The notes under the pieces: model-generated | Told to the model about the DNA's origin: nothing | The model's input: the letters and a program-made list of their open reading frames with translations, nothing else | The model's database searches: none | Made by a program: the position numbers and the translations under genes | Part shown: piece after piece, positions 1 to 64,000 of the stretch | How positions within the stretch are numbered: the first letter of the stretch is position 1 | How the letters are laid out: every line of letters begins with the position of its first letter | Origin: an uncultured Pseudomonadales bacterium | Lineage (GTDB): Bacteria > Pseudomonadota > Gammaproteobacteria > Pseudomonadales > Azotimanducaceae | NCBI GenBank assembly: GCA_937921865.1 | Contig: CAKZWF010000033.1 | Coordinates: 1 to 64,000, forward strand | DNA: 64,000 nt | Direction of reading: 5' to 3'

Positions 1-1886
1 GTTCTGCCAAGCTCCAATCGCAGGGTATCGACCAGATCGCCAAACTGTTCGCGGTTGTCATCACTAAGGTCTGCGAGCACTTCGTGGGCTTTCAATAGTC
101 GCATCTGTTGACGCTCGGAGGGCGCTGTATGGAGGTCGATGCGATTAAGATCAGCCGGAACCGGAACCGGCGCAGCTGAAATCTGTTCGAGCACAGCGAC
201 CATGCTCAACTCTTCGAAGTCTTCGCGCAGGACTGGTGGGACGTGCTGCAGCAGCAACTCGCAGCCGCGTTCGCGAGCCTGCAGTACCATTTCGTGTAGT
301 GTGCCAAGCAGGGTGCTGTCCATGTGTTCACAGCTTGATAGATCAATCACCAGTTTGCGTCGTGAGTCCATGGCCGCGGTTGCGGTTTCGAACAGTACCT
401 GGCCGTAGAGCCAGGTTACCCGACCTTTCACAACCAGCACGGTGGCATCGGGTGTCTCGGCATAGCTGAATTCGGGCTGTTCGAAGGCGGGCAGGGTGGT
501 CAGGTCAACGTCCTCTACAGATTCGTTGAAAACTGATTCACCAGGGGATGCATTCAGCAGGACCATGGTTACATCGTCACAATCCTGACGTACCTGCCCG
601 TTTGTCACTGACAACAGCAGATGTTCGAGCACCTCCGGATCGTCGTTCAGCTTGTGTAGAACTTCAGCGATGGCGCTTGCGCTTGGCATTGTTTCGCTGA
701 TGTCCAACAGTCCATCTGTGTAGAGCAGTACCTGATCGCCTTCGGCCAGAGTTAACTCATGTTCTGCATAAACAGCGTCTGCCTGCAGTCCAAGAGCGGG
801 TCCAGTGTGTTCCACTTCTTCAATATCGCCAGTCGCATGCAGCCACAGCAGCGGTGGATGGCCGGCGGAGGCGACCGCCAGTTTGCGTTCTTTGATATCG
901 AGCAGACAGAACACGGCGGTGACAAAAACTCCAGGGGCCGGTGGGTTGTCCCGCAGTGAAGCGTTAATGCGCTCAAGCGCCCAGCCCGGACGATAAGGTA
1001 GGCCGGTACTCTGATCGTGCAGACGCATGTGATGTTTGAAGAGCACTGACAGCATCGCAGCGCTCACTCCGTGACCGGATGCATCGGCAACGATCAGAGC
1101 CAGCCACTGCCCGGCAATGCCGACGACATCGTAGAGATCGCCGCCAATAGTGCGACCCGGCCGATACAGCGAGCGGACATTGAAATCCACCAGTGGTGGT
1201 AGCTCGTGAGGCAGAAGCGAACGTTGAATGATCTCTGCCCGATGTAGATCCTGCTCGATGATTTCTGCCTGTCCTTCCAGCAGACGAACCATCTCCGCGA
1301 GTTCATCTCGCGACGCACGCAGTTGATCGTTGCGTAGCTCCAATGCGTTCAATGACCGCTCGAGTGCATTTGAACTGATCTGTAGTTTGGCCGCGGTACG
1401 CTGTAATTCAAGCTGTGCAATCACCTGACGCGACAGTGCATTGAGCGTTTCCTTCTGCACCTGAGTCAGTTGCCTCGGCTTGCGGTCGATGACACACAAA
1501 GTTCCCAGAGCGTGCCCATCGGAGGTGACCAGGGGAGCACCGGCATAAAAGCGAATGCCCGGAGCAGCGGTGACCAGCGGGTTGTCTGAGAAGCGCTGAT
1601 CGGTGGTGGCGTCTTCGACGATGAACAGGTTGTCAGGGTTCAGAATAGCGTGGGCGCAGAAAGCCAGGTCGCGGCTGGTTTCCGAAACATCCAGTCCATG
1701 GCTGGATTTGAACCACTGTCGATTTTCATCCACCAGACTGATGATGGCAATTGGGGTGTCGCAGATCTGCGACGCCAGATAGGTGATGTCGTCATAAGCC
1801 TGCTCGGGCAAGGTGTCGAGGATTGCGTAGTCCCTCAGGGCCTCTAGGCGAGCGGTTTCGTTGTCTGGCTTTGGTGCCTCACTCAT
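1..1886 (-). CDS. GAF - PP2C (SpoIIE/RsbU-type) phosphatase - STAS regulator, 3' end outside window
   Basis: Signalling phosphatase of the RsbU/SpoIIE family, absent from the ORF track because it runs off the left edge. I translated it from the ATG at 1886. A GAF domain comes first (about residues 20-165, with the 'FCAHAIL' stretch typical of GAF domains in this architecture), then a short coiled-coil linker, then the PP2C phosphatase ('GGDLYDV', '[13 protein letters not shown]', 'LLYTDGLLD'), and finally a STAS-like segment ('[21 protein letters not shown]') with a serine at the usual phosphorylation site. Having phosphatase and STAS substrate-like domain in one chain suggests a partner-switching output that feeds back on itself (inference). 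No anti-sigma kinase is adjacent, but the left flank is unseen. The gene is transcribed away from pyrC and stands alone. Confidence 0.88.
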
Positions 1887-2047
1887 GCAGCTACGATAGC
1901 TCTATCCAATAACGGCTGGCGAGGTTTTTTGTGTTGTGGTTGTGGCGCGGGAGTTGCAACCCGAAATCTTATTCTTGATCATCACTGCCCCGTGATGCGA
2001 CGAGCGGTATCGTTCGCATTCGCAGACACTGATTGAGGAAGCGTAAG

Positions 2048-3094
2048 GTGACAGCCCATCCCGAACAGATAACGATCACCCGTCCTGATGACTGGCACCT
2101 GCATCTGCGCGATGGTGTCGCTCTCGCGGCAGTGCTGCCTGATACAGCCCGCCAGTTTGCCCGGGCGATCATCATGCCGAATCTGGCGTCGCCGGTAACG
2201 ACTGTCGCGCTGGCGACAGCCTATCGCGAGCGGATCCTCGCAGCGTTACCGAAAGGCTTGAGCTTTGAGCCGTTGATGACGCTCTACCTCACAGAGACGA
2301 CTTCGCCGGCCGACATCGCCGAGGCCAAAGCCAGCGGTTTTGTGCACGCTGTGAAATACTATCCCGCCGGCGCGACAACCCACTCCGATGCAGGGGTGCG
2401 CGATCTGGCCCGTTGCAAAGCCACGATTGCGGCGATGGCGGATCTCGATCTGCCGCTACTCATGCATGGCGAAGTCACCGACCCCGACGTCGACATATTT
2501 GACCGGGAGCGGATCTTCATCGAGACTCAACTTGAACCAACTGTGAAAGAGTTTCCGCAGCTGCGTGTGGTGCTCGAACACATCACCACCCACGAGGCGG
2601 TGGCATTTGTTGAGCAAAGCTCCGACCGGGTCGCCGCAACCATTACCGCTCATCACCTCCTGCTTAATCGCAACCATCTGTTTACCGGCGGTATTCGCCC
2701 GCACAACTACTGTCTGCCGGTGTTGAAGCGGGAAATTCATCGTCAGGCCCTGCTGGAAGCGGCAACCGGCGGCAACCCCAGATTCTTTCTTGGTACCGAC
2801 AGCGCGCCTCACGCGCGTCACACCAAGGAAACTACCTGTGGTTGCGCTGGCATCTATACTGCGCACGCCGCCGTTGAGTTATACGCTGAAGCCTTCGATT
2901 CGGTGGGACGGCTTGATCGACTGGAAGCGTTCGCCAGCCACTATGGTCCAGACTTCTACCGGCTGCCGCGTAATCCGGATCACATCACCCTGCAGCGGCG
3001 GGCGATGCAGGTACCATCCGCACTGCCCTTTGGCGATGATCATCTGGTCCCGCTGCGTGCCGGCGAGGAGATCGAATTCTCGATCGCGGATTGA
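2048..3094 (+). CDS. pyrC: Dihydroorotase (PyrC type)
   Basis: Cytoplasmic zinc enzyme of pyrimidine synthesis that interconverts carbamoyl-aspartate and dihydroorotate. The metal-binding '[10 protein letters not shown]' lies near the N terminus. The carboxylated lysine is expected in '[11 protein letters not shown]', and further metal ligands in 'LLMHGEV' and 'VLEHITT'. The catalytic Asp is in '[10 protein letters not shown]'. Length (348 aa) fits the E. coli-type class II enzyme. The track starts at a TTG at 2033, but GTG at 2048 is preceded by 'GAGGAAG' at proper spacing and is preferred. It is monocistronic and convergent with metY. The pathway partner carAB is also in this window, but far away. 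Confidence 0.95.
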
Positions 3095-3121
3095 TTTGAT
3101 CGGGCAATTGCCGGTATCCCC

Positions 3122-4387
3122 TTATGAGAGAGACTGCTCCAGATCGGCGATGATGTCGTCCGGGTGTTCGATACCCACGCACAGTCTGATCATCCCGGCG
3201 GTTACTCCTGCCCGCTGCTGTTCTTCAGCAGAAAGCTGGCGATGGGTTGTGGATGCCGGGTGACAGGCCAGTGATTTGGCATCGCCGATGTTTACCAACC
3301 GCTTGAAAAGCGCCAGCTTGTCATAGAATTTCACTGCGGCGTCGAAGCCACCGGTAATCTCGAAAGTCATCAGCGATGCTGGCTGGCCGTTGCAGTACTT
3401 CAGGGCCAGCGGGTGGTACGGGTCGTCTTCCAGTCCAGCAAATTGAACCCTGCTCACCGCGGGATGGTTGTTCAGGTAGTTAGCGACGGTAATGGCATTG
3501 CTGCAATGGCGTTCCATACGCAGCGCCAGTGTTTCAATGCCCTGCAGAAGCAGAAAGGCGTTGAAAGGGGACAGCGTTGAGCCGGTGTTGCGCAGCGGTA
3601 CGGTTCGTGCCCGGCCGATGTAAGCCGCAGGTCCCATCGCGTCAGTGTAGACCACGCCGTGATATGAGGGTTCTGGTGAGGTCAGCATGGAGAACTTCTC
3701 GGGGTAGTCTGCCCAGGGAAAATTGCCTGAGTCGACGATGACACCGCCGAGCGAATTGCCGTGGCCGCCCATGTATTTGGTCAGCGAATGAACGACGATA
3801 TCGGCGCCGTAATCGAATGGTTTGATCAGCATTGGCGTGGCGACGGTATTGTCCACAATGAGTGGCACGCCATGCTCCTGCGCGACCTTGGCGACAGCTT
3901 CGATGTCGATGATGTTGCCGGCCGGATTGCCGATTGATTCACAGAAAACCGCGCGGGTTTTCTCGTCGATCAGATCGGCAATATTCTCAGGCGAGTCATT
4001 GGCTGAGAAGCGTACTTCGAGACCCTGCTTAGGGAACATATGAGCGAAGAGTGTGTATGTGCCTCCGTAGAGCTGTGGCGTGGTGACAATGTTGTCGCCA
4101 GCCTCGGTGATGTTCTGGATGGCGTAGTTGATTGCCGCGCTGCCGGCGCTGACCGCCAACGCGCCCACGCCCCCTTCCAGATCGGCAACCCGCTTCTCAA
4201 GAACATCATTAGTCGGATTCATGATGCGGGTATAGATGTTGCCGGGGACTGCCAGATCGAACAGGTCAGCGCCGTGCTGGGCACTGTCGAACTCGTATGC
4301 CACGGTCTGATAGATAGGAGTCGCCACCGACCGGGTGGTTGGGTCGGTCTCGTAGCCGGAGTGTATGAGCTTGGTCTCGTCTTTCAT
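3122..4387 (-). CDS. metY: O-acetylhomoserine sulfhydrylase / aminocarboxypropyltransferase (MetY-like)
   Basis: PLP enzyme of the Cys/Met metabolism family that makes homocysteine (or methionine) from an O-acylhomoserine and sulfide. The family landmarks are present: 'NPTNDVLEKRVADLEGG' near the N terminus, the aromatic 'YGGTYTLF' segment, 'VDNTVATP', and the PLP lysine in 'SLTKYMGGHG'. The long 421-aa form and the 'KYMGGHGNS' signature favour MetY over MetB/MetC/MetZ; O-succinyl specificity cannot be excluded from sequence. A perfect TATAAT lies about 40 bp upstream of the start. The 100-bp leader is too short for a known SAM riboswitch and I see none. Confidence 0.9.
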   Translation of the reverse strand: MKDETKLIHSGYETDPTTRSVATPIYQTVAYEFDSAQHGADLFDLAVPGNIYTRIMNPTNDVLEKRVADLEGGVGALAVSAGSAAINYAIQNITEAGDNIVTTPQLYGGTYTLFAHMFPKQGLEVRFSANDSPENIADLIDEKTRAVFCESIGNPAGNIIDIEAVAKVAQEHGVPLIVDNTVATPMLIKPFDYGADIVVHSLTKYMGGHGNSLGGVIVDSGNFPWADYPEKFSMLTSPEPSYHGVVYTDAMGPAAYIGRARTVPLRNTGSTLSPFNAFLLLQGIETLALRMERHCSNAITVANYLNNHPAVSRVQFAGLEDDPYHPLALKYCNGQPASLMTFEITGGFDAAVKFYDKLALFKRLVNIGDAKSLACHPASTTHRQLSAEEQQRAGVTAGMIRLCVGIEHPDDIIADLEQSLS

Positions 4388-4426
4388 GGCAGCCGCAAGC
4401 CTTGTTGTCAGTCTGAAGAAGTGCGA

Positions 4427-4432
4427 ATTATA
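4427..4432 (-). promoter_or_regulatory. Probable -10 box of metY
   Basis: The minus strand reads TATAAT here, 39 bp before the metY ATG, in the 104-bp gap after the upstream glycosyltransferase gene. No good -35 hexamer is found at 16-18 bp, so the call is tentative. Confidence 0.4.
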
Positions 4433-4491
4433 AGCTTCCCGGGGCCGACTCTGTATGAATCTTGCGTCTTTTTCTGATTTGTCCGACTGAA

Positions 4492-5673
4492 TCAGAACGA
4501 CTCAGCCTCCTTAGAGAGTATCTCGATTGCGGACCGATAGAGGCTTTCATAAGCCTTTGCGGTAGTGTCGATGGAATAGTGGTTCTTGACCCGCAAGCGC
4601 GCGTCTTCGCCCAGGCTTGCGCGCTCAGAAGGCGGCAAGTTGAGAATTTCACTCAGCGCCTTCGCTAATGCGGACGGGTCTCGCGGTGGCACCACGACAC
4701 CAGTGTTTCCGACGATCGATGCACTATCGCCAACGTCTGTGGCTACGCAGGGTAATTTCATAGCCATTGCTTCGCCAAGTACATTAGGGAACGCTTCTGA
4801 CCATGAACTGGAACAGAACATATCCATCGCGCTGAGCAGATGCGGCACGTTGTTTTGCTCCCCGAGTAGGTGAAGTCGGGAACGATCAAGCTTCTGTAAA
4901 TGTGGGATCAGCTGAGGATTTTCCTCCTCAATACCCTTGCCGCACATGATTGTGTGTAATTCATTGTTAGAGCTGGTCAGTTGTGAAAGTGCACGCAGGA
5001 AAGTCACGTGATCCTTCATTGGATGATACCGTCCTACATGCCCCAGAACTAATGCATCGGATGGAATGCCCAGTTCGGAGCGAATTCGCTTTCGGAAGCT
5101 CGATTCAGGTCTGAGTTTGTGCAGATCAAAACCATTTGGGATCCGCAATGCGTGCATAGGGTTGTAGCCGAGGGCTTCGTGCTGTTGTTTCGCGACGTTG
5201 CTGTTGTAGATAATCCGGTTTGCGAAACGGGACAACATGCGGGTGGTTTGAATCACCCAGCGCGTATTGCGAGTCTCATCTTTCAGATTGTAGATACAGT
5301 TTCGTATGTTCCAGATTACTGGGATAGATTTTCGCAGAGATCTTGCAGCCAGCAACGCCAGCAGGTTGGCGTGATACATCCAGCTCTGGATGACGTCAGG
5401 CTCTTGTCTGGACATCAGAGCGCGAAGTTTGACTGTTCCCGCCAGCGGCAGTGTACCCGGCCGCATTCCCAAGCTGTCGACAGAAATGCCCAGTCGGGCA
5501 ATTTTCTTCCCGACGCTGCCGACATCAGTCAATGACACTACAGACATCGCAAACTGATCCGGGTCGATAGCGCTCAGCAGATTGTATAGCGCTGTTTCAG
5601 CACCACCGGTACTGAGCCCCGTGATTACGTGGGAGACACGGATCGGCTTTGAATTTCTCTTTGGCATAGTCAT
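4492..5673 (-). CDS. Glycosyltransferase family 4 protein
   Basis: GT-B fold retaining glycosyltransferase that moves a sugar from an NDP-sugar to an acceptor, probably at the cytoplasmic face of the inner membrane. The N-terminal 'VITGLSTGGAETALYNLL' is the glycine-rich acceptor-domain start of GT4 enzymes. The C-terminal 'SSWSEAFPNVLGEAMAMKLP' carries the E-x7-E nucleotide-sugar motif. 393 aa, with no transmembrane segment. It is unusual in standing alone: no other polysaccharide, flippase or sugar-nucleotide gene is nearby, so the product is unknown. An in-frame second ATG two codons downstream could also serve as start. Confidence 0.88.
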   Translation of the reverse strand: MTMPKRNSKPIRVSHVITGLSTGGAETALYNLLSAIDPDQFAMSVVSLTDVGSVGKKIARLGISVDSLGMRPGTLPLAGTVKLRALMSRQEPDVIQSWMYHANLLALLAARSLRKSIPVIWNIRNCIYNLKDETRNTRWVIQTTRMLSRFANRIIYNSNVAKQQHEALGYNPMHALRIPNGFDLHKLRPESSFRKRIRSELGIPSDALVLGHVGRYHPMKDHVTFLRALSQLTSSNNELHTIMCGKGIEEENPQLIPHLQKLDRSRLHLLGEQNNVPHLLSAMDMFCSSSWSEAFPNVLGEAMAMKLPCVATDVGDSASIVGNTGVVVPPRDPSALAKALSEILNLPPSERASLGEDARLRVKNHYSIDTTAKAYESLYRSAIEILSKEAESF

Positions 5674-5804
5674 TCCGCAGAGCCGTGTATATGACGGGGT
5701 CTCATCAGCAACGGCCTGTTGATACCGCCTGGAGAATGAACCATTCGTTTGACCTGGTTCGTTGATTTAGTCGAGAACTGCTGCTCACCAGAGAACATTC
5801 AACA

Positions 5805-6944
5805 TCAGAGCGCCCCGTAAAGCGCTCGAGTCAAACTCCCGGATCGTTCGTCGCCGACCATCGCCGCTTTCATCTGGTTCATCACATAGGAGAAACACAT
5901 GCGATTGTCTTCATCAATGACAATCGTGGAACCGCCGGCGCCCGCCCACCAGATTGCGTTGGCGTTTGGAGTAACCGGTAACAGCGGATTTCCGTAGGCA
6001 TAGCCCATCGCGAACCTGATCGGGAAACCCAGTACAGCATCGGTGGACTCGATCTGAACTTCTCTGGCGCGAGCGCAACCTTGCGGGCTCAACAGTTCGA
6101 CCCCGAACGCACTGCCGTTGTTTGCCAGCGCGCTTTGTGCTCTGACTACCGAGCGGGCGTTGCCATGGCCATTGGCGGCGGGAATTTCTGCATTGCGCCA
6201 GCCTTCGCTGTTCACTGATCCAGGCGGCAGGTTGGTGGAGCCGAATACTCTGCCGGTGATGCTGTCCGCATCCATCTGCAGCCCGATGCCGCCTGCAGCT
6301 TCCGGATCCGGGTGCAGATCGGAAACGCGGGGAAATACTGATGGATCTACACCGATATGAAAATCGGCGGACAGGGGCTCGGCAACGTTTTCCCGGAAAA
6401 AGGTGCCGATAGTTTTACCCGTAACACGGCGAACAATCTCGCCGATCAGATAACCTTGAGTAATTGCGTGGTATCCGCTGCGCGTACCGGGTTCCCACCA
6501 GGGTTCCTGAGCGGCGAGATCTGCACACACTTTTTCCCAGTCGTAGAGTTCTTCCGCTTCAAATACTCTGCTCAATCCAGGAACTGCGGCAGCGTGGCAG
6601 AGGAAGTGGCTGACCTTCACGGCTTCTTTGCCGTTGGTGGCGAATTCTGGCCAATACTTGGCGACCGGTGCCTGCAGGTCCAGCTCACCCCGGTCAGCAA
6701 GAATCAGCGCGCACAGGAAGGTCATGGTTTTTGTGGTGGAATAGACGTTGCAGACGGTGTCTTCTTCCCAGGGCTGGGTTTTCTCCGTGTCTTTGTGCCC
6801 GCCCCACAGATCGATGACGAATTCACCGTCTATGGTGCAGGCAAAGCTGGCACCGATATCCCCACGTTCTGCCAGATTCTTCTCGAACTCTTCCGCGACC
6901 GCGGCAAAGCGGTCATCACAAAATCCACCCACGAAAACTCCCAT
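5805..6944 (-). CDS. Serine hydrolase, beta-lactamase/EstB family
   Basis: Penicillin-binding-protein-like serine hydrolase, probably an esterase. The nucleophile motif is S-T-T-K at about residues 69-72, and the tyrosine motif is 'GYHA' (Y about 158), matching the Y-x-A/N element of EstB-type esterases. A glycine-rich 'WAGAGGST' near residue 340 is the likely third motif (HxG/KTG equivalent). No signal peptide is seen, which argues for a cytoplasmic esterase rather than a secreted beta-lactamase. Substrate unknown. Divergent from the PhyH gene, with 134 bp between the starts. Confidence 0.85.
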   Translation of the reverse strand: MGVFVGGFCDDRFAAVAEEFEKNLAERGDIGASFACTIDGEFVIDLWGGHKDTEKTQPWEEDTVCNVYSTTKTMTFLCALILADRGELDLQAPVAKYWPEFATNGKEAVKVSHFLCHAAAVPGLSRVFEAEELYDWEKVCADLAAQEPWWEPGTRSGYHAITQGYLIGEIVRRVTGKTIGTFFRENVAEPLSADFHIGVDPSVFPRVSDLHPDPEAAGGIGLQMDADSITGRVFGSTNLPPGSVNSEGWRNAEIPAANGHGNARSVVRAQSALANNGSAFGVELLSPQGCARAREVQIESTDAVLGFPIRFAMGYAYGNPLLPVTPNANAIWWAGAGGSTIVIDEDNRMCFSYVMNQMKAAMVGDERSGSLTRALYGAL

Positions 6945-7078
6945 AGAAGACTGATCAAAGACGGGCAGCGTAGCGAAAAGATCAGTTTTTGACGAATGGT
7001 GCTGAATACACTGGGAGCTACAATTGTCAGATTCGGCACAATTGCCTGAGCTGCCGGCTGAGTAAGGAGACCACGACT

Positions 7079-7927
7079 ATGGCTTTACAGAGGATTTCAG
7101 CTGCCAGTCCGCTGGAGCAGATTCTGGAAACACTGGACGCTGACGGCGGAGTGATTATTGAAGGTCTGTTTGAGGTAGCCGTTATTGAACAAATGCGAGA
7201 AGACATCCTCGCGGCTGCAGCCGACTTTCAGCCGGGTGCTGCCACCCAGGGGTTAGGCCAGGATGGGAAAGCGTTTGTCGGGCGGAACACCATCCGTTTT
7301 TCCAGCCTTGGCAGGCTGTCTGAAGCCTATTTTGCGATGCTGGACAATCCGCTTTATGCGGCTATCGCCGACGCTGTGCTTTTACCGCATTGTGGCTCTT
7401 ACTGGGTAAACACCGGGCAGGCCATGCTGATCGGGCCGCAATCACCAGCTCAGATGCTGCACCGGGATTGCGACAACTGGCCTGCTGTCTCAGCGCAGGG
7501 CTGGCCGGACAGTCCGGAGGTGACGCTCAGTGCGATGATCGCCCTTGCCGATGTCACTGAAGAGCTTGGTGCTACTCGAGTCATACCGGGCAGTCATCGG
7601 TGGGGTGACTATAAGGAAAATGGTACTGCTGAGTTGACCTATCCCGCCGAGATGAAGGTGGGGGATGCTCTGGTTTACACCGGTAAAGTGGTCCACGGCG
7701 GCGGCGCCAATCGCACCGATGACCAGTGGCGGCTCGCCATGCATCTGAGTTTTGTGTTGGGCTGGCTGGTGCCGGAGGAGTCCAGCCCTATAGATTACAG
7801 CGACGCTGACCTGGCGCAGCAGAGCCCTCGGGTGAAGCGTCTTTTAGGTCATCAGTCTTACGATCCGAGACCTCATCTTGGCGGTGGTTTGTGGCTCCGG
7901 CATGTCGATATGATCGAAACTACCTAG
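7079..7927 (+). CDS. Phytanoyl-CoA dioxygenase (PhyH) family protein
   Basis: Fe(II)/2-oxoglutarate oxygenase. The iron triad is readable: H128 and D130 in 'MLHRDCDNW', and H206 in 'KVVHGGGAN'. R218 in 'QWRLAMH' is the likely 2-oxoglutarate anchor. The track's start at 6989 is too early: the ATG at 7079 follows 'AAGGAGA' at good spacing and starts the conserved domain, giving 282 aa. Substrate is unknown; members of this family hydroxylate lipids, natural products or small acids. It is monocistronic. Confidence 0.9.
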   Translation: MALQRISAASPLEQILETLDADGGVIIEGLFEVAVIEQMREDILAAAADFQPGAATQGLGQDGKAFVGRNTIRFSSLGRLSEAYFAMLDNPLYAAIADAVLLPHCGSYWVNTGQAMLIGPQSPAQMLHRDCDNWPAVSAQGWPDSPEVTLSAMIALADVTEELGATRVIPGSHRWGDYKENGTAELTYPAEMKVGDALVYTGKVVHGGGANRTDDQWRLAMHLSFVLGWLVPEESSPIDYSDADLAQQSPRVKRLLGHQSYDPRPHLGGGLWLRHVDMIETT

Positions 7928-8000
7928 TCTGCGTTTACCGGGGATAAAAAAGGTGAGCTGTGGCAAATACGATCGGCTGGATGTCTGCTGCCGCTGGCGT

Positions 8001-8672
8001 TCACGGATTCGCAAAGTAGGTCGGAGAGTCGCCCTCCTGCCAGGCCGGATATTTTTTCATGACCGCCCGGAACAGCTCACTGGTCAGGAGGTGATCCAGC
8101 CAGCCTGCAAGGGCGGTGTAGGGTGAGGTCTTGAACCACTCAATATCGACGTAGGCGAACTGGCGCACGAACGGCAATACCGCCACATCGGCATATCCGG
8201 GCTTCGGCCCGAACAGGTAGGCATTTCCTGACGCCTGCTGTATCGACAATTGAGCATCCAGCCGGCTGATGAACGCTTCAGCCAGCGCTCGATGTTGTTG
8301 TTGAGAGAGTTCAGCATGGCGGTCTGCATATTTGTAGCGATCCAGATTCGGTTTGAAGTCCTGGTCACAGTCTTCTATCAGCAAAATCATTCTGGCCAGC
8401 GTCGCTTCATCATAATCCAGCCAGCCATCCGGGTCCTGTTGCTCGAGTGCCCAGTTCATGATGTCCAGGCTCTGTTCCAGAACACGGTCGTTCAGGCGCA
8501 GTACCGGCACTGTGGCTTTAGCCGAAAGCTCCAGCAGAGAAGACGGTTTGGCCCGCAGCACAACTTCTCGGATCTCGAAATTGATTCCTGCATAGGCCAG
8601 GGCTATCCGCGCCCGCATCGCGTAGGGACAGCGTCTAAATGTGTAGAGAATTGGCAGGCGTTGAGACGTCAC
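8001..8672 (-). CDS. Glutathione S-transferase-like protein
   Basis: Thioredoxin-fold N-terminal domain starting 'PILYTFRRCPYAMRARIAL', with a cysteine (CPYA) at the catalytic position as in GrxB/omega-class GSTs, followed by an all-helical C-terminal domain. 'TVPVLRLNDRVLEQSLDIM' is the glutathione-binding Val-Pro/Ser-type region. The track ORF begins at 8801, inside the upstream gene. The GTG at 8672 lies 20 bp after that gene's stop and begins right before the domain, giving 223 aa. It probably forms an operon with the DUF4105 gene. Function may be glutathione-dependent reduction or deglutathionylation; substrate unknown. Confidence 0.85.
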   Translation of the reverse strand: MTSQRLPILYTFRRCPYAMRARIALAYAGINFEIREVVLRAKPSSLLELSAKATVPVLRLNDRVLEQSLDIMNWALEQQDPDGWLDYDEATLARMILLIEDCDQDFKPNLDRYKYADRHAELSQQQHRALAEAFISRLDAQLSIQQASGNAYLFGPKPGYADVAVLPFVRQFAYVDIEWFKTSPYTALAGWLDHLLTSELFRAVMKKYPAWQEGDSPTYFANP

Positions 8673-8691
8673 GCGGCTGTACCTGATCTGG

Positions 8692-9720
8692 TCACTGGCT
8701 GCGGTTCGGAAATGCCGTTGGGCGCTCTGGTAGTCCCCGGCGGATGGCCTTGGAAAAGTCGTCGGTATCACCACTGTCCACAGCGATTTCTGTAATGTCA
8801 CTGCGCTGCTTCAGCTGATCCAGACTCATTGAGCTGTTCACCGTGCCAAGTTGGTAGGCCAGTTCCAGCACATAGCCATTAGCCAGCAGTCGCCAGTCGA
8901 GAGGGAATTTTGATCCGACTGCTTTAGCGTGACCCCAGATAGTGGTGGTGCAGTTTTGAGTCAGGGCGTTGTACCAGCGAGGCTCGGCAGCCACCTCGTT
9001 GATGTCACGAATGTAATCTAGGAGCATGGCCCGGTCACCCTGTTTCGGGGTGAAGATCCGATAGAGCTCCACTCGTTCGCCCCGATGATTGGTGCGCAAC
9101 GCGACCACGTCAGTTTCTTCCGCAACCACATAGTAGAGTTCGAACTGGCGAAAGAAGCCTCGCAATGCAGAATACGACTCGCCGACTTCTTTTCGGGTCT
9201 CGATAGAAACCGCCAGGTGGCGGCCGTCGGCAAACTCCCAGCTGGCGATGGTGTGGCCATACGCCTGGGGACCCCAGAATGAGAAAAAGATGTCGAAACC
9301 AACGAGTTCATCGAGGTTATAGGTTGCGGTGATCCAGTTTTCTTCCGCGTTTGCCTCATCATTGCGGTAGCGGAAGCTTCGAACGTTGCTGATAGTGAGC
9401 AGAGAACCTTCCAGAGTAGCTGTGGGTAGCTGCGCGACATTGGACTGCCAGTCTCGCTGATTGCTGGGTGTCAGCGTCAACCACCAGATGATGGTCACGA
9501 TGCACAGCCCCGCTACAGCCGCGACCGATCGCCGGAAAGGTCGAATCAGTGTGATCACAGCGACAACGGCTGACAGCAACCCGCCTGCGAGGAGTCCGGC
9601 AAACAGGCGTGAGTCTGGCCCATCTATCCATAACGCCAGCATCGCCCACAGCACTGCCAGGCTCACCGGTATACAAGCCAGAATTCTCAACAGCAGGCGA
9701 AGCGGTGCTATCCCTGACAC
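8692..9720 (-). CDS. DUF4105 domain membrane protein
   Basis: Inner-membrane protein with three hydrophobic segments in the first 85 residues ('LLLRILACIPVSLAVLWAML', then two more), followed by a soluble domain. That domain matches my memory of DUF4105: 'FWGPQAYGHTIASWEF', 'LYYVVAEETDVVALR', 'YNALTQNCTTTIW'. The conserved N-C-T-T with its upstream histidine suggests a papain/NlpC-like peptidase fold, but no activity is established. Start is a GTG without a clear Shine-Dalgarno sequence. Lies directly upstream of the GST gene. Confidence 0.75.
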   Translation of the reverse strand: MSGIAPLRLLLRILACIPVSLAVLWAMLALWIDGPDSRLFAGLLAGGLLSAVVAVITLIRPFRRSVAAVAGLCIVTIIWWLTLTPSNQRDWQSNVAQLPTATLEGSLLTISNVRSFRYRNDEANAEENWITATYNLDELVGFDIFFSFWGPQAYGHTIASWEFADGRHLAVSIETRKEVGESYSALRGFFRQFELYYVVAEETDVVALRTNHRGERVELYRIFTPKQGDRAMLLDYIRDINEVAAEPRWYNALTQNCTTTIWGHAKAVGSKFPLDWRLLANGYVLELAYQLGTVNSSMSLDQLKQRSDITEIAVDSGDTDDFSKAIRRGLPERPTAFPNRSQ

Positions 9721-9860
9721 GATATGGCTCTGCTGCCAGTAAAAAGAAATTCACGCGTTAGGGTGAGCCTGATCTGGCCGCAATGGCATCGGGCAACTCC
9801 TGTCATGGCTTTAGTCTCCTTGATGGCGACGCACCATGGCGCGTCGCAGACCGACTGGTT

Positions 9861-10499
9861 CTAGCTGGAGCTGTCTGGTGCTGACTTTGCCTGAGCGCCC
9901 GCCCTCTGCAGCAGGCTTTCCAGCGTGTTGTACTCCTGAGCGCCGACAATGCCGAATCCACCCGCGACGAAAGTCGGCACACCGGTGATCCCGAGATCAC
10001 GCGAGCTGCGCCAGTCGACGTCAACTGAAGCGCTGAAGCTGCGCGACTCGAGCACTTCCCGGGCTGCGTCTGCGGACAGTCCAATCGATGCAGCGATGCT
10101 CACCAGTTCATCGATATCGCCGATGTTGATGCCATCAACAAAGTAGGCTCGATACAGCAGATCATGAATTGCTTCACCACCCGGCTGGGTGTCTGCCCAC
10201 TTGCCAAGTTCCTGAGCCAGCCGGCTGTTGTAGGTATGAGTCCGGCGCGCATAAGGCAGCCCTTCGGCGTCCATCAGCGTTTTCATGTTGGTGTACATCG
10301 CTTCCAGATCAATGCCCCGTCCGGCAAACAGATCCTCAAGGCGAGCGCCATCCTCAGGCGTTTCCGGGTGCAGGGGAAAGTGCACCCAGGTGACGTTTAC
10401 ATCGTAGTTGGCTTTGAGTTTTTCAATACGCCCGGTACTGAGATAACACCAGGGTCAGACGTAGTCGGTAAATATCGCGAGGTCGATGGTTTCGCTCAT
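9861..10499 (-). CDS. FrnE/DsbA-family thiol oxidoreductase, candidate selenoprotein (UGA at codon 15)
   Basis: Thioredoxin-fold oxidoreductase of the FrnE/DsbA/HCCA-isomerase group, 212 codons when the in-frame TGA at 10455-10457 is read through. The ATG at 10499 follows a strong 'AGGAGG' at 6-nt spacing and begins 'MSETIDLAIFTDYV-UGA-PWCYL'. Homologues have Cys at that position (CPWC), so the stop replaces exactly the nucleophilic cysteine and would give UPWC. Downstream the frame is open for 197 codons, with family features 'FPLHPETPEDG' and the cis-proline 'GITGVPTFV'. The ORF track splits it into 10455-10706 and 9861-10385. A hairpin 14 nt after the UGA fits a bacterial SECIS. The alternative is a nonsense mutation next to a pseudogene cluster; the intact frame argues against this. 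No selA/selB/selC gene is in the window. Confidence 0.82.
10424..10440 (-). promoter_or_regulatory. Candidate bacterial SECIS hairpin
   Basis: On the minus strand, CAGTAC pairs with GTATTG (6 bp, one G-U) around the 5-nt loop CGGGC. The stem starts 14 nt and the loop 20 nt downstream of the in-frame UGA, with a G in the first two loop positions. This fits the general bacterial SECIS rule of a short hairpin about 16-37 nt after UGA. A competing pairing of CCC-U-GGT with ACC-GGG, starting right after the UGA, is also possible. Confidence 0.6.
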
Positions 10500-10584
10500 G
10501 CTGTCCTCCTGGCGGGCGCTAAAGTATGGAGCATACCGGGCGTGGTCGCCGGTGCAACTGACGTTGTCCGAAAATTGCTCCAAC

Positions 10585-11370
10585 TCACTGGGGCCCGGAG
10601 AGAATCGACTGCAGACGTCGATCGAACAGCGGAGGTTTGATTTCCAACTGCTGCTGATGGCGTTGCACTGCTGCCAACAACTCAGCAACGACTTCGGGAT
10701 GACCATCTGCCACGTTGAATCGTTCGCCGGGATCTTCCAGCAGATGGAACAACGCTGGGGGGTTCATGTTCGATGCGCTCTGGTGGCATTCCATAGGCGC
10801 CAGCCGAAATGAGCCTTAATTTCCAGGGTCCACTGCGATAAGCCTGAAGTTCGCTGCCGCGGTAATAGCTGATCGAGTTTCTTGAGCTCGGTTTCCCCTG
10901 CAACAGGGTCGGGCTGAGATCCAGGCTGTCGGGACCCGCATACCGCCTTCGAACGTCGTGCCTTTGCCGTTCGCCAGCAGACCGGCGCTGCCGCCGTGGT
11001 GGCGCATATACAGCCACGGACCGTTGTCGCTGGTAAAGAGCACCGGTGTGTCTTCAGCCAGGCCTTGTTGCTCAAGGGTGCAGGGGATCTCCCCGACGCT
11101 CCAGTCGAGTTCTTCAATCACCTCGCCATACGCTGGCCAGCCCTGGCACCGGCAAACTGCGCACTGCGGAACAAAGGCGTGTTCGGTATGCTGTAGGGGA
11201 CGTGAAGTAAAAAAGGCGAATCCGCTGCTGTTTCGATGCACTGCTGAGCTTCGCGCGTGTAGCGATGGGTCAGGGTGCGCTGGTCGACCGGCTGTTCGAT
11301 CACTTCATCCGTATAGCCTGCCTCTGATCGGGAACGGCGGATCAGCGGGACGTTCCAGTATTTTATCTCC
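10585..11370 (-). pseudogene. Sulfatase (arylsulfatase family) remnant
   Basis: Recognisable pieces of a type I sulfatase are scattered over three minus-strand frames. They are 'EQPVDQRTLTHRYTREA' (about 11300), 'EVIEELDWSVGEI' and 'FTSDNGPW...GGSAGLLANGKGTTFEGGMRVP' (about 11150-10960), 'SISYYRGSELQAYRSGPWKL' (about 10870-10800) and 'ALFHLLEDPGERFNVADGHPEVV' (about 10750). At least three frameshifts and an internal deletion between 'GGMRVP' and 'SISYYRG' break it. The N-terminal half with the formylglycine C/S-x-P-x-R site is gone, replaced by the 3' part of the neighbouring esterase remnant. Non-functional. Confidence 0.88.
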
Positions 11371-12062
11371 GGCTCGCTCTGCGAGTCTGACTGAGTCGTC
11401 GAGCAGAACCTCGTGGTCGCCTACCTGAACGAGCATCGGAGCCAGCCGCTTAAATCACCGAACAGTGGAGATACACGGGGCTCATCGACCGCCGCGGCAC
11501 CGTGGTACAGGGCAGCCATCGGACTCAGCAGATCTGCGGAGTCCATCGGATCAAGATCCGCACGAGTTTGAGTGCTGTCGCCGCCGCCAGTGAGATCTGT
11601 CCAGGGTGATAACAGCATCACCCCGGCAGGTTGCGGTTTCCCCTGAGATTTGAGAGCCAGCAGACAGTCCAGGGTCAAACCACCACCGGCTGAGTCTCCG
11701 GCAATGACGATGCGTTCCGGCGCGATGTCGTTTGCGAGCAATCGGTCGTGGCTCGCTATGGCATCTTCTAGCGCGGCTGGATAGGGGTGTTCAGGCGCGA
11801 GCCGCTAATCGACGCCGAGTACCGGCGCCCGGCAGACCCTGGCGATCCGCCCCATCAGCTCAGCATGGGTGTTCAATGAGCCGAGCACATAGCCACCGCC
11901 GTGCAGGTACAGCACACCTCTGTCCTGCCGCCCCTCTGGTGCTGCGATGTGGCATAACCCGATGCCATTTGCGGCAAAGTCTTTTCGGTTGATGTCAGAG
12001 GCCACCGGCGTCGCCATATCTTCCATCGACTGGCGCATCGCCGCGACGTCAATCCCCTCACC
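11371..12062 (-). pseudogene. Alpha/beta-hydrolase (HSL family esterase) remnant
   Basis: Fragments of a hormone-sensitive-lipase-type esterase. 'VLYLHGGGYVLGS' holds the oxyanion-hole HGGG motif, and 'IVIAGDSAGGGLTLD' the catalytic-serine motif. In between, the usual 'D-Y-RLAPEHPYPAALEDA' reads with an amber TAG in place of Tyr. A frameshift follows 'SPLFGDLSG', after which 'MLVQVGDHEVLLDDSVRLAER' continues in another frame. The C terminus with the catalytic His is lost at about 11370, where sulfatase sequence begins. The N terminus also appears truncated upstream of 12038. Clearly decayed. Confidence 0.88.
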
Positions 12063-12146
12063 GCATCATTTATTGGCGCTGCGCGGATGTTTGGACTATT
12101 TTATCTGGTCGCTGAGAGTCGGTGTGGTTTCTGGGTTGACCGTTTA

Positions 12147-12190
12147 TAGTCGTTAAAGAGTGTGGATTTAGTCGTTAAAGAGTGTGGATT
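12147..12190 (+). repeat. Perfect 22-bp tandem duplication upstream of TonB receptor
   Basis: Two head-to-tail copies (12147-12168 and 12169-12190) containing GTCGTTAAAGAGTGTGG lie 28 bp before the receptor start codon. A TTGACC at 12136-12141 sits just upstream. The copies span two helical turns, so they could be a duplicated operator or leader element; this is inference. The rest of the 12063-12217 gap shows nothing else. Confidence 0.85.
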
Positions 12191-12217
12191 GTTGAAACAA
12201 TACGAAGGATAAAAAGG

Positions 12218-14515
12218 ATGAATGGAATTCGGATTTTTATTAGCTTCTCGCTGGGTTTGATCTCTGCAATTACCTTTTCTAGCGCACACGCGGCGCAATC
12301 ATCAGAAGGCGTCATCGAAGAAATCATTGTCACCGCGCAGAAGCGGGAACAGAACCTCCAGGATACTCCTGTATCGGTCACCGCGTTCAGTGCAGATGCC
12401 ATTGTCGAGTTAGGGTTCCGCCAGTCGGTTGACATCACCGCCCAGACGCCGAATTACAGTGTCGGCTATCCGAACGGCGACACTGGCGTTCCAGCGCCGT
12501 TCATTCGAGGCGTTGGCCTTAATGACTTTGGTGTCCTCAACCAGGGACCCATTGCCGCTTACGCGGATGAGACCTATATCTCTTCCAACGCCGCGCAGAT
12601 TTTTCAGTTGATGGATGTTGAGCGAGTTGAAGTGCTGCGGGGACCGCAGGGCACGCTGTACGGTCGTAATGCGACCGGCGGTGCGATCAACTTTGTTTCC
12701 AAAAAGCCGACAAGAGAGTGGGAAGGTTGGATTCGTGGCAGCTATGGCAGCTGGGATATGGCGAAGCTGGAAGGTGCAGTGGGAGGTCCGCTCGGCGAAA
12801 CAACCGCGTTTCGCGCCTCGGTGCTGAAAACCAAATCGGATGGGTGGATGAACAACAAGTTCACCGGCAACGACCAGCAGGGAATCGATGAACTGGCTGG
12901 GCGTCTGCTGCTGGAATGGCAGCCGACAGATACCCTGAATCTGTTACTCAACATCCGTGGTGGTAAGACTGAATCTGATGCTGTTCAGTATCGCCATCTC
13001 GGCGTGTGGGATGCTGATGGCAACATGTGTTCCAACGCAGATACTCTTGCTGGCTTGTGTTCGGACATCTTTGGTTACTCAGAACAGGCGCCTTACACCA
13101 CGTTGAATGGCGTCGACGCACAGGCGGTTCCTGATTACCAGGATGGCAATTTTGACCTGGAGGCAGAAAATGACACCACCTTCTGGGGGATATCTCTAAC
13201 AGCGGACTGGCAGATTGGCGACTACCTGCTGACTTCAATAACGTCATATGACGATATGGATGATTCTCGTCCGGAGGAAACGGACGTTGGCCCTAATGAC
13301 ATTCTCACCGGTGATCTCGCAGTAAACCAGGATACGTTTGCTCAAGAGTTGCGTGTGGGCTGGGAGGGCGATCGCTGGACCTGGCTGACCGGCGCGTATT
13401 ATCTGCGGGATGAAGCGACTGACAATACGTCCTTCGATATTCTCCGGGATCTTCGGCCGTTGTTCATTGGCGATGACGTCAACTGCTCCGCACCCCCAGG
13501 TAACCCGACCGGCTTCTGTCCAGAGCAGTTTGTCCAGACTTCCAAATCCGGCACAGATCAGACCATTACCAGCTTTGCGGTGTATGCGGATACTACCGTT
13601 GACCTTACCGAGCGGCTGAAGCTGTCCACGGGCCTGCGTTACACCTATGAAGAGGTTGAGCACGATTCCTACTTCTTCTTTGATGAACCTGCCGCTGGTA
13701 ATCCGAACCAGCCAGGATTTCCCGATCAGGAAGACGTGGACTTCGATAATGTCTCCGGTCGTGCCGTGCTGGATTTCCAGATGAACGACAACCTGCTGCT
13801 CTATGGCGGTATTACCAGCGGTTTCAAAGCTGGCGGTATTCAAAGTACCAGTGATGGGATCGCCACCTACGACGAGGAAAAGCTGCTCAGTTACGAGGCT
13901 GGATTCAAGTCCACCCTCGCGGACGGACGCATCCGATTTAACGGATCTGCCTTTTACTACGATTACGATGACATGCAGGTATATGCATTCGTGATTGTTG
14001 ACGGTCTAGGGTTTTCGACGATTTCGAACGCCGCTGACTCCGAAATCTACGGCGCTGAGTTTGAACTGCAGTGGCTGCCGATCAACAACCTGTTCATCAA
14101 TCTGGGGCTTGGCTTGTTATCGACGGAGTACGAAGACTTCGTTCTGCCCGATGGAGATTTTTCGGGTAACGATGTGCCGATGTCACCCGAGGTTACCTTC
14201 AACGGGTTGGTTCAGTACGACATCGCCCTGAACCGGTTTGGCACTTTGACCCTCCAGACTGATTTCAACTATCAGGATGAGGTGTATTTCGATGCGCTGA
14301 ACAACGAGTTGCTGAGCGAAGATTCCTACTGGATATGGAATGCGCGGGCCAGCTGGAAATCGCTGGATGATCATTGGGAAGTGGCGGCATTTGGCCGTAA
14401 TCTTGGTGATGAGGAGTACATGGTGTATGCATTTGATCTGTCTTTCTTCGGGTTCAATGAAGAAATGATCGGCACACCGAGGTACTTTGGTGTTGAAGCG
14501 TCATACAAGTTCTGA
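12218..14515 (+). CDS. TonB-dependent outer-membrane receptor
   Basis: Outer-membrane beta-barrel with plug for active uptake of a small substrate, energised by TonB. It begins with a signal peptide ending near 'FSSAHA'. The 'EEIIVTAQKREQNLQDTPVSV' segment is the TonB-box/plug start of the large TBDR family common in marine and sphingomonad-type genomes. 'VERVEVLRGPQGTLYGRNATGGAINF' is the plug signature, and the protein ends in a barrel-type 'GVEASYKF' with terminal Phe. The ATG at 12218 is chosen over the track's 12182 because it follows a GA-rich ribosome-binding site and starts the signal peptide (765 aa). The downstream cytochrome, FAD oxidase and PLP enzyme genes follow with 7-bp spacing or 4-bp overlaps, pointing to one operon. 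Substrate unknown. Confidence 0.93.
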   Translation: MNGIRIFISFSLGLISAITFSSAHAAQSSEGVIEEIIVTAQKREQNLQDTPVSVTAFSADAIVELGFRQSVDITAQTPNYSVGYPNGDTGVPAPFIRGVGLNDFGVLNQGPIAAYADETYISSNAAQIFQLMDVERVEVLRGPQGTLYGRNATGGAINFVSKKPTREWEGWIRGSYGSWDMAKLEGAVGGPLGETTAFRASVLKTKSDGWMNNKFTGNDQQGIDELAGRLLLEWQPTDTLNLLLNIRGGKTESDAVQYRHLGVWDADGNMCSNADTLAGLCSDIFGYSEQAPYTTLNGVDAQAVPDYQDGNFDLEAENDTTFWGISLTADWQIGDYLLTSITSYDDMDDSRPEETDVGPNDILTGDLAVNQDTFAQELRVGWEGDRWTWLTGAYYLRDEATDNTSFDILRDLRPLFIGDDVNCSAPPGNPTGFCPEQFVQTSKSGTDQTITSFAVYADTTVDLTERLKLSTGLRYTYEEVEHDSYFFFDEPAAGNPNQPGFPDQEDVDFDNVSGRAVLDFQMNDNLLLYGGITSGFKAGGIQSTSDGIATYDEEKLLSYEAGFKSTLADGRIRFNGSAFYYDYDDMQVYAFVIVDGLGFSTISNAADSEIYGAEFELQWLPINNLFINLGLGLLSTEYEDFVLPDGDFSGNDVPMSPEVTFNGLVQYDIALNRFGTLTLQTDFNYQDEVYFDALNNELLSEDSYWIWNARASWKSLDDHWEVAAFGRNLGDEEYMVYAFDLSFFGFNEEMIGTPRYFGVEASYKF

Positions 14516-14522
14516 GGGGATA

Positions 14523-14906
14523 ATGAATCGATTGTTGAAGCTGGGTTTGGCAGTGACATTGCTGCTTGTTCTGGGCAGCTGTGGTGAAAGCAATGACTCG
14601 GCCCCTGAACCCGTAGCCGATATTGGGGCTGCTGAGGCGGACGCGCCAACTGCGGGCACACTGACCGCGCGACAGATGCAGCAGTGGTCAGACAGCTGTG
14701 CGCTTTGCCACGTTACCGGGGTCGCCGATGCCCCGGTTATCGGCAACTCAGAACAGTGGCAAGCGCGACAGGCTCAGGGCAAAGACGTGCTGCTTGCTCA
14801 TACCCTCGAAGGGTTCAACAGCATGCCGCCTCTGGGCTACTGCATGTCCTGCGAGACTGATGACTTCAGCGCGATGATTGATTTCATGATAGGAGATCTG
14901 CGATGA
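14523..14906 (+). CDS. Lipoprotein cytochrome c5-like protein
   Basis: Small monoheme cytochrome c, 127 aa. The N terminus is a lipoprotein signal with lipobox 'VLGSC', so it is probably anchored in the periplasm. The heme site is 'CALCH'. The axial Met is likely in 'NSMPPLGYC', and a second 'CMSC' resembles the cytochrome c5 disulfide region. It starts 7 bp after the receptor stop and its stop overlaps the start of the FAD oxidase (ATGA). This suggests it accepts electrons from that flavoenzyme and passes them to the respiratory chain (inference from context). Confidence 0.88.
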   Translation: MNRLLKLGLAVTLLLVLGSCGESNDSAPEPVADIGAAEADAPTAGTLTARQMQQWSDSCALCHVTGVADAPVIGNSEQWQARQAQGKDVLLAHTLEGFNSMPPLGYCMSCETDDFSAMIDFMIGDLR

Positions 14907-16267
14907 CCGGCCTGACTCGGCGTCATTTGCTGGCGGGTGGTTTGCTGGCTGCCAGCTTCGGTTTGCCGATACCCGCGCTGTCAGCGACTGCTGGTTCTAC
15001 ACCGTGGCGCAACTGGTCGGGTGGTCTGTCAGCAACCCCGGCAGGAAGATTTGCACCGGCGAGCGAAGCTGAGCTGGCTGAATTTCTCGGTTCGACCAGC
15101 GGGTCGCTGCGTCCGGTTGGTTCGGGTCATTCGTTTACCGCGCTGGTGCCCACGGACGGTCATCTGGTGGTTATTGATCAGTTAACAGGTTTGCTGGATC
15201 ACGATTCGGCCAGCATGTCGGCAACCTTCGGGGCTGGGACTCGATTGGGTGACATGGGTGAGCCCCTGGCACAGATCGGTCAGGCCATGCTGAATCTCCC
15301 GGATATCGATCGGCAGACGCTGGCAGGTGCAACCGCGACCTCAACCCACGGCACCGGCATCGGCTTCACCGGCCTCTCAGCGATGGTCACTGAGCTGCGA
15401 TTGATCACCCCGGGTGGCGAGGTGATTGACGTCAATGCACAAAGTCATCCGGATCTGTTCAATGCAGCGCGGGTCAGCCTGGGTGCACTGGGTGTTATCA
15501 CCAGAATGACGCTGCAGAACCGGGATACCTATCGGCTCAAAGCGAAGAATTGGGTGCAGCCTATTGAGGAGGTGCTGGAGAGTTTTGATGAGATGGCCGC
15601 CAGCCATCGGCACTTCGAGATGTTTCCGCTGACGCATTCGGACTACGCGCTGACGCTGTCCATTGATGAAACAGACGAGCCAATCAACAATCCGGAGCCG
15701 TCCGCAGAAGAAGCGGCCGCCTTCGACCAGGCAATGGCGATGTGGGCGCAGACACCACCCCGGGATCGGCGTCCACTGGTCAACGGGCTGGCAGAACAGA
15801 TTGGCCCCTCTGAGGCCGTAGATGTTTCTTATCGGATTCTCAGCAATGTGCGCAACAACCGCTTCAATGAGATGGAGTATTCGGTGCCCCTTGAGGCGGG
15901 TGCCGAGTGTTTGCGCGAAGTGCTGCGCACCATCAGCGAACAGGAAGTCGATGTGGTGTTTCCACTCGAATATCGCTACGTGAAACGTGACGATACCTGG
16001 CTGGGCATGAGCTCGGGTGATGAAGATCATGCAGCGATCTCGATACACCGAACCGCGTCTGAAGATTATCGTCCCTACTTTGATCTGATCGAGCCGATCT
16101 TCTGGAAGTACGGCGGCAGACCGCACTGGGGCAAGATTCACTCGCTGGGTGCAGCTGAATTGACTCAGCTGTATCCGCATTTCGCCGATTTCCAGGCGCT
16201 GCGCGCAGAACTGGATCCGCAAGGGCGAATGCTCAACGATCACCTGCGTAAGCTGTTCATCGGATGA
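14903..16267 (+). CDS. Tat-exported FAD-linked oxidase, D-arabinono-1,4-lactone oxidase/AldO-like
   Basis: VAO/PCMH-fold flavoprotein of the sugar-lactone and alditol oxidase group. A twin-arginine signal ('LTRRHLLAGGLLA') directs it, folded with FAD, to the periplasm. The FAD domain shows 'RPVGSGHSFTAL' (the His is the likely covalent flavin site, as in AldO), 'ATSTHGTGI' and 'GALGVITRMTL'. The C-terminal 'PHWGKIHSL' is a hallmark of the aldonolactone oxidase family. Overlaps its neighbours by 4 bp at each end. With a cytochrome encoded immediately upstream it may act as a dehydrogenase rather than an oxygen-using oxidase. Substrate unknown: sugar alcohol, lactone or other polyol. Confidence 0.9.
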   Translation: MTGLTRRHLLAGGLLAASFGLPIPALSATAGSTPWRNWSGGLSATPAGRFAPASEAELAEFLGSTSGSLRPVGSGHSFTALVPTDGHLVVIDQLTGLLDHDSASMSATFGAGTRLGDMGEPLAQIGQAMLNLPDIDRQTLAGATATSTHGTGIGFTGLSAMVTELRLITPGGEVIDVNAQSHPDLFNAARVSLGALGVITRMTLQNRDTYRLKAKNWVQPIEEVLESFDEMAASHRHFEMFPLTHSDYALTLSIDETDEPINNPEPSAEEAAAFDQAMAMWAQTPPRDRRPLVNGLAEQIGPSEAVDVSYRILSNVRNNRFNEMEYSVPLEAGAECLREVLRTISEQEVDVVFPLEYRYVKRDDTWLGMSSGDEDHAAISIHRTASEDYRPYFDLIEPIFWKYGGRPHWGKIHSLGAAELTQLYPHFADFQALRAELDPQGRMLNDHLRKLFIG

Positions 16268-17529
16268 AGCGCCGCAACCTGCTGTTGGGTGGAGCCGGCG
16301 TAATGGCTGCTGCCGCGGGCGGAGCGTTGTTGTGGCGGCCGGGTGATCAGGGCGCACCACACGACGCATACTTTTCGAAGCTCAACGCATTGCTGAAGCG
16401 GTCTGGTCCAGGGCATCCGGTGATGCTGATTGATGCGCAGCGTATGGAGCACAACATTGATGTGCTGACCACCTCGGTGGGCCCGGAAAAAACCTATCGT
16501 GTTGTCGTCAAGTCGCTGCCTTCTGTACCTTTGCTGCAAGCGGTTATGGCCCGGGCGCAAACTAATGCGCTGATGGTCTTCCATCAGCCGTTTCTGAACG
16601 CGATTGCCGAAGCTTTCCCGAGTGCGGATGTGCTGCTTGGCAAGCCGATGCCGGTCACCGCGGTACGAACCTTCTATCAGAAGCTGGATGCTGATCGCTA
16701 CGATGCTCAAGGTCGGATTCAGTGGTTGATCGATAGTCGCGATCGGCTTGAACAGTATCAGACGCTGGCGCGGGAGCTGGGCGTGCGCATGCGCATCAAC
16801 TTCGAGATTGACGTTGGCCTGCATCGTGGCGGCTTGCCGTCGCCAGAAGCGCTTGTGCCACTGCTGAAAATCATCGCAGACGATCCAGTGCATCTCAGCT
16901 TCGCTGGCTTCATGGGTTATGAGCCACATCTTACCGGGCTGCAGGCGTCACTGGATGATCCGGCAGTCACTTCGGTGCTGGGTGTGTATCAGGGGTTTCT
17001 TGATGCAGCGCGAGCAGCTGGATCTGACCCTTCTAAGCTGACGCTCAACGGCGCTGGTAGTCATACCCTGAGAATTTATGAGCGTGACAGGACCATGAAC
17101 GATCTTTCCGCGGGATCGGGCGTGGTCATGCCAACGGACTTTGATACCTACCATCTCACCGACAATCGCCCGGCGCTGTTTATTGCCACACCTATCTTGA
17201 AGCGCTACGACGAACTTAAAGTGGCGGGTGATCCCTGGATCGCTGATGCTCTGTCGGCCTGGAACCCCAACATGCGCCGGCTTTACTACATATATGGGGG
17301 CTACTGGAAAGCCCGCATGGTGTCTCCGCCCGGCGTCCCCGAACCGCTGTATCAGAGCACTAATCAGAGCCCTGTCACCACTTCTACTGCGGTGGACCTG
17401 CAGGTCGACGACTACATGTTTCTGCGACCCACCCAGAGTGAACATGTGATGCTGCAATTTGGCGATCTTCTGGTGGTGAAAGACGGGCAGCTGGCGGATC
17501 GCTGGCCGGTGTTCCATCAAACTGGCTGA
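16264..17529 (+). CDS. Exported alanine racemase-like (DSD1/D-threonine aldolase family) PLP protein
   Basis: Fold-type III PLP enzyme, 421 aa. The PLP lysine is expected in 'YRVVVKSLPSVPLL', and the barrel continues with 'MRINFEIDVGLHRGG' and 'FAGFMGYEPHL'. 'TLNGAGSHT' is the phosphate-binding region and 'DLSAGSGVVMPTDFD' the DSD1-like C-terminal domain. The N terminus 'MKRRNLLLGGAGVMAAAAGG' is a twin-arginine signal or anchor, unusual for a PLP enzyme and implying export after cofactor loading. Translationally coupled to the FAD oxidase by ATGA overlap. Possible activities are D-amino-acid or beta-hydroxy-amino-acid dehydration, aldol cleavage or racemisation; the actual one is unknown. Confidence 0.85.
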   Translation: MKRRNLLLGGAGVMAAAAGGALLWRPGDQGAPHDAYFSKLNALLKRSGPGHPVMLIDAQRMEHNIDVLTTSVGPEKTYRVVVKSLPSVPLLQAVMARAQTNALMVFHQPFLNAIAEAFPSADVLLGKPMPVTAVRTFYQKLDADRYDAQGRIQWLIDSRDRLEQYQTLARELGVRMRINFEIDVGLHRGGLPSPEALVPLLKIIADDPVHLSFAGFMGYEPHLTGLQASLDDPAVTSVLGVYQGFLDAARAAGSDPSKLTLNGAGSHTLRIYERDRTMNDLSAGSGVVMPTDFDTYHLTDNRPALFIATPILKRYDELKVAGDPWIADALSAWNPNMRRLYYIYGGYWKARMVSPPGVPEPLYQSTNQSPVTTSTAVDLQVDDYMFLRPTQSEHVMLQFGDLLVVKDGQLADRWPVFHQTG

Positions 17530-17544
17530 AGCAACCCCTGTGGA

Positions 17545-17910
17545 TCAACCCAGTTCGACATAACAGGCTTGCTGGAATCTGGGTGTGCAGATACACAGAA
17601 AGACCAGATCGGTGTCGCCTGCGTTGGTGATCTTCTGGGATACGTCTGCTGGTATCTGGACGACGTCATAACGGCTGACTGTCTCTGGCGACAGACCATC
17701 GATTTCAACCAGTCCGCTGCCCTCTAAGATCACATAGCGTTCAATGGTGTTCAGTAGGGCGTGGGGTCGGGTGCTGCCTCCTGCTGGGACTCGTGCGCGG
17801 GCAATGGAGCAGCTTTCGTCAGCAGCAGCGTTGGCCAGTTCCAGGATGAAACAGCCTTCTTCAGACCAGTATTCGTCTGATTCGTCCAGGCTTCGCAGAT
17901 AGTCGCTCAA
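17545..17910 (-). CDS. Small cupin-domain protein
   Basis: Single-domain cupin of 121 aa. The first cupin motif is 'TRPHALLNTIERYVILEGSG' and the second is 'VQIPADVSQKITNAGDTDLVFLCIC'. Metal ligands His and Glu are visible in motif 1, while the usual motif 2 His appears replaced ('SQKI'), so metal binding may be altered. Convergent with the PLP enzyme gene with a 15-bp gap and no visible terminator hairpin. Function unknown. Confidence 0.82.
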   Translation of the reverse strand: MSDYLRSLDESDEYWSEEGCFILELANAAADESCSIARARVPAGGSTRPHALLNTIERYVILEGSGLVEIDGLSPETVSRYDVVQIPADVSQKITNAGDTDLVFLCICTPRFQQACYVELG

Positions 17911-18263
17911 AGGTCAGCGCCAAGAGTGAGTGAGTTCCATCGCCATCGAGTGAGGATGCGGAGCCAGGCCATGGCGGGCGCGGCAAAAAGTGAGATTGTT
18001 GAGAGTATCACTAATGCCCTCAAGTTCTGATTGTCGGTTGGGTTGCTGATGCCGGTCTAAGTAAGATCAGGGTAAGCGTCTGGGCTTCGAAATCAAACAA
18101 CTCGCATTGCGTGAAATGGTCGAACTCCTTATCTGCGGTGTGTTTCAATGAAGCTGAATATGGCTTTTGGCCGTCGCTGATCTGATCCAGGATCGGCGTT
18201 TTGTCACGGGCGAGCCCGGCCGGCGTTGGACCGGAGGAACAGGACTGAGAAAATGAGAAATCT
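17911..18263. other. Intergenic region without recognisable gene
   Basis: This 353-bp stretch separates the cupin start from the glycine-zipper gene. The track ORFs here (18020-18307 and 18204-18461, minus) have no protein-like pattern I recognise. I see no tRNA, strong hairpin or obvious repeat. It presumably holds the promoters of the two divergent flanking genes. Confidence 0.5.
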
Positions 18264-18773
18264 ATGAATATTCTGAAATTCAATCGAGCAGAATCGGGCA
18301 GATTCAAACTGACCAGTGTTATCTGCGCTATATGTTTCGCCTGGTGCGGTCTGTTTGTGCCGCAAGCCAGCGCTGACCTCTATGTCTATCCGGCAAAAGG
18401 ACAGAGTCAGGAGCAGCAGAACGAAGACAAGGGCGCGTGTATGGGCTTTGCCAAGCAACAAACAGGTTTTGATCCAATGGCGACACCAACAGCGACCTCA
18501 GCGCCGCCGCCGTCCGAAGGCGGTGCCGGCAAAGGACTGGTGGGTGGCGCTCTGCTGGGTACTGCCATCGGAGCGATTGCCGGAGATACCGGTAAGGGTG
18601 CGGCGATAGGTGCGGTGAGCGGCGGTCTGTTTGGTGGCATGCGCAAGGAAAACAGCCGCAATGAGCAGCAGCAGTGGGCCAATCAGCAGGCATCGCAGTA
18701 CGCGGCTGGGCGGGATAACTACAACCGCGCATATTCAGCCTGTCTGCAGGGCCGCGGCTATACGGTTAATTAG
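18264..18773 (+). CDS. Glycine-zipper envelope protein (YMGG-like)
   Basis: 169-aa exported protein. A signal peptide ('ICAICFAWCGLFVPQASA') is followed by 'DLYVYPAKGQSQEQQNEDKGACMGFAKQQTGFDP', a region conserved in periplasmic glycine-zipper proteins. A glycine-zipper membrane segment follows ('GALLGTAIGAIAGDTGKGAAIGAVSGGLFGG'), then a Q/N-rich tail ending 'AYSACLQGRGYTVN'. Probably associates with or inserts in the outer membrane; role unknown. The next small exported protein follows 10 bp downstream, so they are likely co-transcribed. Confidence 0.8.
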   Translation: MNILKFNRAESGRFKLTSVICAICFAWCGLFVPQASADLYVYPAKGQSQEQQNEDKGACMGFAKQQTGFDPMATPTATSAPPPSEGGAGKGLVGGALLGTAIGAIAGDTGKGAAIGAVSGGLFGGMRKENSRNEQQQWANQQASQYAAGRDNYNRAYSACLQGRGYTVN

Positions 18774-18783
18774 GAGCTTCGAC

Positions 18784-19215
18784 GTGAAAACAGTAAAAAC
18801 TACGATTGCGACGATGTCTCTGATCGTACTCAGCACGCCTGTCTGGGCTGCGGACTTTGACGGTAAAATCAATCTGTTGTGTACGGCGACTGAAATCTAT
18901 GAGTGTGACGCAGCACATGGTTGCCGAGTCCTCGATGCAGAAGACGCCTATCACCTGCAACATCTCAACGTCGATGTGAAAAACAAGAACATATCACTAG
19001 CTCATCTGGAGACTGGCTTTTCGAGCGCGATTGAGCGGGTCGAGACTGTTGAAGACAAAGTGGTCTTCCAGGGCATCGAAGCAGGGACGCCGGATCAGGA
19101 CGATGGTGGTGGTTGGACCGTAACCGTGGATAGACGGTATGGCTCCATGGTTTTTACCATGGCGGGCAACGGCTACTCCTTCAACGGTTTTGGAGGTTGT
19201 GTCCCAGCCCGTTAG
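18784..19215 (+). CDS. Hypothetical exported protein
   Basis: 143-aa protein starting at a GTG preceded by 'AGGAGC' at about 8 nt. The track start at 18631 lies inside the upstream gene. A Sec signal peptide ends near 'VLSTPVWA'. The mature part has cysteine pairs ('LLCTATEIYECDAAHGC') and ends 'FGGCVPAR', suggesting disulfides in the periplasm. I recognise no family. Convergent with the DUF393 gene with only a few bases between the stops. Confidence 0.75.
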   Translation: MKTVKTTIATMSLIVLSTPVWAADFDGKINLLCTATEIYECDAAHGCRVLDAEDAYHLQHLNVDVKNKNISLAHLETGFSSAIERVETVEDKVVFQGIEAGTPDQDDGGGWTVTVDRRYGSMVFTMAGNGYSFNGFGGCVPAR

Positions 19216-19218
19216 CAG

Positions 19219-19614
19219 TCATCGCTGTGCAAGCGGCTTTCGTCTTAGCAGCCACAACAGCAGATTCCTTGCCGTGACCAGAACCTGGTAGATCAGCGCG
19301 GAGCGCGCTGACTGCCTGAACACTGCGCTGTTGATTCGATTGAAGCGGTCGCTGGCGCTGCTCAGCAGCGCCAGTTGCTCTACACAGGCTGCACCGTGGT
19401 AAGTCTGTGTTGCCAACCCTTCGTGTATTTTGAGAACCATACCCTTATCCAGATCCATACCCTCGGCTAACAGTCGAGGGTATGTGTCAGGATGCTGGTC
19501 CGCGTCGATCAGCTGCAGATCCAGATGCTGACGCAGTCTGAGCAGCTGCACGTAGCGGCTGCAGAATGGACACTCGCCGTCGTAAATCAGACTGGCCTTC
19601 GGTCTGGCCGACAA
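19219..19614 (-). CDS. DUF393 (YuxK-type) thiol-disulfide oxidoreductase-like protein
   Basis: Small thioredoxin-like protein, 131 aa, with the DUF393 signature 'IYDGECPFCSRYVQLLR' (DxxCxxC) at the N terminus. The following 'LQLIDADQHPDTYPRL' and 'GMVLKIHEGLATQTYHGAACV' also fit the family. Role unproven; proposed to be a thiol-disulfide oxidoreductase. Its start lies 7 bp downstream of the stop of the oxidoreductase gene on the same strand, so the two are probably co-transcribed. Confidence 0.85.
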   Translation of the reverse strand: MSARPKASLIYDGECPFCSRYVQLLRLRQHLDLQLIDADQHPDTYPRLLAEGMDLDKGMVLKIHEGLATQTYHGAACVEQLALLSSASDRFNRINSAVFRQSARSALIYQVLVTARNLLLWLLRRKPLAQR

Positions 19615-19621
19615 GATTCGA

Positions 19622-20617
19622 CTAGTCGCTCAGCTTTACCAGCATCTTGCCGATGTTTTCCCCGGTAAACAGCCCGATCAGTGCCTCGGGGGCTTCGCTG
19701 ATGCCGTTGTGAATGGTTTCGGAGTACTTCATTCGTCCGTCTTTAATCCACCCGGTCATGTCACTTAAGAACTGCTCGCGCATGTCGTTGAATTCATAGA
19801 CGACAAAGCCTTTCATCGTGATCCGGTTGTAGATCATGTTGGATAACGTAGTGATGCCGGTGGATCTGGCACCGGGCGTGTTGTAAGCGGAGATCATTCC
19901 GCAGACGGGAATACGGCCGAGCGGATTCATGCGCGGCAGCGCAGCTTCAAGATGGTCGCCGCCGACGTTCTCGAAATAGACATCGATACCTTTTGGTGCT
20001 GCAGCTTTGAGATCCTGGCGCAGGTTGCCATCTTTGTAGTTGATGACTGCATCCAGACCCAGATCGTTTTTCAACCAGTCACACTTTTCGGCGGAACCTG
20101 CGCTGCCGATGGTGTAGCAGTTTTTGATTTTGGCGATCTGGGCGGCCACGCTGCCAACCGCTCCGGCAGCGGCCGAGACAAAAACATTCTCGCCGTCCTG
20201 CAGTTCACCGGTAACCAGCAGGCCACCGTAGGCGGTCAGACCGGTACCGCCAAGCACATGCATGAACAGTGTTACCGGCAGCTCTCCCGGGTCGAGTTTT
20301 GCCAGACCTTTGCCGTCGCTCAGGAAGTATTCGCAGAAACCCTGCTGACTCTGAACACAGTCACCTTCTGCAAAATCCGCGTGACGGGAAGCGACTACGG
20401 TGCCTATGGCTCCTCCCATCATCGGCGTATTCAGTGCCTGCTGACCATTGGAAAGCCTGGGTCGCATTGCTGGGTCTACGGACATGTAGTCGTTGCGAAC
20501 CAGCAGCTGACCTTCGCCGGGGTCGTCGATGCTGGTTTCGACGACCGCAAAGTCGCTCGGCTGTGGCATCCCGTCCGGGTGGTTGATCAGATGAACTTCG
20601 CGCTGGCTGATGGTCAT
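19622..20617 (-). CDS. NADP-dependent medium-chain oxidoreductase, CurA/leukotriene B4 dehydrogenase-like
   Basis: MDR-superfamily enzyme without catalytic zinc that reduces the double bond of alpha,beta-unsaturated ketones or aldehydes using NADPH. 'NDYMSVDPAMRPRL' and the nucleotide-binding 'VFVSAAAGAVGSVAAQIAKI' are diagnostic for the family. 'YKDGNLRQDLKAAAPKGIDVYFENVGG' and 'GRIPVCGMISAYN' follow. The track begins 12 codons early; ATG at 20617 is preceded by 'AGGAG' at 7 nt (331 aa). Physiological substrate unknown; detoxification of reactive carbonyls is typical. Confidence 0.9.
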   Translation of the reverse strand: MTISQREVHLINHPDGMPQPSDFAVVETSIDDPGEGQLLVRNDYMSVDPAMRPRLSNGQQALNTPMMGGAIGTVVASRHADFAEGDCVQSQQGFCEYFLSDGKGLAKLDPGELPVTLFMHVLGGTGLTAYGGLLVTGELQDGENVFVSAAAGAVGSVAAQIAKIKNCYTIGSAGSAEKCDWLKNDLGLDAVINYKDGNLRQDLKAAAPKGIDVYFENVGGDHLEAALPRMNPLGRIPVCGMISAYNTPGARSTGITTLSNMIYNRITMKGFVVYEFNDMREQFLSDMTGWIKDGRMKYSETIHNGISEAPEALIGLFTGENIGKMLVKLSD

Positions 20618-20719
20618 GAATACTCTCCTGTGCCTATTAGCAGTTGTCGGCAAGCTTACACTGTTGCTGCTACTCCGAGGCCCAAACTATACTGGCGCGT
20701 CTGACCCCCAAGGGCTTCT

Positions 20720-22642
20720 GTGCTGCAAACTCTTCGACGGCTGCGTGCACGCATTCGCTATCTGGTTGACCGGGCATTTGCCCGAGAAGCAGCCGGACAG
20801 CTCCTGCTATTCTTTGTGCTGGTGGCTTTTGTCACCGTCTTCGGCCTCTCCTCCATGCTGTTCGGGCTGTTTCATCCGGACAACGCTGACGTGGACGGTA
20901 TTCCTCGCGGGATCGACGAGGGCATTCTGGATGCCGTCTGGTGGACGATCACCTACATCGTGCGGTTGCCGGCGTTCGAAAATATGTATGGTGCGACAGG
21001 CCCTGTGCTGTTTTACGCGGTTGTGCTCTCGATCATGGGCCTTGCCGTATTCGGGGTTCTGGTGTCGGTTATCAATAACGCGATGCGACGCCGGATCGAG
21101 CTGCTGCAGCAGGGCGATACTCCTGTCATCGAGCAGGGTCACATCGTGATTCTCGGCTGGAACAAGCGGATATTTGTGGTACTGCGCCAGCTGGCGCGTC
21201 TGCGGCCGGGTGCCAGAGTAGTGATCCTCGCAGACTCCGACCTGATCACAATGTCAGAAGCGCTGCGGGTGGCAGGCATCTCAGCAGAGAAGCTGACGGT
21301 CATTCTTCGCAACGGTGTCCCGGGCAACAACGAAGAACTCGATCGTATGGCCGTTGACCGGGCGTCAGCGGTCATTGTGCTGTCCAATGGCGCCGATGAC
21401 AGTGATGCGATTAAGACGCTGGTGTTGCTTGCCCGTCGAGACGCCTGGCACGGTCAGCCGCCGTCGCTGACCGCAGAGATTTCGTTGGAAAAGAACTATG
21501 AACTGGCAGAGATTGCCGCCAGAAACCGTATCCACGTCGTGTCTGCCAGTCGCGTATCGAGCAAAATCATCGTCCAGACCATCCGCAATCATGGCCTCGC
21601 CGGTGTCTATGACGAGCTCATGTCGCTAGATGGCAACAGTATTTATGTGCAGCCGGTCGCGGGTTGTGCGGATCTGACGATTCGAGAAATTGCCTATGGC
21701 TTCACCGAAGCGATTCCCGTTGGCGTCACCTGGGAGGCAGAGCAGGGTGGGGAGCTGCAGCACAAAGCAGGGCTGAATCCGGAGCCGGACTACGATCTTG
21801 TCGAAGATGAACAGCTGGTGCTGATGGCGAGAGATCCGCGGGTGGCTTTCAGCGGCGGCGTTGAGCCTTATGAGTCACCGATTTATCGTGAGCGTGAGTC
21901 TCGAGTAGCTGCCCCTCAGCAGGTCCTGCTGCTTGGCTGGTCGGATATCCTTTATGACATTCTCTGGGAGCTGAATGCGCACGCGACGGAAGGCTCTGAA
22001 GTGACCGTTGTCGCTAATCTCACTGAGACTGAACTCGAGGAAAAACTCGATGAGCCGCTGCGTGCGGCGCTGACCAACCTTGATCTGGACGTCCGTCTGG
22101 GTGATGCCACCGAACGCCACGTCTATGAGACGATGGATATGCTCAGCTATGGCAGCGTTGTCGTGCTGGCGGATGAAACCACCGAAGAAGATGCAGATAC
22201 CCGGGCGTTGCGGGTACTGCTGAGACTCTCTGAGCACAAGGACTATCAGACTTTCCAGAACAAGCTCATTGTGGAATTGCTTGATGGGGAGAATCGCGAC
22301 CTGGTCGACGGTCTGGGTGTCCGCGACATCGTGGTCACGTCTGATCTGATCAGTGCCCAACTCGCACAGGTCTCGCAGCAGCGTGTACTGGGTTCGATCT
22401 ATCGGGAGCTGCTGAGCGCGGGTGGCGTCGAATTCTCCCTGCGCTCTGTGTCTGAATATGTGTCGCTTGATGTTCCCTGCCGCTTTGACGACCTGACTTT
22501 TGCGGCCCAGCAACACTCAGAGATCGCGCTGGGTCTGTACCTGAGTGACCGCGAAGTCCTGCTCAACCCGTCGAGAACCGCGCAGTGGCAGCTTGCCGAG
22601 GATGACAAGCTGATTGTGCTGGCACAGCAGATCTATAGGTGA
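20720..22642 (+). CDS. CASTOR/POLLUX-related ion channel with RCK-type domains
   Basis: 640-aa inner-membrane protein related to plant CASTOR/POLLUX channels and their bacterial relatives. Two membrane helices (about residues 25-50 and 85-110) flank a pore region 'AVWWTITYIVRLPAFENMYG' that lacks the K+ filter TVGYGD. Two Rossmann-like RCK domains follow, starting at 'GHIVILGWNKRIFVVLRQL' and 'QQVLLLGWSDILYDILWEL', with acid-rich loops that could bind Ca2+ or a nucleotide. Start is a GTG at 20720 with no strong ribosome-binding site. Ion selectivity is unknown. It stands between unrelated genes. Confidence 0.85.
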   Translation: MLQTLRRLRARIRYLVDRAFAREAAGQLLLFFVLVAFVTVFGLSSMLFGLFHPDNADVDGIPRGIDEGILDAVWWTITYIVRLPAFENMYGATGPVLFYAVVLSIMGLAVFGVLVSVINNAMRRRIELLQQGDTPVIEQGHIVILGWNKRIFVVLRQLARLRPGARVVILADSDLITMSEALRVAGISAEKLTVILRNGVPGNNEELDRMAVDRASAVIVLSNGADDSDAIKTLVLLARRDAWHGQPPSLTAEISLEKNYELAEIAARNRIHVVSASRVSSKIIVQTIRNHGLAGVYDELMSLDGNSIYVQPVAGCADLTIREIAYGFTEAIPVGVTWEAEQGGELQHKAGLNPEPDYDLVEDEQLVLMARDPRVAFSGGVEPYESPIYRERESRVAAPQQVLLLGWSDILYDILWELNAHATEGSEVTVVANLTETELEEKLDEPLRAALTNLDLDVRLGDATERHVYETMDMLSYGSVVVLADETTEEDADTRALRVLLRLSEHKDYQTFQNKLIVELLDGENRDLVDGLGVRDIVVTSDLISAQLAQVSQQRVLGSIYRELLSAGGVEFSLRSVSEYVSLDVPCRFDDLTFAAQQHSEIALGLYLSDREVLLNPSRTAQWQLAEDDKLIVLAQQIYR

Positions 22643-22693
22643 CCTCGAGTCATTGCGGTATGCTGCCCGCCACCAGCAGCATAGGTATCTGTC

Positions 22694-23179
22694 ATGGCTA
22701 AAACCCTGGTCAACCTGGATTCACTACCCGCAATAGAGCATCCCGGACGCATCGTCATTCTCGGCTCGAAGTGGTATCCGGACGTTGTGGCCAGCATGAG
22801 CGAAACCTGTGAGCGTGTGCTGCGGGCGCACGGGTTTGCAAACATAGACCTGCATACCCTGCCAGGCTCTCTGGAAATGCCTCTTGCTGCGGCCGATCTG
22901 CTGGCAACGGATGTCAACGAAGAGATAGATGCGCTCATCTGTTTCGGGGTGATCGTGAAGGGTGAAACTCTGCACTTCGAAATGATCAGCAATGAATGTA
23001 TGCGAGGTCTGGGCAACGTGATGCTGCAGTATCGACGGCCGGTGATTGTGGAAATCCTGCCGGTGTTTGAGATGGCTCATGCCGAGGCCAGAGCGGCAGA
23101 TGACGAGTTTAACAAAGGTTACGAAGCGGCGGCCGCGGCGATTGAAATGATTGCCTGGCGGCGTTCGATCGGCGCCTGA
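22694..23179 (+). CDS. Lumazine synthase family protein (RibH-like), divergent
   Basis: 161-aa protein of the 6,7-dimethyl-8-ribityllumazine synthase fold, the penultimate step of riboflavin synthesis. Matching features are 'HTLPGSLEMPLAA', 'DALICFGVIVKGETLHFEMIS' with the catalytic-type His, and 'NKGYEAAAAAIEM' near the end. It departs from canonical RibH where 'GVLTTDT' is expected ('EILPVFEMAHAEA'). It is also not next to ribBA or nusB. This suggests a second, RibH2-like copy or a repurposed homologue rather than the main enzyme (inference). Confidence 0.78.
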   Translation: MAKTLVNLDSLPAIEHPGRIVILGSKWYPDVVASMSETCERVLRAHGFANIDLHTLPGSLEMPLAAADLLATDVNEEIDALICFGVIVKGETLHFEMISNECMRGLGNVMLQYRRPVIVEILPVFEMAHAEARAADDEFNKGYEAAAAAIEMIAWRRSIGA

Positions 23180-23221
23180 GTCCCGCTATATCTGCGGCCC
23201 TGCACTTTCATCGGTGTGGAC

Positions 23222-23704
23222 TCAGCCGTGGCGCATGATCCGTTCTTTCTGACGATTCCAGTCCCGATCCCTTTCCGTGGCACGTTTGTCATGCGACTGC
23301 TTGCCACGTGCCAGCGCAATTTCGCACTTCACCTTGTTGCCTTTCCAGTACATAGCCGTGGCAACGCAGGTATAGCCTTTCTGCGATGTGGCGGAATACA
23401 GTTTGGCCAGTTCTTTGCCGTGCAGCAGCAGCTTGCGGGTTCGCTGGGGATCCGGCACCACATGAGTTGAAGCGCTGTTCAAAGGCGCGATGTTGGCACC
23501 GAGCAGCCAGGCTTCGCCATCACGAAGCAGCACGTAGCTGTCGGTCAGCTGGGCTTTGCCGGATCTGATGGCTTTAACCTCCCAGCCTTCCAGGACAACT
23601 CCGGCCTCGAACTTCTCTTCGAACACATAGTCGTGGCGCGCGCGTTTATTCAGCGCGATTGTGCTCGAGGGGGTCTTGCTGCTCTTTTTGCCGGTTCTGG
23701 TCAT
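23222..23704 (-). CDS. smpB: SsrA-binding protein SmpB
   Basis: tmRNA partner for trans-translation: it binds the tRNA-like domain of SsrA and brings it to stalled ribosomes. The OB-fold '[32 protein letters not shown]' and the basic tail '[27 protein letters not shown]' are typical. ATG at 23704 (160 aa) is preferred to the track's GTG at 23752. No tmRNA gene (ssrA), often adjacent, was recognised nearby. Divergent from the transporter gene. Confidence 0.96.
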
Positions 23705-23793
23705 TCCGCCAGTATAAGCCCTGTGCTTGTCGCGGTTATAGGCTTGCGCCACAATGCGCGGCCAACGCTCTGCAACCCATTCGGGGAGAATCT

Positions 23794-25185
23794 ATGTCCA
23801 CTGGCTCCGTTTCACGCCATGGTATGTGGTCGAATCGCTGGCTGTTTATCCTGGCAGCAGCCGGATCTGCGGTTGGTCTCGGCAACATCTGGAAATTCCC
23901 CTATATAGCGGGTGAGAACGGCGGTGGGGCATTTGTCCTTATCTATCTGGTCTGTGTCGCGTTTGTCGGCATCCCGATCATGATGGCGGAGGTTCTGATA
24001 GGCCGAGAGGGTCGACAGAGCCCGATCAATACCATGCGCAAGCTGACCGAGCAGCACCACAAGAGTGGCCTGTGGACACTGATTGGCTGGGCGGGCGTTG
24101 TTGCCGGCTTTCTGATCCTGTCCTACTACGTGGTAATTGCCGGCTGGGCGCTGTTTTACGTGCTGCAGATGGGCAGTGGTGCATTGGATGGTGCGACCGC
24201 TGACTCCGCCTCCAGGTTGTTCGACGAATTTCTCTCAGATCCCTGGCAGATGATCATGTGGCAGACCATCTTCATGGTGATGGTCGTGTACATCATCTCC
24301 AAAGGTGTCATCAAAGGCCTCGAGCGGGCCATCCGCTGGTTCATGCCGCTTCTGTTTGTCCTGCTATGCGTGTTGCTCGGCTACGCGGTGACTTCAGATG
24401 GCTGGTCCCAGGGTGTTGAGTTCATGTTCCGACTCGATTTCTCAGAGGTGACATCTGAGTCTGTGCTGATTGCGCTGGGTCAGGCGTTTTTTACCTTGAG
24501 TCTCGGTATGGGCGCGATTATGGCTTATGGCGCCTACCTGCCTAGTGGGACATCAATTGGTTCCACTGTGACCATCATCGCTCTGCTGGATACTGCGGTA
24601 GCAATTGCCGCTGGCCTGGCGATTTTCCCGATTGTTTTTGCTAATGGTCTGGAGCCTTCTCAGGGGCCAGGTCTGATGTTTGTGACCGTTCCGCTGGCGT
24701 TTGGCCAGTTGCCACTCGGTGTTGTATTCGGCACCCTGTTTTTTGTTCTCGTCAGTTTTGCCGCGATCACGTCGGCGATATCTATAAGTGAACCCGCGTT
24801 GGCGTATCTGGTTGAAGAGTACAACGCTAAACGCGGTCGGGTTGCTATCTCCCTGGGTGCAATCAGCTGGCTGCTGGGAATAGGTACCGTGCTGTCTTTC
24901 AATGTCTGGGCGGACGTCCACATCGTTGGCCAGTTGACGTACTTCGACTTTGTTGACTATGTGTCCCAGAATGTCATGTTGCCGTTGGGTGGGATGTTCA
25001 TAGCCTTGTTTGCCGCCTATGTGTTGCCGAATACTGTTATTGGCGCACAGCTTGGGATTAAAAGCGGTGCGGCTGCTGTAGCCTGGAAAGTGGTCTGTGG
25101 CGTAATCGCTCCGGCTGCCGTGCTGGTGGTGTTCATCGCGACTCTGTTCCCGGATCTTTTCAACGCTGTGATCGCACTGTTCTAG
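23794..25185 (+). CDS. Sodium-dependent transporter, SNF (NSS) family
   Basis: Inner-membrane Na+-coupled symporter for an amino acid or related small molecule (LeuT fold), 463 aa with about 11-12 hydrophobic segments. TM1 carries the signature 'AAGSAVGLGNIWKFPYIAGENGGGAF', with the unwound substrate/sodium-binding region. 'TLSLGMGAIMAYGAYL' is the TM6 region. Start ATG at 23794 follows 'GGGGAG'; the track start inside smpB is rejected. Substrate cannot be assigned. ratA follows 7 bp later, so co-transcription is likely though functionally unexplained. Confidence 0.92.
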   Translation: MSTGSVSRHGMWSNRWLFILAAAGSAVGLGNIWKFPYIAGENGGGAFVLIYLVCVAFVGIPIMMAEVLIGREGRQSPINTMRKLTEQHHKSGLWTLIGWAGVVAGFLILSYYVVIAGWALFYVLQMGSGALDGATADSASRLFDEFLSDPWQMIMWQTIFMVMVVYIISKGVIKGLERAIRWFMPLLFVLLCVLLGYAVTSDGWSQGVEFMFRLDFSEVTSESVLIALGQAFFTLSLGMGAIMAYGAYLPSGTSIGSTVTIIALLDTAVAIAAGLAIFPIVFANGLEPSQGPGLMFVTVPLAFGQLPLGVVFGTLFFVLVSFAAITSAISISEPALAYLVEEYNAKRGRVAISLGAISWLLGIGTVLSFNVWADVHIVGQLTYFDFVDYVSQNVMLPLGGMFIALFAAYVLPNTVIGAQLGIKSGAAAVAWKVVCGVIAPAAVLVVFIATLFPDLFNAVIALF

Positions 25186-25192
25186 GCACGTT

Positions 25193-25633
25193 GTGGCTAA
25201 TCAGGTTAAACGATCTGCCTTATTACCTTATGCCGCGTCCGCGCTGTTTGAGATTGTCAACGATGTGCGTAGCTACCCGGAATTTCTACCCTGGTGTAAA
25301 CACGCCGAAGTCTTGGAAGAAACTGATCGGGTGTTGACCGCAACGCTGTCGTTGAGCGGTCGCGGTATCAAAGAAAGTTTCACCACCCGCAATACCTTGA
25401 TTCCCGATGAGCGGATAAATCTCGAACTGGTGTCCGGGCCGTTTCAGTCGTTGTCGGGTTACTGGCAGTTCACGCCTTTAGGCGACAGCGGTTGCCGGGT
25501 GGACCTGAATCTGACCTTTCAGTTTGGTGGTATGGCACAGGTTTTTGGCGGCCCTTTTACGCGGGTATTCACCCGCGCAGCTGATCAGCTTGTTAACGCT
25601 TTCTGTACTCGGGCGCAGGCGTTGCTGGATTGA
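25193..25633 (+). CDS. ratA: RatA family START-domain protein
   Basis: 146-aa SRPBCC/START-fold protein (COQ10/PasT group). 'VANQVKRSALLPYAASALFEIVNDVRSYPEFLPWC' is the family N terminus, and 'LTFQFGGMAQVFGGPFTRVF' lies in the C-terminal part. E. coli RatA was described as a ribosome anti-association toxin, while homologues bind ubiquinone; which applies here is open. GTG start. Followed by rnfH, the widespread ratA-rnfH pair usually found next to smpB and bamE, all of which are close by. Confidence 0.92.
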   Translation: MANQVKRSALLPYAASALFEIVNDVRSYPEFLPWCKHAEVLEETDRVLTATLSLSGRGIKESFTTRNTLIPDERINLELVSGPFQSLSGYWQFTPLGDSGCRVDLNLTFQFGGMAQVFGGPFTRVFTRAADQLVNAFCTRAQALLD

Positions 25634-25675
25634 GATGGGGCAGAGTGAGCTTTCAGCAGCTTCAATGGGGTGCTC

Positions 25676-25957
25676 ATGCACATTGAAGTAGCCTACGCAC
25701 TACCTGACCATCAGCATCGTGTGCATCTGGAGCTTCTGGAGGGCGCCAGGGTAGCCGATGCGCTGGCAGCAGTTTCGAAAGTAAGCCCGTTTCGCGATCT
25801 GGATCTGGCAGTTCAGGCGTTAGCCGTGTTCGGTCGCCGCGTGGCACATGATGATGAGTTACGCCATGGTGATCGGATCGACATACTGCGGCCTCTCCTT
25901 GTTGATCCGAAAGAAGCCAGACGACGTCGGGCTGCTGGTGGATCAGAGCGCAGGTAA
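25676..25957 (+). CDS. rnfH: RnfH family ubiquitin-like protein
   Basis: Small beta-grasp protein (UPF0125/RnfH), 93 aa. The pattern 'IEVAYALPDHQHRVHLELLEGARVADAL' is followed by 'AVFGRRVAHDDELRHGDRIDILRPLLVDPKEARRRRA', the classic RnfH C terminus. ATG at 25676 is preferred to the GTG two codons earlier. Biochemical role unknown. Paired with ratA as in most gammaproteobacteria. Confidence 0.93.
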   Translation: MHIEVAYALPDHQHRVHLELLEGARVADALAAVSKVSPFRDLDLAVQALAVFGRRVAHDDELRHGDRIDILRPLLVDPKEARRRRAAGGSERR

Positions 25958-26064
25958 ACAGTGTTTATGAATGATCTGATGTTTTCTGTCGGTGCCCGGA
26001 TGGGCATCGAAACAAGCCGGTCAGTAGAGCCAGCAGTCTGAAGTCGCCGGGACAGCCCTGCCTG

Positions 26065-26478
26065 TCAGTCGGCGTCCTGTTCGCTTGAAGCTTCCTGCTC
26101 GTCTCCTTCATCAGCCTCGACCACCGGCAGCTCTGCGGTAGGGGCATAGTCTCCGGTGAAGTACGCAAGCCGATCATTGTCGAAATACAGGCTCACTCGT
26201 CGTTCGTCATTGAAGATCCCGGGCAGTTCGATTGTGTAGATGTAGTCCCAGCGGTTGGTGTTGAACGAGTTCCTGAACACCGGATCGCCCATGATGTAAG
26301 AAACCTGGCTGTAGGTCATGCCCGGCTTAAGCTGATCAATCATGTTCTGGGTAATCACGTTGCCCTGCTGAACCGTGAGCTTGTGTACTCGTGGCAGGCG
26401 CAGCTTGGTGAGGTTGCAGCCGGACAGGATCAGACAAGCGCAGATCAACCCGGGGAAAAACAGATAACGATGCCGCAT
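26065..26478 (-). CDS. bamE: Outer-membrane assembly lipoprotein BamE
   Basis: Lipoprotein of the BAM complex that helps fold beta-barrel proteins into the outer membrane. The signal peptide ends with lipobox 'LILSGC'. The SmpA/OmlA domain is clear: 'VQQGNVITQNMIDQLKPGMTYSQVSYIMGDPVFRNSFNTNRWDYIYTI' and 'RVSLYFDNDRLAYFTGDY'. The acidic tail ('EADEGDEQEASSEQDAD') extends past the core domain. Here it is convergent with rnfH and downstream of recN on the same strand. fur, often next to bamE, is not in the window. Confidence 0.95.
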   Translation of the reverse strand: MRHRYLFFPGLICACLILSGCNLTKLRLPRVHKLTVQQGNVITQNMIDQLKPGMTYSQVSYIMGDPVFRNSFNTNRWDYIYTIELPGIFNDERRVSLYFDNDRLAYFTGDYAPTAELPVVEADEGDEQEASSEQDAD

Positions 26479-26555
26479 GGGACCAAATAACTGCAGTGAT
26501 GGTGAGATGCGCGATAGTACCGGCTTAGGCCCGGTGAATGAAGCCGTTAGTCGTT

Positions 26556-28211
26556 TCAGTGTACCGGGTTGTCCGACGCTTCCTTGAGCAGACTTCTGGC
26601 GTAGTCGCGCGATTTCTTGGTGATCCCGGAGCCGGCGAGCATGCGTGCCAGCTCATCGATGCGACCTCCTTCGGGCAGCGGGTCGATGCGAGTGTCCTGC
26701 TCTTCATCTTTGTGCACCCGCATGTGCTGCTCTCCGAGGGCCGCCACCTGCGGAGCATGGGTCACACACAGCACCTGAGTACGCCGCGCCAGACCGCGCA
26801 GCAACCGGCCGACCACGTCCGCGGTCGTGCCGCCAACGCCGACGTCAGCTTCGTCGAGCACCAGTGTTGGCAGCTGGCTTTTTTGTGCAGCCACTGTCTG
26901 AATAGCCAGGCTGATTCGTGCCTGTTCGCCCCCCGAGGCCACCTTGGCCAGCGGGGCGGCGGAGAATTTGGGGTTCGTGACGCAGAGAAACTCCACCTTT
27001 TCGACGCCGTGGGCGGCTTCACAAGGGGTAAATGCCAGTGACAGAGTACCTTCAGAGATGCCCAGGGTGCGCATGCAGTCAGTGACTGCACTGGCAAATG
27101 AATCCGCGCTCGCGCGCCGTTGTTTGCTGATACGCGCTGCAAGCTTGCGATAGGCTTTTTCCTGCTGCTCCTGTTCAACCTCGAGGGTCTCCAGTGCCGA
27201 CCGGTCGGTAGACATCGATTCGAGCTCGTCGTGCAGCGAACGCATCAGCCGCGCCAGATCATCAGGTTCCACCCGGTGTTTTCGCGCCAGTTCATGCAGT
27301 TCACTGAGCCTGCGATCGAGACTCTGCAGCGCCTGCGGATCGTGTTCGAGGGTCCGTTCATAGACTTTCAGATCGCGTGTTGTGTCGTCGGCGAGTGCCA
27401 GTGCGCTGCGCAGCGTTTCCAGGCTGGCGCTCAGGGCAGGATGTTCATCGTCCAGCCGCTCCAGTTGGCCGAGTGCTTGAGCCAGTGCGGTGTCCTCTTC
27501 GAGAACTTCGAGTGCCTGATGAACGTGGTCGAGCAGAAGTTGAGCCTGACTCTGCCGCTTGTGTTCGCGGGTGATATTCGCGAATTCCCCGGGCTGAGGA
27601 TCAATCTGGGACAGTTCTTCGAGCTGATAGGTCAGCAGCGAAGTCCGATCCTCGCTGTCGCGAACCGCGTTGCGCAGGTCAGACAGCGACTTTGCGGTCT
27701 GCCGCCAGTCGACAAACGCCAGTCGGCACTTGCCCAGCAGACTTTTGTCGACTCCGTAATCGTCCAGCAGTGCCAGCTGGACTTCAGGATCTGCCAGACG
27801 CTGATGTTCATTCTGGCCGTGGACGTCCACCAGATCGCCGGTCAAGGCTTTGAGTTGTCGCAGATTGACAGGGGTGCCGTTGATAAACGCTTTCGAACGA
27901 CCATCGCTGGTCAGGGTGCGGCGCACCAGGCAACGCCCGGGCTGGTCGGGGTCGTCCAGGCTCTGTTCATGCAGCAGCATATGCAAGGGGCTTGCGCTGC
28001 CCAGATCGAACTCCGCGGTTATTTCCGCGCGGGCAGCACCCGGGCGCAGGGTATCGGCATTGGCGCGATCGCCGAGAACCAGACCCAGTGCGCCTAGAAT
28101 GATTGATTTTCCGGCGCCGGACTCCCCGGTTATGACCGTCAGGCCGTTCTGGAACGCTACATCGAGAGCACGCACCAGCAGAAAGTCGCGAATGTGCAGA
28201 TTCTTCAACAT
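26556..28211 (-). CDS. recN: DNA repair protein RecN
   Basis: SMC-like ATPase (551 aa) that acts in double-strand-break repair. The Walker A is 'GESGAGKSI' near residue 30. A long coiled-coil middle follows with the zinc-less hinge of RecN, then the signature 'VASGGEQARISLAIQ' and Walker B 'TLVLDEADVGVGG'. ATG at 28211 ('MLKNLHIRDF') is the family start; the track ORF adds about 93 spurious residues reaching into hrcA. Usually SOS-controlled, but I find no LexA box in the 81-bp gap to hrcA. Divergent from hrcA. Confidence 0.96.
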   Translation of the reverse strand: MLKNLHIRDFLLVRALDVAFQNGLTVITGESGAGKSIILGALGLVLGDRANADTLRPGAARAEITAEFDLGSASPLHMLLHEQSLDDPDQPGRCLVRRTLTSDGRSKAFINGTPVNLRQLKALTGDLVDVHGQNEHQRLADPEVQLALLDDYGVDKSLLGKCRLAFVDWRQTAKSLSDLRNAVRDSEDRTSLLTYQLEELSQIDPQPGEFANITREHKRQSQAQLLLDHVHQALEVLEEDTALAQALGQLERLDDEHPALSASLETLRSALALADDTTRDLKVYERTLEHDPQALQSLDRRLSELHELARKHRVEPDDLARLMRSLHDELESMSTDRSALETLEVEQEQQEKAYRKLAARISKQRRASADSFASAVTDCMRTLGISEGTLSLAFTPCEAAHGVEKVEFLCVTNPKFSAAPLAKVASGGEQARISLAIQTVAAQKSQLPTLVLDEADVGVGGTTADVVGRLLRGLARRTQVLCVTHAPQVAALGEQHMRVHKDEEQDTRIDPLPEGGRIDELARMLAGSGITKKSRDYARSLLKEASDNPVH

Positions 28212-28292
28212 GTCTTGACGACGCTCGCTTATTAACCAAAGCTCTAGCAGTGAGCAGATGGTACTGGAAGCACGAGCGGAAGTTGTAATCTC

Positions 28293-29342
28293 ATGAGTAA
28301 TCGGCTGGAAGAACCCATTGATGAGCGGACCCGGCGACTGTTCAAGTTGCTGGTGGAAAGCTATCTTGATGAAGGTACGCCGGTCGCATCGAAGAAGCTG
28401 GCATCGGATCCCGGGATGAGTGTCAGCCCGGCAACGGTGCGCAACATCATGGCCGAACTCGAACACCAGGGACTGGTACGCTCGCCCCATACCTCAGCCG
28501 GCAAAGTGCCCACCACTCAGGGCCTGAGATTTTTCATCGACAGCCTGCTGTCGGTTGAACCTTTAGATGACCAGCGTATTGACGCGCTGCGACACGAGCT
28601 GAATCCCGATCTTTCGCCAAGCGAACTGGTGGAATGCGCCTCCAATATGCTCTCCACGCTGACCCGCATGACCTGTGTGATCACCCTGCCCAGGCGCGAC
28701 CATGTGGCCTTGCGCCAGGTGGAATTTCTGCCGCTGTCGGGTGACCGGGTGCTGGTGATCCTGGTGTTGAATGATCGGGAAGTGCAGAACCGGGTCATTC
28801 ATACCGAACGCGAGTACACCGCGGTCGAACTCACTCAGGCGGCCAATCTGATCAATCACGAGTTTGGTGGCAGATCACTGGTGCGGATCCGTGATGAAAT
28901 CGTCAACAGCATGCAGGCGGATAAAGATCGCATGGACGGCCTGATGCAGACCGCACTGGATGTCGCGGGGCAGATTTTTGTTGCGCCTGACGAGCCGGCG
29001 GAAAGCCAGCAGATGATTGTGTCCGGAGAATCCCAGCTGCTGGAAATGAGCAGCGATACCGGCGCGCTGAGGACGCTGTTCGAAGCTTTTTCCCACAAAG
29101 GCCGAATCCTGCACCTGCTTGACCAGTGTCTGCAGAGTGACGGCATTCAGCTGTTTATTGGTGAAGAATCCGGCTACGAATTTTTCGACGATTTCAGCGT
29201 CGTCACCGCGCCCTACGAGGTTCACGGCCAGGCTGCCGGGGTGCTGGGAGTGGTTGGACCGACCCGTATGGCCTATCGCGAAGTGATCCCCGTTGTCGAT
29301 GTGACAGCTCGCGTACTCGGCGCCGCCATCAACCAGATCTGA
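28293..29342 (+). CDS. hrcA: Heat-inducible transcription repressor HrcA
   Basis: Repressor of class I heat-shock genes that binds CIRCE operators and is kept active by GroEL. The N-terminal winged helix is intact ('LVESYLDEGTPVASKKLA' and 'VSPATVRNIMAELEHQGLVRSPHTSAGKVPT'), followed by the GAF-like domain ending 'PVVDVTARVLGAAINQI'; 349 aa. First gene of a same-strand run hrcA-grpE-dnaK-dnaJ. No CIRCE (TTAGCACTC-N9-GAGTGCTAA) is visible upstream of any of these genes, so its targets probably lie elsewhere (for example groESL). Confidence 0.95.
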   Translation: MSNRLEEPIDERTRRLFKLLVESYLDEGTPVASKKLASDPGMSVSPATVRNIMAELEHQGLVRSPHTSAGKVPTTQGLRFFIDSLLSVEPLDDQRIDALRHELNPDLSPSELVECASNMLSTLTRMTCVITLPRRDHVALRQVEFLPLSGDRVLVILVLNDREVQNRVIHTEREYTAVELTQAANLINHEFGGRSLVRIRDEIVNSMQADKDRMDGLMQTALDVAGQIFVAPDEPAESQQMIVSGESQLLEMSSDTGALRTLFEAFSHKGRILHLLDQCLQSDGIQLFIGEESGYEFFDDFSVVTAPYEVHGQAAGVLGVVGPTRMAYREVIPVVDVTARVLGAAINQI

Positions 29343-29344
29343 GG

Positions 29345-29372
29345 CTTGATTTTCCACTGACTGTCCCCATAT
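29345..29372 (+). promoter_or_regulatory. Sigma-32-like promoter of grpE
   Basis: CTTGATT at 29345-29351, 13-bp spacer, then CCCCATAT at 29365-29372, a perfect match to the heat-shock -10 element. It lies about 55 bp upstream of the grpE ATG, in the gap after hrcA. Confidence 0.7.
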
Positions 29373-29426
29373 CTGCCATGCCCTGCGCCATCGCGGGGCA
29401 TGCAAAAGGCCGACAGTGGAGAAATT

Positions 29427-30062
29427 ATGGCGGACAAACCCGAAGACCAATCTGACGTTCGAGCTGATGCAGGCGATGAATCAGCGGACTTCGAAGAACA
29501 GTCTCAGACAGGGGCCTCAGAGCAGGCAGCGGCAGCGCCCGGTTCGCAAGATTCGTCGTCGCTACAGACGCAGCTGGAGGCTGCTCAGGCACAGATAGCT
29601 GCGCTCACCGACCAGGCCCTGCGAGCCCAGGCGGATGCCGAAAATGCCCGCCGTCGAGCCGCCCGGGATGTCGAAAATGCGCACAAATATGCGCTGGAAA
29701 AGTTTGTAGCCGAGCTGCTGCCTGTGCTCGACAGCCTGGAAAAGGCGGTTGAAACGGCGGCTGCGGCAGCACAGGGGGCAACACCTGAAGGTGCTGCAGA
29801 GACCAATGAAGCAGCCGCTGCGATCGCTGAAGGCGTTCAGCTGTCTGCGAAGCTGTTTGTCGATGTTCTTGCCAAGGTCGGCATCAACCAGCTCGACCCG
29901 ATTGGCGAACCCTTCGATCCTCAGCATCACGAAGCCATGGCCATGGTGCCGAACCCCGACCTGGAACCGAATTCGGTGATGGACGTGATGCAGAAAGGCT
30001 ACACCCTGAATGGCCGGCTGGTGCGGGCGGCGATGGTGGTGGTCAGTAAAGCACCAGATTGA
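29427..30062 (+). CDS. grpE: Nucleotide exchange factor GrpE
   Basis: Co-chaperone that releases ADP from DnaK. The acidic, Ala/Gln-rich disordered N terminus and coiled coil ('DQALRAQADAENARRRAARDVENAHKYALEKF') precede the beta-domain ('GINQLDPIGEPFDPQHHEAMAM' and 'VMQKGYTLNGRLVRAAMVVVSKAP'). 211 aa from the ATG at 29427 behind 'GGAG'; the track adds nine residues. An Ala/Glu-rich insert ('ETAAAAAQGATPEGAAETNEAAAAIAEG') before the C-terminal domain is longer than in E. coli. Confidence 0.96.
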   Translation: MADKPEDQSDVRADAGDESADFEEQSQTGASEQAAAAPGSQDSSSLQTQLEAAQAQIAALTDQALRAQADAENARRRAARDVENAHKYALEKFVAELLPVLDSLEKAVETAAAAAQGATPEGAAETNEAAAAIAEGVQLSAKLFVDVLAKVGINQLDPIGEPFDPQHHEAMAMVPNPDLEPNSVMDVMQKGYTLNGRLVRAAMVVVSKAPD

Positions 30063-30091
30063 GTTTTTCGGCAATAAGGCCGCACTGCGGG

Positions 30092-30119
30092 CTTGAAACG
30101 TGGGCAGGAGCCCACATAT
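30092..30119 (+). promoter_or_regulatory. Sigma-32-like promoter of dnaK
   Basis: CTTGAAA at 30092-30098 is a perfect heat-shock -35. A 13-bp spacer leads to CCACATAT at 30112-30119, one mismatch from CCCCATAT. It ends about 67 bp before the dnaK ATG. The spacing is identical to the grpE element. Confidence 0.75.
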
Positions 30120-30186
30120 AGCCGTCAACAGACAGTTAATCGGTAGTTCAGACAGTAGCTGCCAGCAGCATCGGGAGATTTAGCAA

Positions 30187-32121
30187 ATGGGTAAGATCAT
30201 CGGTATCGACCTCGGAACGACCAACTCGTGTGTGGCCGTGCTCGAAGGCAAAGACGCCAAGGTTATTGAAAATTCTGAAGGTGATCGCACCACGCCTTCC
30301 ATTATTGCCTACACGGACGATGGTGAGATCCTGGTTGGTCAGAGCGCCAAACGCCAGGCCGTCACCAACCCGACCAATACGCTTTTTGCGGTCAAGCGCC
30401 TCATCGGTCGACAGTTCAAAGACGACGTTGTGCAGAAAGACATCAAGATGGTGCCGTACGGCATTGTCGAAGCCGGTAATGGCGATGCCTGGGTAGAAGT
30501 CAAAGGTGAACAGCTGGCACCGCCGCAGATTTCTGCGGAAGTGCTCAAAAAGATGAAGAAGACGGCTGAAGAATATCTCGGTGAGGACGTAACCGAGGCG
30601 GTGATCACCGTACCCGCATATTTCAACGACTCTCAGCGTCAGGCAACCAAAGACGCCGGTCGAATTGCCGGTCTCGACGTCAAACGCATCATCAATGAAC
30701 CCACCGCCGCAGCCTTGGCCTACGGTCTTGATAAGAAGCGCGGCGATACCAAAATTGTCGTTTATGACCTCGGTGGCGGTACCTTTGACGTATCGATCAT
30801 CGAAATTGCCGAAATTGACGGTGAGCACCAGTTTGAAGTGCTGTCGACCAATGGCGACACGTTCCTCGGTGGTGAAGATTTCGACCTGCGCGTGATCGAC
30901 TATCTGGCGGAAGAGTTCAAGAAAGAAAACAGTGTGGATCTGCATAACGATCCGCTGGCATTGCAGCGCCTGAAGGAAGCTGCTGAAAAAGCCAAGATTG
31001 AGCTCTCCAACCGCACACAGACGGAAATCAATCTGCCCTACATCACCGCAGACGCGACCGGACCCAAGCACCTGGTGTTGAAACTGACCCGGGCGAAGCT
31101 CGAGTCTCTGGTCGAAGATCTGGTTGATCGGACCATCGGTCCATGCCGCACGGCGTTGGAAGATGCCGGTGTGTCAGCCAGCGATATCGATGACGTGATC
31201 CTGGTCGGTGGTCAGACCCGAATGCCGCAGGTTCAGGAGAAGGTTAAAGAGTTTTTTGGCCAGGAAGCCCGCAAAGACGTAAACCCTGACGAAGCCGTTG
31301 CGGTAGGTGCTGCCATTCAGGCCGCGGTACTTTCCGGCGATGTCAAAGACGTGCTGCTGCTTGATGTGACGCCACTGTCCCTGGGTATCGAAACCCTGGG
31401 TGGTGTGATGAGCGCGCTGATCGAGAAGAACACCACGATTCCTTCAAAGAAGACGCAGGTATTCTCGACCGCTGACGACAATCAGACGGCAGTGACGATC
31501 CACGTGCTGCAGGGCGAACGCAAGCAGGCGGGCCAGAACAAATCGCTGGGTCGCTTCGATCTGGCTGATATCCCACCGTCGCCGCGGGGCATGCCGCAGA
31601 TCGAGGTGGCTTTTGATATCGATGCGAACGGCATTCTCAATGTTTCTGCGAAAGACAAAGCGACCGGCAAAGAGCAGTCGATTGTCATTAAAGCCTCATC
31701 CGGTCTGTCCGATGACGAAATCGATCAGATGGTCCGTGATGCAGAAGCCCATGCCGAAGAAGATCTCAAGTTCGAAGAGCTGGTGAATCTGCGCAATCAG
31801 GCTGATGGCCTGATCCACGCTGCCCGAAAGTCGGTTGAAGATGCTGGCGATAAGGCAACGGAAGAAGAGAAGTCAGCAATCGAAACTGCAGCGACCGCTC
31901 TGGAAGAAGCTCTGCAAAGCGGCGACAAGGCTGATATCGAAGCCAAGATCCAGGCCCTGTCAGAAGCCTCTACTTCGCTGGCGCAGAAGCTCTATGCCGA
32001 GCAGGCGGAGCAAGCGCAGGCTGCAGACGGTGACGCGGCCGGCGCCAATGCTGAAAATGCTGATGGCGAGACCGTTGATGCTGAGTTTGAGGAAGTCAAA
32101 GACGACGAAGACAAGAAATAG
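30187..32121 (+). CDS. dnaK: Chaperone protein DnaK (Hsp70)
   Basis: ATP-dependent cytoplasmic chaperone, 644 aa. The nucleotide-binding domain shows '[16 protein letters not shown]', '[13 protein letters not shown]' and '[14 protein letters not shown]'. The interdomain linker '[16 protein letters not shown]' leads into the substrate-binding domain and helical lid. The disordered acidic tail ends '[14 protein letters not shown]', the C-terminal EEVKDDK-type motif of proteobacterial DnaK. Preceded by its own sigma-32-like promoter and followed by a terminator, so it can be expressed apart from dnaJ. Confidence 0.98.
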
Positions 32122-32180
32122 TCGACGTCAGCTGGAACAACAGCGGATCGTCGAATCGTCGAATTGGACACGCAGAGAAT

Positions 32181-32202
32181 GGGACGCAGCAGCGTCCCTT
32201 TT
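32181..32202 (+). terminator. Terminator after dnaK
   Basis: GGGACGC and GCGTCCC form a 7-bp stem with an AGCA loop, followed by TTTT. It lies 60 bp after the dnaK stop and before dnaJ. The T-run is short, so partial readthrough into dnaJ is plausible. Confidence 0.65.
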
Positions 32203-32289
32203 CGTGTTCGCATAGAAGTGGCACGCAGATAATTGTGCTTTGAAAGAACAGTCGTATCAGGCACAAGCCTGACCGGGTAGCATGCAGCG

Positions 32290-33417
32290 ATGGCGAAAAG
32301 AGACTATTACGAAATTCTCGGACTGAACCGGGACGCACCGGAAGCAGACATTAAGAAGGCTTATCGCCGGCTGGCGATGAAGTTTCATCCTGATCGGAAT
32401 CCGGATGATGCGTCGGCTGAGGATAAGTTCAAAGAGGCAACCGAAGCCTACGAAATACTGGCGGATTCAGAAAAGCGCGCGGCGTACGATCAGTATGGTC
32501 ATGCCGGTGTTGATCCAAGTATGGGTGGTGGCTTCGAAGGCACCAGCTTCTCGGACATATTCTCCGATGTCTTCGGTGACATCTTTGGTGGCGCCGGCGG
32601 CGGTGGTGGACGCAGCTCGGTTCAGCGTGGTGCGGATCTGCGCTATGTGCTCGACCTCAGTCTGGAACAGGCCGTCAGTGGCGACAACGTTGAGATTGAT
32701 GTACCGGTGCTCTCAGCCTGTGAGGCCTGCGATAGCAGCGGTGCCAAGCCGGGCACCACGCCGTCAACGTGCCCCGATTGTGGCGGTGCCGGACAAATCC
32801 GCGTGGCTCAGGGGTTCTTCTCCCTGCAGCAGACCTGCCCGCGTTGTCGTGGCAATGGCAGAGTGATCACGGACCCCTGCAGCCAGTGTGGCGGTGCCGG
32901 GCGCAAAGAGAAACGCAAAACTCTGGCTGTGAAAATCCCTGCGGGCGTGGATACCGGGGATCGTATTCGCCTGACCGGCGAAGGCGAAGCAGGTTTCAAC
33001 GGCGGTCCGCCCGGGGATCTTTATGTCCAGATCGAAGTTCAGCCACACCAGATCTTTTCCCGGGACGGTCGCAATCTGTTCTGTGAAATGCCGCTGTCGT
33101 TTGTTGATGCTGCGCTGGGCGGCGAGATAGAAGTGCCGACCCTGGATGGTCGGGTGAAGCTGAAAATTCCACCGGAAACTCAATCTGGCAAGGTCTTTCG
33201 GCTGCGTGGCAAGGGCGTGACCCCGGTACGTGGCGGTGGCGTAGGTGATCTGCTCTGTAAGGTTAATCTGGAAACTCCAGTGCGGCTGTCGGAGCAGCAG
33301 AAGCAACTGTTGCGCGACTTCAAGAAGTCGCTGGCGGAAGGTGCAGGTAAACACTCACCTCAGGAAAGTTCCTGGTTCCAGGGCGTGAAAGATTTTTTTG
33401 ATGGGTTGAAGTCGTAG
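32290..33417 (+). CDS. dnaJ: Chaperone protein DnaJ (Hsp40)
   Basis: Type I J-protein that delivers clients to DnaK and stimulates its ATPase. The J domain ('[34 protein letters not shown]') contains HPD. A Gly/Phe-rich linker ('[23 protein letters not shown]') follows, then a zinc-finger domain in which four CxxCxGxG-type repeats are visible, the first as '[12 protein letters not shown]'. C-terminal beta domains close the protein; 375 aa. A short inverted repeat (TCAGGC-ACAA-GCCTGA, 32257-32272) lies just before the start. Confidence 0.97.
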
Positions 33418-33481
33418 CGGCGGATTCCAGCTCGCAGGCGATTGCTGACAGGGTAATGCTGACGGATTAATGGATAAACGT

Positions 33482-34282
33482 ATGAACATAACCGTCGTTG
33501 GTGTTGCCGGGCGCATGGGTCAGGCTCTGGTGCGTCGCTTGTGTGCTCACCCTGATCTGCGACTGGCCGCCGCCGTTGCCCGCCCGGGTTCAGACGCGCT
33601 CGGCGAAGATGCCGGAGTTCTGGCCGGCGCTGGCGCCAGTGGCGTGCCGGTCACCGACGATGTTGCAGCCGGGGTCGCAGTGGCTGAGCTGGTCATAGAT
33701 TTTTCCACGCCGGCAGCTTCCCGTCGGGTTCTGGGCGAGTGTCTTGCGGCAGGCAAACGTCTGGTGATCGGTACCACCGGCTTCACCGCAGGCGATCTCG
33801 AGGCAGTTTCCGAGGCGTCGAAACACATTGCTATCGTGCTGGCGCCGAACATGAGCGTCGGCGTTAATCTGACCTTCAAACTGATTGAGATGGCAGCGCG
33901 GGCGCTGGGCGACGATGTTGATGTGGAAGTGATCGAAGCCCACCACCGGGACAAGGTTGACGCACCGTCTGGAACCGCCGTGCGCATGGGCGAGATCCTT
34001 GGGCAGGTGCTTGGTCGAGACCTGGAACAGGATGCGGTGTATGGCCGCCAGGGTCAGGTCGGGGCTCGAGCGCGATCGACCATAGGATTTTCGTCGATAC
34101 GCGGCGGTGACATTATTGGCGAACATACCGTGATGTTTGCTGGTATTGGCGAGCGGATAGAGCTGACTCATCGGGCCCAGAGTCGGGATAATTTTGTCAC
34201 CGGTGCACTTCGAGCGGCGCTGTTTGCGGTGGACAAAGATTCCGGGCTGTTTGATATGCAGGATGTGCTGGGCTTGAGCTGA
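33482..34282 (+). CDS. dapB: 4-hydroxy-tetrahydrodipicolinate reductase
   Basis: Reductase of lysine and diaminopimelate synthesis using NAD(P)H. The dinucleotide motif is 'VVGVAGRMGQALV'. 'VIGTTGFTAGDL' and the active-site 'EVIEAHHRDKVDAPSGTA', with the catalytic His pair and Lys, are all present; the tail is 'HRAQSRDNFVTGALRAALF'. Two ATGs four codons apart (33470 and 33482) are possible; the second matches the usual N-terminal length. Sits between dnaJ and carA, a conserved order in this class. Confidence 0.95.
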   Translation: MNITVVGVAGRMGQALVRRLCAHPDLRLAAAVARPGSDALGEDAGVLAGAGASGVPVTDDVAAGVAVAELVIDFSTPAASRRVLGECLAAGKRLVIGTTGFTAGDLEAVSEASKHIAIVLAPNMSVGVNLTFKLIEMAARALGDDVDVEVIEAHHRDKVDAPSGTAVRMGEILGQVLGRDLEQDAVYGRQGQVGARARSTIGFSSIRGGDIIGEHTVMFAGIGERIELTHRAQSRDNFVTGALRAALFAVDKDSGLFDMQDVLGLS

Positions 34283-34314
34283 TCGCTCCGGTAGACTTCG
34301 CTACCCAAAATAAG

Positions 34315-34390
34315 GCGAGATCGTAGCCACACCCTGAGAATCTGTTTGGATTCCTGCCGGTGTGAAAGAGCATTGCGATCTCGCTTTTTT
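34315..34390 (+). terminator. Terminator or attenuator between dapB and carA
   Basis: GCGAGATCG (34315-34323) pairs perfectly with CGATCTCGC (34376-34384), followed by TTTTTT. Inside the long loop, CACACC pairs with GGTGTG. This two-tier stem is either the dapB terminator or an attenuator in the carAB leader, depending on where the carA promoter lies. Confidence 0.7.
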
Positions 34391-34392
34391 AC

Positions 34393-34441
34393 GGCCGGTT
34401 AACAGCAATGACTGCAGTTTACTGCAGGAGTTAAAACGGCC
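34393..34441 (+). promoter_or_regulatory. Second structured hairpin in the carAB leader
   Basis: GGCCG and TTAAC pair with GTTAA and CGGCC across a 1x2 internal loop. An inner stem forms from two CTGCAG palindromes around TTTA. The structure ends 26 bp before the carA start and immediately follows the terminator-like stem. Confidence 0.5.
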
Positions 34442-34467
34442 TGGATGACATCTGGGAACACACTGGA

Positions 34468-35607
34468 TTGGTGAATACATTGACGCCGGCACTGCTAGCC
34501 CTTGAAGACGGTAGCCTCTTTCAGGGGGTATCGATCGGCATTGATGGCAGATCGGCGGGTGAGGTGGTGTTCAATACTGCCATGACCGGCTACCAGGAAA
34601 TCCTCACCGATCCATCCTACGCTCGCCAGATCATCACACTCACCTACCCGCAGATTGGTAACACCGGCATCAACCCGGAAGACATGGAATCCGACCAGGT
34701 CTGGGCCAGCGGTCTGGTGATACGCCAGACACCGCGTCTCCCCAGCAGCTGGCGGATGACCGAAACACTGCAGAGTTTTCTTAAGCGTCAGGGTGTCGTG
34801 GCAATCGCTGATGTGGACACCCGCCGGCTCACCAGTCTGATTCGGGAAAAAGGCGCTCTTGCTGGCTGCATTGTTGCCGGTCAGTCTGTCGACGAAGCCG
34901 CGGCACTCGCCGCAGCAACCGGTTTTCCAGGTCTGCAGGGGATGGATCTGGCGAAACAGGTCACCCGGCAAAACAACGGCGAGTGGCGGGAAACCGATTG
35001 GTCTATAGACTCAGGCTACGGTGAACTGAGTGAGCCGCGCTTCCATGTGGTGGCTTATGACTTTGGCGTCAAGCGCAACATTCTGCGACTGCTGGCAGCT
35101 CGCGGCTGTCGGCTGACCGTCGTTCCAGCGACGACGACGGCTGAACAGGTGCTGGCCCTCGCGCCAGATGGCGTTTTCCTTTCAAACGGTCCCGGTGACC
35201 CGGAACCCTGTGACTATGCGATAGCCGCGATCCGTGAGTTGCTCGACGCCGAACTGCCCATCTTCGGTATCTGTCTCGGTCATCAGCTGTTGTCGCTGGC
35301 CAGCGGTGCGCGCACTCTGAAAATGCCTCATGGGCACCATGGCGCCAACCATCCCGTGAAAGATCTCCGCGATGAGCGGGTGGTGATCACCAGCCAGAAT
35401 CATGGTTTTGCCGTTGACGCCGAGTCGCTGCCGAATTGCTTGGAAACCACTCATCTGTCTTTGTTTGATGGCACCGTGCAGGGTGTACGTCGCACGGACC
35501 GGCCCGCTTTTGGCTTTCAGGGCCACCCTGAAGCCAGCCCGGGCCCTCAGGATTGCCAGTATCTCTTTGACGAATTCATCTCACTGATGGAGGCCCGTAG
35601 TGCCTAA
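34468..35607 (+). CDS. carA: Carbamoyl-phosphate synthase small subunit
   Basis: Glutamine amidotransferase subunit that hydrolyses Gln and channels ammonia to CarB, feeding arginine and pyrimidine synthesis. The N-terminal CPSase domain ('[22 protein letters not shown]') is followed by a class I GATase domain. Its nucleophile Cys is in '[10 protein letters not shown]', and the His/Glu pair in '[15 protein letters not shown]'. Start is TTG 34468 or GTG 34471, both non-ATG. It overlaps carB by 8 bp, consistent with translational coupling and 1:1 assembly. Confidence 0.97.
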
Positions 35608-38600
35608 GCGTACGGACCTCGAATCCATCCTCATTCTCGGCGCCGGCCCGATCATCATTGGTCAGGCTTGCGAATTCGACTATTCGGGCGCCCAGGCCTG
35701 CAAAGCGCTGCGGGATGAGGGATACCGGGTTGTGCTGGTTAACTCGAATCCGGCAACCATCATGACCGACCCGACAATGGCAGACGCCACCTATGTGGAG
35801 CCTGTGGAGTGGCAGACGATTGCCAAGATCATCGAACGCGAGCGCCCTGATGCGCTGTTGCCGACCATGGGTGGACAGACCGCGCTGAACTGCGCGCTGG
35901 ATCTGGCCCGGGAAGGTGTACTCGACAAGTTCGGTGTTGAACTGATCGGCGCCAGCCAGGATGCGATAGACAAGGCTGAAGACCGCGAACGTTTTGACAA
36001 GGCGATGAAGAAAATCGGCCTGGCGACGCCGCGCTCAGCCATAGCACACAGCATGGAAGAAGCACTGCAGGTGCAGAGCGCCCTGGGCTTCCCCTGCATC
36101 ATCCGGCCCTCGTTTACCCTCGGCGGCAGCGGCGGCGGTGTGGCCTACAACGTCGAAGAATTTGAAGAAATCTGCACCCGCGGTCTGGACCTATCGCCTA
36201 CCAACGAGCTGTTGATTGACGAGTCGTTGCTCGGCTGGAAAGAATTCGAGATGGAGGTGGTTCGCGACAAGAAAGACAACTGCATAATTGTCTGTGCCAT
36301 CGAAAATTTTGATCCGATGGGGGTTCACACCGGCGACAGTATTACTGTTGCGCCTGCGCAGACCCTGACGGATAAGGAATATCAGCTGCTGCGCAACGCG
36401 TCCATCGACGTGTTACGCGAAATTGGTGTCGATACGGGTGGTTCCAATGTGCAGTTTGGCATCAGCCCGGAAGACGGCCGGGTAGTGGTGATCGAAATGA
36501 ATCCCCGCGTATCCCGCTCTTCTGCACTCGCCAGTAAAGCGACCGGCTTCCCTATTGCCAAAATCGCCGCAAAACTGGCTGTCGGCTACAGCCTCGATGA
36601 GCTGGACAACGACATTACCGGCGTGACGCCGGCGTCTTTTGAGCCTGCTCTGGATTATGTGGTCACCAAAATACCCCGATTCACTTTTGAGAAGTTCGCT
36701 CAGGCCGATGCCAGGCTGACTACTCAGATGAAATCGGTGGGTGAAGTGATGGCCATCGGCCGGACTTTTCAGGAATCTCTTCAGAAAGCGCTTCGGGGTC
36801 TGGAAACCGGGATGAGTGGCTTTGATCCGGTTCTGGATGGTAATGACGAAGAATCGCTCAGTGTGCTGAGGCGAGAATTGGCAGCGCCTTCCGGTGAGCG
36901 TATCTGGTACATCGCCGATGCCTTCCGGGTCGGGATGAGCTTTGAGGAGATCCATGAACTCACTGCCGTTGACCCCTGGTTTCTGGCAGAGATTGAAGAT
37001 CTGATGAATGTGGAGCGCTCGCTTGATGGGGTGAGGCTGACAGACATCGACCGGGATCGGTTCTATCGGCTCAAACAGCAGGGTTTTTCGGACATCAGGC
37101 TTGGCACGCTGCTGGCCTCAACTGAGTTCGAGGTGCGGGCCTATCGCCAGACCCTGGGGGTGCGGCCGGTTTATCGCCGCGTCGACACCTGTGCAGCAGA
37201 ATTCCCGTCCGCGACCGCATATATGTACAGCACCTATGAGGAGAGCTGTGAGGCGCGACCGTCTGATCGCCGCAAAATCATGGTGCTTGGCGGTGGACCG
37301 AATCGCATTGGTCAGGGTATCGAGTTTGATTACTGCTGTGTGCACGCTGCGCTGGCAATGCGTGAAGACGGTTATGAGACCATCATGGTCAACTGTAATC
37401 CGGAAACTGTTTCGACCGATTACGACACTTCAGATCGACTCTATTTCGAACCGGTCACGCTGGAAGACGTGCTCGCCATTTTCGATGTAGAGCAGCCGGA
37501 AGGCGTCATCGTTCAGTTTGGTGGACAGACGCCGCTGAAACTGGTGGAAGCGCTCGAACAGGCGGGCGTGCCGATCATTGGCACCAGTGCTGATGCGATT
37601 GATCGCGCTGAAGACCGCGAACGTTTCCAGGGGCTGATCGACAAGCTCGGTCTGCGCCAACCGGATAACCGAACTGCCACAGACGTTGAATCTGCGCTTG
37701 TTGGCGCTCGAGAGGTCGGTTTTCCGATTGTTGTCAGACCGTCCTATGTGCTCGGTGGCCGGGCTATGGAGATTGTCTACAACGAAGAAGAGTTGTCGCG
37801 TTACATGCGCGAGGCGGTGTTTGTCTCCAACCGATCACCCGTGCTGCTGGATCGCTTTCTCGATCAGGCGGTTGAAGTGGACATAGACGCGGTGTCGGAT
37901 GGTCAGCAGGTGGTTATCGGCGCCATCATGGAGCACATCGAACAGGCCGGCGTGCACAGTGGAGATTCAGCCTGTTCGCTGCCGCCCTATCAGCTGTCGG
38001 GTGAGATTCAGGATCGGATTCGCGATCAGGTTCGGGCCATGGCCATTGAACTGGGAGTGGTGGGGCTGATGAATGTCCAGATGGCCGTTCAGGAAGACGA
38101 CGTCTTTGTCCTCGAGGTAAATCCCCGGGCATCGCGAACCGTGCCTTTTGTCTCCAAGTGCATTGGCGTATCGCTGGCAAAAGTGGCCGCCCGCTGCATG
38201 GCCGGTACCTCGCTGGTAGACCAGAATTTCACCAGCGAAATCATTCCGAGTTTCTATAACGTCAAAGAGTCGGTATTCCCGTTTACCAAATTCCCTGGTG
38301 TGGACCCCATTTTGGGTCCTGAGATGAAATCAACCGGTGAGGTAATGGGGGTTGGTGAGACCTTTGCCGAGGCATTTTCAAAAGCAGCGCTAGGCGCCAG
38401 TGTGCAGCTGCCATCCAGCGGCAGGGCTTTTGTGTCGGTGAAAGATACTGATAAACCCGGCCTTGTCGCACTGGGGCGGGATCTGGTCGATCTTGGCTTC
38501 ACGCTGGTTGGTACTCGGGGGTCCGCGAACGTGCTGCGCGATGCCGGAGTGCCGTGTGAACGCGTCTATAAAGTGGGTCAGGGGCGTCCCCATGTCGGCG

Positions 38601-38833
38601 ATATGTTGAAGAATGAGCAGATTGCTCTGATTGTGAATACCACCGAAGGGCACAGTTCCATTCGCGACTCCGCCATTATTCGCCGGCTCGCGCTGCAGAA
38701 CAAAGTATGCTACACAACCACTTTGACCGGCGGTGCGGCCTTGTGTATTGCCATTCGTCACGATCTGGACAACATCAACCACGACCGTGAGCCGAAGGTC
38801 CGCTGTCTGCAGGAGCTCTACGCGGCGCATTGA
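35600..38833 (+). CDS. carB: Carbamoyl-phosphate synthase large subunit
   Basis: Synthetase subunit of 1077 aa with two homologous ATP-grasp halves. The first half begins '[30 protein letters not shown]', the second '[25 protein letters not shown]'. Each contains its 'RPS(F/Y)(T/V)LGG' loop. The C-terminal MGS-type allosteric domain ('[32 protein letters not shown]') would bind effectors such as UMP or ornithine. GTG start within the end of carA. No frameshift or missing motif seen. Confidence 0.98.
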
Positions 38834-38919
38834 GCAGCCGGAGCAGTTTCTGCGGGTCACTCGAAGCAATCTGAAAATTTGACAAGGCTGCAGCTGAAGC
38901 AGCCGTTGGGCTATTTGTT

Positions 38920-39390
38920 ATGCCGATACCGATGACTGTTGAAGGCGCCGAAGCGCTGCGCGATGAGCTGAAAAATCGCAAGGGTTCTCTGCGTGCGGAG
39001 ATTACTCAGGCTATTGCCGAGGCGCGTGAACACGGTGATCTGAAAGAGAACGCTGAATACCACGCAGCCCGCGAGCAGCAGAGTTTCAACGAAGGCCGTA
39101 TCCAGGAGATTGAAGGTAAACTGGCTGACGCCCAGGTCATCGACATCAGCAAGATCACACCCTCAGACAAGGTGATATTTGGCGTTACCGTGACTCTGGT
39201 GGATGAAGACGGCAAATCACTTCGTTATCGAATTGTTGGTGAAGACGAGGCGGATCTTAAAGACGGCAAAATTTCCGTGATGTCCCCGATTGCTCGTGCG
39301 GTTGTGGGTAAGAGTGTGGGCGACGTTGGTGTTGTGCAGACGCCAAATGGCCTGTCCGAATATGAAATTGATGGCGTCGACTACGGCTGA
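38920..39390 (+). CDS. greA: Transcription elongation factor GreA
   Basis: Binds in the RNA polymerase secondary channel and stimulates cleavage of backtracked RNA. The N-terminal coiled coil carries the conserved tip and family core '[25 protein letters not shown]' with its acidic catalytic residues. The C-terminal FKBP-like domain ends '[34 protein letters not shown]'. 156 aa. Usual position directly after carB. Confidence 0.97.
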
Positions 39391-39409
39391 CCTGCGCGGT
39401 TGGTAAAGC

Positions 39410-39742
39410 TCAGCCTTTCCCGCCAGCCAGAGTATGCCGCAGCACGTTGGACAGATTGGGGTTCGGCTCTGGGTTGTCTTTGTAGAGTATGACGACCTTG
39501 CCAATGCTCTGGACAATCTGGGCACTGCAGCGTTCGGCGAGATCGGTGCAGAAGGCCTTCCGGTCGTCGCGTGATTCACTGTGAATTTTGACTTTGATCA
39601 GCTCGTGATCGCGTAAAGCACGTTCAGTCTCGGCAACGACCGCGTCTGTCAATCCGGAGTCGCCGATGCTGACAACCGGATTAAGGTGATGGGCGATGCG
39701 ACGCAATCGGCGTAACATTTTGTTGTCCAAGGCTGTGTCCAA
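39410..39742 (-). CDS. yhbY: YhbY family RNA-binding protein (CRM domain)
   Basis: Small CRM-domain protein associated with large ribosomal subunit assembly. 'LRRIAHHLNPVVSIGDSGLTDAVVAETERALRDHELIKVKI' with the GxxG-type loop ('GDSG') is diagnostic. About 110 aa. Convergent with greA and divergent from rlmE, the standard gammaproteobacterial arrangement. Confidence 0.93.
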   Translation of the reverse strand: MDTALDNKMLRRLRRIAHHLNPVVSIGDSGLTDAVVAETERALRDHELIKVKIHSESRDDRKAFCTDLAERCSAQIVQSIGKVVILYKDNPEPNPNLSNVLRHTLAGGKG

Positions 39743-39835
39743 TCTCTATCTGGCGCCAAGCGCTCAACGGGTCGGGCATTGTAGTCGCACCGCGCCGTTC
39801 GGCAAGGCCTTCGGAACAAATGAGAGAACTGACTG

Positions 39836-40501
39836 ATGGCTGGATCGAAAACGCGTGGTCGTGGCGGCGGTGGGGTTTCCCGCAGCAAATCCAGCGCCCG
39901 CTGGCTGGCGCGGCAGCGGCGTGATCCGTATACCCGCAAAGCGACCGCCGAGGGCCGGGTATCCAGGGCTCATTTCAAACTAGAAGAAATCGACCGGCGT
40001 TGTCGGTTGCTGCGGCCGGGGATGCGGGTGCTGGAACTGGGCGCTGCACCTGGAGGCTGGACGCGGTACGTTGAAGAGCGAATTCGCGGTGGAATGCTGG
40101 TGGCCTGCGATTTTCGTGCAATCAGCGCGGGACCTGATACCCAGGTTGTCGAAGGCGCGGTCGGTGATCCGGATGTGGATGCAGAGATTGCCCGATTGCT
40201 GGACGATCAGCCGGTAGAGCTTGTTTTGTCTGATATGTCCCCCAACATCAGTGGGATAAGGACCGTAGACCAGGCCCTGTCGATGGAATTAGCGGAACTG
40301 GCTGAAGATTGCGCAGATCGATGGTTGAAGCCAGGTGGGCGGCTGGTGATCAAGATATTCCAGGGTGAAGGTGTTGAAGCCTGGATTCCGAAAGTGCGCA
40401 AGAAGTATGACAAAGTACGGCTACTGAAGCCTAAAGCGTCCCGGTCTGACTCCCGGGAAGTCTATGTGGTTGCCGAAGGATTCCGCCGCAGCCGCGCCTG
40501 A
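39836..40501 (+). CDS. rlmE: 23S rRNA 2'-O-ribose methyltransferase RlmE (FtsJ)
   Basis: SAM-dependent enzyme that methylates U2552 of 23S rRNA in the 50S subunit. The SAM site is 'VLELGAAPGGWTRYV', and the catalytic acid region is 'LVLSDMSPNISG'. The further catalytic Lys and Glu lie in 'GGRLVIKIFQGEG' and 'SREVYVVAEGF'. The N terminus is basic, as usual. The TGA stop is the first copy of a 16-bp tandem repeat, and the last codons form a hairpin with it. Confidence 0.96.
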   Translation: MAGSKTRGRGGGGVSRSKSSARWLARQRRDPYTRKATAEGRVSRAHFKLEEIDRRCRLLRPGMRVLELGAAPGGWTRYVEERIRGGMLVACDFRAISAGPDTQVVEGAVGDPDVDAEIARLLDDQPVELVLSDMSPNISGIRTVDQALSMELAELAEDCADRWLKPGGRLVIKIFQGEGVEAWIPKVRKKYDKVRLLKPKASRSDSREVYVVAEGFRRSRA

Positions 40502-40562
40502 TAGCGGCTGCGCCTGATAGCGGCTGCGCCTGATAGCGGCTGCGCCTGATAGCGGCTGCGCC
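40499..40562 (+). repeat. Four-copy 16-bp tandem repeat starting at the rlmE stop codon
   Basis: TGATAGCGGCTGCGCC is repeated four times perfectly (40499-40562), then a decayed fifth copy begins CGATAGTGACTGC. The first copy includes the rlmE TGA. CGCAGCCGC at the end of rlmE (40487-40495) is the exact inverse complement of GCGGCTGCG in each repeat, so a 9-bp hairpin with an 8-nt loop can form with the first copy and alternatives with later ones. No T-run follows. Confidence 0.93.
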
Positions 40563-40772
40563 CGATAGTGACTGCTTCGGGTATCGCCGGGTTTAAGAAA
40601 GTCCGGAGCCTGAAGGGCCCGGGGCCTCACAACGTCGAAAGTGTTTACACACCCAATTCACACGGTAGGTGTATAGTATCAGGTCGTATTGAAAGGCAAA
40701 GTTCAGCGCCGCGGGCGGCCAGACCGCCAGCCGAAAGGCGGCTAGAACTGCTACTAACAGAGGATTAAGTCT

Positions 40773-42680
40773 TTGACAGACATGGGAAAAAATCTGCTGC
40801 TCTGGCTCATTATCGCAGCAGTACTGTTGACAGTTTTCAATAACTTCAACGTCACACCCGAACCGGAAAGCCTGAGCTATTCGAGCTTTATCGAGCAGGT
40901 TCGCGCTGACCAGGTGCAGCGTGTCGAGATCGATCAGGAAATGATCCACGGCCAGCGCCGCGACGGTGAAGACTTTCAGGTGGTGTTGCCGCCTGTTGCC
41001 GACCCGAAGTTGATGGACGACCTCTACAATCACAATGTTGAGGTGTTGGGTAAATTAGCGGAACGGCCCAGCATCTGGTCGCAACTGCTGATCGCCAGTT
41101 TCCCGATACTGATTATTATCGCCGTCTTCATGCTGTTCATGCGCCAGATGCAGGGCGGTGGCAGCGGTCGCGGAGGCCCGATGGCTTTTGGTAAAAGCAA
41201 AGCCAAGCTGCTCTCGGAAGACCAGATAAAAACCACCTTTGCCGATGTCGCCGGGGTGGACGAAGCCAAAGAGGATGTTCAGGAACTGGTCGAATTCCTG
41301 CGCGACCCGGGCAAATTTCAGCGCCTGGGTGGCCGGATCCCACGCGGTATTCTGATGGTCGGGCAGCCGGGTACCGGTAAGACTCTGCTGGCGAAGGCCA
41401 TTGCCGGCGAAGCTAAAGTGCCATTCTTTTCGATCTCCGGTTCAGATTTTGTCGAAATGTTCGTTGGTGTGGGTGCTTCGCGGGTGCGGGACATGTTCGA
41501 ACAGGCTAAGAAACAGGCGCCCTGTATCATCTTCATTGATGAAATCGACGCCGTCGGCCGACATCGAGGCGCCGGCCTTGGTGGTGGCCACGATGAGCGG
41601 GAACAGACCCTGAACCAGCTGCTGGTCGAAATGGACGGTTTCGAGGGTAATGACGGCATTATCGTGATCGCTGCAACTAACCGACCGGATGTACTCGACC
41701 CGGCGCTGTTGCGCCCGGGACGTTTTGATCGTCAGGTGGTGGTCGGATTGCCGGATATCCGCGGTCGAGAGCAGATACTCAAAGTACATATGCGCAAGGT
41801 TCCGCTGTCTGACGACGTTGATCCGTCAGTGATCGCGCGGGGTACTCCAGGCTTCTCAGGGGCCGATCTGGCCAATCTGATTAACGAGGCTGCGCTGTTT
41901 GCCGCCCGCGCAGGTAAGCGCCTGGTGGAAATGGACGAGTTCGAAAAAGCCAAGGACAAAATCATGATGGGTGCTGAGCGCAAATCGATGGTTATGTCGG
42001 ATAAAGAGAAGCTCAACACTGCCTACCACGAAGCCGGGCACGCCATTGTTGGTCGGCTGATGCCGGATCACGATCCGGTCTACAAAGTGTCGATTATTCC
42101 GCGCGGTCGAGCGCTGGGTGTGACCATGTTCCTGCCCGAAGAGGATCGCTACAGCCTCAGCCGTCAGGCGCTGATTTCGCAGATCTGCAGTCTTTTTGGT
42201 GGTCGAATCGCCGAGGAAATGATTTTAGGTGCAAATTATGTGACCACGGGTGCGTCCAACGATATCGAACGGGCGACAGTGCTGGCTCGCAATATGGTCA
42301 CCAAGTGGGGACTGTCTTCGAAGCTGGGACCGCTGAAATATGACGAAGATGACGGTGAGGTGTTCCTGGGTATGTCTGCTGGGGTGAAGACCAAACCGAT
42401 TTCCGACGATACCGCTCATGCGATCGATGGCGAAGTTCGCAGGATCATTGACGAATGTTATGAAACCGCAACCCGGATTCTCAAAGAGAACGAAGATAAG
42501 CTGCACAAGATGGCGGAGGCTCTGGTAGAACTGGAAACTCTGTCCAGCGACCAGCTTGATGACATCATGGCAGGTGCTAAACCCAGAGCACCAAAGGACA
42601 CGCCGCCGAGTTCGCAGACCCCGGGCGATGAATCCGCCTCTGGAGAGTCTCCAATCGGTGGGCCCGCGCCCGAAGCTTGA
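40773..42680 (+). CDS. ftsH: ATP-dependent zinc metalloprotease FtsH
   Basis: Membrane-anchored AAA+ protease degrading damaged membrane proteins and regulators such as sigma-32 and LpxC. Two N-terminal membrane helices flank a periplasmic domain. Walker A is '[13 protein letters not shown]', Walker B is '[12 protein letters not shown]', and the zinc site is 'HEAGH'. 635 aa. The TTG at 40773 is taken as start because 'AGAGGA' lies 8 nt before it, whereas the ATG at 40782 would be 17 nt away. Its 3' end may overlap folP. The 271 bp upstream hold the tandem repeats; no clear heat-shock promoter. Confidence 0.97.
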
Positions 42681-43548
42681 TGTCCTGGTTCCGGTGAGCG
42701 GCCGGATCCTAAACTGCGGCAGCCGCCAGCTGCCGCTGTCGCAGCCGCAGGTCATGGCGGTGTTGAATATCACTCCGGATTCCTTCTCGGATGGCGGTGA
42801 ACTGAGTTCACTTGAGCCTGCGCGATTGCGCGCGCACGCCGAAGAACTGGTGGCCGCGGGTGCAACGATTCTGGACATCGGCGGTGAATCGACCCGCCCG
42901 GGTGCGGCGCCGGTCACTGCAACCGAAGAGTGTCATCGGGTACTGCCGGTGCTGGAATTGCTGCTCGATCTCGACGTGGTGTTGTCTGTCGACACTTCCA
43001 AAGCCGCGGTTGCCGATCGGGCCCTGGAGCTGGGCTGCCACATGATCAATGACGTTACTGGTCTGGGAGACCCCGAGATGCTGGGCGTGCTGGCAGACAG
43101 CCAGGCGGCTGTGGCCCTCATGCACATGCAGGGTGCACCGAGGACTATGCAGACTGATCCGCAATACTCAGACGTGGTCGGAGAGATTTACGGCTTCCTC
43201 AGCGAGCGGCTGCAGGCCTGTCGTAACCACGGCATCGCAGATGATCGTCTGTGTATCGACCCGGGGTTCGGGTTTGGTAAGACGATTACTCACAACTTGA
43301 CCATTTTGCGGCAGCTGTATTCGTTTAACAATCTGGATGCTGCCATCATGGTCGGACTGTCGCGCAAGAGCCTGATAGGCGCTCTGACAGGTCGGCCGGT
43401 GACCGAAAGATTGGCCGGCAGCGTGGCGGCGGCCCTGCTTGCGGTGCAGGCAGGCGCTGATATCGTCCGAGTTCATGACGTTGCAGCAACTGTGGATGCG
43501 CTGAAAGTGTTGAGTGCTGTGACTTCGAGCAATTTACCTGATAGTTGA
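42628..43548 (+). CDS. folP: Dihydropteroate synthase
   Basis: Joins p-aminobenzoate to the pterin pyrophosphate in folate synthesis; the target of sulfonamides. Conserved blocks: '[16 protein letters not shown]' (pterin loop 1), '[13 protein letters not shown]' (loop 2), '[11 protein letters not shown]' and '[13 protein letters not shown]'. The start is uncertain. ATG 42628 overlaps ftsH by 53 bp and adds about 25 residues before the domain. GTG 42694, 13 bp after the ftsH stop, would give a length closer to E. coli FolP. Followed by glmM after 7 bp. Confidence 0.93.
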
Positions 43549-43555
43549 TCCGAGT

Positions 43556-44968
43556 ATGACAAATTCCAGACCAGCAGCAGTCGCTGCTCAACCTCTAGAT
43601 GTTGTAACAGCCAGCAGCCAACCGCTGGCAAAACGCTATTTTGGCACTGATGGGATACGCGGCAGAGTCGGCATGAGCCCTATTACGCCGGAGTTCTGCC
43701 TGCGCCTGGGCTGGGCGGTGGGCAAGGTGTTCGCGCGTCGGAATGGTGGTGAGAACTGTCACATTCTGATTGGCAAAGACACCCGCATTTCCGGCTACAT
43801 GCTTGAATCTGTGCTGGAGTCGGGGCTCGCCGCGGCGGGTGCGAATGTCAGCCTGATGGGGCCGATGCCGACCCCGGCGGTCGCCTACCTCACCCGAACC
43901 CTGCGGGCGGATGCCGGTATTGTCGTCAGCGCTTCGCATAACCCCTATCACGACAATGGCATCAAATTCTTCGATGGTGAGGGCAACAAGCTCGCCGATG
44001 AAATAGAACTGGAAATTGAGTCTGAGCTGGATGCGCCGATGCAGTGTGTGGAGTCTGCTCATCTGGGCCGGGCAGCGCGAATTGATGATGCCGCAGGTCG
44101 CTACATCGAATTCTGTAAAGCCAGCGTTAGTCGGGGTTTTCGTCTTTCCGGTCTCAAAGTGGTGCTGGATTGTGCCCATGGTGCGACTTATCACGTCGCC
44201 CCTAGAGTGTTTGAGGAACTTGGCGCCAGCGTTGATCTGATTGGGGCCAGTCCGGATGGATTCAATATCAACGCCGGATTTGGCTCCACTGAACCTGCCG
44301 AGCTTGCCGCGCGAGTGCTCGCCACTGGCGCTGATGTCGGCATTGCGTTCGATGGCGACGGTGACAGGGTCATCATGGTTGACCACCTCGGGGAAGTGGT
44401 CGATGGGGATGAGATGCTCTACATCATCGCCCGGCACCGAGCCAGGATGGGCGATATTGGTGGCGGTGTTGTCGGTACCCTTATGACCAACTACGGTCTG
44501 GAAAAAGCGCTGGCAGAATTGGCTGTGCCGTTTGTTCGTGCCAATGTTGGTGACCGTTATGTGCTGCAGGCTCTGCGTCAACAGGGCTGGCTGCTGGGCG
44601 GCGAAGCCTCCGGACATATTCTGGTACTGGATCTGACCAGTACTGGTGATGCGATCGTGGCAGCGCTTCAGGTGTTGTCGGCGCTGGTGAGTAATGCCGA
44701 GCCGCTGGCACAGGCAAAGCGCGGCATGCAGAAGCTGCCGCAACGGATGATCAATGTTGCTGTGACGAATCCAGCACAGCGGGCAGAGGCTGCGGATGTA
44801 AAGGCAGCAGTAGCAGAACACAACGCCCTGCTGGCCGGTCACGGCCGGGTCCTGATCAGACCTTCGGGTACTGAACCGGTGGTTCGGGTCATGGTTGAAG
44901 GTGATGATCCGGTTGCGGTTGAGACCTGCGTCCACACGTTGGCTGAACTGGTTGGCCAGGGAGGCTGA
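43556..44968 (+). CDS. glmM: Phosphoglucosamine mutase
   Basis: Converts glucosamine-6-P to glucosamine-1-P for peptidoglycan and LPS precursors. The phosphoserine loop is '[19 protein letters not shown]' and the Mg site '[14 protein letters not shown]'. The sugar-binding loop is 'GGEASGH' and the phosphate-binding loop '[13 protein letters not shown]'. At 470 aa it has an N-terminal extension of about 25 residues before '[11 protein letters not shown]' compared with E. coli GlmM, so a later start is possible. Part of the ftsH-folP-glmM-tpiA-secG run. Confidence 0.95.
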
Positions 44969-45034
44969 TATCCCCCTTGTTGCGCAGCCAGTGAGTCGCT
45001 AAGATTCGCGCCCCCGCACAGGCGGTGCTCGAAA

Positions 45035-45853
45035 ATGCAGAAATCACCCACGAAGGTTGTCGCCGGCAACTGGAAAATGCACGGTTCGCTGGAGATGCTG
45101 GCAGAGTATGTGAGTGTTCTGGCGCGAGCTTTATCGTCGCAACGGTCCGAAGCAACTGATCGCGCGATGGTGGTGCTGTTTCCACCGATCGGTTACCTGG
45201 TTCCTCTGAGCGAGCAGCTGCGGGTATGTGGACTTCAGGATCAGATCGTTATTGGCGCTCAGGATCTTCATCCAGAGAGTCAGGGCGCGTTTACCGGCGA
45301 TATGTCGGGCGCAATGCTCCGTGATCTGGGTGCGCGGTGGGTACTGATCGGGCATTCCGAAAGGCGTCAGTATCACGCTGAAGACGATCAGCTGGTGGCG
45401 CGGAAAGCGGCGGCTGCTCTGGCGGCAGAGCTGACCCCGGTCATCTGCGTTGGTGAAACCGCCGAACAGCGGGATTCGGGTGACGCCGAGCGGGTGGTAG
45501 AACGGCAGATACAGGCTGTCGCGCAAGCGCTCGGTGCCGAAGGGCTGCAGCAGTGTCTGATTGCCTACGAACCGGTCTGGGCGATCGGCACGGGGCGGAC
45601 GGCAACGGCGGCAACAGCGCAGTCTATGCATGCGGCGATCCGTGCCCAATTGGCCGGGTTAACGGGCGAAACGGATAACCGGATTCCGGTGCTGTACGGC
45701 GGCAGTGTCAAAGCGGCCAATGCAGCAGAATTGTTTGCTCAGCGGGATATTGGTGGTGGTCTGGTAGGGGGCGCCTCGCTCGACCCGCAGGAATTTGCCG
45801 CTATCATTGCGGCCGGAGATGGAGCGTTGAGCGCTGACGTGACGACACGTTGA
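45035..45853 (+). CDS. tpiA: Triosephosphate isomerase
   Basis: Glycolytic enzyme interconverting DHAP and glyceraldehyde-3-P. The catalytic Lys is in 'VVAGNWKMHGS', the His in 'VLIGHSERRQYH', and the Glu with flexible loop in 'IAYEPVWAIGTGRTA'. The phosphate-binding 'LYGGSVKAANA' and 'GGLVGGASLDPQEF' complete it. 272 aa, a little long, with a short C-terminal extension ('GDGALSADVTTR'). Confidence 0.96.
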   Translation: MQKSPTKVVAGNWKMHGSLEMLAEYVSVLARALSSQRSEATDRAMVVLFPPIGYLVPLSEQLRVCGLQDQIVIGAQDLHPESQGAFTGDMSGAMLRDLGARWVLIGHSERRQYHAEDDQLVARKAAAALAAELTPVICVGETAEQRDSGDAERVVERQIQAVAQALGAEGLQQCLIAYEPVWAIGTGRTATAATAQSMHAAIRAQLAGLTGETDNRIPVLYGGSVKAANAAELFAQRDIGGGLVGGASLDPQEFAAIIAAGDGALSADVTTR

Positions 45854-45953
45854 CGTTCGGGAGCGTTTAAAGAATTTGAGTGGCTGCTGAGCAGAAAACT
45901 GCAAAGCATCAGCAGTCAGAAAACAACGAGTAACACGATAGACGGGTGACGCA

Positions 45954-46304
45954 ATGTCCACGCTTGAAACAGTTTTAATGGTCCTCCTGGTGGTCGACGC
46001 CTTGGCGCTGGCGGTGCTTGTGCTGATGCAGCAGGGTCAAGGTGCCAGCGTCGGTGCTGCATTTGGCAGCGGCGCCAGCAGCACAATGTTCGGCAGCGGC
46101 GGCTCCACCTCATTTCTCACCAAGATCACCGTCTGGCTGGCTATTGGCTTTTTTGTGGTGTCTTTTGGTCTTGCTTATACCGCCAAAGAGCGCGCAGCTA
46201 GCATGGATCAGCTGGGTATTCCGCTGATCGAAGAGGCGGCTATTGTTGAGGAAGAGTTGACTACGGAATCGGACAGTGTAGATTCCGACATCCCTGACGT
46301 TTGA
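45954..46304 (+). CDS. secG: Protein-export membrane protein SecG
   Basis: Small subunit of the SecYEG translocon. Two membrane helices ('VLMVLLVVDALALAVLVLMQQG' and 'ITVWLAIGFFVVSFGLAYTA') flank the conserved 'GQGASVGAAFGSGASSTMFGSGGSTSFL' loop. An acidic tail follows. The tRNA-Leu gene begins 7 bp after the stop, the classical secG-leu tRNA arrangement, so they probably share a transcript. Confidence 0.96.
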   Translation: MSTLETVLMVLLVVDALALAVLVLMQQGQGASVGAAFGSGASSTMFGSGGSTSFLTKITVWLAIGFFVVSFGLAYTAKERAASMDQLGIPLIEEAAIVEEELTTESDSVDSDIPDV

Positions 46305-46311
46305 CGATTCT

Positions 46312-46398
46312 GCCGAAGTGGTGAAATTGGTAGACACGCTACCTTGAGGGGGTAGTGACCTAACGGTCGTGCGAGTTCGAGTCTCGCCTTCGGCACCA
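46312..46398 (+). tRNA. tRNA-Leu (anticodon GAG)
   Basis: Class II tRNA of 87 nt with encoded CCA. Acceptor GCCGAAG pairs with CTTCGGC. The anticodon stem CTACC/GGTAG holds loop TTGAGGG, giving anticodon GAG for CUC/CUU codons. The long variable arm and the T arm (GTTCGAGTC) are evident. Confidence 0.97.
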
Positions 46399-46483
46399 GA
46401 ATCTTTCCGTCCAACACGTCTTTCGATCCCAGTCCTACCGGCCAGGCCCCTTTTCGAGGCTGAAAATCTCCTGAGATAGGCGG

Positions 46484-46512
46484 TTGCTACCCGGGGTCCG
46501 CATCCCTATAAT
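46484..46512 (+). promoter_or_regulatory. Sigma-70 promoter of tRNA-fMet
   Basis: TTGCTA (46484-46489), a 17-bp spacer and a perfect TATAAT (46507-46512) lie 16 bp upstream of the mature 5' end of the initiator tRNA. It is therefore transcribed independently of tRNA-Leu. Confidence 0.75.
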
Positions 46513-46527
46513 CTCGCACCTTGCTGA

Positions 46528-46604
<77 letters not shown>

Positions 46605-46611
46605 AAAGGAG

Positions 46612-46636
46612 AAGGCCCCTTTATGAGGGGCCTTTT
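46612..46636 (+). terminator. Terminator after tRNA-fMet
   Basis: AAGGCCCC and GGGGCCTT form an 8-bp stem around TTATGA-type loop sequence and end in a short T-run, directly after the tRNA CCA. Confidence 0.75.
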
Positions 46637-46959
46637 CGTATCGCGGCAATGAGTCTGGTGTTTCAGCGGGCGTAGAGAACGTCCCGGCAGACACAGACAA
46701 ATGGCGCGGAGTCCTTTCGGTGGCTGGCCGTAGCGGCAAGTCGCCCGTGTTCTCATACGCTGGTTGATATCAGCGGCTTGAAGCGGCCGGCACTCTCGCC
46801 CCTGCGGGTCTGGGAGTGATCCGGGCTATTTATAATGGGCGTTATGCCCATTTTTTGTTGGGCGATGGCGACACGGCGTTGTGCAGACGTTGGTCTGCTG
46901 CGCAGAAACCGGGCGCGGTGAAGACGGGCACGGTTAACAGACGTGGTAGACGAGACGCT
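46637..46959 (+). other. Leader region before rimP
   Basis: Apart from the hairpin at 46834-46856 and a TATAAT at 46831-46836 that overlaps it, I see no gene in this 323-bp stretch. The track extends rimP back to 46816, but the extra residues are not RimP-like. It is probably the untranslated leader of the rimP-nusA-infB operon. Confidence 0.55.
46834..46856 (+). terminator. Terminator-like hairpin in the rimP-nusA leader
   Basis: AATGGGC pairs with GCCCATT (7 bp, GTTAT loop) and runs into a TTTTTT stretch. It lies about 105 bp before rimP with no coding gene upstream to terminate, so attenuation of the rimP-nusA-infB operon is plausible. Confidence 0.6.
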
Positions 46960-47418
46960 GTGAACAGGAAAGAACAGGAGATTGAAGCACTGCTGGCGCC
47001 AGTGGCGGTGCAGGAACAGTGCGAAATCTGGGGTGTGGAATATCTGGCCCAGGGCCGACATTCCAAGCTGCGGATTTATATCGACAGTGCGGACGGAGTA
47101 ACCGTGGAGCACTGCGAGCGGATCAGTCGCATGGCCAGTGACATTCTTGATGTCGAAGAAACGCTGACCGGTGCGTATACGCTGGAAGTGTCCTCGCCGG
47201 GGATGGACAGAATTCTGTTCAAACCCGCGCAGTTCCTGGCCAGTGTAGGTGAGCGGGTCGAAGTGCGACTGAACTACCCTTTCGAGGGTACCAAGCGCGT
47301 CGTCGGCACTCTGGCTGGCCTGGAAGATGGTGAAGTCATCATTCAGGTGGACGACGAAGAATTTGTGCTGCCGTTGGAAAACGTGCAGCGGGCGCGAATT
47401 GTGCCCGCTTTTGATTAG
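46960..47418 (+). CDS. rimP: Ribosome maturation factor RimP
   Basis: 30S assembly factor, 152 aa. 'LLAPVAVQEQCEIWGVEYLAQGRHSKLRIYID' and 'LEVSSPGMDRILFKPAQF' are the family blocks, ending with an SH3-like domain. GTG at 46960 is chosen because the family sequence begins there; the track's extension is leader. First gene of the rimP-nusA-infB-rbfA-truB-rpsO-pnp cluster. Confidence 0.95.
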   Translation: MNRKEQEIEALLAPVAVQEQCEIWGVEYLAQGRHSKLRIYIDSADGVTVEHCERISRMASDILDVEETLTGAYTLEVSSPGMDRILFKPAQFLASVGERVEVRLNYPFEGTKRVVGTLAGLEDGEVIIQVDDEEFVLPLENVQRARIVPAFD

Positions 47419-47457
47419 CGATCGATAGAACCCCAAGAGGTTCAATTAGAGGTTGGT

Positions 47458-48972
47458 GTGAGCGACTTAGATAGAGAAATGCTGCTCGTGGTGGATTCAG
47501 TTTCCCACGAAAAAGGCGTGTCCAAAGACGTGATCTTCGAAGCCATCGAGGTGGCTTTAGCAACTGCTACGAAGAAAAAGTATGGCGAACATGCCGAATT
47601 CCGTGTGGCCATCGATCGTGAAACCGGCAGCTATGAGAGCTTTCGGGTCTGGTTCGTCACTGATCCGGCGGAGTTGGAAGATCCCTGGAACGCTGAGGTT
47701 CATGTCACCGTCCAGAACGCGCAGAAACAGGATCCATCGCTGGAAATTGGCGACACGATAGAAGAATCGGTCGAATCCGTTGAGTTTGGTCGAATTGCTG
47801 CGCAAACGGCGAAGCAGGTCATCGTCCAGAAAGTCCGGGAAGCCGAGCGTGCTCAGGTTGTGGAAGAGTATCTGCCGCGGGTAGGTGAACTCGTTGGCGG
47901 TACCGTCAAGAAGCTCGGCCGAGACAACGTCATCATTGATCTGGGCAACAACGCCGAAGGGCTGTTGACCCGCGAGCACCTTATTCCTCGAGAAACTTTC
48001 CGGGTGGGTGACAGGGTTCGCTCTCTGTTGCTTGAAATCAAACCCGACAATCGCGGCCCACAGCTGATTCTGACCCGGACCTCACCTTCGATGCTGGTAG
48101 AGCTGTTTAAGATCGAGGTGCCGGAGATCTCGGAACAGGTCATCGAGATCCGTGGGGCTGCTCGTGATCCGGGATCCAGAGCAAAAATTGCGGTACGCAC
48201 CAACGACGGTCGTATCGATCCGGTTGGCGCCTGTGTGGGTATGCGCGGTTCGCGTGTCCAGGCGGTATCCGGAGAACTGGCCGGTGAGCGTATTGACATA
48301 GTGTTGCACGATGAAAATCCAGCTCAACTGGTGGTCAATGCGATGGCCCCGGCAGAAGTTGAGTCGATTGTCCTCGACGAAGATACCCGGTCAATGGATA
48401 TCGCGGTCTCTGAAGACAATCTGGCCCAGGCGATTGGTCGTGGTGGCCAGAACGTGCGCCTGGCCAGTGATCTGACCGGCTGGAAGCTCAACATCATGAC
48501 TCAGGACGAAGCTGTCCAGAAACAGGAAGAAGAAGCTTCGAAATTCATCACTGAGTTCAAGGAAGCTTTGTCGGTGGACGAAGACGTGGCCGCCGTGCTG
48601 GTGGAAGAAGGCTTTTCGACCCTCGAGGAAGTGGCCTACGTGCCTCTCGAAGAAATGACTTCGATCGAAGGCTTCGACGAAGAGATTGTGGAAGAGCTGC
48701 GCAACCGTGCTCGGGATGCGCTGCTCACCAAGGCAATCGCCAGCGAAGAGGCACTGGGTGAACACGAGCCGGCAGAGGATCTGCTGAACATGGCTGGCAT
48801 GGAGCGCCGACTGGCTTTTCATCTGGCAAGCCAGGGTGTTGTGACGATGGAAGATCTGGCGGACCTGGCAGTGCCGGATCTGCAGGAACTCGCGGAAGAA
48901 TTGGACGAGGAAACGGCTGCGGCGCTGATTATGACCGCCCGGGCACCCTGGTTCGAGGAAGCCGAAGAGTAG
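47458..48972 (+). CDS. nusA: Transcription termination/antitermination factor NusA
   Basis: RNA polymerase-binding factor acting in pausing, termination and rRNA antitermination. 504 aa: an N-terminal polymerase-binding domain, S1 ('[25 protein letters not shown]'), two KH domains ('[12 protein letters not shown]' and '[12 protein letters not shown]'), and two C-terminal acidic repeats as in E. coli. GTG start. NusA often feeds back on its own operon, which fits the leader hairpin. Confidence 0.97.
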
Positions 48973-48987
48973 AGGAAGGGGTAAGCA

Positions 48988-51558
48988 ATGTCGGAAGTGA
49001 CAGTCAAACAGCTCGCAGACACGGTAGGTACACCGGTCGACCGCTTGCTCAAGCAGATGCAGGAAGCCGGCTTGCCGCACACCAGCAATGATGAGCAGGT
49101 ATCTGATGAAGAAAAGCAGACGCTGCTGGCGTTTTTGAAGCGCAGTCATGGTGAAGCCAGCAGTGCAGCACCAAGCAAAATAACGCTGAAGCGAAAAACT
49201 CTCGGGACGCTGAAAACCGGGCAAGGCCGAGGCGGACGTACGGTCAACGTTGAGGTTCGCAAGAAGCGTACCTACATGAAGCGTTCCGAAAGTGATGCTG
49301 CAGGTGGCGCTGAAGAGACTATTGAAGCTGGTCCTTCTCAGGCGGAACTGGAAGCTGCGCGCATTCGCGAAGAGGATCTGGCTCGCAAGTCTGCTGAAGA
49401 AGAAACCCGGCGTCTGGAAGCCGAAAAGAAGGCGGAAGAAGAACGGCGGCTTGAAGAAGAGCGCGAGAAAGCGGCTCAAGCCGAGCTCGAAGCAAAAGCG
49501 AAAGCGCAACAGGCGGCCGCACCTGCAGAAACACCGGCTGAAGATACCCGCACGCTCGAAGAACAGGCAGCAGCTGCTGCGGCGGAAGCTCAGGCAAAAC
49601 AGCAGGCCACAGAAAAAGGCGGTAAACGCTCCAAATCCCGGGAACAGGCGTCTGGACGCGATCAGCGCAGCGGCGGTCGTTCGGGTGGCGGTCGACGACG
49701 AGAGCTCTCCCTGGCCGGCGATCGGCGCAGCAAACGTCGGCAGCGGGCACCCGCTATCCAGGTCGAAACACAGGGTGGCGAATTCCAGCAGCCTGTTGCT
49801 TCAAAGTCTCAGGTAGTTGAGGTCAGTGATGCGATCAGCGTCGGGGATCTTGCCCAGCGGATGTCGATCAAGGCTGGTGAAGTCATCAAGACTCTGATGG
49901 GTCTCGGGGTGATGGCCACCATTAATCAGGTGCTTGATCAGGACACCGCGATTTTAGTCGTCGAAGAGATGGGGCATACGCCGAAGCTTGTCCATGACGA
50001 CGCGATAGAGCAGGAACTTGAAAAATCCCTGGTCATCGAAGGGGATGGCGTCAGCCGACCACCCGTTGTCACCGTGATGGGCCACGTAGACCACGGTAAA
50101 ACCTCATTGCTCGATTACATCCGCAAGTCGCGGGTAGTCAGCGGCGAAGCCGGAGGCATTACCCAGCACATCGGTGCGTATCGGGTGCAAACGCCTAATG
50201 GCGATCTGACCTTTATTGATACACCCGGACACGCCGCCTTCACCGCGATGCGGGCCCGTGGAGCGCAAGCCACTGACATAGTGATTCTAGTCGTGGCAGC
50301 CGACGATGGAGTTATGCCGCAGACAGAAGAAGCCGTGCAGCATGCCAAGGCGGCGGGTGTACCGATCGTAGTAGCGATCAACAAAATGGATCTGGAAGGT
50401 GCAGACCCCGAACGGGTAATTAACGAACTCGCAGCCAAAGACGTTGTGCCTGAAGAGTGGGGTGGTGACACTCAGTTCCTCAAGGTCTCCGCACTGACCG
50501 GCGAAGGCGTCCAGCCTCTGCTCGAAGCGGTGGCGTTGCAGGCTGAAATTCTGGAGCTGAAAGCCGTTGTCGATGCACCCGGTCGTGGTGTTGTCATTGA
50601 ATCACGACTGGATCGTGGTCGAGGACCGGTCGCGACAGTTCTGGTCCAGAACGGCACCCTGAAGCAGGGTGATGTTGTCATTGCGGGTGAGTTCCACGGT
50701 CGCGTGCGAGCCATGCTCAACGATAAAGGCGAGCCGACCAGCGAAGCCGGACCTTCGGATGCAGTGGAAGTACTTGGTCTGTCCGGAACGCCTGGAGCTG
50801 GCGATGACTTTTCTGTGGTCACAGACGAAAAGACCGCGCGGGAACTTGCTGAATTCCGTCGCGACAAACACCAGGAACAGCGTCATGCCATGCAGCAGGC
50901 GGCGAAGCTGGAAAACATGTTTGCCAACATCGGCGAAGGCGAGAAGCGGATTCTCAAGCTGGTACTGAAGGCGGACGTTCGCGGCAGCCTGGAAGCTATT
51001 TCGCAGGCGCTTGCCGAGATGGGCAATGATGAAGTTGCGGTGAATGTTCTTGGCTCTGGAGTCGGTGGCATTACCGAGACAGACGCGAACATGGCACTGA
51101 CGTATGGAGCAGCAATCTTCGGGTTCAACGTCCGAGCTGACAATGCGGCCAAAGGTATTGTTGAGCGGGAAGGTATGGATCTTCGTTACTACAGCGTGAT
51201 CTATGAACTGCTCGATGACGTCAAGCAGGTGCTCTCCGGCATGCTGTCTCCAGAAATTCGCGAAGAGATTGTTGGTGTGGCCGAGGTCCGGGACGTCTTC
51301 CGGTCACCGCGCTATGGCCAGATTGCCGGTTGCATGGTGGTAGAGGGCAATGTGTTCCGAAACAAGCCTATTCGAGTGCTCCGAGACAACGTAGTCATAT
51401 ACGAAGGTGAACTCGAATCTCTGCGGCGCTTCAAAGAAGACGTTAATGAAGTCAGAAACGGTACCGAGTGTGGTATTGGTGTACGCAACTACAACGATGT
51501 CCGTCCTGGCGACATGATCGAAGTCTTTGAATCCAGGGAAGTTGCCCGGGAGCTGTAG
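48988..51558 (+). CDS. infB: Translation initiation factor IF-2
   Basis: GTPase that places initiator tRNA on the 30S subunit. 856 aa: an N-terminal IF2N domain ('[27 protein letters not shown]'), a long charged region rich in Glu, Ala and Lys, a second IF2N-like segment, then the G domain (G1 'GHVDHGKT', G3 'DTPGH', G4 'NKMD') and the C-terminal barrels. The initiator tRNA gene lies upstream in the same region. Confidence 0.98.
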
Positions 51559-51573
51559 GTGCGGGAGATCTAA

Positions 51574-51969
51574 GTGGCGGAAAGAGGTCGAGACTTACGC
51601 ATTGGCGATTTTGTTCGCGATGAAATCGCCAGCATCATTCAGAGACAGATGCGCGACCCGCGGGTTGGCATGGTGATGGTCAATGAGGTCAATGTCAGCC
51701 GCGATTTGTCATGGGCGGACGTCTATATCACCTCAATTGACGCTAAAACGTCTGAAGAGCGCGCGCAATTGATCAGCATTCTCAACAATGCTGCCGGTTA
51801 CTTTCGCACTGAACTGGCCAAGCGACATAGTATGCGGACGACACCAAAGCCGCGTTTTCACTATGACGAGTCAGTGGAACGGGGTCCGAGGCTGGAAGCA
51901 TTGATCGATTCAGCGCTGGAAGCCGATTCTGGTGCTGCTGACAGTACTGAGGATGACGATCGTGGCTAG
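51574..51969 (+). CDS. rbfA: Ribosome-binding factor A
   Basis: 30S maturation and cold-adaptation factor, 131 aa with a KH-like fold. 'RIGDFVRDEIASIIQRQMRDPRVGMVMVNEV' and 'YFRTELAKRHSMRTTPKPRFHYDESVERG' are diagnostic. GTG start. Overlaps truB by 8 bp. Confidence 0.96.
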   Translation: MAERGRDLRIGDFVRDEIASIIQRQMRDPRVGMVMVNEVNVSRDLSWADVYITSIDAKTSEERAQLISILNNAAGYFRTELAKRHSMRTTPKPRFHYDESVERGPRLEALIDSALEADSGAADSTEDDDRG

Positions 51970-52876
51970 ACGTGGACGCGGCCGAGATATCAGTGGCGTG
52001 GTGATTGTCGACAAACCTCAGGGCATCAGTTCGAACGATGCTGTACAGCGGGCGAAACGCCTGTTTGGCGCTCGTAAAGTTGGACACACTGGCGCGCTTG
52101 ATCCACTGGCGACCGGGGTTTTGCCTCTGTGCTTTGGCGAAGCGACCAAGTTTTCACAGTATCTGCTGTCTTCGGACAAGAAGTACTGGACCCGCTTGCA
52201 GTTAGGCGTTGCCACCGATAGCGGCGACTCCGACGGGCAAGTGCTTTCGACTCGTCCTGTCGAAGGTGTAGACGAAGCCCGCATCGAAGACGCGCTGCGT
52301 TTCTTCCGGGGCGAAATTGATCAGGTACCGTCGATGTTTTCAGCGATAAAACATCAGGGTCAGCCGCTCTACAAACTGGCGCGGCAGGGTATTTCGGTGG
52401 AGCGCGAGGCGCGCCGAGTGAACATATTTTCCAATGAGCTGGTGGCGCTTAACGGCGATCAGCTGGAGCTGGAAATTCATTGCTCGAAAGGCACCTATGT
52501 TCGCACCATCGCTGAAGAATTAGGTGAACTGCTGGGTTGTGGTGCGCATGTTATTGCGCTGCGACGAAGAGCAGCAGGGCCATACGACGAATCTGATCTG
52601 GTGACTTTCGAAGAACTGGAAGCCGCCAGAGAAAAGGGATCTCTGGATTCCTTCCTGCAGCCTGTGTCCAGCACGGTGCGGGGGTGGCCTGAGGTGATGC
52701 TGACCGACAATACAGCTTATTACCTCAAGCAGGGCCAGCCGGTGATTGTGCCGCAGGCTCCGACGAGCGGCTGGGTGCGCCTGGCTGAAATACTGGACGA
52801 CGAATCTTCGCGCTTTATTGGCGTCGGAGAAATTCTCGATGACGGACGAGTAGCGCCAAGGCGCCTGGTTTCCTGA
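51962..52876 (+). CDS. truB: tRNA pseudouridine-55 synthase
   Basis: Forms pseudouridine at position 55 of tRNAs. The catalytic Asp is in 'KVGHTGALDPLATGVLP'. 'SKGTYVRTIAEELGELLGCGAHV' is the second conserved block, and a C-terminal PUA-like domain ends the 304 aa. GTG at 51962 is chosen since 'GAGG' precedes it at 9 nt and the ATG at 51953 is too close to it. Confidence 0.96.
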   Translation: MARRGRGRDISGVVIVDKPQGISSNDAVQRAKRLFGARKVGHTGALDPLATGVLPLCFGEATKFSQYLLSSDKKYWTRLQLGVATDSGDSDGQVLSTRPVEGVDEARIEDALRFFRGEIDQVPSMFSAIKHQGQPLYKLARQGISVEREARRVNIFSNELVALNGDQLELEIHCSKGTYVRTIAEELGELLGCGAHVIALRRRAAGPYDESDLVTFEELEAAREKGSLDSFLQPVSSTVRGWPEVMLTDNTAYYLKQGQPVIVPQAPTSGWVRLAEILDDESSRFIGVGEILDDGRVAPRRLVS

Positions 52877-52952
52877 ATCGTAAAAAACTGAGTTAACTGT
52901 AGGTGTGCACGGTTATCTCGAATCAATCAGAGCACATTAACTGGAGTAAGAC

Positions 52953-53222
52953 ATGGCACTGAATGCCACAATAAAAGCAGACATCATCAAGGAATATCAG
53001 ACAGAAGACGGAGACACAGGGTCTCCAGAAGTGCAGGTAGCGTTGCTGACTCACAACATCAACGGCCTGCAGGAACATTTTCGTGATCACAAGAAAGACC
53101 ATCATTCACGACGAGGGCTGATCCGAATGGTCAACCAGCGTCGCAAACTACTGGACTACCTCAAGAGCAAAGACGTAGCGCGGTATAGCGATCTCATCAA
53201 GCGTCTTGGTCTCAGACGATAG
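52953..53222 (+). CDS. rpsO: 30S ribosomal protein S15
   Basis: Primary binder of 16S rRNA helices in the central domain; 89 aa. '[51 protein letters not shown]' is classical. 'GGAGTAAG' precedes the ATG. The 76-bp gap after truB may contain its own promoter, but I cannot define one. pnp follows. Confidence 0.98.
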
Positions 53223-53241
53223 GAATATAACGGAGGTTATT

Positions 53242-55341
53242 TTGAACCCAGTCATAAAAGAAATTCAGTTCGGCGATCATAAGCTGACCCTAGAAACGGG
53301 CCGTATCGCCAAACAGGCATCCGGTGCCGTGCTCGTCAGCATCGACGATGTCGTAGTGTTGTGTACGGTTGTTGGTCAGAAGAATGTCCGACCTGGTCAG
53401 GACTTCTTTCCTCTAACGGTTAACTATCAGGAAAAAACCTATGCAGCGGGAAAGATTCCCGGTGGTTTTTTTCGCCGTGAAGGTCGTCCTTCGGAAAAAG
53501 AAACGCTGACCTGTCGTCTCATCGACCGGCCGTTACGTCCGCTGTTTCCGAAAGGCTTTCTCAACGAAGTGCAGGTTATCTGTACGGTCATGTCGACTGA
53601 CAAAGACCAGGATCCGGATATAGCTGCGATGATCGGCGCATCCGCCGCTTTGGCGATCTCCGGTATTCCGTTCAACGGTCCGATCGCCGGTGCACGTGTC
53701 GGCTACAAAGACGGCACCTACCTGCTGAACCCAGGCTATGAGGCACTCAAAGAGTCTTCTCTGAACATGGTAGTCGCTGGTACTGAGGCTGCTGTGCTCA
53801 TGGTTGAATCAGAAGCGGCTGAGCTTTCAGAAGACGAGATGCTCGGGGCTGTGCTGTTCGGCCATCAGGAAATGCAGGGTGTCATTGGTGCCATCAAAGA
53901 GTTGGCAGCAGAAGTTGGCAAGCCGGGTTGGGATCTGCCAGAAGTGGTATCCAATGACGCATTAAAAAGCGCCGTCGAAGCGGCAGTCAAAGCCGACCTC
54001 GGCGAAGCCTATCGCGTCACCGATAAGGTTGAGCGGGTTGCGAAGGTCAATGCACTGCGTCGCGGACTTGTTGAGCAACTTGCTGGCGGTGAAGACAGCG
54101 CCTATACGGCTGATGAAGTCTCCGGCGCTTTTGGGTCTCTGGAGAAGAACATTGTTCGTCAGCGTGTCATCAATGGCGAGCCTCGCATCGATGGTCGTGA
54201 CCTGCGCAAGGTCCGTCCGATTCATGTGGAAGTCGGCATGCTGCCGAAGACCCACGGTTCGGCGCTGTTCACTCGGGGTGAAACCCAGGCGATTGTAGTC
54301 GCCACTCTTGGCACCATGCGCGACTCGGCGCTAATTGACGCGCTCGAGGGGACCTACAAAGATCCGTTCATGCTGCACTACAACTTCCCTCCCTACAGTG
54401 TTGGTGAAGCTGGCTTCATGGGTGGACCAAAGCGCCGGGAAATTGGCCACGGTCGTCTCGCTCGTCGTGGCGTTGAGGCAGTGCTGCCTGACCCGGAAGA
54501 ATTTCCGTATACCCTTCGAGTGGTTTCTGAAATTACCGAATCCAACGGTTCGAGTTCCATGGCCAGTGTCTGTGGTACCTCACTTGCGTTGATGGATGCA
54601 GGTGTACCGATGAAGGCACCGGTAGCTGGCGTCGCAATGGGCCTGGTTAAAGAAGGTTCGAAATTTGCGGTTCTGACCGACATTCTGGGTGATGAAGATC
54701 ACCTTGGTGATATGGACTTCAAAGTAGCGGGTACCGGCAAAGGTGTAACCGCCCTGCAGATGGACATCAAGATTCAAGGTATCACCGAGGAAATCATGGA
54801 AGCTGCGCTTCAGCAGGCCAATGAAGCCCGACTGCATATCCTTGACGAGATGAACAAGGTCCTGGATAAGTCTCGTGACAAGGTTTCCGACAACGCTCCA
54901 GCGATGAAAGTGCTTAACGTCCATCCGGACAAGATCCGCGACATCATCGGTAAAGGTGGTGCGATGATTCGCAGCATTGTTGACGAGACCGGTGCAGACA
55001 TCGACATCGAAGACGATGGCAGCGTGAAGATCTACGCAGAGAATTCTGACGCGATGGATGCGGCTGTTGCCAAAATCCAGGAGATCACTGCGGAAGCTGA
55101 AGTTGGCAAGATCTATGAAGGCAAAGTCGCCCGAATTGTTGATTTTGGTGCGTTCATTACCATTCTTCCAGGTAAAGACGGACTCCTGCACATTTCGCAG
55201 ATTGCTGATGAGCGCGTGGAGAATGTCACCGACTATCTGTCAGAAGGGCAGGATGTGAAGGTGGTCTGCCTTGATGTCGACCAGCGTGGTCGTATTAAGC
55301 TTTCCATGAAGGAAGTAGAGAGCTACGCCGAAAACGCCTGA
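53242..55341 (+). CDS. pnp: Polyribonucleotide nucleotidyltransferase (PNPase)
   Basis: Phosphorolytic 3'-5' exoribonuclease of the RNA degradosome, 699 aa. It has two RNase PH domains ('[29 protein letters not shown]'-like region and '[14 protein letters not shown]'), a KH domain ('[15 protein letters not shown]') and an S1 domain ('[28 protein letters not shown]'). The start is taken as TTG at 53242 with 'GGAGG' 5 nt upstream; E. coli pnp also uses TTG. The track's earlier start overlaps rpsO and is rejected. Confidence 0.97.
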
Positions 55342-55377
55342 GCCTGATATCGGCATAAGCATCGGCTTAGAGACTCA

Positions 55378-55411
55378 CGGCGAGTGGTTTAATCCACTCG
55401 CCGTTTTTTTT
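55378..55411 (+). terminator. Strong terminator after pnp
   Basis: CGGCGAGTGG and CCACTCGCCG form a perfect 10-bp stem with a TTTAAT loop, followed by eight T. It ends the long rimP-pnp cluster and separates it from the convergent acs. Confidence 0.95.
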
Positions 55412-55466
55412 ACCTGGCGTTCGCCAGCTTATAACTTCGACAGGCCTCAGTCCCCTAATATGAGGT

Positions 55467-57410
<1,944 letters not shown>

Positions 57411-57473
57411 CTTAATCTACCCTTTCTGATGAGCTGCCTGTTGTTCTGGTTGGGGAGCTTAAACCCGCTCGTG

Positions 57474-59048
57474 TTACTCGGCATTGTCGCGAGTAGTCTT
57501 TCGCAGATAGTCGATGAGACCTGCCGTTGACCCATCCTGTGTCAGTGTTGAGCTGCCGCCAAGCTGTTTGAAGATCGGATTGGCGAGTTTTTTCCCCAGC
57601 TCGACGCCCCATTGATCGAAGGAGTTTATTTGCCAGATCACCCCCTGGCAAAACGTTGTGTGTTCGTAGAGCGCCAGCAACGCGCCAATTGAGTGAGGTC
57701 GCAGATCCGGTAACACCAGCGTTGTGGTGGCATGGTTGCCGGCCACAGCTTTGTGTGGGTCAGCGTTGTCTTCGCCCATAAGCATGGCCTGACTCTGCCC
57801 AAGGGCATTGGCCAGCAGCCAATTATGGTGATCAGTAAGCTGATGCTCGTCGTTGGCGCAGACAATAAAATCAGCGGTAAACGATCTCGTGCCCTGGTGC
57901 AGCAGCTGATGATAGGCGTGTTGCCCGTTAGTTCCGGCACCACCCCAGACGACGGGCATGGTATGAATGGCAACCGGCGAGCCGTCTCGATGCACGCTTT
58001 TGCCGTTGCTCTCCATCATCAGCTGCTGCAGATAATCGGGCAGCAGCCTCAGTCGCTGTGCGTAGGGAAGGATGGCGTGATTGGTGACTCCAAGAAAGTT
58101 GTAGTTCCAGATACCGGTCAGCGCCATCAGCAGTGGCAGGTTGGCGTCTGCTTGTGCATTGAGGAAATGCTGATCCATGTCCCGTGCTCCCGCGAGCAGC
58201 TCAGCAAACGCGCTGTTGCCAGCAGCAAGCATGATCGGCAGACCGACGGCTGACCACAAAGAGTAGCGACCACCAACCCAGTCCCACAGTTCGAAACGAT
58301 TGGCTTCAGGTATGCCAAATGCAGATGCCGCTTCTGGATTGGATGACACCGCCAGAAAGTGCCTGGTGATTGCGTCGGAATTCGCCATACGTTCCAGGAA
58401 CCAGCTGCGCGCTGAAGAGGCGTTGATCTTGGTTTCCAGGGTAGAAAACGATTTGGAGACGATGATGAACAGGGTTCGCTCTGGATCCAGATCAGCCAGC
58501 ACTGCCGCCAGCGCGTGGGCGTCTATGTTGGCGACAAAATGAACGCGCGGCTGCTGGTTCAGCGGTTGCGAGAGAGCTTCATAAACCAGTTCCGGACCCA
58601 GGTGAGAGCCGCCGATGCCGATGTGCACGATGTCACTGATAGGTTTGCCGGTGGCTCCCCGCCAGCGGCCACTGCGGATCGCCGCGACGGTCTGTTCGAG
58701 CCGTTTGGTGACCTCGCCAACTCCTTGGGCGATGGCAGGCCGGTCATCGGGTGCTGCTCTCAGCGCCGTGTGCCCGACTGCGCGACCTTCGGTGGTGTTG
58801 ATTTTTTCGCCGTTAAACAGGCCGTCTCGGGCGGCTGGAAAACCGCTGGCCTGTGCCAGTTCCAGCAGCGCATTGACGATGTGGTTGTCCAGACGCTGTT
58901 TGGACAGATCCAGCAGCAGCCCGCCCGCAGAAAAAGTGAAATCGGTAAATCGGTCCGGAGCCGTTGTTCGAGTGCTCAACGGCGTGGTGATTGCGTCTGC
59001 GGCGAGTCTGGTCAGCTGGCGCCATTCCTGAAGTTGCTCGGGATTCAT
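57474..59048 (-). CDS. pgi: Glucose-6-phosphate isomerase
   Basis: Interconverts glucose-6-P and fructose-6-P. Substrate and catalytic regions are 'VHIGIGGSHLGPELVYEAL', 'WVGGRYSLWSAVGLPI' (signature 1), 'MESNGKSV', 'GTNGQHAYHQLLHQGT' and 'SFDQWGVELGK' (signature 2). 524 aa, about 25 residues shorter than E. coli Pgi but with all motifs. Starts 6 bp after the deoxynucleoside kinase stop, so probably co-transcribed. Confidence 0.97.
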   Translation of the reverse strand: MNPEQLQEWRQLTRLAADAITTPLSTRTTAPDRFTDFTFSAGGLLLDLSKQRLDNHIVNALLELAQASGFPAARDGLFNGEKINTTEGRAVGHTALRAAPDDRPAIAQGVGEVTKRLEQTVAAIRSGRWRGATGKPISDIVHIGIGGSHLGPELVYEALSQPLNQQPRVHFVANIDAHALAAVLADLDPERTLFIIVSKSFSTLETKINASSARSWFLERMANSDAITRHFLAVSSNPEAASAFGIPEANRFELWDWVGGRYSLWSAVGLPIMLAAGNSAFAELLAGARDMDQHFLNAQADANLPLLMALTGIWNYNFLGVTNHAILPYAQRLRLLPDYLQQLMMESNGKSVHRDGSPVAIHTMPVVWGGAGTNGQHAYHQLLHQGTRSFTADFIVCANDEHQLTDHHNWLLANALGQSQAMLMGEDNADPHKAVAGNHATTTLVLPDLRPHSIGALLALYEHTTFCQGVIWQINSFDQWGVELGKKLANPIFKQLGGSSTLTQDGSTAGLIDYLRKTTRDNAE

Positions 59049-59054
59049 AATCGG

Positions 59055-59780
59055 CTACAACAGAGTCGGATTTGGATTGAAGTACTGGCGGAATCCATCC
59101 ATTGAGACGATCTGTTCGAGCAGGGCATCAAAATGCCGATGATTGCTGGCGAAATCGATTTCGGCGGCGTTGACCACCAGAAGCGGTGCGTCGGAGTAGT
59201 AGTGGAAAAACTCCGTGTACTGGTCAATCAGCGCGTTCAGATAATCAGCGCTGATATCTCGCTCGTAGTTGATACCTCGACGGTAGATGCGTTGCAGCAG
59301 CACATTCTGGGGAGCCTGGAGATAGATCACCAGATCCGGGCGGGGTGCTTCGATAGCGAGGTTGTCGCGTATCTGTCGATACAGCGCATACTCATTGTCA
59401 TCGAGTGTCAGCTTCGCGAACAGATCGTCTTTTTCTATCAGGAAGTCGGCTACCAGTGTGTTACCGACCAGTCCGCTGCCGCCAATGTCTGCCATCTGTC
59501 GTGCCCGATGCAGCAGGAAAAACAGCTGCGTGGGCAGCGCGTGGCGCCTGCCTTCTCGGTAGTAACGATCCAGGAATGGGTTCTCGGCTGCAGGTTCGAA
59601 CAGCGTTGGATACTCCAGGACTTCGGCGAGCTTTTTCGCCAGCGTCGTTTTACCGACCCCGATCGGTCCCTCGATCGCGATATAGCTGGGGACGTTGCGA
59701 TCCTGCAGCTGCTGGCGATATAGCCCCAGAGTCTGGGCATCAGAATCTGTGTTCAGGCTGGTCTGGACCGGTGGGCTCAT
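59055..59780 (-). CDS. Deoxynucleoside kinase family protein
   Basis: P-loop kinase of the dCK/dGK family, 241 aa, phosphorylating deoxynucleosides for salvage. The Walker A is 'AIEGPIGVGKTTLAKKLAE'; 'RARQMADI' and 'LVIYLQAPQNVLLQRIYRRG' (lid arginines) follow. Base specificity is not predictable. In related genomes such a gene commonly follows pcnB-folK and precedes panB-panC; here it directly follows pcnB. Confidence 0.9.
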   Translation of the reverse strand: MSPPVQTSLNTDSDAQTLGLYRQQLQDRNVPSYIAIEGPIGVGKTTLAKKLAEVLEYPTLFEPAAENPFLDRYYREGRRHALPTQLFFLLHRARQMADIGGSGLVGNTLVADFLIEKDDLFAKLTLDDNEYALYRQIRDNLAIEAPRPDLVIYLQAPQNVLLQRIYRRGINYERDISADYLNALIDQYTEFFHYYSDAPLLVVNAAEIDFASNHRHFDALLEQIVSMDGFRQYFNPNPTLL

Positions 59781-59822
59781 AGCGCTGTTACGGCTGTCGG
59801 TCCTGGGATGATCGCCAACGCA

Positions 59823-61115
59823 TCACGGGCATTCAAGCGAATCTGGTGATTGTGGCGCGGTTTTCTTTTTCTGTCGGCGGCGCCGGGGCGTGCGACCGGT
59901 GAGGGCACCAACCATTTTCTCTCGTTCCTCAGGGTCAACCTGCTGATAGCGCGTCCACCATTCTCCCGGCTCCACCACATCTTCGCCGGTTTCACCTCGC
60001 AGCAGCAGGAAATCATAGCCGGCGCGGAAGCGGGGGTTTTCTGCTAGACGGGTAATGTTGCGCGGGCGTCGCTCAACAAGTCGTTCCTGCAGGCTCCAGA
60101 CATCGCGCACAAACTGGCTGAAGCGTCGCGGAACTGCGATCACCTGCTGTTGGGCTGCCAGTGTTTCAGCCGCGGCCAGAAACCGGGCTTCTGCTGGTTT
60201 AACCGTGCTTTCATGATCCCGCACCCTGGCCTGATAGTCTTTCCAGAGCAGCACCGCGATCATGAAACCGGGGGTGATGGGCTTGTCCTCGGCAATCCGC
60301 TCGTCGGTGTTCTGCATTGCCTGCCTTATGAGCGGATCATCGGGTGCTGTGTTGGGGAACAGAACCACGCTCAGCGGGCAGTCGGCGAGCAGTCTCCAGG
60401 CGCGTTCACCATAGCCGGACAGCAGCAGTTTGAGCATTTCGTCAAACAGTCTGGCGGGTGGGATCGCACTCATCGCGCTGGCAGCCTCCGGCAACAGGCG
60501 GGTGATTTCGGTATCCAGGGTGAAGCCGATTTTTGCCTGGAATCGAATAGCCCTCAGCGCGCGTACTGGATCCTCGCGCAATCGTGTTGCGGTATCTCCG
60601 ATGAAGCGCAGACGGCGGTGTTTCAGATCTTCCAATCCGCCTACATAGTCGACAACTGTCTCACTGGTCGGATCGTAATAGAGGGCATTGATGGTGAAAT
60701 CACGGCGGAAGGCGTCTTCTTCAAGCGTGCCATAGACATTGTCGCGCAGAATCATGCCTTCATCTGAATGGCTGCGGTCGTCACTCTGCTTGGCACTGGT
60801 GTTGCTTCGAAACGTCGAGACCTCAATCAGCTCCCGACCGACACGAACATGGGCTATGCGGAATCTTCTGCCCACCAGTCGCGAGCGGCGGAACAGAGCT
60901 TTGACTTCTTCGGGCGTGGCGTTGGTGGCCACGTCGAAATCTTTCGGCTGGTGTTCGAGCAGCAGGTCACGCACACAACCACCCACCAGATAGGCGCTGA
61001 AGCCTTCCTGCTGCAGACGGCTGACCACTTCGACTCCGTGCTGATCAACAAGCATCGGATCAATGCCGTGCTCGGCCCTTTCCAGGCGTACCGGGTTGTT
61101 GGCGGCCGCGTTCAA
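59823..61115 (-). CDS. pcnB: Poly(A) polymerase I
   Basis: Adds 3' poly(A) tails that promote RNA decay, so it is functionally linked to PNPase. The nucleotidyltransferase core is 'AYLVGGCVRDLLLEHQPKDFDVATNA' with the metal-binding D-x-D. 'GTLEEDAFRRDFTINALYYD' and 'REDPVRALRAIRFQAKIGF' identify the poly(A) polymerase type. A basic tail 'GRTPRRRRQKKK' ends the 430 aa. Overlaps the upstream regulator by 4 bp. Confidence 0.93.
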   Translation of the reverse strand: MNAAANNPVRLERAEHGIDPMLVDQHGVEVVSRLQQEGFSAYLVGGCVRDLLLEHQPKDFDVATNATPEEVKALFRRSRLVGRRFRIAHVRVGRELIEVSTFRSNTSAKQSDDRSHSDEGMILRDNVYGTLEEDAFRRDFTINALYYDPTSETVVDYVGGLEDLKHRRLRFIGDTATRLREDPVRALRAIRFQAKIGFTLDTEITRLLPEAASAMSAIPPARLFDEMLKLLLSGYGERAWRLLADCPLSVVLFPNTAPDDPLIRQAMQNTDERIAEDKPITPGFMIAVLLWKDYQARVRDHESTVKPAEARFLAAAETLAAQQQVIAVPRRFSQFVRDVWSLQERLVERRPRNITRLAENPRFRAGYDFLLLRGETGEDVVEPGEWWTRYQQVDPEEREKMVGALTGRTPRRRRQKKKTAPQSPDSLECP

Positions 61116-62380
61116 GAAACGTCTCGGCGGGGGCCCCGCTTGCGGGTTTTCTTACGTGGGATATTCAGCCGCTGGCGGCGCTCCCAGAGGCTTTTACGGC
61201 TGATTCCGAGTCGTTCTGCGAGTTCGGTTTCAGTCAACTGGTCCTGATGGGCGGTGACAAAACTGACGAAGTAGTCCTCCATGGTCTGATCCGGCGTCTG
61301 GGCGGCCAGGTTGTCGATGACTGGTGCTGCAGTTTCGATTGCCAGCAGCGAAGTTGTGATGGCATCTTCGCCCAGAATAACCGCCCTTTCGATCGCATTC
61401 TCCAATTCTCTGACATTGCCGGGCCAATGGTAGCTGACCAGGCTGTCTTTCGCCTCGCTGCTGAAACCCGGCTTGGGTTTACCCAGGCGTCGGCTGGTGC
61501 GGGTGAGTATGTCTTCCGCCAGCTGCAGGATGTCTTCACCCCGGTCCCGCAGTGGTGGAATATCCAGCGACACGACTTTCAGTCGATAGTAGAGATCCTG
61601 ACGGAACTGCTGGCTTTCGATCAGTCCGGCGAGATCTCGCTGGGTCGCAGCGATCAGTCTGACATTGGCGGTACTGCCGGCCAGCACCTGCAGAAGTCGT
61701 CCCTGGACGTCGAGCGGAAGTTCCCCGATCTCATCCAAAAACAGGGTGCCGCCCTCCGCAGCCTCCAGCAGGCCGCGATGGTCCTCCTGCTGGTCATGAC
61801 CAAACAGCTCAGCTTCGATCAGGTGAGTGGGTATCGCCGCGCAGTTTACCGAGATCAGCGCGGCCAGGCGGCGCTGACTGCGGGCGTGCAGCGCTCGGGC
61901 GACTAGTTCTTTACCGGTGCCGGATTCTCCGGATATCAGAACCGTTGACTCAGTCGGAGCGACTTTGCCTATGTGCTCCAACAGTGCTCGCATCGGTGGA
62001 CTGTCGCCACCCAGAGAAAAATCGCCGGACCGATCAGCACCGGTTTCAGCTAGTGCTCCATGAACGGGTATCAACAGCTGGTCGGCCGTTTCCGGATAGG
62101 CCTGGTAGTGGCTGGCGCCGGTCTTCATGGCTTTCACTGCCTCAGCAACCGTAGCCTGGCGGGAGAGAATCAGGACCGGCGTTCCCTGAGCCTGCGCAGC
62201 CAGCCTGGCACCAAAAGATTCATCACCGATAATGACGTCAGCGTTGCCCAGAGAGCCGAATTGCTCGGTAGCCGCGGATATCGACTCGGCGGTGAGCACA
62301 ACATGTCCATCCGCCTCAAGCCACTTGGCAAGTTGCGCTCGGCTGCCATCTGCGGGTATTAGGATCACAATACGACTCAT
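61112..62380 (-). CDS. CbrB-like AAA+ regulator with degenerate receiver and no GAFTGA loop
   Basis: NtrC-class architecture of 422 aa: receiver-like domain, AAA+ domain, Fis-type helix-turn-helix ('TETELAERLGISRKSLWERRQRL'). The AAA+ core has Walker A 'SGESGTGKELVARAL' and Walker B 'GGTLFLDEIGEL'. Where family members have GAFTGA, this one reads 'ELFGHDQQEDHRGLLEAAEGG', about six residues shorter. The receiver lacks the acidic pair ('VILIPADGS') and the conserved Lys ('YQAYPETAD'), so phosphorylation is doubtful. Position before pcnB is that of Pseudomonas cbrB, but no cbrA-like kinase adjoins. It may act with sigma-70, like TyrR, or by binding DNA only (inference). Start at ATG 62380 rather than 62398. 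Confidence 0.88.
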   Translation of the reverse strand: MSRIVILIPADGSRAQLAKWLEADGHVVLTAESISAATEQFGSLGNADVIIGDESFGARLAAQAQGTPVLILSRQATVAEAVKAMKTGASHYQAYPETADQLLIPVHGALAETGADRSGDFSLGGDSPPMRALLEHIGKVAPTESTVLISGESGTGKELVARALHARSQRRLAALISVNCAAIPTHLIEAELFGHDQQEDHRGLLEAAEGGTLFLDEIGELPLDVQGRLLQVLAGSTANVRLIAATQRDLAGLIESQQFRQDLYYRLKVVSLDIPPLRDRGEDILQLAEDILTRTSRRLGKPKPGFSSEAKDSLVSYHWPGNVRELENAIERAVILGEDAITTSLLAIETAAPVIDNLAAQTPDQTMEDYFVSFVTAHQDQLTETELAERLGISRKSLWERRQRLNIPRKKTRKRGPRRDVS

Positions 62381-62417
62381 GCGGCGCGATGTTACCAAAA
62401 TCCGCCCGCGCCGGCCT

Positions 62418-63275
62418 TCATGTCTCGACCACGATATCCCGCCTGGGAATTTTTTCGAGCCGCCATTGTGCCGTTGCCCAGTCCAGCAGGCTGCTGCAGG
62501 TCGCTTCGCGCATCTCTGGCGTCACCAGGAAACCCAATGCAGCCAGTACGGTGCTGATGTTTTTCGACGCGTGTCGACTCTCAATGGGCTGTGCGCCGTG
62601 CTGTTTGGACAACTTCTGGCCATTGGCATGGATCAGGGTGGGCACATGGGCATACGCCGGTACGCTCAGACCCAGAGCGTCGATCAGGAATATCTGCCGG
62701 GCAGTGTTGTCCAGCAGATCCCTGCCGCGCACTACGTGTGAAATATCATCGTCGCCATCATCCACCGCGGTGGCCAGCTGGTAGGCGATCAGACCATCGC
62801 GCCTGCGGATGATGAAGTCGCCGAGAGTGTCACTGAGCCTCACTGTTTGGGGGCCCATGACGCCGTCGTCGAAAGAAATGGGTTGCTCATTGACGCGAAT
62901 TCGCACCGCACAGTCTGATCGTGGTTGTCGATGGTCTCGGCAGGTTCCCGGGTAGATCGACTGCCCCGCAAGCAGTCTTCGGGAACAGTTGCAGTAGAAA
63001 GACTGATCTGTCAGTTGTTGGAGAGCGTTTTCATAAACCGGCAGGCGCTCGCTCTGGCGTTGCACAGGGCCGTCCCAGATCAGGTCATGGGCTTCCAGGG
63101 CATGCAGAATCTCTGCTTCAGCGCCAGGCTGGTTGCGATGAACATCGAGGTCGTCGATGCGCAGGCGCCACCGATAGCCGCGGGCCCGGGCGTCCAGGAA
63201 GCTGGCGGTTGCAGCCAGCAGAGAACCAAGATGCAGTGGGCCGGTTGGCGAGGGGGCAAACCGGCCAGCAGTCAT
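62418..63275 (-). CDS. gluQ: Glutamyl-Q tRNA(Asp) synthetase
   Basis: Truncated GluRS-like enzyme that attaches glutamate to queuosine of tRNA-Asp. The class I signature is 'GRFAPSPTGPLHLGSLL', and the KMSKS equivalent is 'GQKLSKQHGA'. A zinc-binding C-x-C...C cluster is visible in 'YCNCSRRLL' and 'YPGTC'. No anticodon-binding domain, 285 aa. Start ATG 63275 lies 7 bp after the dksA stop; the track ORF runs through dksA and is trimmed. dksA-gluQ is a conserved pair. Confidence 0.95.
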   Translation of the reverse strand: MTAGRFAPSPTGPLHLGSLLAATASFLDARARGYRWRLRIDDLDVHRNQPGAEAEILHALEAHDLIWDGPVQRQSERLPVYENALQQLTDQSFYCNCSRRLLAGQSIYPGTCRDHRQPRSDCAVRIRVNEQPISFDDGVMGPQTVRLSDTLGDFIIRRRDGLIAYQLATAVDDGDDDISHVVRGRDLLDNTARQIFLIDALGLSVPAYAHVPTLIHANGQKLSKQHGAQPIESRHASKNISTVLAALGFLVTPEMREATCSSLLDWATAQWRLEKIPRRDIVVET

Positions 63276-63282
63276 CTCGCGA

Positions 63283-63738
63283 CTAGCCGTGGAGCTGCTT
63301 TTCTTTGATTTCGTCGAGCGATTTGCAGTCGACGCACTGTGATGCTGTCGGACGGGCCTCAAGGCGCCGCAGGCCGATTTCGACGCCGCAGGTATCGCAG
63401 TAACCGAAGTCGTTCTGATCCAGACGATCGATAGTTTGATCAATTTTCTTGATCAACTTGCGTTCCCGGTCCCGGGTGCGCAGTTCGATGCTGAACTCTT
63501 CTTCCTGGGTCGCGCGATCAGCCGGATCCGGAAAATTGGCGGCTTCGTCGCGCATGTGACCGACGGTCCGATCGACCTCTTCCATGAGTTCCTGACGCCA
63601 TTTCATCAGGATGTCGCGAAAGTGGTCCATCTGGCTATCGCTCATATAAGCCTCGTTCTTCTTGGGCTTATAGGGCGTAAAATTCTTAAACGGAGAGTCA
63701 GATTTTGCTGCGGACTTTTTCCGTGCTGTAGTTGCCAT
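63283..63738 (-). CDS. dksA: RNA polymerase-binding transcription factor DksA
   Basis: Works with ppGpp in the secondary channel of RNA polymerase to reprogram transcription on starvation. The coiled coil carries the tip motif within 'FPDPADRATQEEE' (DPADRA). The C-terminal zinc finger is 'YCDTCGVEIGLRRLEARPTASQCVDC', with all four cysteines, so this is the zinc-binding paralogue. 151 aa from ATG 63738, with a basic N-terminal extension. The track start at 63984 is rejected. Confidence 0.97.
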   Translation of the reverse strand: MATTARKKSAAKSDSPFKNFTPYKPKKNEAYMSDSQMDHFRDILMKWRQELMEEVDRTVGHMRDEAANFPDPADRATQEEEFSIELRTRDRERKLIKKIDQTIDRLDQNDFGYCDTCGVEIGLRRLEARPTASQCVDCKSLDEIKEKQLHG

Positions 63739-63835
63739 ATCCCTGAAATTCCTACTGCAGGTGAAAAAAACGGGTGTGGAATGTGGCCCGAAATTGAAGG
63801 GCGCGTACGCTACCAGAACATCGACACATTCGCCA

Positions 63836-63841
63836 TATAAT
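63836..63841 (+). promoter_or_regulatory. Possible -10 box of the aminotransferase gene
   Basis: TATAAT lies 44 bp upstream of the ATG at 63886, in the divergent gap with dksA. No convincing -35 hexamer at the usual distance. Confidence 0.35.
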
Positions 63842-63885
63842 CGATGCAACATTTTTACTGTTTTGAGGAGTCGCCAGTAGCAGCC

Positions 63886-64000
63886 ATGTATGCAGATCGT
63901 TTGCAGGAGATCGCCCCCTTTCGGGTCATGGAACTCATGGAGCGGGCCAAAGAGCTCGAATCCCGAGGCAAGCGCGTGGTCCATTTCGAGGTTGGCGAGC
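63886..64000 (+). CDS. Class I/II pyridoxal-phosphate aminotransferase, 5' fragment
   Basis: The gene is cut by the right edge and absent from the track. From ATG 63886 I read 'MYADRLQEIAPFRVMELMERAKE...VVHFEVGE', the N-terminal pattern of fold-type I aminotransferases of the AspC/alanine transaminase group ('...FRVMELMxRAxELE...VIHLEVGEPD'). A 'GAGGAG' lies upstream at 63865-63870, further away than usual. The PLP lysine and substrate-determining regions are outside the window. Confidence 0.75.
   Translation, partial: MYADRLQEIAPFRVMELMERAKELESRGKRVVHFEVGE

Follow-up and report, generated by a model that had tools for sequence, protein, structure and literature searches.

A probable selenocysteine-containing FrnE/DsbA-like oxidoreductase with an in-frame UGA and a conserved SECIS-like hairpin

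The window, by which we mean the whole 64,000-nucleotide stretch of DNA that was analysed, almost certainly carries a bacterial selenoprotein gene in which an in-frame UGA would be decoded as selenocysteine (Sec), with a FrnE/DsbA-like UPWC oxidoreductase as the predicted product. The original prediction of a Sec-containing UPWC enzyme at this site gains support from a TGA conserved among relatives, from Sec machinery in the same genome and from a constrained hairpin. The family to which the gene belongs has been known since 2005, and its range is extended here.

Gene structure

The gene lies on the minus strand and its features are listed in Table 1. The frame from 10499 to 9861 has 212 codons, an ATG start, a TAG end and a single internal stop, the TGA at 10457–10455. 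Re-reading it confirmed that two ORFs in the mechanically compiled list, one of them 9861–10385, are a single frame broken only by this TGA, and that the 197 codons between the TGA (codon 15) and the TAG are open, both of which had been predicted, as had the strong AGGAGG ahead of the ATG. Translation across the TGA gives MSETIDLAIFTDYV-U-PWCYLSTGRIEK..., in which Cys18 is encoded by the sole Cys codon of the whole frame. Pfam PF01323 (DSBA) spans the TGA, matching residues 8–198 at 115.6 bits (cut-off 25.6; E=3e-33), and the whole-genome model search also runs straight through it.

Table 1. Features of the putative selenoprotein gene, in window coordinates
Feature	Position	Strand	Basis
CDS for 212 aa (U15 included), probable FrnE/DsbA-like oxidoreductase with Sec	9861..10499	minus	Frame read, homologues, Pfam and dN/dS
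In-frame UGA, codon 15, very probably read as selenocysteine (U of UPWC)	10455..10457	minus	TGA in 34 homologues, Cys in more distant ones
TGT at codon 18, the resolving Cys in UPWC	10446..10448	minus	Read in frame
Shine-Dalgarno AGGAGG, 5 nt upstream of the start codon (ATG, 10499)	10505..10510	minus	Read in sequence
SECIS-like hairpin, 7-bp stem UCAGUAC/GUAUUGA, loop CGGGC from the 21st nt after the UGA	10423..10441	minus	Published bSECIS criteria (PMC13188914) and conservation
G173-V174-P175, predicted cis-Pro loop facing the active site (thioredoxin fold)	9975..9983	minus	P175 invariant in alignment; cis geometry inferred from family

Conservation of the in-frame TGA

A search of 58 related genomes recovered the gene in 15, that of the window included, and every copy has one in-frame TGA; the relatives recovered are 46–73% identical. 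The TGA gene also occurs on two public MAG contigs (L053 and L055). When 201 genomes of the organism's family were sampled, 52 proved to contain a close homologue, and in 51 of these it has an in-frame TGA; about 20 genera are represented. All 34 copies read at the DNA level (33 relatives and the window) have TGA at codon 15, followed in each by CCN TGG TGY TAY CTC. At the aligned site, TGC or TGT is found in more distant homologues, such as those of Rhodospirillales, SAR116, Desulfofustis and a part of the Gammaproteobacteria, which bears out the proposal that the UGA sits where the family has CPWC and that homologues would show either Cys or UGA there. Such a Sec/Cys pairing across homologues is the signature of bacterial selenoproteins. 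Values of dN/dS against relatives are about 0.13–0.38 in most pairs where the ratio was computable (pairs with saturated synonymous sites yield no usable ratio), and the gene evolves under purifying selection.

These data bear on two other accounts of the TGA. Cys homologues exist, the genome is a 103-contig draft and the genes immediately upstream are broken, all of which could suggest that an ordinary Cys-containing (CPWC) FrnE gene was sequenced wrongly or has recently acquired a nonsense mutation. Recurrence of the same TGA in dozens of separately assembled relatives, at about 45–73% protein identity, together with low dN/dS over the frame, leaves that account hardly any probability. Close relatives have TGA rather than TGC or TGT at the site, no additional frameshifts or stops occur in frame, and the genome encodes Sec machinery; the opposite of each had been named beforehand as a reason to doubt the prediction. 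The UGA could alternatively be a real stop: translation might restart downstream (e.g., at GTG 10385) and yield a shortened protein that lacks the active site, or the product might be an inactive leader peptide with a regulatory role. Mechanical ORF callers do list the 9861–10385 ORF, but codons 16–20 (PWCYL), the resolving Cys included, are conserved past the stop and before any such start, the truncated protein would lack the first strand and most of helix 1 of the AlphaFold model, and the gene has a SECIS-like element in a genome with Sec machinery, so that a real stop is very improbable. Sequencing error, pseudogene and stop-plus-restart were thus rejected on the conserved TGA, the low dN/dS and the retention of PWC past the stop.

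The distribution of the gene is patchy; it was not found in any of four same-genus genomes. One genome (G023) holds, besides the common copy, a second, divergent Sec copy (L154, G023:C30:9775-10449) with 38–42% identity to the window copy. This second copy keeps the hairpin as UCAAUAC GGUCA GUAUUGA, and a TAG counted within it by the search appears to be the frame end.

A constrained hairpin downstream of the UGA

The hairpin extends from nt +14 to +32 after the UGA and has the consensus UCAGUAC-NGNNN-GUAUUGA. The original prediction placed its start and its loop correctly and undercounted its stem, which has 7 bp rather than 6, one of them a G.U in the window. Published bSECIS criteria are a loop of 3–9 nt, a stem of 4–16 bp, a loop 16–37 nt from the UGA, a G among the first two loop positions and a free energy of ≤ −7.5 kcal/mol (PMC13188914). 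The geometry agrees, as predicted for a SECIS-like position, with a 5-nt loop, a 7-bp stem, G at loop position 2 and 20 nt from UGA to loop; the stem is intact in 33/34 copies and the loop G is present in all 34. The 60-nt RNA of the window folds at −8.4 kcal/mol with the conserved stem forced, compared with −10.1 for its free minimum, which is a different hairpin, and the conserved hairpin by itself reaches only −4.9 kcal/mol. Most relatives that were folded favour the conserved hairpin or an extended form of it, unlike the window RNA. Folding stability alone is not significant (z −1.4 for the window and −0.7 to 0.2 for three relatives), and an Rfam search gave no match.

The hairpin exceeds chance: when the window peptide is recoded synonymously, the exact stem arises in only 0.14% of cases, and relatives keep both stem and TGA. 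No compensatory changes were seen, and six of the seven stem pairs are invariant and hence uninformative for covariation, so synonymous-site conservation serves as the evidence instead. Among 18 TGA copies, synonymous differences fall to 15% in codons 20–27, a lower value than in any other 8-codon window of the gene (mean 58%, sd 11%); they amount to 20% in codons 16–26 compared with 61% in codons 27–200. The 24 Cys homologues have no dip in codons 16–26 (49% vs 48%). Leu20 is CTC in all 34 copies, while Leu28 takes any of four codons. This synonymous constraint is a strong argument for a SECIS element. The helix-1 residues that follow UPWC mostly take two forms, STGRI or (S/N)TVSI, both of which keep the RNA stem and differ in the loop.

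Decoding machinery in the genome

A search for the sel genes, proposed with the original prediction, was successful for selA (C4:5782-7089, 530 bits), selB (C4:3914-5737, 411 bits) and tRNA-Sec (selC; C4:2316-2404, anticodon UCA), which lie side by side within 5 kb on one contig of the organism's own genome, but not for selD. With the family model and a same-genus SelD protein as queries, the draft (89.7% complete, 103 contigs) gave one weak selD match, on contig C63, below the cut-off. As selD is found in all four same-genus genomes, each time with its own in-frame TGA, its absence from the draft is taken as an assembly gap. Matches to selA and/or tRNA-Sec occur in 15/15 genomes carrying the TGA gene, an agreement that is weak as a correlation because most genomes of the family have selA or tRNA-Sec anyway. 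A formate dehydrogenase search of the organism's own genome gave no match above the cut-off.

SelD varies in form among these organisms. A SelD with an in-frame TGA (CG-U motif) lies at L160:1393-2463 on the minus strand, and the SelD matches in G002, G003, G004, G006 and G022 are of this kind too; the TGA-containing form spans the same-genus genomes and two other related genomes, in which SelD itself is a predicted selenoprotein. In most of the family's other genera the open frame that contains SelD is longer, about 720–780 codons, has no TGA and is perhaps a fusion.

Near-cognate reading of UGA happens in some bacteria, and codon 15 might on that ground be misread as another residue, Trp or Cys, instead of Sec. 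However, the site aligns with the catalytic Cys, which is usually replaced by Sec, SelB and tRNA-Sec(UCA) are encoded in the genome, and the nucleotide-level hairpin constraint is confined to TGA copies; misreading is about as implausible as a sequencing error. With Sec insertion, SelB and tRNA-Sec would decode the UGA at codon 15 under the guidance of the mRNA hairpin.

Fold and probable function

The AlphaFold model (pLDDT 93.6) places residue 15 immediately before a helix that starts at residue 16. Foldseek ranks 1–5 in the PDB are all FrnE of Deinococcus radiodurans (DR_0659; PDB 5cnw, 5co3, 5xwh), at TM 0.83–0.86 on the query and 31–32% identity over the whole length, and the next PDB match is Streptomyces SCO1869; phmmer also matches FrnE (E=1e-28). 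The window protein is accordingly a FrnE-subfamily member of the DsbA fold, with FrnE proteins as its nearest solved relatives by full-length sequence and fold. Both proteins are predicted to be cytoplasmic; for the window protein this location is probable because the model chain begins 4 residues ahead of strand 1, too short a stretch for a signal peptide. They differ in the active site (UPWC in place of CPWC, with Sec for the first Cys) and in the C-terminal CxxxxC, which the window protein lacks. That motif is thought to recycle D. radiodurans FrnE and occurs in many, but not all, FrnE proteins (PMC8945050), and is therefore not strictly defining for the subfamily; FrnE of D. maricopensis and S. 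roseofulvus likewise lack it (PMC8945050).

The product would be a 212-aa, probably cytoplasmic thiol-disulfide oxidoreductase of the FrnE subfamily. Its Sec selenolate, at the N-terminus of helix 1, would attack a substrate disulfide or accept an oxidant, after which Cys18 would resolve the selenenylsulfide. Because there is no thiol other than Cys18 (no third or fourth Cys), recycling from outside is needed, and an external reductant such as thioredoxin or glutathione could provide it. We infer substrate and direction, and the enzyme most likely reduces or exchanges disulfides in a Sec-dependent manner during oxidative stress. By analogy with the proposal for Deinococcus FrnE, its role would most likely be disulfide reduction or repair under oxidative or metal stress.

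Neighbouring genes are uninformative on function: the upstream ones are broken, and relatives do not share the neighbourhood, with the exception of a PhyH-like ORF that has a similar counterpart at a single other locus, though differently spaced. The broken genes directly upstream (10580–11741, minus strand) comprise sulfatase pieces in shifting frames, of which 10816–11241 matches only positions 188–269 of Pfam Sulfatase, and an Abhydrolase_3 protein fragment at 11421–11741 (minus strand). Just downstream, a short open stretch at 9711–9806 (minus strand; MTGVARCHCGQIRLTLTREF...) resembles, by eye only, the truncated N-terminal part of a CxCG-type (GFA-like) protein.

Origin of the Sec form

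A tree of 111 rows groups the Sec copies in a single clade of 20 rows (96/82), which also contains two Cys rows, L054 and L096; because of its long branch, L096 is of unsure placement. This topology suggests a single origin of the Sec form within the sample, with possible Sec-to-Cys reversion. Just outside the Sec clade, a Cys (TGT) homologue from a Caenispirillum MAG (L061:964-1584) has hairpin-like nucleotides, CTCAATACCGGGCGCATCGA, with 17/20 nucleotides of the hairpin region kept and two stem pairs broken; selA was not found in the genome of this MAG. The hairpin remnant looks like a relic, with convergence as the alternative. It is conceivable, though doubtful, that the SECIS hairpin dictates the helix-1 protein sequence and that some Cys homologues are Sec-to-Cys revertants, for which L061 would be the clearest candidate.

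Relation to known selenoproteins

DsbA-like UxxC selenoproteins have been reported repeatedly. A 2005 survey of the Sargasso Sea listed nine sequences of a "DsbA-like protein" (COG2761, UxxC; PMC1088965), the GOS survey recorded the same family as "DsbA 1" (pfam01323, UxxC; PMC2398784), a 2016 survey counted a DsbA-like selenoprotein in 41 sequenced organisms (PMC5029168), and a 2026 review names "DsbA-like protein form 1" (PF01323, UxxC; PMC13188914). The window gene has, like these, the PF01323 domain, Sec for the first Cys of CxxC, a bacterial SECIS-like element right after the UGA and widespread Cys homologues, and no essential difference is seen in a comparison with the published descriptions. 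Membership of the Rcas_1661 family of thioredoxin-like (seleno)lipoproteins (NCBIfam NF041057; entered as DsbG-like in PMC13188914), which has a thioredoxin-like fold and UxxC as the window protein does, was rejected, since the match scores 28.7 bits against a cut-off of 190 and covers the C-terminal half only. The window gene thus joins a selenoprotein family already described in 2005 (PMC1088965), and the selenoprotein that the original prediction called hidden is so for annotation but not for biology. Translation table 11 splits the enzyme in two and loses its active site, here and apparently in dozens of related genomes. The 34-sequence natural alignment, with its two main loop classes, allows SECIS constraint to be measured directly against synonymous change. 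The known range of DsbA-like selenoproteins is widened by about 20 genera, all from a single family of Proteobacteria that apparently belongs to the Gammaproteobacteria.

Follow-up and report, generated by a model that had tools for sequence, protein, structure and literature searches.

A 16-nucleotide tandem repeat lies on the stop codon of rlmE, immediately upstream of ftsH, in an uncultured bacterium of the family Azotimanducaceae. It is fairly probable that this array is a lineage-specific minisatellite, built up through tandem duplication on the stop codon of rlmE, and that it is one of about 95 comparable arrays in the genome, most of which, when not inside an ORF, are located at the 3′ ends of genes. 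The array is ordinary when taken alone, and it is of interest as a pointer to a family of repeats associated with stop codons.

Structure and position of the rlmE array

The rlmE ORF (39836–40501, forward strand) encodes the 23S rRNA U2552 2′-O-methyltransferase. The best NCBIfam matches of its product are RlmE/RrmJ (E = 5e-55, under the curated cut-offs), and its orthologues in congeners share 61–65% identity. On the same strand, four perfect copies of GCGCCTGATAGCGGCT occupy 40494–40557 (starting at 40494, 40510, 40526 and 40542), followed by a decayed fifth copy, GCGCCCGATAGTGACT (40558–40573), which is identical at 13 of 16 sites and whose three mismatches are all transitions. The rlmE TGA (40499–40501) is located within the first copy, which begins 5 nt before it. 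Tandem Repeats Finder reports this array at 40494–40568 with a period of 16, 4.7 copies, 98% match and a score of 143. The 16-bp array growing from the rlmE stop, as described in the original prediction, is thus real. Only one further array scores above 40 in the 64-kb window (the whole stretch of 64,000 nucleotides that was analysed), where GCGCCTGATAGCGGCT has 8 matches at up to three mismatches versus 0.98 expected. Elsewhere in the window, at 12147–12190, a 22-mer, TAGTCGTTAAAGAGTGTGGATT, is present as two identical copies in tandem.

Each copy carries one TGA and one TAG, which share a single frame. Because the period of 16 is not divisible by three, the frame shifts with every copy and all three frames are closed across the array. 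The earlier statement that TGATAG in each copy gives stops in every frame therefore holds for the array as a whole and not for a single copy, which closes one frame only. The last rlmE codons include CGCAGCCGC (40487–40495, forward strand), the 5′ arm of a 9-bp inverted repeat with exact complementarity to the 3′ arm, GCGGCTGCG (40504–40512, forward strand). The 3′ arm recurs at 40520, 40536 and 40552, and with four such sites the pairing is able to shift register across the array. The foreseen 9-bp hairpin between the end of rlmE and the repeat could form.

The rlmE array is lineage-specific among the genomes compared

The original prediction held that the same sequence scattered through the genome as an unrelated element would count against it. 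A search of the 4.27-Mb genome finds exact GCGCCTGATAGCGGCT only in the four copies of the array, at a single locus. The broader form of that objection is true, since arrays like that of rlmE are dispersed at gene ends. No tandem pair of GCGCCTGATAGCGGCT at up to three mismatches is present in 97 related genomes, including four congeners; an exact tandem pair has no match in the GTDB genomes, and a 21-mer query has none in viral contigs. The rlmE-ftsH spacer is 286 nt long in this genome versus 88–186 nt in the four congeners, and no array is found in the spacers read from these congeners and many other family members. RlmE of congeners, which have no array, stops at a comparable C-terminus. 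The array is therefore lineage-specific at the resolution of the genomes compared, and it is probably young. Of the original interpretation, a tandem duplication spanning the stop codon of rlmE, which the spacers read in congeners lack, is supported.

Downstream of the array, ftsH (40773–42680, forward strand; NCBIfam FtsH, E = 4e-268, over the cut-off) begins with TTG in a start context (TTG, ...DMGKNLLLW) that is conserved in relatives, and AGAGG at 40759–40763 on the forward strand is by its sequence the likely ribosome-binding site. The forward-strand sequence GGTGTATAGTATC (40668–40680) is the counterpart of the TGGTGTAGGCTA motif of relatives and a putative extended −10 element of an ftsH promoter; no −35 element was seen for it. 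Similar motifs recur shortly 3′ of rlmE and before ftsH in relatives (L014, L015, L018 and L020–L022). Both the putative −10 element and the ribosome-binding site are intact 3′ of the array.

RNA structure at the array

The original prediction suggested that the array acts as a roadblock, an RNA-stabilizing 3′ element or a switch before ftsH. A functional element of this kind would stall ribosomes or RNases at the stop-codon hairpins, protect the rlmE mRNA or tune ftsH expression. It is consistent with such a role that the first hairpin alone folds at −20.2 kcal/mol (z = −3.5) and that G-U pairing on the transcript strand allows neighbouring copies to pair with each other. There is also a precedent in the rnc-fpg1 spacer, which measures 6–54 bp in the listed species without a repeat and 279–358 bp in those with one, and in Mycobacterium tuberculosis the length of this repeat is linked to the level of fpg1 mRNA (PMC2734929). 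However, the whole 101-nt array region has a folding z of −0.9, with 34 of 200 dinucleotide shuffles at least as good, and the mean z in the same shuffle test is 0.01 over 24 stop-associated arrays of the genome, that of rlmE included. On these values, RNA structure was rejected as the general function of the arrays. Furthermore, the rlmE array is missing in congeners and hence not conserved, inspection of its decayed fifth copy reveals no compensatory pairing, and no intrinsic terminator (a GC-rich hairpin with a T run after it) is present in 40300–41000. We conclude that the hairpin potential at rlmE is largely due to base composition and repetition, and that nothing specific favours a roadblock or stabilizing role. 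A regulatory role for the array is unlikely, and a functional 3′ RNA element is an improbable account of it. No Rfam family matches at the array; elsewhere in the window, 52889–53009 matches the ribosomal S15 leader (44.7 bits).

A genome-wide class of arrays at gene ends

In a sample of 1.94 Mb (46% of the genome), 44 arrays were found with units of 14–26 bp in at least about three copies, which scales to roughly 95 in the whole genome. Thirty of the 44 are not buried in an ORF, and 22 of these 30 have an edge between −21 and +26 nt from a stop codon, genes here and below being called by a simple length-based method. In G072, another genome of this bacterial family, all 13 arrays lie between −20 and +15 nt from a stop; half of the pieces of G072 were picked for carrying the core repeat described below, a choice not expected to skew the placement of arrays with respect to genes. 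Arrays are often located between convergent genes, and one (L131:12275-12404) occupies nearly all the space between two convergent stops.

Under a model of uniform insertion, overlap with the stop codon is seen for 15 of 24 arrays in the present genome (G000) versus 11.8 expected (P = 0.09), and for 11 of 13 in G072 versus 7.3 expected (P = 0.006). A simpler random-placement test counting any overlap gives no excess in the present genome (13 versus 12.2 expected). After allowing for short intergenic lengths, the excess on stop codons is modest, and a large part of it could be due to arrays being selected against elsewhere. As the overlap in the present genome is weak and not significant, we do not claim precise targeting of the stop codon.

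Three contigs, C18, C35 and C39, start inside long arrays of the dispersed family (L090:1-243, L144:1-154 and L148:1-139). Such arrays therefore interrupt the assembly, from which longer ones may be absent. The assembler's evident trouble with arrays of this class, together with the state of the draft (103 contigs, 89.7% complete), would fit a mis-assembly or a wrong copy number at rlmE as well. That array, however, is 80 bp long and can be spanned by ordinary reads, and its last copy has diverged, which makes an assembly artefact very improbable.

A dispersed family whose unit often supplies the stop codon

Many arrays of the genome share a core, AGCCYTSAGCGR, with 88 matches in the sample versus one for the reversed motif, and about half of the arrays other than that of rlmE are similar to the core at P of 0.005 or less (shuffled units). 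They constitute a dispersed repeat family with units of 17–25 bp carrying stop codons. This genome has 99 tandem pairs of the core, and its four congeners have 0–3. Some other members of the bacterial family have 158, 77, 58, 33, 27 and 24 pairs and most have none, the reversed control being 0 throughout; among 274 genomes sampled across the class, only five more carry core pairs, with 1–7 each. The family is thus patchy within the bacterial family and nearly absent elsewhere. A literature search covering open-licence papers yielded no earlier account of the repeat family.

Arrays of this family are located on or beside the stops of conserved genes, among them atpC, ridA, a lepB-like gene and hslR (L065:2878-2961, L065:18380-18463, L094:13864-13977, L100:8212-8361, L103:1652-1892, L106:15495-15565 and L131:12275-12404; the gene names are our reading of the translations). 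In both G000 and G072 the repeat's own CAGCCTTGA closes unrelated genes as Gln-Pro-stop: the ending ...CAG CCT TGA, with its TGA within the first unit, is found here in ridA, hslR and a dehydrogenase-like gene, and in several genes of G072. Comparison with the array-free atpC, ridA and hslR of congeners indicates that the array marks the native C-terminus, with no clear truncation. In congeners, ridA and hslR end no more than a few codons away from where the array-bearing versions do, and atpC ends in ...KKRRR-TGA, in which CGC-TGA is identical to the six bases that open the array unit here. A hairpin-T terminator similar to that of congeners is present 3′ of the atpC array; therefore the array did not replace the terminator.

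The core is found in two forms, GAGCCYTCAGCGR and CAGCCYTGAGCGR; the counts in the genome sample, mixed forms included, are 58, 27, 0 and 0. Among all the loci examined, 194 of 203 units have G..C or C..G at positions 1 and 8, that is, complementary changes. This paired change may reflect a symmetric recognition site, or just two old lineages. One could go further and suppose that the AGCCYTSAGCGR family spreads inside a single bacterial family by seeding at TGA stops and supplying the stop from its own unit, that the rlmE array is a diverged offshoot, and that the paired change points to a two-fold recognition site or structure for a mobilizing enzyme, a scenario that we regard as doubtful.

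A Y1 transposase is present in all 12 genomes that carry 10 or more core pairs versus 26 of 49 others (P = 0.002, Fisher's exact test), an association confounded by kinship and genome size. Near 15 Y1-transposase loci of six genomes there is no exact AGCCYTSAGCGR core and at most isolated one-mismatch matches. Because the repeats do not flank the Y1 genes, the correlation with core abundance carries little weight, and an explanation of the family by RAYT transposases and REP sequences was rejected on the same ground in spite of the statistical association. The present genome has a Y1 (HUH) transposase gene at 2816–3139 of contig C62, and no core repeats flank the Y1 genes checked.

Relation of the rlmE array to the other arrays

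Aligned with the AGCCYTSAGCGR core, the rlmE unit scores 10, and it is not significantly similar by shuffling (P of about 0.61), so that kinship in sequence with the dispersed core is not supported. Nor does it show significant similarity to any other array unit (97 of 300 shuffles as good). Its architecture is that of the AGCCYTSAGCGR family, a tandem array on the stop at a native gene end. The rlmE array is therefore tied to this class by position and form, not by sequence.

The uniqueness of the GCGCCTGATAGCGGCT unit in the genome and its lack of significant similarity to other arrays raise the possibility of a purely local accident, in which a GC-rich quasi-palindrome of rlmE underwent one slippage event that had nothing to do with the dispersed arrays; the inverted repeat adjoining the array could have promoted such slippage. 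Set against this are the high density of arrays in the genome and the position on the stop codon, which matches many other arrays, and we consider a local accident possible though not probable. We rather infer that the rlmE array, a minisatellite grown on the stop codon, belongs to the same process as the other arrays.

Under this process, a first duplication or seeding event at a gene end would add units. As the units carry TGA, TAG or TAA, an array invading the last codons would still close the reading frame, and insertions at or just past the stop would be tolerated because every unit carries a stop codon, while insertions in promoters or gene bodies would be removed. The array would then grow and decay by replication slippage, to which the rlmE array is plausibly prone. 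For rlmE and ftsH it most likely just lengthens the transcribed spacer with little effect, and may well be neutral. Taken as a whole, the arrays of this genome look like a stop-codon-tolerated, possibly spreading minisatellite, and not like a switch built for rlmE and ftsH.

Comparison with known repeat systems

The arrays are best read as resembling the MIRUs or REPs of other bacteria but distinct from both. MIRU/VNTR loci of M. tuberculosis are dispersed tandem repeats in intergenic regions and at operon junctions, which are apparently mobile and located at gene boundaries, so that they disturb expression little; MIRUs enter at start codons and carry an ORF that is coupled to the gene downstream (PMC12548453). 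The arrays of this genome are also dispersed tandem units placed at gene boundaries. However, MIRU units are 40–100 bp long, whereas the arrays here have units of 16–26 bp and are located at stop codons, and the rlmE units form an array with stops in all frames. With a 16-bp unit at one locus, the rlmE array is not a MIRU in the sense of a dispersed 40–100-bp unit coupled to the start by an internal ORF.

REPs are scattered close to 3′ ends, chiefly in spacers between convergent or unidirectional genes, and often have termini that provide the stop codon (PMC3733652). The dispersed arrays here are likewise at 3′ ends, with their own unit often giving the stop. In contrast, REPs form stem-loops that bear a tag and are linked to RAYT transposases, whereas the AGCCYTSAGCGR core is without a GTAG or CGTC tag and head-to-tail arrays dominate. 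The rlmE array itself, a 16-bp unit without the tag at a single locus, does not qualify as a REP, which would be a 20–40-bp stem-loop in many copies with a GTAG or CGTC tag.

The TAACTGA direct repeats of Beggiatoaceae are also short and give stops in all frames, but their unit is 7 bp and they lie mostly just upstream of start codons (PMC4679880); they are a looser parallel than MIRUs or REPs. Borg elements resemble this genome in carrying many independently formed, fast-evolving arrays each, but they are extrachromosomal archaeal elements whose repeats also form in-frame protein repeats, and the abstract describes no seeding at stop codons (PMC9879509).

A single bacterial genome with many short arrays on the stops of conserved genes (atpC, ridA, hslR and rlmE), array-free counterparts of these sites in congeners and a patchy spread provides a comparative system in which to ask how bacterial minisatellites arise and spread, and why gene ends tolerate them. 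Within this system, the paired sequence change between the GAGCCYTCAGCGR and CAGCCYTGAGCGR subfamilies is a testable clue to recognition.
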